IMG/VR virus record: IMGVR_UViG_3300020709_000009
Span: 1-20,922 of that record
Source: a virus
Direction: 5' to 3' (one strand)
Length of the DNA: 20,922 bases
The notes beneath the pieces are model-generated. The model saw only the letters and a list, made by a program, of their open reading frames with translations. It made no database searches and was not told the DNA's origin. Of this stretch, positions 1 through 20,922 are shown piece by piece; the stretch's first letter is position 1; every line of letters begins with the position of its first letter. The position numbers and the translations under genes were made by a program.

Positions 1-1168
1 GTGGCTTTTGACTAAAAGCTTTGGTATCTGGATCTACATCGTACCGATAATGTCGCAAACAATCTAGCCCTGCTGCCGTATTATTTTTGTCAAAATAACA
101 TGATCCAAATATGGTTCTTGCAGCATTAATTGAGTCAGCAATAGGAACTTTGCCAATAATTCTGACGTTATAGCCTGAGTTGCGAACAATATCTTCTAAG
201 CTCCTACCATTAGCAGCCAAAGTCTTATTCTGAGCATCATGAGGCAAATACAAAGTGTCATAAACATATCCGAATGTCTGCATCCTAGCCAATATCTCGC
301 TGATTGTGGTCTGAGTTGTTTCAAAATAACGGATTAGCCTGGTTTCCATGCCTACAAACTGGACAAACCAAACAGCAGTTGCATCAGCCCATCCAATATC
401 GAATACTGCCATTACTGGCTTAGTAGCATCGTAAGGCACATTGGTTATTCGCTGATCTTGCTCTGCTCTAGCCATTTCTTTAGCAAATACAGCTCCATCA
501 ATGGTTGACCTTGTAAAGCCTTCCCATACATTCTGATAAGCTTCAAAATCCCTAGTTCTAAGGGTTTGCCGTTCAATATCCAATACTTCAGGAAACCAAG
601 GGTTATCGTTCCAGTTGACCTTTTGGACTATTGCATTAGGTGGTGGATTTAGAACCCATCTTTTATAAGTTTCATCTGTAGGTAGTTCTGGATTAAACGT
701 AATCCATATTTCGCTATTTTGTTCACGAATTGTAGGTATTAAAACCTCATAGGAATTGAAACTTACGTTATTAGCCTCCTCCAGCCACGCATAGTTAATT
801 CCAGCCATTGATTTAAGGTTGTTGACATTATTTTTAATCCCAGCAAATATAAATTCTGTGCCATTAGTTCCACGAATAGTAGTTTGAGTTACTTCGTAAT
901 GGGCATCAAGCTTTAATTCATGTATTTGATCTACCAATAGTTTATGAACAGAATCCTTAATAGATGTCTGAAATTCACGAACGCATAGGATTCTTAAGGG
1001 TTTTTCAATACCTTTGCAAAGTAAAGCTCTAGACACGCTGACCGATTTGCCAGCACCTCTCCCACCAAAAAGCACTCGGAAACGGCTATTCTTTGGCTCA
1101 AATAGGCATTTAAGTTTGGCAGGAAACTGGGGCCAAATAAAGCCGTTATTGTCCTTCTTTGTTTCCAT
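1..1168 (-). CDS. terL: Terminase large subunit (3' end cut by window edge)
   Basis: This is the ATPase/nuclease motor that packages DNA into the prohead. About 389 codons are visible and the C-terminus lies beyond the left edge. Translating from the ATG at 1168 gives a Walker A motif GGRGAGKS near residues 35-42, a Walker B-like YAWLEEAN near 127-134, and a nuclease-domain start VFDIGWAD near 255-262, where the Asp is a probable metal ligand. This is the order expected for PBSX/Terminase_3-type large subunits. The start overlaps the end of the small-terminase-like gene by 23 nt, which is normal for phage terS-terL pairs. The assignment is firm; the exact subfamily, and therefore the packaging mode, is not determined from sequence alone. 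Confidence 0.95.
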   Translation of the reverse strand, partial: METKKDNNGFIWPQFPAKLKCLFEPKNSRFRVLFGGRGAGKSVSVSRALLCKGIEKPLRILCVREFQTSIKDSVHKLLVDQIHELKLDAHYEVTQTTIRGTNGTEFIFAGIKNNVNNLKSMAGINYAWLEEANNVSFNSYEVLIPTIREQNSEIWITFNPELPTDETYKRWVLNPPPNAIVQKVNWNDNPWFPEVLDIERQTLRTRDFEAYQNVWEGFTRSTIDGAVFAKEMARAEQDQRITNVPYDATKPVMAVFDIGWADATAVWFVQFVGMETRLIRYFETTQTTISEILARMQTFGYVYDTLYLPHDAQNKTLAANGRSLEDIVRNSGYNVRIIGKVPIADSINAARTIFGSCYFDKNNTAAGLDCLRHYRYDVDPDTKAFSQKP

Positions 1169-1463
1169 CAGGTTCTACAAAGGTTATTGCTATGCCTTTT
1201 ACTAAATCTGAACCATCAGGGCCACTAATTTCTGTAGCTTGTACGGCTTTTCCATCCATCCTATCCATAATTTCTTTAATGGCCCACGCTTCACCTTTTT
1301 CAGCAGATTCAACAAGTTTGTCTGCAATCTTACGCAATTTAAACTTGTCGTTCTGAATCAAGACCATCCTTAACTGGTCGTAAAAGAGCTTGCCCTTCTT
1401 GGCATTTTGATTGCCTTCAGGAGCACCGCCTTTGTCTACAGTTGAATCAACTTCTAATGTCAT
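1146..1463 (-). CDS. terS: Putative terminase small subunit
   Basis: This 105-residue protein lies directly upstream of the large terminase and overlaps it. It begins with a glycine/asparagine-rich basic segment (GGAPEGNQNAKKGK, about residues 12-25). A helical region with an LRKIADKLVESAEKGEAWAI stretch follows, then IMDRMDGKAVQ. This pattern is common in short phage proteins annotated as small terminase or DUF5681-like, where the helical part contacts DNA. Position and pattern support a small terminase that recognises the packaging site. A classical helix-turn-helix is not obvious, so the role rests partly on context. The region just upstream of its start carries a 20-bp tandem repeat. Confidence 0.72.
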   Translation of the reverse strand: MTLEVDSTVDKGGAPEGNQNAKKGKLFYDQLRMVLIQNDKFKLRKIADKLVESAEKGEAWAIKEIMDRMDGKAVQATEISGPDGSDLVKGIAITFVEPDGNKEGQ

Positions 1464-1471
1464 GATTTTTC

Positions 1472-1508
1472 TGCCTATTTTTTAAGCAAGTTGCCTATTA
1501 ATTAAGCA
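1472..1508. repeat. Tandem 17-bp direct repeat, 20-bp period, upstream of terS
   Basis: Two near-identical units, TGCCTATTTTTTAAGCA (1472-1488) and TGCCTATTAATTAAGCA (1492-1508), differ at two bases and repeat with a 20-bp period, about two helical turns. They fill most of the 52-bp gap between the 66-aa gene and the small-terminase-like gene, which is one of the few gaps in this region. The placement suits a binding site for the small terminase or a regulator. That role is inference. Confidence 0.7.
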
Positions 1509-1515
1509 CATATTA

Positions 1516-1716
1516 CTACTCATTAGCCATGCTGTCACTATTGGCCTCTGCTTGATCTAAATCAGCTTCGTTTGTAGGACTGCTTACAAAGTTTTTATAC
1601 TGATCTTGGAGTTCTTGTGGCACTTCTGGCTGATAAATGATTGCGTTCATATCCGCTTCTACTTCTTCAATAGACTGTGGATAAGGATAAGGAATATATA
1701 CGTTAGGAGTTGTCAT
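1516..1716 (-). CDS. Hypothetical acidic 66-aa protein
   Basis: A 66-residue protein with a Pro/Tyr-rich start (NVYIPYPYPQ) and a strongly acidic, Ala/Asp/Glu-rich C-terminal half. No membrane segment, cysteine pair or known domain is visible. Its ATG shares one base with the stop of the 59-aa gene upstream (TAATG), so the two are probably translationally coupled within the leftward terminase-side operon. I do not recognise the family. The overlapping junction and the packed context, not homology, support it as a real gene. Confidence 0.65.
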   Translation of the reverse strand: MTTPNVYIPYPYPQSIEEVEADMNAIIYQPEVPQELQDQYKNFVSSPTNEADLDQAEANSDSMANE

Positions 1717-1895
1717 TATTCTTCTACTTCTACAGGGTTTACACCTACGGCTACAGGCTCAGTCTGTGCTGCTTTAACTTGAGGTTCAGCAATGGCTTGA
1801 ATTTGGTCAATTAATGGTTTAGCAAAGCGATACGGCATTTGGTCGCAATAAGCCAAAATTGCGTTTAGTTGTTCAATAGTGAATGTTACGTTCAT
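1716..1895 (-). CDS. Hypothetical 59-aa protein
   Basis: A short gene of 59 codons starting at the ATG at 1895, coupled at both ends. Its ATG overlaps the upstream stop (ATGA, 1892-1895) and its TAA overlaps the next ATG (TAATG). The product begins MNVTFTIEQLNAILAYCDQM, a likely amphipathic helix, and ends in an acidic Val/Glu/Ala-rich tail. No known domain is recognisable. The tight fit between two neighbours argues that it is translated. Confidence 0.65.
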   Translation of the reverse strand: MNVTFTIEQLNAILAYCDQMPYRFAKPLIDQIQAIAEPQVKAAQTEPVAVGVNPVEVEE

Positions 1896-2230
1896 TTTTT
1901 ACCTTTCGTTGTTTTCTTGGCTGCTTCTTTTTTAACTGTGTAACTAATAGCAACAGCTTGTTTTACTGGTTTACCAGCCTTTACCTCTGCTTTGATATTT
2001 TCTTTAAATGCTTTAGGACTAGCTGATTTCTTTAGTGGCATAGTTTTGCTCCTAGTTGTAGCCTTTTTAAGGGCTGGTTTACGAGGTTTATCTTCATCTA
2101 ACAACTGTTGAAGTCTTGTATCTCTAAATTTAGCTGATTCGTTGTTAAATGCTGCCCAAGAAGTAATGATTTGTTCTGTGGTCATAGATTTTGATTTCCA
2201 AGGCCATGCGTTTTTAAGCCATTTCAACAT
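1892..2230 (-). CDS. Basic 112-aa protein with MPLKK-type C-terminal module
   Basis: The C-terminal part, from residue 64, reads MPLKKSASPKAFKENIKAEV and continues with AGKPVKQAVAISY and a Lys/Ala-rich tail. This resembles a widespread small phage protein that usually stands alone at about 45-60 residues. The N-terminal 63 residues (WPWKSKSMTTEQI, then an acidic and basic helical stretch) look like a separate segment. An internal in-frame ATG at 2041 is preceded by AGGAG at a 7-nt spacing, so the module may also be made separately as a 49-aa protein. The gene overlaps the HNH gene upstream by 17 nt and the next gene by ATGA. Function is unknown; the high lysine content suggests nucleic-acid contact. 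Confidence 0.7.
   Translation of the reverse strand: MLKWLKNAWPWKSKSMTTEQIITSWAAFNNESAKFRDTRLQQLLDEDKPRKPALKKATTRSKTMPLKKSASPKAFKENIKAEVKAGKPVKQAVAISYTVKKEAAKKTTKGKK
2041..2053 (-). promoter_or_regulatory. Internal ribosome binding site and in-frame start
   Basis: On the minus strand an AGGAG (2049-2053) sits 7 nt before an in-frame ATG (2041-2039) inside the 112-aa gene. Initiation here would give a 49-aa protein equal to the stand-alone MPLKK family. The motif and spacing are seen directly; its use is inferred. Confidence 0.5.
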
Positions 2231-2750
2231 TTTTATTAAACCTTTTCTTTTGTGAAATACTCATTTTCAATAAAGTTTCAGGAGAAAATACACGATTAGT
2301 CATTTTTTTACGCATGTATTCTTTATGCTCATTAGAATGACTTTTACCAGCAAAAGAAGCTATCCTAGTAGGGATTCCTTTTCTTTTTTTATTGGCTTCA
2401 GCAACAGCTTTCCGAGTTTTATCAGGAATTATGCAATTTTTAGCATATTGATTGCCAATCATAAACTCTGAACGCTTTTTCCTGGCTATTTCATAAAGTC
2501 TGCTATTCATGTAGGTATTATTGCTTCCCTTCATAATTATTACAGCTCCCCATAATTTTGAATTATTGTAAATATGAGCAAGCAAGACATGAGCAATAAA
2601 ATGCTCTCTACAAGTTAATTTAACTAAATTTTCTTTTTCATCAGTTCCGCCCATACATTTTGGCAAAACATGATGAATTTCATACTGCTTATTAATCTTG
2701 CGATTTTTAGCATTTTCAATTAAAGATTGATAAATTTTGCTGTAATTCAT
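2214..2750 (-). CDS. HNH homing endonuclease with NUMOD3-like repeats
   Basis: I start this 178-residue protein at the ATG at 2750, which overlaps the GroES-like stop as ATGA, rather than at an in-frame TTG further upstream (2777). Residues 22-54 hold an HNH-type nuclease signature: YEIHHVLPKCMGG, then ENLVKLTCREHFIAH, with His26/His27, Asn41 and His50/His54 as probable metal or catalytic ligands. The C-terminal half has NUMOD3-like DNA-binding motifs (GKSHSNEHKEYM near 135-146, FSPETLLKMS near 155-164). Such proteins are free-standing homing endonucleases that cut intronless alleles and spread by repair. It sits between the co-chaperonin gene and the 112-aa gene and overlaps both. No intron is visible. 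Confidence 0.85.
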   Translation of the reverse strand: MNYSKIYQSLIENAKNRKINKQYEIHHVLPKCMGGTDEKENLVKLTCREHFIAHVLLAHIYNNSKLWGAVIIMKGSNNTYMNSRLYEIARKKRSEFMIGNQYAKNCIIPDKTRKAVAEANKKRKGIPTRIASFAGKSHSNEHKEYMRKKMTNRVFSPETLLKMSISQKKRFNKNVEMA

Positions 2751-3049
2751 TCGTTTATCCAACACACATCTTGCCACGAAAGAACAAGGTATTTAACGCC
2801 ATCCTCAACATAAGGAAAGTATTTGAGATACTCCTCGCCTTTGTCATCGTTCATAGTGCCAAATCGAACTCTAGCTCCTATTTGAACAGGCATATCTTCT
2901 CTGCGACCACCTAATAATTTCTTTCCAGGGCCTACAGCTATGACTGTACCCATGTTTTCTACTTCTTTGTTATCAACAAAAATAATGCTAGAAAGCTCAC
3001 GAACATCAGGTTTTACAACAATTTTGTCTGCTAATGGCTTGAGTTTCAT
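2747..3049 (-). CDS. GroES-like co-chaperonin (Cpn10)
   Basis: A 100-residue protein with the Cpn10 pattern: LKPLADKIVVKPD at residues 3-15, a mobile-loop-like segment with SIIFVDNKE near 21-29, GTVIAVGPGK near 34-43, VQIGARVRFG near 55-64, and a final beta segment YLVLSWQDVCWIN. Length matches bacterial GroES. Phage GroES homologues cap the host GroEL and help fold the coat protein. Its position near terminase and presumably the head genes outside the window fits that role. It is coupled by ATGA junctions to its upstream and downstream genes. The family call is strong; the coat-folding role is from known phage relatives. Confidence 0.88.
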   Translation of the reverse strand: MKLKPLADKIVVKPDVRELSSIIFVDNKEVENMGTVIAVGPGKKLLGGRREDMPVQIGARVRFGTMNDDKGEEYLKYFPYVEDGVKYLVLSWQDVCWINE

Positions 3050-3279
3050 GCTTTTCTTGGCCTTCCTGGTTTCTTTTTTGGTTCAGAAATCAATACTGGT
3101 TCAGTCATCATTTGAACTATTTGCTCTAAAGCTAGACTTTCAGTCAGTTGCCATTCCCCACACCAATCATCATTTGATTTGTTTTGCACAATAGGAAAAC
3201 GCTTGCAAATGCCCATTCTTTCCCCAAAAGAAAAAAATCGACATAAATTACAAGTGTCTTTATGCTCTTTTATAGCCAC
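3046..3279 (-). CDS. Small Cys-rich protein with AT-hook-like tail
   Basis: A 77-residue protein starting at GTG (3279), with GGAG five bases upstream and no competing start. The N-terminal half has four cysteines arranged CNLCRFF (residues 10-16), GICKRFP and DDWCGEW, consistent with one structural zinc site. The extreme C-terminus is KKKPGRPRKA, which contains the GRP core of an AT-hook, a minor-groove DNA-binding motif. This suggests a small DNA-associated protein, but the function is unknown. The GTG start lies in a potential hairpin (CCACA 3276-3280 with TGTGG 3296-3300) that could limit translation. The last bases overlap the co-chaperonin ATG as ATGA. Confidence 0.72.
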   Translation of the reverse strand: MAIKEHKDTCNLCRFFSFGERMGICKRFPIVQNKSNDDWCGEWQLTESLALEQIVQMMTEPVLISEPKKKPGRPRKA

Positions 3280-3306
3280 AGTTTCTCCGATTAATTGTGG
3301 TTAGAG

Positions 3307-3338
3307 AACCCCTAGTTTACCTTCACGTGCTAGGGGTT
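3307..3338 (+). terminator. Terminator-like hairpin pointing rightward
   Basis: The inverted repeat AACCCCTAG (3307-3315) and CTAGGGGTT (3330-3338), with a 14-nt loop, forms a 9-bp stem. A T-rich run (TTCGTTTT) follows it on the plus strand. On the minus strand the hairpin is followed by CTCTAACC, a poor tail. It lies between two leftward genes, so it fits best as a stop for antisense rightward transcripts, or as a weak leftward terminator or processing hairpin. Confidence 0.6.
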
Positions 3339-3344
3339 TTCGTT

Positions 3345-3605
3345 TTACATTGGGTCTTTTTCGTATTTATCTTCTACGCCATAAGCTGTGCGCTTGTGTT
3401 CGTAGCAGATACCAGAAGTACGACCAGTATTGAACTCTTTATCAGAGCCAATAGCATCTTCTTTGCCCATTGCTACACCGCCACGAACTGCTTTAGCATG
3501 ACGTTCGCCTTTAGTATCGGCTGCATCAGCACCTTTTGGAACTACTACACCCTTGGCTGGTACGCCTTTAGTGCTGTTTGGATTAGTTGTTTTGCCCATT
3601 GCCAT
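3345..3605 (-). CDS. Hypothetical 86-aa protein
   Basis: A polar, Lys/Gly/Asp-rich protein beginning MAMGKTTNPNSTKGVPAKGV, with no membrane helix and one cysteine. The start at 3605 has AAGGA six bases upstream on the minus strand. A second ATG two codons later is also possible. It is isolated between two hairpins (3307-3338 downstream, 3622-3646 upstream), so it may be transcribed separately from its neighbours. The composition suggests a flexible, possibly virion-associated or DNA-associated protein, but I do not recognise the family. Confidence 0.65.
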   Translation of the reverse strand: MAMGKTTNPNSTKGVPAKGVVVPKGADAADTKGERHAKAVRGGVAMGKEDAIGSDKEFNTGRTSGICYEHKRTAYGVEDKYEKDPM

Positions 3606-3621
3606 TTCTATTTTCCTTTTG

Positions 3622-3646
3622 CAAAAGAAGCTACAAATCGTAGCTT
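3622..3646 (-). terminator. Rho-independent-type terminator of the leftward early operon
   Basis: AAGCTAC (3628-3634) pairs with GTAGCTT (3640-3646) around a 5-nt loop. On the minus strand the stem is followed by CTTTTG. It begins 14 nt after the stop of the VRR-NUC gene, so it probably ends leftward early transcription, perhaps incompletely because the stem is short. Confidence 0.6.
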
Positions 3647-3659
3647 TGCTTATTTTGCC

Positions 3660-3953
3660 TTATCCATTACCCATGTCAAGCATTTTAATTAATCGTATAG
3701 CAGCATCAACTGAATCTATTCTGCTAACTGGGCCACCTCGCCAATTTTGCATAAATTTGACCTGAGATTCGGTATAAAGGGCCTTGTTATCTCTTTTTAT
3801 TTCACAAAGAACGCTGTGCTTTTTGTATCCAATCAAAATATCTGGGCAGCCTTCGCCGACTCTAGAAAGATTTAAAACAGAAGCTCCCAATGCAATAAAT
3901 GTATGGATTATCTGTTTTTGATTGTCATCAACTCTTTTCTTGTAATAAGTCAT
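3660..3953 (-). CDS. VRR-NUC/PD-(D/E)XK nuclease
   Basis: A 97-residue protein with the compact PD-(D/E)XK core of VRR-NUC-type nucleases. The segment GCPDILIGYKKHSVLCEIK at residues 35-53 supplies Asp38, Glu51 and Lys53 as the catalytic triad. A conserved-looking aromatic/Gln helix follows (ESQVKFMQNW). Stand-alone phage VRR-NUC proteins act on branched or structured DNA, and some are Holliday-junction resolvases; the substrate here is not shown by sequence. Its start overlaps the Ref-like HNH gene by 26 nt, so two nucleases are coupled at the end of the leftward early operon, just before a terminator. Confidence 0.85.
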   Translation of the reverse strand: MTYYKKRVDDNQKQIIHTFIALGASVLNLSRVGEGCPDILIGYKKHSVLCEIKRDNKALYTESQVKFMQNWRGGPVSRIDSVDAAIRLIKMLDMGNG

Positions 3954-4221
3954 TTAATCTTTCTAGCAAATCCATTTCAGAGAAACCCCAATATTTAATA
4001 AATCCTTTATGTCCAAGTTGGTGAATACTGGAATCTCCAAGTCTATGATGGTAAGCGCATAAGGGGATGACTGGGGCATTTTTTCGTTTTCCACCAAATC
4101 TTCGTATATGGTGCATTTCTGTTGGGGAATCTTCAAGGTTTCTGACTTCTTGTTGTTTGCATAAAATACAACCATATCTCGCCAAGCGAGCATAAACATC
4201 CCTTTCTGACTTAGTTGTCAT
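3928..4221 (-). CDS. HNH nuclease, Ref-like
   Basis: A 97-residue protein with a CILC knuckle (Cys18, Cys21), MHHIRRFGGKRKN at 36-48, then VIPLCAYHHR at 51-60 (Cys55, His58, His59) and IHQLGHKGFIKYWGF at 66-80. This matches the C-terminal nuclease region of the phage P1 Ref (RecA-dependent nuclease) and related short phage HNH proteins, not homing endonucleases: there is no NUMOD or AP2 DNA-binding part. It overlaps the methyltransferase stop as ATGA and the VRR-NUC gene by 26 nt. The HNH call is strong; RecA dependence is an extrapolation from P1 Ref. Confidence 0.8.
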   Translation of the reverse strand: MTTKSERDVYARLARYGCILCKQQEVRNLEDSPTEMHHIRRFGGKRKNAPVIPLCAYHHRLGDSSIHQLGHKGFIKYWGFSEMDLLERLNDLLQEKS

Positions 4222-4832
4222 ATAAACATATCGCCTTGAGCATAAGCCAAATCTATTCTTTTACAGGCTATTTCAAAATATTTAGGATCTTTTTCTATAC
4301 CAATAAATGATTTTCCCATTTTGGCGCAAGCTACTCCTGTACTTCCAGATCCCATAAAAGGATCAAATATTAAATTTCCATCAATTTTATCAATGCACCA
4401 TTGCATTAATGCTATTGGTTTTTGTGTTGGATGTTCTTTACCGCCATCCATATTCATAGGCCTCATACGAAATATTCTGGCAACTTTGTTTAAATTAGTC
4501 CAAGCCATTTCTAAATCTGCAAAATCACGACCTTCGTTTTGTTTGTCCCAAGCCAAAAAACAACGAGTTGGTGGTAAATCAAAATAATTTCCACCCCATA
4601 AAATTGCTTGATTGCCTTTAGAAACAATGGCATCAATTAATTCTTTAGATGGTGGCTTATCATCCCAGCCAGTATCTTTAAAACCCCTGCTTTTAGATAA
4701 TCTATGGCTTTTTGTTATAGAAATTCCATAAGGAGGATCTGTAATAACAGCATCAAATTGACTTAATTTAGGCAAAATATCAGCACAATCACCTAAATAA
4801 AGAGTTGCATTACCTATTGTTTTTATTATCAA
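4218..4832 (-). CDS. DNA methyltransferase, DPPY type (beta class)
   Basis: A 204-residue N6-adenine or N4-cytosine methyltransferase. The catalytic motif TDPPYG (32-37) precedes the AdoMet-binding region FDPFMGSGSTGVA, which is near the C-terminus together with HPTQKP. This order, motif IV before motif I, defines the beta class. It has little room for a target-recognition domain, so it is small for the group. Such phage enzymes usually modify phage DNA to escape host restriction. It is joined by ATGA overlaps to a possible PD-(D/E)XK nuclease upstream and a Ref-like HNH nuclease downstream. Target specificity cannot be read from sequence. Confidence 0.92.
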   Translation of the reverse strand: MIIKTIGNATLYLGDCADILPKLSQFDAVITDPPYGISITKSHRLSKSRGFKDTGWDDKPPSKELIDAIVSKGNQAILWGGNYFDLPPTRCFLAWDKQNEGRDFADLEMAWTNLNKVARIFRMRPMNMDGGKEHPTQKPIALMQWCIDKIDGNLIFDPFMGSGSTGVACAKMGKSFIGIEKDPKYFEIACKRIDLAYAQGDMFI

Positions 4833-5257
4833 AATAACTCCGTTAAATCAACATATTTAAACAATGATTTAGGAACATCATAATAAGCTTCATGCTTAGT
4901 TTCATCACGCATTTCTATGGTTGGAAAGCTTAAAGCCCTTGTTCCTGTGATCCAGTAAGCATGAGTCATATCTTGGTTTAATGCAAAAAACAGCGTTTTA
5001 GGTACTTCTAGCATATGTTTTTTTCTTACAGGCACATGGATAGTATCAAAAGGACAATGGGGATTCCAAGATCTAACCTCAACTTCGGCAAACCCTACAG
5101 GAACAGAGCCCCTATGAATAATTAAGTCTGTGCCATAAATATCAGGATTATCTAAAGCTGTAAGCCCCCATTTCATAGAAATCCATTCAGCTACCGCAGC
5201 TCTAGCTGGTGGATCGTACTTATCATGAAGGGCTTGATCAAACTTTTTAATCCGCAT
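4829..5257 (-). CDS. Possible PD-(D/E)XK-fold nuclease coupled to the methylase
   Basis: A 142-residue protein. I choose the ATG at 5257 over the in-frame TTG at 5263 because GAAG lies at a workable spacing for the ATG. The middle reads YGTDLIIHRG, then PVGFAEVEVRSWNP: an Asp-beta hairpin-Glu-x-Glu pattern like a restriction-endonuclease-like core, but with no lysine at the usual ExK position (EVEVR). The 51-aa gene upstream overlaps it by 11 nt and the methyltransferase ATG overlaps its stop as ATGA. The pairing suggests a restriction-modification partner or a nuclease of the phage itself. The fold call is tentative; it could be an unrelated phage protein. Confidence 0.5.
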   Translation of the reverse strand: MRIKKFDQALHDKYDPPARAAVAEWISMKWGLTALDNPDIYGTDLIIHRGSVPVGFAEVEVRSWNPHCPFDTIHVPVRKKHMLEVPKTLFFALNQDMTHAYWITGTRALSFPTIEMRDETKHEAYYDVPKSLFKYVDLTELF

Positions 5258-5402
5258 GAGCAATATCTTCTAGCTTTAAAGCAGTTTCTACAAAAGAATT
5301 GGCAATTTGATAAGCTGTGGCTTTATCTTGAGCAATCATAGCTTTGTAGTATTCATCTAAAAGACGTTTTGCATCTAAAAATGGTTGGCTAAAATCTTTC
5401 AT
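5247..5402 (-). CDS. Hypothetical 51-aa helical protein
   Basis: A 51-codon gene from the ATG at 5402, which directly follows the TAA of the preceding gene with no gap. The product starts MKDFSQPFLDAKRLLDEYYK and looks like two amphipathic helices rich in Ala, Lys and Glu. No domain is recognised. Its 3' end overlaps the nuclease-like gene by 11 nt. The zero gap and the overlap make it likely to be real; without it a 139-bp hole would remain in an otherwise closed-up operon. Confidence 0.65.
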   Translation of the reverse strand: MKDFSQPFLDAKRLLDEYYKAMIAQDKATAYQIANSFVETALKLEDIAHAD

Positions 5403-5735
5403 TTACATATTTCCTTGTCTGCGATTAGAAGATAAAGTGCGCCAAATATCAATAATCCGCATTTCATGATTGCGTTCATTGTCTATTTTCTTAAATTGCT
5501 TCAAAGCTTCAGTCCAAGCCAATACCGCCTGTGCGTATTTATCGCTTGATAGAGCCTTTGCTTCTCTTTCGGCTACTGTGCCATCAGCTAGTAAAAAAGA
5601 ATGGCTCTTGGCTTGTTTTAAGCCTTCCTCAAGGTATTTAACTTGACCAGCCCAGGCTGCATGAGATTCGTCTGTAGAAGAAAGCTTAATAAGGGCTTCC
5701 TCAACCCTGTTTTCTGTTAATTGTTCAAGATTCAT
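5403..5735 (-). CDS. Hypothetical helical protein (about 110 aa)
   Basis: A mostly helical, charged protein (NLEQLTENRVEEALIKLSST near the N-terminus, then a long Lys/Glu/Ala region) ending in RTLSSNRRQGNM. Two starts fit. The ATG at 5735 overlaps the upstream stop as ATGA with AAAGG nine bases away; the ATG at 5741 is two codons longer but too close to that site. I prefer 5735. No cysteines or membrane helix are present. Short Ala/Glu/Lys-rich proteins like this are common in early operons of podoviruses, but I cannot name a function. Confidence 0.68.
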   Translation of the reverse strand: MNLEQLTENRVEEALIKLSSTDESHAAWAGQVKYLEEGLKQAKSHSFLLADGTVAEREAKALSSDKYAQAVLAWTEALKQFKKIDNERNHEMRIIDIWRTLSSNRRQGNM

Positions 5736-5926
5736 AGCCATTGTCCTTTAATTGTTCCTCTGTTGCCTTTTCGCCATTGTTCTGCCATGTCGAACTGGAT
5801 TCTATGTAGCCTAGGGGCAAACCCTGAATTAAATAAAAGTTTGCGGATTGCGCCAAGACCTTCCTTATGTCTGATTGCAAGCAAATATCTGACTTCGCAT
5901 TGATGTCGGTATTTTTCTTCATTCAT
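5732..5926 (-). CDS. Small conserved phage protein (DUF7696-like)
   Basis: A 64-residue protein from the ATG at 5926. The pattern CEVRYLLAIRHKEG near residues 9-22, followed by RLHRIQFDMAEQWRKGNRG, resembles a recurrent small phage family (CEARY..., ending in a Trp-Arg-Gly-Asn-Arg-Gly helix). A competing frame at 5725-5922 gives a 65-aa product of ordinary composition. I reject it because this frame has the family pattern and uses overlaps on both sides: 8 nt with the C5-methyltransferase-like gene and ATGA with the next gene. Function is unknown. A start upstream at 5956 would add ten residues and is less likely. Confidence 0.68.
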   Translation of the reverse strand: MNEEKYRHQCEVRYLLAIRHKEGLGAIRKLLFNSGFAPRLHRIQFDMAEQWRKGNRGTIKGQWL

Positions 5927-6476
5927 TGCCCCATTGTTGAGCCATAGCATCAGCAATTCCTTGATAAGTTGTGCTTCTTAATTTCCATCTATCTTCGCTT
6001 GGTGGCATTTTATGGATTCTTGCTTCTCTGCCTTCAACAATATTTGTTGACAAAAGTTTAGGCAAACCCTTTAACCATAAGGAAGTTGCTTTAGTTTCTC
6101 CATGCCCAAACATCCAAGGTTGCACAACTTGATCTGGTTTTCTGTAAAGGCTAGACATAATGCAAATTGGATTTTCAATGGCAATTTTAGGAATATCAAC
6201 TTTTGCCAACATCATAAAAAATGATGCGCTGGCTTGCTGTCTGCCATCCATGCGTTTTGCTTGAAAATGTCTAGCACCACTTACTGATAAATTTGTGCAT
6301 GGTGGATGAGCAATCATTAAATCCCAAGGGTAATCCAATACATCCCTTACATCGCCTTGATAATGAGGCCCAGGCGCATCAGTTGGTAATAAATCGCAGC
6401 TCATGGCTTCGTGCCCCCCCCCTAGAAAAGCATCACGCACAACACCAGAGTATTCACAAGCAATAAGGACTCTCAT
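5919..6476 (-). CDS. C5-cytosine methyltransferase-like protein
   Basis: A 185-residue protein with motif I-like VLIACEYSGVVRDAF (3-17), the catalytic-loop motif AHPPCTNLSVSG (56-67, Cys60 as nucleophile) and IENP (100-103) where standard enzymes have ENV. GHGETKATSLWLKGLP follows. It is half the usual length and lacks a target-recognition domain and a clear QRR motif. Many phages carry this short form; whether it methylates DNA or acts on nucleotides is not settled. The coding strand has a run of nine G (6414-6422) encoding Gly19-Gly21, next to the AdoMet site. Its ATG overlaps the replication gene as ATGA. Confidence 0.8.
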   Translation of the reverse strand: MRVLIACEYSGVVRDAFLGGGHEAMSCDLLPTDAPGPHYQGDVRDVLDYPWDLMIAHPPCTNLSVSGARHFQAKRMDGRQQASASFFMMLAKVDIPKIAIENPICIMSSLYRKPDQVVQPWMFGHGETKATSLWLKGLPKLLSTNIVEGREARIHKMPPSEDRWKLRSTTYQGIADAMAQQWGNE

Positions 6477-7273
6477 ACCACCTTCCTTTTATCCCTAAAT
6501 TCTTGAACAAACTTCCTCATTTCTTGGTAGCTGTTGAATCTGGCCCTACTCGGATCACCTCCACATTCAATCCTATAAGCAGCTTCAATCTGAGAATCAG
6601 TACCTAAAGGCATTAGCTTTTCTTCAAAAGCTTGCTCAATTACCACCTCATCCATCCAATGCTGACCCTTTAGCCAGCGTTCAGGGTCTTTACGGAATTT
6701 GTTATCAGGCTTGGCTTTTTTGTCTGCTTTAGCCTTTTCAACAATTTTTTGTAATAAATCGTCTTTGAAGGCTATTTTTGACCATGCCTTTAGTGAATTT
6801 GGTTTGCCTACTTTTTTATCATAAGCATCCCAAAATAAATCAAAGCCGATAGGCTGTATGTTTTTTATTGGTTTATGGTTATTGGTTATTGGTTTATGGT
6901 TAGCATTGCCTTCGGATTGCGTTGGTATTGCGTTCGCATCAACTTCCTTATGTTTACTGCTCCAGCGAGCCATTGCGGATGCTCTAGCACTAGCTGATTT
7001 ACCATGAAATTTAGCTATTCCATCCTCGCATCTTTTATGAATATACCCAAATTCAGTCAATTCAAAGAAGTCTGTTAATACGTTTTGAAGCGATTGCTGT
7101 TCTTCCGCAGTCCGAACGCTATGCGAACGCATAAGCTTCGCAAGGTCATTGCTTAAAGGAATTTCATCCAAATAATAACTATCTAAAAGTTGCCTATAAA
7201 TTCCATGCTCAAGCAACGATAGATGAGAAGTATCTTTCCGATAATCCCCAATATTGTGTTGGTAATAGTGCAT
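6473..7273 (-). CDS. DUF1376-type phage replication protein
   Basis: A 266-residue protein. Residues 1 to about 90 form a DUF1376 domain (YYQHNIGDYRKDTSHLSLLE, then YRQLLDSYYLDE), which is winged-helix-like and found in YdaU-type replication proteins. A low-complexity linker with repeated NHKPI units follows. The C-terminal part (FWDAYDKKVGKPNSLKAW ... KDPERWLKGQHWMDE) resembles the end of phage O-like or helicase-loader replication proteins. It probably recognises the phage origin and helps load host helicase. The linker DNA carries repeats (6867-6937) reminiscent of lambda, whose origin lies inside gene O. It starts one base after the Cro-like stop. Confidence 0.85.
   Translation of the reverse strand: MHYYQHNIGDYRKDTSHLSLLEHGIYRQLLDSYYLDEIPLSNDLAKLMRSHSVRTAEEQQSLQNVLTDFFELTEFGYIHKRCEDGIAKFHGKSASARASAMARWSSKHKEVDANAIPTQSEGNANHKPITNNHKPIKNIQPIGFDLFWDAYDKKVGKPNSLKAWSKIAFKDDLLQKIVEKAKADKKAKPDNKFRKDPERWLKGQHWMDEVVIEQAFEEKLMPLGTDSQIEAAYRIECGGDPSRARFNSYQEMRKFVQEFRDKRKVV
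6867..6937. repeat. Repeat cluster inside the replication gene, candidate origin
   Basis: Two copies of ATTGGTTTATGGTTA (6867-6881, 6888-6902) flank a partial copy (6881-6887). Three tandem 11-bp units, ATTGCCTTCGG, ATTGCGTTGGT and ATTGCGTTCGC (6905-6937), follow at once. The 11-bp period is not a codon multiple, so the repeat is not explained by a repeated peptide. An AT-rich stretch abuts it. Iteron-type origin function is inference. Confidence 0.6.
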
Positions 7274-7274
7274 T

Positions 7275-7472
7275 TCAGCCCTTCTTAAAAAGATCAGGTC
7301 TTAACATTTCTCTTGTTAAACGCAGCTCTGAAAGCTCCTCAATTTGTCGTAAATATTTGAATGGAACCTTAGTAGAGTTCCATAAATAGATTGTCTGGGG
7401 CTTAATTCCTAGCTTTTCAGCCAGGTTTATCAGGCTTCCAAATTCAATTTTCAATAAATCAGATGGGTTCAT
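7275..7472 (-). CDS. Cro/YdaS-like transcription regulator
   Basis: A 65-residue helix-turn-helix protein. SLINLAEKLGIKPQTIYLWN (13-32) fits a lambda-Cro-type HTH, where the Gln-Thr-Ile-Tyr-Leu-Trp helix contacts DNA. The C-terminal LRPDLF resembles the family signature of YdaS/Cro-like phage regulators. It starts at the ATG at 7472 with a strong AAGGAGT six bases upstream. It is the first gene of the leftward early operon and faces a divergent rightward operon across a region with palindromes, as expected for a regulator that controls its own and the opposite promoter. No CI-like partner is in the window. Confidence 0.82.
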   Translation of the reverse strand: MNPSDLLKIEFGSLINLAEKLGIKPQTIYLWNSTKVPFKYLRQIEELSELRLTREMLRPDLFKKG

Positions 7473-7488
7473 GTATTACTCCTTTTCC

Positions 7489-7501
7489 GCTATCATATAG
7501 C
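7489..7501. promoter_or_regulatory. Palindrome, candidate Cro-like operator
   Basis: GCTAT-CAT-ATAGC is a perfect inverted repeat (5+3+5). It lies just upstream of the Cro-like ribosome binding site. Its place in the divergent region suggests an operator for that regulator; binding is inferred. Confidence 0.55.
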
Positions 7502-7525
7502 AAAAATATAGAAAAATACACCTAT

Positions 7526-7540
7526 TAGGGAATCCCCCTA
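7526..7540. promoter_or_regulatory. Second palindrome, candidate operator
   Basis: TAGGG-AATCC-CCCTA is a 15-bp inverted repeat in the middle of the gap. It differs in sequence from the 7489 palindrome, so it may bind a different protein. Confidence 0.4.
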
Positions 7541-7562
7541 TAAAAATAATTGAAAAAACCTA

Positions 7563-7589
7563 TTGCAAACCTTAATTTTGGTCTATACT
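7563..7589 (+). promoter_or_regulatory. Candidate rightward early promoter
   Basis: TTGCAA (7563-7568) and TATACT (7584-7589) match the -35 and -10 of a sigma-70 promoter in part, with a short 15-bp spacer. An alternative is TTGAAA (7550-7555) with TAATTT (7573-7578) at 17 bp. Either would serve the rightward operon starting at 7624. Confidence 0.45.
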
Positions 7590-7623
7590 GAAAGCTCTTA
7601 AACAAGTGATGAAGGGAATGAAA

Positions 7624-7704
7624 ATGAAAGATGCAATAGGAGTAATAGTTTTAGGGATTGTTCTAGGTGCGATGTTTGCTTATGCTCTTTTAGGAGGGTT
7701 TTAA
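7624..7704 (+). CDS. Single-helix membrane peptide (26 aa)
   Basis: A 26-residue peptide made of a short charged N-terminus (MKDA) and one hydrophobic, Gly-rich helix (GVIVLGIVLGAMFAYALLGG). AAGGGA lies six bases before the ATG at 7624; earlier in-frame ATGs at 7609 and 7618 have no usable site. It is the first gene of the rightward operon, and its 3' end provides the AGGAGG for the next gene. A one-helix peptide in an early operon could act on the host membrane (exclusion or toxin-like), but nothing shows this. It is real if the ribosome site is used. Confidence 0.6.
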   Translation: MKDAIGVIVLGIVLGAMFAYALLGGF

Positions 7705-7706
7705 TT

Positions 7707-8000
7707 ATGGGAATGAATAGAGCTGATGCTTACTACGAACCTGATGATTACGATGATCGTTCTGATGAAATTGAAGAACGTACCTGGCAACTCTTAAAAG
7801 TTGGTGGCAAATTTGACTATAGAACTTCAGAAGCTATTTCTGAAGCTTTAAGTGAAATGGGAGTTGATGATTCTCAAGCTTTGCAAGATGTTATTGATTC
7901 AGGTGATTACGAACAATTAGGTAGAAAACTAATCTCAATGGCTTGTGAATACATGGAAGGCCATGCCAAAGAAGTAGCTGAATTTGAAATTAACGATTAA
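7707..8000 (+). CDS. Hypothetical acidic 97-aa protein
   Basis: A very acidic protein (YYEPDDYDDRSDEIEERTWQ near the N-terminus) with a second Asp/Glu-rich region and no cysteine pattern beyond one Cys in LISMACEYMEG. AGGAGG at 7692-7697, nine bases before the ATG, is the strongest ribosome site of the operon, so the protein is probably abundant early. The acidity could reflect DNA mimicry or protein binding, as in some anti-restriction proteins, but there is no recognisable domain and I do not assign a function. Confidence 0.7.
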   Translation: MGMNRADAYYEPDDYDDRSDEIEERTWQLLKVGGKFDYRTSEAISEALSEMGVDDSQALQDVIDSGDYEQLGRKLISMACEYMEGHAKEVAEFEIND

Positions 8001-8009
8001 GGAAAAGTG

Positions 8010-8558
8010 ATGACTAAATTTTTAGAACTACGCAAAATCAATGTAAACGAACATACTGAAAAGAAAGGTAAGTTTACTTATTTAAGTTGGTCTTGGGCTG
8101 TTGACCAGCTTCTTCAGCAAGATCCTCAAGCTACATGGACTTATGGAGATCCAGTTTACTTTGCTGAAACTTTGATGGTTTTTTGCTCAGTAACGGCTTT
8201 TGGCAAAACTATGACAGCTCAAATGCCTGTCATTAATAATCAAAACAAAGCTATTGCTAATCCTGATGCAATGGCAGTAAATACAGCAATGCAACGATGC
8301 CTGGTTAAAGCTATAGCCCTTCATGGTTTGGCTTTGTATATCTATTCTGGTGAAGATCTTCCTGATGAAGATATACCTGATTTAACTGTATTAGCAAAAG
8401 AATGGGCAACAGAAATCAATGTATGCAAAACCATTGACGATTTAAAAAGAGTTTATGGAACAGCTTATTCTGCTGTAGCTAAAGACAAAAATGCCGTTCA
8501 AATAATTGCTGATGCTAAAGATTTGCAAAAAGGCACTTTAATGGCATTGCAATCATGA
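8010..8558 (+). CDS. Single-strand annealing protein, DUF1071/Sak3-like
   Basis: A 182-residue protein. I start it at the ATG at 8010, six bases after AAGGA, rather than the GTG at 8007. It opens FLELRKINVNEHTEKKGKFT and YLSWSWAVDQLLQQDPQATW, the characteristic start of DUF1071 proteins, and continues with TAFGKTMTAQMPVINNQNKA and MQRCLVKAIALHGLALYIYS. DUF1071 proteins belong to the phage annealing proteins that pair single-stranded DNA ends made by an exonuclease. The YqaJ exonuclease and the SSB-like gene downstream complete a Red-type recombination set. The acidic EDLPDEDIPD segment lies before the C-terminal helical part. Confidence 0.87.
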   Translation: MTKFLELRKINVNEHTEKKGKFTYLSWSWAVDQLLQQDPQATWTYGDPVYFAETLMVFCSVTAFGKTMTAQMPVINNQNKAIANPDAMAVNTAMQRCLVKAIALHGLALYIYSGEDLPDEDIPDLTVLAKEWATEINVCKTIDDLKRVYGTAYSAVAKDKNAVQIIADAKDLQKGTLMALQS

Positions 8559-8911
8559 ACAATGAACCAGTAGCGTGGATTGCAAGAGGCGATAACACAA
8601 GCGTATTTTTTGATTTGGATTGTGCTTTATCTATTGATGACAGTCCAACACCACTTTACACTCATCCAGCAAAAGAACTACACCTATCACTTCAAAAAAG
8701 TAAAGAAACAGGTGAACTATTAGCTGTTACTTATACAGATGACGAACATAGGATTGTTGAAGTGTTATGGCAAAAACCACCAGCAAAGACACTAACAGAC
8801 TTTGAAATCAGGGGTGTTATGGCTTTAGACGAATGTTGGGTTGGTGAAGATTGCAGTATCCCTAATATGATTGCGTTTGCTAGAGCAATACTAAGAAAGG
8901 CATCCGAATGA
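8555..8911 (+). CDS. Ea22-like small phage protein
   Basis: A 118-residue protein that overlaps the annealing-protein stop as ATGA. It starts EPVAWIARG, followed about 25 residues later by TPLYTHP, the pair seen in many phage Ead/Ea22-type early proteins. The C-terminal LTDFEIRGVMALDECW and FARAILRKAS resembles the same families. The role is unknown; lambda Ea22 itself is dispensable. It lies between the annealing protein and a homing endonuclease gene, and its stop overlaps the latter's start. Confidence 0.6.
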   Translation: MNNEPVAWIARGDNTSVFFDLDCALSIDDSPTPLYTHPAKELHLSLQKSKETGELLAVTYTDDEHRIVEVLWQKPPAKTLTDFEIRGVMALDECWVGEDCSIPNMIAFARAILRKASE

Positions 8912-9228
8912 ACCAAGAATTTTTAAAACAGTTATTTGATTACAAAGATGGCAAGTTACATTGGAAAGAAAGCCCAAGTCGTAATGTAAAGGCTGGTGAT
9001 GTTGCTGGGCATTTTGGTAATCGTAGGTATGCCCAAATCCGCATTAACGGCAAATACTATTTAAAACATAGGCTTGTGTATATGTACCATCATGGGCATT
9101 TACCGCCTGAACCATTGGTGATTGACCATATAAACCGCAATAGGTTTGATAACAACATTGAAAATCTTAGGGCAGTTACAAAGTCAGAGAATCAGCGTAA
9201 TAATAAATTTAAGGCACAAGAGAAATGA
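8908..9228 (+). CDS. HNH homing endonuclease, short form without AP2
   Basis: A 106-residue HNH protein: DGKLHWKESPSRN near the N-terminus, YYLKHRLVYMYHHG (residues 50-63), IDHINRNRFDNNIENLRAV near 72-90 and SENQRNN. It is clearly related to the gene at 11311-11787 but stops right where that protein continues into an AP2 DNA-binding domain, so it looks like a truncated or minimal form. It is joined by ATGA overlaps to the Ea22-like gene and to the YqaJ exonuclease gene. The nuclease motif looks intact; its DNA targeting without AP2 is unclear. Confidence 0.85.
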   Translation: MNQEFLKQLFDYKDGKLHWKESPSRNVKAGDVAGHFGNRRYAQIRINGKYYLKHRLVYMYHHGHLPPEPLVIDHINRNRFDNNIENLRAVTKSENQRNNKFKAQEK

Positions 9229-9863
9229 CCACTTTTACTACAGAAGATAGAGTAGCTGTTCAACAAGGTACTCCAGAGTGGCATCAGCTTAGATTAGGCA
9301 AAGTAACGGCTTCTAGAGTAGCCGACATATTGGCTAAGACTAAGACAGGGCCATCCGCTTCAAGGCAGAATTACCTTATTGAATTAGCTTTACAGCGCAC
9401 TACAGGCATCATCCAAGAATCTTACTCCAATGCAGCAATGGAATGGGGTACTCAAACTGAACCACAAGCAAGGGTAGCTTATGAGGTTAGAACCAATAAT
9501 TTTGTCGATCAACTCGCTTTCGTTGACCATCCTAGTATTGATTGGTTTGGTTGTAGCCCTGATGGGCTTGTGTCTGATAGGGGTCTTTTGGAAATTAAGT
9601 GTAGGCATTCTGCTAGTCATTGGGAAACTATCAAATTGGATGAAATACCTAAAAAATATTGGATTCAAATGCAAGCGCAATTAGCTTGCACAGGCAGAGA
9701 ATGGAATGACTATGTTTCTTTTGACCCTCGCATGCCAGAACGTAGCCAACTATATATAAAACGTGTTTTTAGGGATGAAGAATTTATTTCTGAAATGGAA
9801 TCGGAAATTAAAAACTTTCTTTTAGAAGTTGAAACAGAAGTCAATCTTATGAGAAACAGATGA
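9225..9863 (+). CDS. YqaJ/lambda-exonuclease-type recombinase
   Basis: A 212-residue nuclease of the YqaJ family. [16 protein letters not shown] (15-30) is the family opening. [10 protein letters not shown] (74-83) holds an active-site Glu. CSPDG (110-114) and LLEIKC (121-126) give the PD-(D/E)XK triad Asp113, Glu123, Lys125. [10 protein letters not shown] follows. These enzymes resect double-stranded ends 5'-3' and hand the single strands to the partner annealing protein, here the DUF1071-type protein. Homing genes lie on both sides, linked by ATGA overlaps, so the recombination pair has been split by inserted genes without breaking translation coupling. Confidence 0.93.
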
Positions 9864-10282
9864 AAAAACAACTTTATTGGGTTTGGGCAGCAATGATACA
9901 AAGATGCGAAAACCCAAACAATAAGCAATTTTATAACTATGGAACTAGAGGCATTCAAGTTAGCAAAGAATGGCGGTCATCTTTTAATCAATTTATAAAA
10001 GACATGGGTATTCCTAATGCTGGAATGACTGTGGAAAGAATAAACAATGATTTGGGATATTCAAAAGATAATTGTCGTTGGGCTAATAGGCATGACCAAG
10101 CAATTAATAGAAGATTGTTTAAAAGCAACAAACTTGGAGTTAAGGGTATAGAAATTAGAAATTACGGAGCTTATAGAGTACGAATTAAAAGGCATAAAAA
10201 ATTAGTTTTAGATGTAACAGTAAGTGATTTTTTTGAAGCGTGTTGTATTAAGAAGTCTTTTGAAAATAAGAAAGGGATGTAA
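9860..10282 (+). CDS. AP2-containing homing-type DNA-binding protein
   Basis: A 140-residue protein of the phage family with [20 protein letters not shown] and [13 protein letters not shown] at its N-terminus, then [19 protein letters not shown] near 54-72. The C-terminal part ([20 protein letters not shown]) resembles an AP2 DNA-binding domain. These proteins are often annotated as HNH or AP2 homing endonucleases; the catalytic HNH is less clear than in its neighbours. It overlaps the YqaJ stop as ATGA. It probably spreads as a selfish gene next to recombination genes, but it could also be a plain DNA-binding protein. Confidence 0.75.
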
Positions 10283-10285
10283 ATT

Positions 10286-10552
10286 ATGGGCATAGAATAT
10301 TACCTCAAAGCAGCAGTTTCAGAGTATGTAGATAAAGATGGAGCAACAAAAAAGCGTTACGCAACAATAGGAATTGTTACAAGGACAAAGAAAAACGACC
10401 TTATGGCAAAGATTGAAATGTTACCTTTGTTGGGCATGAAAGAAGGCGCATTTTGGTGCTACTTAAATGTTCCTGAAGACAAGCCAACACAAACAGCAAC
10501 TCAAGCCACAGCGCCTGATTTAAATGATATTGAATCAGATATTCCGTTTTAA
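10286..10552 (+). CDS. SSB-like single-stranded DNA-binding protein
   Basis: An 88-residue protein with a beta-rich core (AAVSEYVDKDGATKKRYATI, GIVTRTKKNDLMAKIEML, AFWCYLNVPE) and a Gln/Thr/Ala linker ending in DLNDIESDIPF. That terminal acidic tip followed by Ile-Pro-Phe is the signature of bacterial SSB C-termini, which recruit repair and replication proteins. The core is shorter than a full OB-fold SSB. Placement after the annealing protein and exonuclease fits a recombination role. AAAGGGA lies about eight bases before the ATG. I rate the assignment probable because the tip is distinctive while the core is divergent. Confidence 0.65.
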   Translation: MGIEYYLKAAVSEYVDKDGATKKRYATIGIVTRTKKNDLMAKIEMLPLLGMKEGAFWCYLNVPEDKPTQTATQATAPDLNDIESDIPF

Positions 10553-10555
10553 ATC

Positions 10556-10738
10556 ATGCTTACTAATGAGGATGTTTTAAAAGATCGTATTAAAACCCTT
10601 GAGGGAGAGCTTCAATATATGCAAGATGGATGGAAAAAAGTAGAAATCCTAAAGTCTGAAAATGAGGCTCTCCAATCAAAAATTGAACGGCTTAAAAAAC
10701 AAGTCAAACATTTAAAGCAAGAATTGGAGTTTGTATGA
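10556..10738 (+). CDS. Coiled-coil 60-aa protein
   Basis: A 60-residue protein that is almost entirely a coiled coil (DRIKTLEGELQYMQDG, then SENEALQSKIERLKKQVKHL), with leucines and isoleucines at heptad spacing. There is no strong ribosome site, and its start follows the SSB-like stop by three bases. Its stop overlaps the next ATG as ATGA. Likely to dimerise; function unknown. Confidence 0.68.
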   Translation: MLTNEDVLKDRIKTLEGELQYMQDGWKKVEILKSENEALQSKIERLKKQVKHLKQELEFV

Positions 10739-10938
10739 ACGAACATATTTGGACTGCAAGTGGTACTGACATTACTTTGCGCTGGAGAAAAGCTGGATGG
10801 GTTCCTCCATCTGAGATTCAGTCATACAAAGACAAATGGAAATACTTTCAAGAGCTTCCATTGCGTTCTTTAGATGCTCAAGGCAAAATTGAGTATGAAG
10901 GTACTCTTAAACTTAATAAAATTTTTAGGATTAAATAA
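10735..10938 (+). CDS. Hypothetical 67-aa protein
   Basis: A 67-residue protein beginning MNEHIWTASGTDITLRWRKA, with several tryptophans (WRKAGWVPPSEI, YKDKWKYFQELPL). It is coupled at both ends, by ATGA to the coiled-coil gene and TAATG to the next. I do not recognise a family. The aromatic and basic composition is compatible with nucleic-acid or protein contact, but nothing more can be said. Confidence 0.68.
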   Translation: MNEHIWTASGTDITLRWRKAGWVPPSEIQSYKDKWKYFQELPLRSLDAQGKIEYEGTLKLNKIFRIK

Positions 10939-11225
10939 TGGCAACTAAAAAACTAACAGTAAAAGAACCAGCCATTAAAGAAAAGTCTGGAAAAGTTATT
11001 GTGGCTAAGTCAAAAGCTTACAGCCATGATGAGCTTAAAAAGATGGCTGGTAAAGCTGCCAAAGGCGCAAAACATGAATTTGAGCTTTCTAATGGCAGGA
11101 TTGTTACTCGCAAAGCAGCAGCAAAAGTAGCTGAAAAAGCTGGTGAAGTTCCTAAGTCTGTAGGAAAAAAACTACATTCTCATGATCTTCGTAGAGCTGA
11201 AGGCATTAAAAAGAAAAAAATGTAA
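10938..11225 (+). CDS. Very basic Lys/Ala-rich 95-aa protein
   Basis: A 95-residue protein rich in Lys and Ala (AGKAAKGAKHEFELSNGRI near 45-63, KAAAKVAEKAGEVPKSVGKK near 68-87) ending in KKKKM. The central HEFELSNGRIVTRKAAAKVA faintly recalls DUF3892-type small proteins. Charge suggests binding to DNA or RNA, possibly histone-like, though that is inference. It overlaps the genes on both sides by TAATG. Confidence 0.68.
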   Translation: MATKKLTVKEPAIKEKSGKVIVAKSKAYSHDELKKMAGKAAKGAKHEFELSNGRIVTRKAAAKVAEKAGEVPKSVGKKLHSHDLRRAEGIKKKKM

Positions 11226-11314
11226 TGACAGATGACCAATGCCTCATGTTTGGCCTAGCCGTAATATTTGGCTTTGGCATCATTATTTTGTATTTAATCG
11301 GACAAGACCAATGA
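11225..11314 (+). CDS. Single-helix membrane peptide (29 aa)
   Basis: A 29-codon gene from the ATG at 11225, which overlaps the preceding TAA (TAATG) and ends in a TGA overlapping the next ATG (ATGA, 11311-11314). The product has an acidic N-terminus (MTDDQC) and a strongly hydrophobic helix (LAVIFGFGIIILYLIG). The double coupling is good evidence for translation. Like the 26-aa peptide at 7624 it is a one-pass membrane peptide in an early operon. Function is unknown. Confidence 0.68.
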   Translation: MTDDQCLMFGLAVIFGFGIIILYLIGQDQ

Positions 11315-11787
11315 TTGAAAAATTAAAAAAAGTTTTTGAATATAAAGAAAACAATCTTTATTGGAAAATAAAACCTTCAAAAAAAATACTTATAGGCACA
11401 AAAGCTGGATATATAGATAAAAAAGGATATATTCAAATAAGATTTGATGGAAAATTTTATTTAGCACATAGAATTATTTTTGCTTTGAATTATGGTTATA
11501 TGCCTAAATTTATTGACCACATTGATGGCAATCCTTCTAATAATTCTATTGATAATTTAAGAAAATGTAATTTATCTGAAAATCAATGCAATTCAAAATT
11601 AAGGGTTGATAATAAATCAAATATCAAGGGTGTAACTTGGAATAAAGCAAAAAACAAATGGCAAGTTCAATTACAAATTCAAGGAATAAACAAATATTTT
11701 GGTCTTTATTACAATATTGATTATGCAAAATTTGTAGCTGATGCTATGCGTCATAAATATCATAAGGAGTTTGCAAATCATGGTTAA
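11311..11787 (+). CDS. HNH homing endonuclease with AP2 domain
   Basis: I start this 158-residue protein at the ATG at 11311, coupled to the membrane peptide by ATGA; an open frame reaching back to 11239 is not used. The N-terminal half is an HNH module (YLAHRIIFALNYGYM, IDHIDGNPSNNSIDNLR, LSENQCNS). The C-terminal half is AP2-like (NIKGVTWNKAKNKWQVQLQI, then YFGLYYNIDYAK). It is a paralogue of the gene at 8908-9228 with the AP2 part retained. Its DNA is visibly more A-rich than its neighbours, suggesting recent arrival. It sits between two small unknown genes. Confidence 0.9.
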   Translation: MIEKLKKVFEYKENNLYWKIKPSKKILIGTKAGYIDKKGYIQIRFDGKFYLAHRIIFALNYGYMPKFIDHIDGNPSNNSIDNLRKCNLSENQCNSKLRVDNKSNIKGVTWNKAKNKWQVQLQIQGINKYFGLYYNIDYAKFVADAMRHKYHKEFANHG

Positions 11788-11968
11788 TGAATCCATTCCT
11801 TTTGCTGGAAACGTGAAAGTTCCATCAGATGATTGTGAAGAAACCTTTTTTGCTGTTTATCCTGATTTCTTTTATGAAGGATCTACAGCTCTTAATCTGT
11901 GGACTCAAGCCTGGCAAGCAGCTTTAGACCATGTTGAGAACAAAAAGCCTTTAATTCAGCTTATATGA
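11780..11968 (+). CDS. Hypothetical 62-aa protein
   Basis: A 62-residue protein from the ATG at 11780, chosen because AAGGAG lies ten bases upstream and because the upstream in-frame extension (from 11741) runs inside the homing endonuclease. It overlaps that gene by 8 nt. The product reads VNESIPFAGNVKVPSDDCEE, then FFAVYPDFFYEGSTALNLW, WQAALDHVENKK. The Trp/Ala helix near the end resembles short phage proteins of unknown role. No function assigned. Confidence 0.65.
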   Translation: MVNESIPFAGNVKVPSDDCEETFFAVYPDFFYEGSTALNLWTQAWQAALDHVENKKPLIQLI

Positions 11969-12156
11969 CAAAAAAGCCTAAAAGAAGTAAACATGAGCAA
12001 GAAGCAATGGCTGAATATTTAACTAAAAAATTTGCTGAGATTGATGCTCAACAAGAGTTAATTCCAGTAGTGATGCAAAGAGGTGAATGGGAAGCTCTTA
12101 AATACACAATAGAGCTTGCCCTTAATTTAAAACATAAAAAGCGACTACATCGCTAG
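11965..12156 (+). CDS. Hypothetical 63-aa helical protein
   Basis: Last gene of the rightward operon: 63 residues, coupled by ATGA to its predecessor. It is basic at both ends (KKPKRSKHEQEA; LNLKHKKRLHR) with a helical middle (AMAEYLTKKFAEIDAQQELI). Its last 12 bases overlap the 3' end of the convergent endolysin gene. No rightward terminator follows, so transcripts may run on antisense to the lysis genes. Function unknown. Confidence 0.65.
   Translation: MTKKPKRSKHEQEAMAEYLTKKFAEIDAQQELIPVVMQRGEWEALKYTIELALNLKHKKRLHR
12133..12154 (-). terminator. Terminator of the leftward late/lysis transcript
   Basis: AGCGA (12140-12144) pairs with TCGCT (12150-12154) around a 5-nt loop. Read leftward, it is followed by TTTTTATG. 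The stop codon of the endolysin lies in the loop. The tail has the correct polarity for the leftward transcript; the stem is short, so it may be leaky. Confidence 0.6.
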
Positions 12157-12741
12157 AATATCCATAGCTTTATGTATTTTATCAATTCTATCTTGTAATC
12201 CTAAAAGACCGCCATTTATTCTTTTAGTCATTGTTTCCCAATTTTCATCGTCTGCCAACAAATTAATTTGCTTGCGATTCCAGTACCATCCAGCAGACAT
12301 ACAAGCCCATTGTGGCTCTAATAGAAGCTCTGGTTGCGTTATAAATGGCTGACTTAGGGCTTGTCCACATACTGTGTAATTTGAACGCCCTGTGAGCTGT
12401 ATAACGCCTCTACCATGAAATTTCCAGCCATCACCATCTTCAGTATTGCCAAGATCGGCTCTACCGCCATAAACCTTGTTTGCAATAGCCTGTGGATTGT
12501 TTGCGTACTTTTCGGCAGTTGCAGCATCAGAAAAACGAGAAGGCCAGACTCGCATCAAAGCACCAGCAGAATAATGAAGGTTTTCTTCTAAAGTTTTGAA
12601 GTTGCCTGATTCATGCTGGCATTGACCAATAAAGGCTGCCTGGCGTTTTGGGGTATCTATGCCATATTTGGCAAAAGTATCGTTTAAAGGTTTAAGCCAT
12701 TTAGGATCAATTCCTAATGCTTGTAATTGTTCAATATTCAT
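12145..12741 (-). CDS. Endolysin, glycoside hydrolase family 19
   Basis: A 198-residue GH19 (chitinase-fold) lysozyme. The segment AAFIGQCQHESGNFKTLEEN (35-54) carries the catalytic Glu44, with a second acidic residue in the LEEN element (Glu52/Glu53). YGGRADLGNTEDGDGW and FHGRGVIQLTGRSNY form the rest of the substrate cleft, and WNRKQINLLADDENW follows. The protein cleaves peptidoglycan at the end of infection. It has no signal peptide, so it should need a holin. It overlaps Rz as ATGA and is the last gene of the leftward lysis cassette, ending at a terminator. Confidence 0.94.
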   Translation of the reverse strand: MNIEQLQALGIDPKWLKPLNDTFAKYGIDTPKRQAAFIGQCQHESGNFKTLEENLHYSAGALMRVWPSRFSDAATAEKYANNPQAIANKVYGGRADLGNTEDGDGWKFHGRGVIQLTGRSNYTVCGQALSQPFITQPELLLEPQWACMSAGWYWNRKQINLLADDENWETMTKRINGGLLGLQDRIDKIHKAMDILAM

Positions 12742-13136
12742 CTTAATGCGACTTGTTCCTTAATCCAATCTTGAAGGCTAACTAATTGTTGCGTTGTATA
12801 GGCGCAAGCAAGTAGCTGGTCGGAGGGGCTGACATTAGCTCCTGTGGAGGGATTGGAAATGGAGGGCATTTGACCGCTACTGGAGTTGTGCAACCCACCA
12901 TAATAAGACTTAATAGCAGATAACTTAGCTTCATAGGTTTCCTTGGTGGTTTTGTTTATGAGTTCCTGCTGTGTCCGAATGGATTCATTTTTTGCTTCTT
13001 GTTCTTTAGCGATATTTTTGATTTCTGTTTTATATGCTTCAAAACGATTATGCTCAACATAACCATAAAAGCACCCAGATAAAAGAACAATTCCAACCAC
13101 AATCTTGACATAAGTAAGTATTGGTAGTGGAAACAT
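12738..13136 (-). CDS. Rz: Rz-like inner-membrane spanin
   Basis: A 132-residue protein with an N-terminal hydrophobic helix (YVKIVVGIVLLSGCFYGYV, about residues 9-27), then a charged, coiled-coil-prone periplasmic part (KTEIKNIAKEQEAKNESIRT) and a polar C-terminal region. This is the topology of lambda Rz i-spanins, which join the inner and outer membranes during lysis by pairing with Rz1. The companion Rz1 is encoded entirely inside this gene in another frame. A lipobox-like LSGC (19-22) lies in the membrane helix; lipidation there is unlikely given the separate Rz1. The start shares its A with the upstream TAA (TAATG). Confidence 0.88.
   Translation of the reverse strand: MFPLPILTYVKIVVGIVLLSGCFYGYVEHNRFEAYKTEIKNIAKEQEAKNESIRTQQELINKTTKETYEAKLSAIKSYYGGLHNSSSGQMPSISNPSTGANVSPSDQLLACAYTTQQLVSLQDWIKEQVALR
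12782..12934 (-). CDS. Rz1: Rz1-like outer-membrane lipoprotein spanin, nested in Rz
   Basis: A 50-codon gene lies wholly inside Rz, in the +1 frame, from the ATG at 12934 to the TAG at 12782. The product begins MKLSYLLLSLIMVGCTTPVA: one positive charge, a hydrophobic stretch and a lipobox-like MVGC with Cys15 as the probable lipidation site. The mature part is proline-rich (VKCPPFPIPPQELMSAPPTS), as in Rz1 o-spanins. Nested Rz1 genes are well known from lambda-like phages. Met at the -3 lipobox position is atypical but tolerated. No strong ribosome site was identified. Confidence 0.85.
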   Translation of the reverse strand: MKLSYLLLSLIMVGCTTPVAVKCPPFPIPPQELMSAPPTSYLLAPIQRNN

Positions 13137-13318
13137 TATTCTATTGGTTTAGAAGTCACAAAGCGCAATACAGCAACAATAATGCCAATCCCAATAAGGA
13201 TAAAGCCATAATATTTTGGATCAATACTGTTTTGCACATAAGATAGATTGTCAAATAAAGCACCAAATATCACAAGTGCTAAAGAAAACCACATCGTTTT
13301 TGATCGATGGGCTTTCAT
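13136..13318 (-). CDS. Two-helix membrane protein, holin candidate
   Basis: A 60-residue protein with two hydrophobic helices: MWFSLALVIFGALFDNLSYV near 9-28 and YYGFILIGIGIIVAVLRFV near 36-54, joined by a short polar loop. It sits between the one-helix protein and Rz and is coupled to both (ATGA and TAATG). The two-helix topology and position in the lysis cassette suggest a class-II-type holin, which releases endolysin, but small phage membrane proteins are diverse and function needs testing. Confidence 0.7.
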   Translation of the reverse strand: MKAHRSKTMWFSLALVIFGALFDNLSYVQNSIDPKYYGFILIGIGIIVAVLRFVTSKPIE

Positions 13319-13569
13319 TTATCAACTTTTCGATCTAGTTTATCGTCTATTTTGTCTAATTTAGCAAAAATAGCAGCAGCAATCTTGTCAAAATCTTGCT
13401 TAGACATATAATTACCAGCAATCAGAATCTCAATAGTATTGACTTTATCTACCAATATTTTATCGGCAATTTGTAGCTCTTTAACAGCCTCCCAAATAAC
13501 CTTTAAGATCCAACCGCCTAAAAAGCCAACTAAAGCAATAACAGTATTTATTATTGTTTGCGAATCCAT
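13315..13569 (-). CDS. One-helix membrane/coiled-coil protein, lysis-associated
   Basis: An 84-residue protein with an N-terminal hydrophobic helix (VIALVGFLGGWILKVIWEAV, near 10-29) and a charged helical C-terminus (IFAKLDKIDDKLDRKVDK) with a YMSKQDF element. This pattern recurs in phage lysis cassettes next to holin and endolysin. It could be a holin, antiholin or holin-associated protein; I cannot tell which of the two membrane genes forms the pore. Its stop overlaps the two-helix gene as ATGA, and it starts two bases after the transglycosylase gene. Confidence 0.7.
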   Translation of the reverse strand: MDSQTIINTVIALVGFLGGWILKVIWEAVKELQIADKILVDKVNTIEILIAGNYMSKQDFDKIAAAIFAKLDKIDDKLDRKVDK

Positions 13570-13571
13570 TG

Positions 13572-15602
13572 TTATTTCCTAGTTTTTTCTTTTTGAACTT
13601 GTTGCAAATAAGATTCGTAAGAAGCTAATGGAATTTTACCTAAGCCAATTTTACTAGGTGCTTGTAATAAATTACGCAATGCATTTTGACCTATTCCTTT
13701 TTCAAGATAGGCAGCAAATTTAGGATTATTAATAGCAGCTTGAGCTAATTTTGGAGCAGCAACACCAAAAGCAACTCCTTTTAAAGCATCCATATAATCG
13801 CCTTGATATAAACCATAAGCAGCTCCAGCAGCAGCAGGAACAGCAGCTTGTGCTAATCCTCTAGCAATGGTTCCACTATTTGGTAATTTTTCAGGCAATA
13901 CAATTTTTCCAGCAGCAGCCAATTTTGATAATTCATTATCTTCCGCATAAAAAGCATTGCGTTTTGCTTTGGTTGTTAATGAGTTATATAGCAAAGATGG
14001 GCTTATATCGCCTTCTGCATTTTTTAATGCAACATCTTCAATTTTTCTCATGTTGCCCCAGCGTTTATTAGCTTCTTTTAAAGAAGAAACTAATTCTTTA
14101 TTGCCAGTAGCTTCAGCAGAATCGCTAAGACCTTTATTTAATACATCACGCAAATCACGAGCATAGGAAGCAACATCAGTATCAGAACTTCCAGATAATC
14201 TATCTAAAGTCTTTTTAATGTTTTGATATTGTGATGCATTTAATTGATTGCCTTCTGATGAAGCTTTATTGAGAATATTTTTAATGTTTTTATCAATAAT
14301 GCTGTATTGCTGATCATTTAAAATATTTTTTGCTTCATCATCAATAGCTGATAAATTGTTTAAAAACTTATCATCTGCACGAATATTTACTTTGGCAGCA
14401 ACATCATCATAAATCTTGCCAATATTCTCTTTAGCATTAGAAATAACAGATGGAGTAATTTTGTCTGCATCTTCACCCATTGTCTTTGCAATGGCTTTGT
14501 TAAATGCTTGTTTTTGCACTCCACTAAACTCTTGTTGTGCGCCAGCAGTAAATAGATTATCTGATAAAGCAGCTTTTACTCGACCCAATAAAGCAGATCC
14601 AGTAGCTTGAGCTGCATCTAATGGTATTCCAGCTTCACGCAAAGTTTTAACTGCGTTTGCACCAATTTCGCCAATTTGATTAGTAATTGGTTGAGCAACA
14701 CGACCTAAAGCATTAACTATTCCTTGACCAGCAGCACCTACACCAGCTCCAGAAATAACATTAAAAGCTTTGCTTTCATCTTGTAATGTAGGCTGAACTG
14801 CTCCCATTGTTGCTCCAGTTAAGGCAGCTTTTCCAATAGTTCCTCCTGGCAGTAATACAGCTTGTCCTAATTCGCCTGTAATATTTCCAGCTAAACCAGC
14901 AGGAGTTTCCAATAAAGGTTTATTTTCTTCTCTTTGCGCAAGAATTTCTGCTTCACGACCAGCAGCAGCTTCTTTTGCAGAAGGCATATTAAGCTTTTGA
15001 CCAAATTTAGAAACAGCAGGAAATGCTTCTTCTAATTGTTGCGCCAATGGATCTAAAACTTGACCAATTCCTGTCATAGTTGTTTTACCAGAAGCTTTCA
15101 AACCTTTACCAAATAACTCTAAACCTGATTTTTTTGATAAATCTTCAGTAGGTTTGTCCCAAGTAATATCTTCATCTTTAGGCGCAGAAATTGTTACAGA
15201 ACCTTTTGGCTCATCCCAAGTAATATCTTCATCTTTAAGATTAATTTTTGAATTAACTTTTTTTAAATAATTTCTTGTTTCTTCTGCTGAAGGCTCTTGA
15301 CCAGCTAAAACAGCTTTGGCTGCTTTAGTTCCGCCATTGTAATGAGCAAGTGCAGCTTTAAAACTTCCATATTGGTTTTGAAGGTCTGATAAATATTGCG
15401 CAGCACCATGAGCAGAACTAACTTTGTCTGAAGTATCTACACCATAAGCTTCGGCAGTTGCTGGCATAAATTGAAAACGACCTTTAGCACCTTTTGGTGA
15501 AATAGCGGAATCATTTCCACCGCTTTCTGTAGATTCAACAGCAGATAATGCTCCTTCAGGAAGCATATATCTTTTTTCCAAAGATGCGTAAAGATTATCC
15601 AT
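13572..15602 (-). CDS. Internal virion protein with lytic transglycosylase domain
   Basis: A 676-residue protein. Residues 1 to about 110 form an SLT-type lytic transglycosylase: VESTESGGNDSAISPKGAKG at 22-41, with Glu26 the likely catalytic acid (Glu23 the alternative), GRFQFMPATAEAYG and ALAHYNGGTKAA. A linker with two KDEDITWD units follows. The rest is long, Ala-rich and helical, with hydrophobic GlyAla-rich segments (AGGTIGK-like near 255; AQAAVPAAAGAAYGLYQGDY near 590-610). This matches ejection proteins of short-tailed phages (analogous to P22 gp16 or T7 gp16), which enter the cell with DNA and locally open peptidoglycan. Domain order supports a virion role rather than an endolysin. 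Confidence 0.85.
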   Translation of the reverse strand: MDNLYASLEKRYMLPEGALSAVESTESGGNDSAISPKGAKGRFQFMPATAEAYGVDTSDKVSSAHGAAQYLSDLQNQYGSFKAALAHYNGGTKAAKAVLAGQEPSAEETRNYLKKVNSKINLKDEDITWDEPKGSVTISAPKDEDITWDKPTEDLSKKSGLELFGKGLKASGKTTMTGIGQVLDPLAQQLEEAFPAVSKFGQKLNMPSAKEAAAGREAEILAQREENKPLLETPAGLAGNITGELGQAVLLPGGTIGKAALTGATMGAVQPTLQDESKAFNVISGAGVGAAGQGIVNALGRVAQPITNQIGEIGANAVKTLREAGIPLDAAQATGSALLGRVKAALSDNLFTAGAQQEFSGVQKQAFNKAIAKTMGEDADKITPSVISNAKENIGKIYDDVAAKVNIRADDKFLNNLSAIDDEAKNILNDQQYSIIDKNIKNILNKASSEGNQLNASQYQNIKKTLDRLSGSSDTDVASYARDLRDVLNKGLSDSAEATGNKELVSSLKEANKRWGNMRKIEDVALKNAEGDISPSLLYNSLTTKAKRNAFYAEDNELSKLAAAGKIVLPEKLPNSGTIARGLAQAAVPAAAGAAYGLYQGDYMDALKGVAFGVAAPKLAQAAINNPKFAAYLEKGIGQNALRNLLQAPSKIGLGKIPLASYESYLQQVQKEKTRK
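15157..15237. repeat. 24-nt direct repeat with 57-bp period in the ejection-protein gene
   Basis: The same 24 bases occur at 15157-15180 and 15214-15237 and encode KDEDITWD twice, 19 residues apart, in the linker after the transglycosylase domain. It is an in-frame internal duplication, so homologous slippage could change the linker length without breaking the protein. Confidence 0.75.
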
Positions 15603-16837
15603 TATTGAATTTCCCTTGTTCCATCAGAATATTCTATTACTTTTTGACCGCTTTTTGTTTTACCAGTTCTAACAATTTGTTTATTAGATTGATTTGTTTC
15701 ATTTTTTGGATTAACAAATTTATTAATAATATGTTGTTGAACTTCTCCGACATGAGTATCAGGATTTAATGTTTTGTTTTTATTTTTTTCAAGCAAATAA
15801 CGTTGTTCTTCATAAGCAACTTCATTTTGTTTATGAGCAAAATCAATAAATCTTTGCAATGCTCTAGGATCACTTCCAATATCAGGATTATTTTTAAGAT
15901 AATCGTTCATCATATTTGCCGTTGGATTGCCTTGCATTGCACCAATACCAGCAGTTACAGATTGAGCAATAAATTTATTCATAGATTGAGCTGCTGACAA
16001 ATCGCCTTTTGCAACTTTATCCACTAAATCTTGAGGTGCGCCAATAGCTTGAAGTTTTTGAGCAATATCAACATAAGTTCTTGCTCCAGCACCTGGTTTA
16101 AAGTTTTTCATCAAATTCTCTGCTTCATTTAATCGCATATCAATTTGTGTTCCACCAGCAACTCTATTAGTAAGATCTTCTTGATATTTACCAAAGTTTT
16201 GAACGCCTGGAAGTGTTGGATTTAAATTTTTATTTCCCATTCCTTGAGGTTGAGAAATTTGATTAGTTCCAGATGTAAGCCCAACAATATCCCCAGAAGC
16301 ATTAGTTGTATATTGAGGAGTAAGTTGCTGTCTTTGAATTGCAGCACCAGTAGCAGCAGATAATCCTTGATCAATTTTTGGTGCAATTTGTGTAGGATCA
16401 TGAAGGGCTTGAGTATAGTATTGGCCTAACATTCCTTTAATTACATCGTCATGCAAACCTTTTGTTTTTAAAGTGCTGCCAACTTCATCTAATGCCCTTA
16501 ATGCTTTTTCTCTACCTTCAGGAGTATTTTGTGCATCTTTAATTCTTGGATCTTTTAACAATCTAGCAGCTTCATTTTGTGCTACAACACCTTGATCATT
16601 TGTAAATCCAAATTGCGCTTTTTGTGCTTCAGTAGTTGCTTTTTTAGCTGTAGCTTGACCAGCTTCAATTTCAGAAGGCAATAATGTTGATCTTTTTTGT
16701 AATTCAAGATTTTTATTAGATATATCAAGCATATCCGCAATAGTCATAGATTTAGGCGCATTTTGACTGCCGTAAATGCTTGGATCAAGATTTTGACCTA
16801 ATTGTGGAACTGTAAGTGATCCTATAGAAATTGCCAT
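15602..16837 (-). CDS. Putative internal/ejection protein (411 aa)
   Basis: A 411-residue, mostly helical protein with an Ala/Gln/Asn-rich composition (QATAKKATTEAQKAQFG near 61-77, then many short helices) and no signal peptide or enzymatic motif. Its stop overlaps the next start as TAATG. Its size, composition and position between the Gly/Ala-rich protein and the transglycosylase match the middle ejection protein of P22-like phages (the gp20 place). The assignment is by context; no motif proves it. The C-terminus ends in a Lys-rich VRTGKTKSGQKVIEYSDG element. Confidence 0.65.
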   Translation of the reverse strand: MAISIGSLTVPQLGQNLDPSIYGSQNAPKSMTIADMLDISNKNLELQKRSTLLPSEIEAGQATAKKATTEAQKAQFGFTNDQGVVAQNEAARLLKDPRIKDAQNTPEGREKALRALDEVGSTLKTKGLHDDVIKGMLGQYYTQALHDPTQIAPKIDQGLSAATGAAIQRQQLTPQYTTNASGDIVGLTSGTNQISQPQGMGNKNLNPTLPGVQNFGKYQEDLTNRVAGGTQIDMRLNEAENLMKNFKPGAGARTYVDIAQKLQAIGAPQDLVDKVAKGDLSAAQSMNKFIAQSVTAGIGAMQGNPTANMMNDYLKNNPDIGSDPRALQRFIDFAHKQNEVAYEEQRYLLEKNKNKTLNPDTHVGEVQQHIINKFVNPKNETNQSNKQIVRTGKTKSGQKVIEYSDGTREIQ

Positions 16838-16846
16838 AATTATTCC

Positions 16847-17638
16847 TTAACCTACTTGAGGCCCAATAAATGATGATGAATTAGGATTGGTAGATTGATT
16901 ATTTGTAAAGTTACTTAAAGCATTATTACCATATCCACCAGCACTTAATTGATTTTGCATAGCAGCATTTTGAGCTGTATTTTGTGCGCCAAGTTGAGAT
17001 GCTGTTGCATAACCTATTCCACCTAATGAATTTGCTGCTCCACCATAAATATTGCCTTGTGCAATTTGAGAAGCAGCAGTAGCATTAGCAGAACCAATTC
17101 CTAAATTTGCAATATTGGTTGCAGTACCAAGTTGAGCATTTGCAGATCCTGTAGAACCAGCAAGACCTACATTAGTATTAGCTAAATCAATAGCTGCAAT
17201 ATTGCCTCTTTGGGTTTGAAAGTTATTAAATGCGTTTTGATAGGCATTAGAAGCATAATCTTCAGCAAACTTGGTTCTCGCCATATTTGCATTAGAACCA
17301 CCACCACCTACGTTTATATTTTCGCTAGTAGCTCCTAAACCTTGTCCAAGCATAAATTGGTAATTTGGAGCTAAATTAGACTGTAAATCAGCAGCAGTAA
17401 ATTGTTGATTAAAGTAAGGATTATTTGCAGTTAAACTAGCTAAAGGAGTAGCTCCATAATTTGCATATGGGGTAAATTGTTGCGATGCAGTTTGACCAGC
17501 AGCAAGTAAATTGCTTTGTTGTTGTGAAGCAGCATTAGCTTGAGTATTGGCAGCATTTTGCGCCCCTTGCGAACTCATATAAGCACCGCCTAAAACGGCT
17601 GCGCCTCCAATTACTGCTGCTGTTATTCCTCCTGCCAT
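16847..17638 (-). CDS. Putative ejection protein, Ala/Asn/Gln-rich (263 aa)
   Basis: A 263-residue protein. It starts with a hydrophobic Gly/Ala helix (GGITAAVIGGAAVLGGAYM, 3-21) and is otherwise low-complexity, rich in Ala, Asn, Gln and Gly (ANTQANAASQQQSNLLAAGQ, 30-49). Similar Gly/Ala-rich N-termini occur in small phage ejection proteins (the P22 gp7 position). It lies between the cupin-like gene and the 411-aa protein. The composition is typical of proteins that unfold and insert into membranes during DNA entry. Function is inferred from position. Confidence 0.65.
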   Translation of the reverse strand: MAGGITAAVIGGAAVLGGAYMSSQGAQNAANTQANAASQQQSNLLAAGQTASQQFTPYANYGATPLASLTANNPYFNQQFTAADLQSNLAPNYQFMLGQGLGATSENINVGGGGSNANMARTKFAEDYASNAYQNAFNNFQTQRGNIAAIDLANTNVGLAGSTGSANAQLGTATNIANLGIGSANATAASQIAQGNIYGGAANSLGGIGYATASQLGAQNTAQNAAMQNQLSAGGYGNNALSNFTNNQSTNPNSSSFIGPQVG

Positions 17639-17649
17639 AATGCTTCTCC

Positions 17650-18174
17650 CTAATCACTAAAACCGAGATTATTAGCTAATAGCATTTTAATGCCATTAGA
17701 AAGCTTTTCGGTATCTTTTTGTTCAGTTTTATGTTCTAAAATTCGATTAGACATTAATCCACATTCAGGAATAATGTATAACCTATCCTCTATTGTTGCT
17801 ATATCCGTACAATTATCTGGATTTTCGTAAATATCAATCCAAATAAGTTCTTCATCAAATACACGACCAACACGTTTGATTCCTGCTGGAGCATCAAATT
17901 CCATAGGAGCTGTCAAAGTCTTTATTTCATCATCAATATTGACCGCTATTGTTCCCTTTTTAAGAATTACTTTATAAGGGGTTTTATGTTCAGCACCAAC
18001 AATAACTGACCAAGGAGGAGCAATCATTGTGCGAATATATTTGCCAGGTTCAAAATCATGCAAAAACTTTATATCCGCTTGAGGCATCTCCAAAAGAGCA
18101 TCTTGAAGTCGTTCTACTTTTTCCCTTAATTGAATTACTGGAAGAATTTGTTTTTTAATTAATTGAGTATTCAA
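17650..18174 (-). CDS. Cupin-like phage structural protein
   Basis: A 174-residue protein whose central part is beta-rich with a cupin-like pattern: MIAPPWSVIVGAEHKTPYKV near 50-69, KKGTIAVNI at 72-80, EFDAPAGIKRVGRV near 92-105 and LIWIDIYENPDN. The N-terminus is a short helical region (LREKVERLQDALLEMPQ). Similar proteins sit beside tail genes in several short-tailed phages; the ligand and role are unknown. It starts in an ATGA overlap with the 82-aa gene and ends 11 bases before the Gly/Ala-rich gene. Confidence 0.72.
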   Translation of the reverse strand: MNTQLIKKQILPVIQLREKVERLQDALLEMPQADIKFLHDFEPGKYIRTMIAPPWSVIVGAEHKTPYKVILKKGTIAVNIDDEIKTLTAPMEFDAPAGIKRVGRVFDEELIWIDIYENPDNCTDIATIEDRLYIIPECGLMSNRILEHKTEQKDTEKLSNGIKMLLANNLGFSD

Positions 18175-18419
18175 AACTGACCTCCTCCTATTCCTAATAA
18201 GGCAGTTAAATTAGTAAATACGCCTGTAGATGGGGTTATATCTCCAATAGGAGTGTTATTAATATCCCCACCATTAATTATGATGTAATTTACTGTTTGA
18301 CTGACTACATTAGGGTTTTGAAGCCAAATAAGCCATTCTCTAGCTGGCCTTTGAGTTAAAGGATCTAAAAACTGGCTTTGAGGATACCGAATATTGGTAT
18401 TAATTGGCCCAGTAGCCAT
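18171..18419 (-). CDS. Small fibre-tip-like protein (82 aa)
   Basis: An 82-residue protein starting ATGPINTNIRYPQSQFLD. The C-terminal half contains NGGDINNTPIGDITPSTGVF and TNLTALLG, a Gly-x-Ile-Asn-x-Thr-Pro-Ile-Gly pattern common at junctions of phage tail-fibre repeats. It is coupled by TAATG to the gp10-like gene and by ATGA to the cupin-like gene. It may be a small tail adaptor, or the remnant of a longer fibre. The fibre pattern is seen; attachment to the tail is inferred. Confidence 0.62.
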   Translation of the reverse strand: MATGPINTNIRYPQSQFLDPLTQRPAREWLIWLQNPNVVSQTVNYIIINGGDINNTPIGDITPSTGVFTNLTALLGIGGGQF

Positions 18420-19888
18420 TAGTTTTCCCCACCTTCAGCCTTTAAATTAGCAGAAACAATAACGGCTTTAATTGGATCGGAAACAACTACTTCATAAATA
18501 CGATCTCTTGACCAACCCAATCTACGCCAAATGGCACGATTATTGTATTTTCCAACTTTACCAATAGTTACCCAATGTTCACTAGACCATGTAGAACCGC
18601 CATCAGATGACCAACGGAGCATAGATTGAGGATCATAGCCTTGACCAGTTTGTAAGCCTACACCAGGCTGAAATTGAATCTGCATTTCTGCAAAATATTG
18701 ACGTTGAAGGTCAGTTACTAAATGAGGGCATCTACGCAATCTACGGATTGTTTTGCCATCTTCTGTATAAACTTCATTGTTTAATTGATAAATTTTTCCG
18801 TTTTCGTAATCCCCAACAAGATAATAATTACCAAAAAAAGCACCACAATTTGAACGATGACGATGGTATCCAGTTTGATTATCCCAAGAAAGCCATTTAT
18901 GCCAAGCTTTAGTGGTTAAGTCATAAACCCAAGTCAAATCAATAGATGGGAAAGTAACTACATAGAACTCATGACCCTCTAGACGATAAGTATAGGCAAC
19001 GGCATCACTTAGATTTACATTCATCAAAGTCTGCTCTACGGCATGATTTGATAGCCTTACAAAGGTATAGCCTTGAATTGCTCCAATAACGCCTTGACCA
19101 CGAGCATCTTGAGAAACAAACATAATCTGTTCTTCAAATTGCCATACGCTATTAAAAGCAGCGCATCCATGCTGAAGCATAGTGCCTGAAATACGAGCAA
19201 ATGGAAAAGTAGTTAATCCTGAGATTTGACTTCCTACATCCACCCAAACTTCAGTTGTTTGATCACCCATTAAATAGACTTGTCTATGATCTGCAATAAC
19301 GCAAATAATAGGATCAGGTTCACCATCTTTTGTGCCGTAATAAGCAGCAGTTGAATAAGGAGAAGAAATATCGGTACAAGCCCAATTATTAGTGCCAACT
19401 TCGTTGTAAATGTTGTAATTGTCGATTACGTCACAACAAGAAGCACCACGCCAAGGGCCATCTGTATAAGCAATTTCAGTAAAAGTATCTGTAGCAGGAA
19501 CGTAATAATAGCGTTCTAAGCCATCTACAATAAATGCAAAAATGCCATCTGTAGGGCTTCTATTGTAAGAAATCTGGCATGGGCCAGTAGTCGTATCTAA
19601 AGTGCCAATTAATGTTGCGTTGTAAGCCTCATCTATTTTATAAACTTGATCAGCGCAAATCACAATCATAATAAAAGGAATGGTTCCATGCAAAGGAAAC
19701 ATTGCTCTTACTTCTCCAGGTGGAAGTTGGGCTACTTCAACAAGTCCTGGAGTAGGATATAAAGCTATTGCGCCTCTAGATCCTTGACCTTTATTAGGAT
19801 CAATCTCCAAGTAAAAGTTAATACATTCCTGATCGCTTTGATAAATTGAAGGAGCTTCATAACTAGGGCCGACAAAACCAAAATCCAT
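18419..19888 (-). CDS. P22 gp10-like tail accessory protein
   Basis: A 489-residue protein close in length to P22 gp10 (472 aa), which plugs the portal and holds packaged DNA. The opening FGFVGPSYEAPSIYQSDQEC, INFYLEIDPNKGQ, and LYPTPGLVE near 43-51 fit the family, as do repeated beta-rich segments with aromatic residues (GYHRHRSNCGAFFGNYYLVG near 340-360) and the C-terminal LRWSSDGGSTWSSEHWVTIG with WRRLGWSRDRIYEVVVSD. It follows the gp4-like gene in the P22 order, but an HNH gene has entered between them. Confidence 0.9.
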   Translation of the reverse strand: MDFGFVGPSYEAPSIYQSDQECINFYLEIDPNKGQGSRGAIALYPTPGLVEVAQLPPGEVRAMFPLHGTIPFIMIVICADQVYKIDEAYNATLIGTLDTTTGPCQISYNRSPTDGIFAFIVDGLERYYYVPATDTFTEIAYTDGPWRGASCCDVIDNYNIYNEVGTNNWACTDISSPYSTAAYYGTKDGEPDPIICVIADHRQVYLMGDQTTEVWVDVGSQISGLTTFPFARISGTMLQHGCAAFNSVWQFEEQIMFVSQDARGQGVIGAIQGYTFVRLSNHAVEQTLMNVNLSDAVAYTYRLEGHEFYVVTFPSIDLTWVYDLTTKAWHKWLSWDNQTGYHRHRSNCGAFFGNYYLVGDYENGKIYQLNNEVYTEDGKTIRRLRRCPHLVTDLQRQYFAEMQIQFQPGVGLQTGQGYDPQSMLRWSSDGGSTWSSEHWVTIGKVGKYNNRAIWRRLGWSRDRIYEVVVSDPIKAVIVSANLKAEGGEN

Positions 19889-19891
19889 AAA

Positions 19892-20467
19892 TTACTCGCT
19901 TTCCTTGTATGAATCACCACGCAACAAGGTTTTCATGCTTGCACGACTTAAATTAAATTTTTCCATTAATTGTGGAATAGTCATACCAGTTTTCCTAAGC
20001 AAACGAGCTTCTCTAGCTTGTTCCATTGTAAGTTTGCAACGAGGGCCTTTGCCACCACTAAAGTCTGGGCTACGACCTTTTGCAGCTTTATCTGCCATAT
20101 TATCAGCATGATTGCCAACCCATAAATGCTTTGGATTGCAACAAGAAGGATTATCGCAAGTATGTAAAAGAAAGCCTGAATTATCTGTTGATTTTGGCGC
20201 ATTAAGATTAATAGAGTTTGGATAGACAAGCGAATAGATGACTCTATGGGCATAGTAGCCTTTGTCATTAATCCAAGTCCTTCCATATCCATCATGATTC
20301 CTAAAGCCTTTCCATTCCCAACATTCATCTTCACCACGCTTATCAACTTTGCTCCAAAGAACTTCAGCAGTATTTGCTGGTCTACCGCAATTTGGTGAAC
20401 CAAGCCCAGCTTTTCTAAGTTGATACCAATGTCTTTGTTTTGCCAACTTTTCTTCTTTTGTATACAT
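19892..20467 (-). CDS. HNH homing endonuclease with C-terminal HTH
   Basis: A 191-residue homing endonuclease. DECWEWKGFRNHDGYGR and YYAHRVIYSLVYP precede LLHTCDNPSCCNPKHLWVG and NHADNMADKAAKGR, the zinc-HNH core with paired Cys and His ligands. The C-terminal KLTMEQAREARLLRKTGMTI, PQLMEKFNLSRASMKTLLRG is a resolvase-like helix-turn-helix. AGGAG lies six bases before the ATG, and a near-consensus promoter precedes it. It separates the gp4-like and gp10-like genes, which are adjacent in P22. It starts 64 bases after the gp4-like stop and ends three bases before gp10. Confidence 0.9.
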   Translation of the reverse strand: MYTKEEKLAKQRHWYQLRKAGLGSPNCGRPANTAEVLWSKVDKRGEDECWEWKGFRNHDGYGRTWINDKGYYAHRVIYSLVYPNSINLNAPKSTDNSGFLLHTCDNPSCCNPKHLWVGNHADNMADKAAKGRSPDFSGGKGPRCKLTMEQAREARLLRKTGMTIPQLMEKFNLSRASMKTLLRGDSYKESE

Positions 20468-20493
20468 AAAAATCTCCTGTTGTAAGAAATTTC

Positions 20494-20522
20494 ACTATAC
20501 ATAAAAGAATCAATCTTGTCAA
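20494..20522 (-). promoter_or_regulatory. Near-consensus sigma-70 promoter for the HNH gene
   Basis: On the minus strand TTGACA (20522-20517) is separated by exactly 17 bases from TATAGT (20499-20494). The -35 is perfect and the -10 differs from consensus at one base. It lies between the gp4-like stop and the HNH start and points leftward, so it can start an HNH transcript, and through it late genes, without the late promoter. Confidence 0.8.
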
Positions 20523-20530
20523 ACAATCCT

Positions 20531-20922
20531 CTACCTGAAAAAACCCCCACTCAAAATCCAACCAGCATCTTTAGCTCTACCAACAAGCATAGAGTCTGGA
20601 TAACCAGCAGCAGCGATTGGTCGCATATTGTTGCGTTTAATAGTTGACTTAGATTGAGCTGCATAAGCATTAATCATGCCAATTTGCGTTGCAGAAGCTT
20701 TGCCATACATAGGCATCAATCGTTCAGCCAAATTCCATCTAAGAGCCATTGAATAGCCTTGTGGAAGCACAATATCGTCATACAAAGTTTCATAGTTACT
20801 GAAAATGGTAGATGAGAACATATGCATCTCACCTTGAGCTGGATTAGGCCATACAAATACGTTACCAGTATCCGCATTAGGATTGTAATAAAGAGCTTTA
20901 GGCCAAGGGCCATTCAAAGTCT
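20531..20922 (-). CDS. P22 gp4-like tail accessory factor (5' end beyond window)
   Basis: The last ~130 codons of a gene that enters from the right edge; the frame stays open to base 20922, so the TTG at 20917 is not a start. Residues include WPKALYYNPNADTGNVFVWP, NPAQGEMHMF, DDIVLPQGYSMALRWNLAE and SKSTIKRNN. This resembles the C-terminal region of P22 gp4-like or head-tail adaptor proteins, which join the portal to gp10. The neighbouring gp10-like gene supports the call. The stop at 20531 is TAG. Confidence 0.75.
   Translation of the reverse strand, partial: TLNGPWPKALYYNPNADTGNVFVWPNPAQGEMHMFSSTIFSNYETLYDDIVLPQGYSMALRWNLAERLMPMYGKASATQIGMINAYAAQSKSTIKRNNMRPIAAAGYPDSMLVGRAKDAGWILSGGFFR

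Follow-up and report, generated by a model that had tools for sequence, protein, structure and literature searches.

An embedded Rz/Rz1 gene pair, very probably a two-component spanin, in the lysis cassette of a freshwater phage

Results

The 20,922-nt stretch of viral DNA analyzed here (IMG/VR record IMGVR_UViG_3300020709_000009, hereafter the window) carries a genuine Rz1 gene wholly inside a gene for an Rz-like protein. The pair is very probably a classical embedded two-component spanin of the lambda architecture, with Rz as the i-spanin and Rz1 as the o-spanin, placed in a cassette of holin, spanin and endolysin genes.

The Rz1 gene and its product

The Rz1 gene (12782..12934, minus strand), annotated from its ORF, its relatives and a comparison with lambda Rz1, begins with ATG at 12934 and runs through 50 codons and a stop to 12782. 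Because its start is nucleotide 202 (0-based) of the 399-nt Rz gene (12738..13136, minus strand, 132 aa), it is read in the +1 frame of Rz, of which it covers the fraction 0.51-0.89. An o-spanin gene is thus found wholly inside an i-spanin gene and in another frame, as in the embedded class, where around 70% of the o-spanins begin at 0.4-0.5 L and finish at 0.9-1 L (PMC6139136). The original prediction of a complete 50-codon gene in this frame and at these positions was correct, and the strand, which it left unstated, is minus. A Shine-Dalgarno-like AAGGA (12935..12949, minus strand), within Rz codons, precedes the Rz1 ATG by 5 nt, and most relatives have a similar purine-rich AAAGGA or AAGGG ahead of Rz1.

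In the product, MKLSYLLLSLIMVGCTTPVAVKCPPFPIPPQELMSAPPTSYLLAPIQRNN, a short, basic N-terminal part leads into a hydrophobic stretch, with MKLSYLLLSLI preceding MVGC. Its parts are a signal peptide (residues 1-14), the lipobox MVGC (12-15) with a putatively lipidated Cys15, a second cysteine (Cys23) and a proline-rich segment (24-38), so that the mature protein of 36 aa includes 9 prolines; the signal sequence, lipobox and proline-rich mature part that had been proposed are all there. As judged by motif, Rz1 appears to have the lipoprotein signal peptide and lipobox of an o-spanin.

Chance and constraint in the +1 frame

An open +1 frame could be a mere by-product of amino-acid conservation in Rz and of codon usage, with no gene in it. 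When the Rz protein was kept fixed and synonymous codons were resampled from the phage's own codon usage (100,000 draws), the region stayed open in 22% of the draws, was open with an ATG in 16%, and was open with an ATG and a lipobox in 0.5%. As the region is so often open in these redraws, the openness of a single sequence is weak evidence; the window sequence taken alone is only moderately unlikely by chance and suggestive only, and the decision therefore falls to conservation among relatives.

An Rz query detected 18 loci in viral contigs, an Rz alignment query of the same contigs contributed the best 80 of 390, and genome contigs gave two further loci. In all 82 loci found through Rz, Rz1 was intact, embedded and in the +1 frame (73 by script, 9 by eye). 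An Rz1 alignment query, from which the best 80 of 208 were taken, provided 34 loci absent from the Rz set; together with the phage record MW202796 these make 35 loci found only through Rz1, all embedded in the same frame. The +1 embedding is thus found in all 117 related loci examined (82 through Rz, 35 through Rz1 alone), a set that includes one locus truncated by the contig end (L036) and that draws on the best 80 of 390 (Rz) and the best 80 of 208 (Rz1), so that rarer, more distant exceptions are possible. Related phages with Rz intact and the Rz1 frame broken, named in the original prediction as what would speak against it, were absent from the 82 loci that the Rz searches gave.

The window was then compared with non-redundant relatives in 40 pairs, which are non-independent since all share the same reference. 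Identical codons at shared Rz residues amounted to 79% inside the overlap (892/1124) versus 53% outside it (583/1091), with codon identity higher inside than outside in 33 of the 40 pairs. The identity of the +1 product was 0.654, compared to 0.539 in simulations with Rz fixed (maximum 0.570 in 300 runs), and the +1 frame contained 4 stops where 41.5 were expected (300 simulations), about ten times fewer.

A second +1 ORF directly upstream of Rz1 (12956-13111, minus strand, 51 aa) also looks like a gene and has a hydrophobic N-terminus. Its identity in the same test was 0.309 versus 0.393 simulated, with 80 stops versus 93; it was rejected as a third gene, its conservation being not above that simulated from Rz and its frame being broken in many relatives. 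Since this ORF gives no signal, it serves as a negative control, and the test discriminates. With the Rz1 identity and stop counts outside all 300 simulations, the neighboring ORF silent and the +1 frame homologous to lambda Rz1 (see below), the by-product explanation is extremely improbable, and Rz1 is regarded as a gene under its own constraint.

Two of the loci (L012 and L013, Rz at 3001-3411) share with the window's Rz (13136-12738) nearly identical first 36 residues, comprising the membrane helix and the start of the stalk, and are less than 40% identical to it in the overlap part (19/51). The sequences point to a probable recombination breakpoint within Rz, ahead of the overlap. Another locus (L179, CAIUOC010000007.1) is a 3.4-kb contig that carries this spanin pair and was binned with a Saccharibacteria genome. 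As an outer membrane is lacking in Saccharibacteria, it is probably a misbinned phage contig.

Lipoboxes and cysteines

The published lipobox consensus is [LVI][ASTVI][GAS]C, with FVGC, LNGC and AWAC as known departures among o-spanins (PMC6139136). Among 69 distinct Rz1 proteins, 46 had Met at position -3, 16 had Leu and 7 had Ile, and MVGC was the commonest lipobox (32 of 69). MVGC had been considered atypical at -3 in the original prediction; the -3 counts overturn this, Met being the norm for these Rz1 proteins and MVGC the ordinary lipobox of the family. The residue at +2 after the lipid cysteine was A, T, S or G in 69/69 and Asp in none. The invariants of the Rz1 family include the lipid cysteine, which in the 69 proteins is present by the definition of the search, and the P/LM/PPT motifs (PPxxLM...PPT).

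The second Rz1 cysteine is present in 66 of the 69 distinct proteins and missing in 3; where Rz1 lacks it (L095, L097 and L098), the partner Rz retains Cys111. In lambda one of the two disulfides is enough (PMC5295617), a rule with which the pattern of these three pairs seems in keeping. Cys111, the 22nd residue from the C-terminal end of Rz, is kept in 53/53 relatives, so both partners would have a periplasmic cysteine available for an intermolecular disulfide.

Rz has a lipobox-like sequence of its own, LSGC, at residues 19-22 within the N-terminal helix. The remark that such a motif lies inside the membrane helix of Rz stands as to its presence; being unconserved, the motif deserves little weight. 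Were it used, Rz itself would be a lipoprotein cut at LSGC, and the pair would consist of two lipoproteins or involve an Rz with a topology like that of a unimolecular spanin. LSGC does match the lipobox consensus given above (PMC6139136), yet in a non-redundant set of 41 Rz proteins just 5 have a lipobox-like motif within the first 30 residues, the others having none although their periplasmic parts are conserved, and, judged by sequence, the C-terminal part of Rz offers no membrane segment that could substitute for the lost anchor. LSGC itself occurs solely in close relatives of the window and in a small number of proteins with the same N-terminal module. The 5/41 count led us to reject LSGC as the lipobox of Rz and indicates that it is probably incidental; a lipoprotein Rz is very unlikely, and it is just as doubtful that the window's small subgroup sometimes uses the motif, with Rz partly lipidated in a dual-lipoprotein spanin.

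Predicted shape of Rz

An AlphaFold2 model of Rz from 36 sequences, of modest confidence (mean pLDDT 66, pTM 0.31), consists of a helix (6-80), a low-confidence linker (81-103) and a second helix (104-130). According to this model Rz would have the single N-terminal membrane helix and the helical periplasmic part of an i-spanin. When the gene coordinates are overlaid, Rz1 codons 1-14, which encode the signal peptide, coincide with the final part of the first Rz helix, and the codons of the proline-rich mature part fall on the Rz linker. This is the same compromise as in lambda, where the DNA encoding the periplasmic part of Rz1 doubles as the flexible linker of Rz (PMC6139136, PMC5295617). Neither Rz nor Rz1 passes a Pfam or NCBIfam cut-off, and a match of Rz to Pfam ATP-synt_E under the cut-off (E 0.017) was discarded as a chance coiled-coil match.

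Comparison with lambda and other spanins

The arrangement is that of lambda Rz/Rz1 (NC_001416, 45966-46427 and 46186-46368), where Rz1 also lies wholly inside Rz in the +1 frame. In both phages Rz1 has an N-terminal lipobox and a proline-rich mature part, Rz combines a membrane segment at its N-terminus with two helices flanking a linker, and the pair belongs to a lysis cassette; the second Rz1 cysteine is 8 residues past the lipid cysteine in the window and 9 in lambda. The window proteins are shorter (Rz1 50 aa versus 60, Rz 132 versus 153), Rz1 lacks the penta-proline run, the periplasmic cysteine of Rz is at position 111 whereas in lambda it is beside the C-terminus, and Rz/Rz1 precede the endolysin gene instead of following it.

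The Rz1 proteins align nearly end to end (BLASTP, 33% identity over 55 columns, E=3e-6 in a single comparison), and a profile of the Rz1 family matches lambda Rz1 with an hhalign probability of 93.5%, which shows homology of Rz1 to a characterized o-spanin. The Rz proteins, in contrast, are not recognizably related in sequence, BLASTP (E=0.019) and hhalign (probability 2.9%) giving no convincing match between window and lambda Rz. I-spanins are diverse, and sequence homology to lambda Rz is not required for the embedded two-component spanin class.

The PHROG families named "Rz-like spanin" correspond to the Rz1 side (3198) and to the Rz side (739 and 1152), and the window's own proteins score weakly against them. 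PHROG 3198 is matched by 7 of 9 Rz1 family members (best E 3.1e-6), with a weak match for the window's own Rz1 (E 0.004), and PHROG 739 by 11 of 36 Rz members, the window's Rz at E 1e-4. These Rz1 matches join conservation, constraint in the +1 frame and homology to lambda Rz1 in supporting the reading of Rz1 as an o-spanin embedded in Rz.

The Rz1 proteins of two unclassified Manatee Spring phage records are 63% (MW202520) and 54% (MW202796) identical to that of the window over most of their length, and the MW202520 Rz is 36% identical to the window's Rz. As in the window, the MW202796 Rz1 is embedded in the +1 frame. The entire Rz/Rz1 stretch is unannotated in MW202520.1 (10150-10549), and in MW202796.1 the embedded Rz1 (702-848) is unannotated, Rz alone being annotated, as a hypothetical protein.

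Lysis cassette and surroundings

On the minus strand the gene for a membrane protein of 84 aa comes first, followed by that for a holin-like protein of 60 aa, by Rz with the embedded Rz1, and by that for a GH19-type endolysin; each junction overlaps by 1 to 4 bases. The 84-aa protein (13315..13569, minus strand) has an N-terminal hydrophobic segment, falls in PHROG 462, named "lipoprotein", and is possibly a second holin or an antiholin. The probable holin of 60 aa (13136..13318, minus strand) matches the holin family PHROG 1356 (E 1.5e-4), and one base is shared between its stop codon and the ATG of Rz. The endolysin gene (GH19, PHROG 181; 12145..12741, minus strand) has its ATG overlapping the Rz TGA stop as ATGA. 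The gene that follows Rz, an endolysin or another, varies among relatives, and the spanin pair stays. Compared with phages at the DNA level, the lysis region gave a weak endolysin piece only.

No tRNA genes were found in the window. Several small ORFs (2214-2777, 3928-4221, 8908-9228, 11239-11787 and 19892-20467) resemble HNH-type endonucleases by eye, and some of them are possibly homing endonucleases.

Discussion

By analogy with lambda, Rz1 most likely works as lambda Rz1 does. Rz would be anchored in the inner membrane through its N-terminal helix, with two helical segments reaching into the periplasm, and Rz1 would be exported, lipidated at Cys15 and put in the outer membrane. After the holin triggers and the endolysin cuts the peptidoglycan, the C-terminal parts of Rz and Rz1 would meet, and the resulting complex, linking the inner with the outer membrane, would open the last barrier to phage release. 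Lipidation, outer-membrane sorting, dimerization, complex formation and membrane fusion are all steps that we infer from this analogy.

Small phage lipoproteins with roles in superinfection exclusion or envelope modification exist, and lambda Bor adjoins Rz in the lambda record, so the embedded lipoprotein might be real and have such a role in place of outer-membrane disruption. Its constant pairing with Rz, its site between holin and endolysin, its homology to lambda Rz1 and its proline-rich mature part make this most improbable, and the spanin remains our preferred reading.

The arrangement of Rz1 embedded in Rz has been known since phage lambda, and the window pair is a new, divergent example of an embedded spanin from freshwater phages, in which recognizable similarity to lambda is retained by Rz1 and not by Rz. 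The analysis supplies more than 100 pairs of Rz with embedded Rz1 from phages of environmental and mostly freshwater origin, a group that standard libraries recognize weakly and of which two public relatives lack full annotation. The alignments reveal fixed residues in each of the overlapping proteins, namely the lipid cysteine and PPxxLM...PPT in Rz1 and Cys111 in Rz. The understanding of lysis is left unchanged by these pairs, and their value is chiefly for annotation, in the finding of missed spanins.
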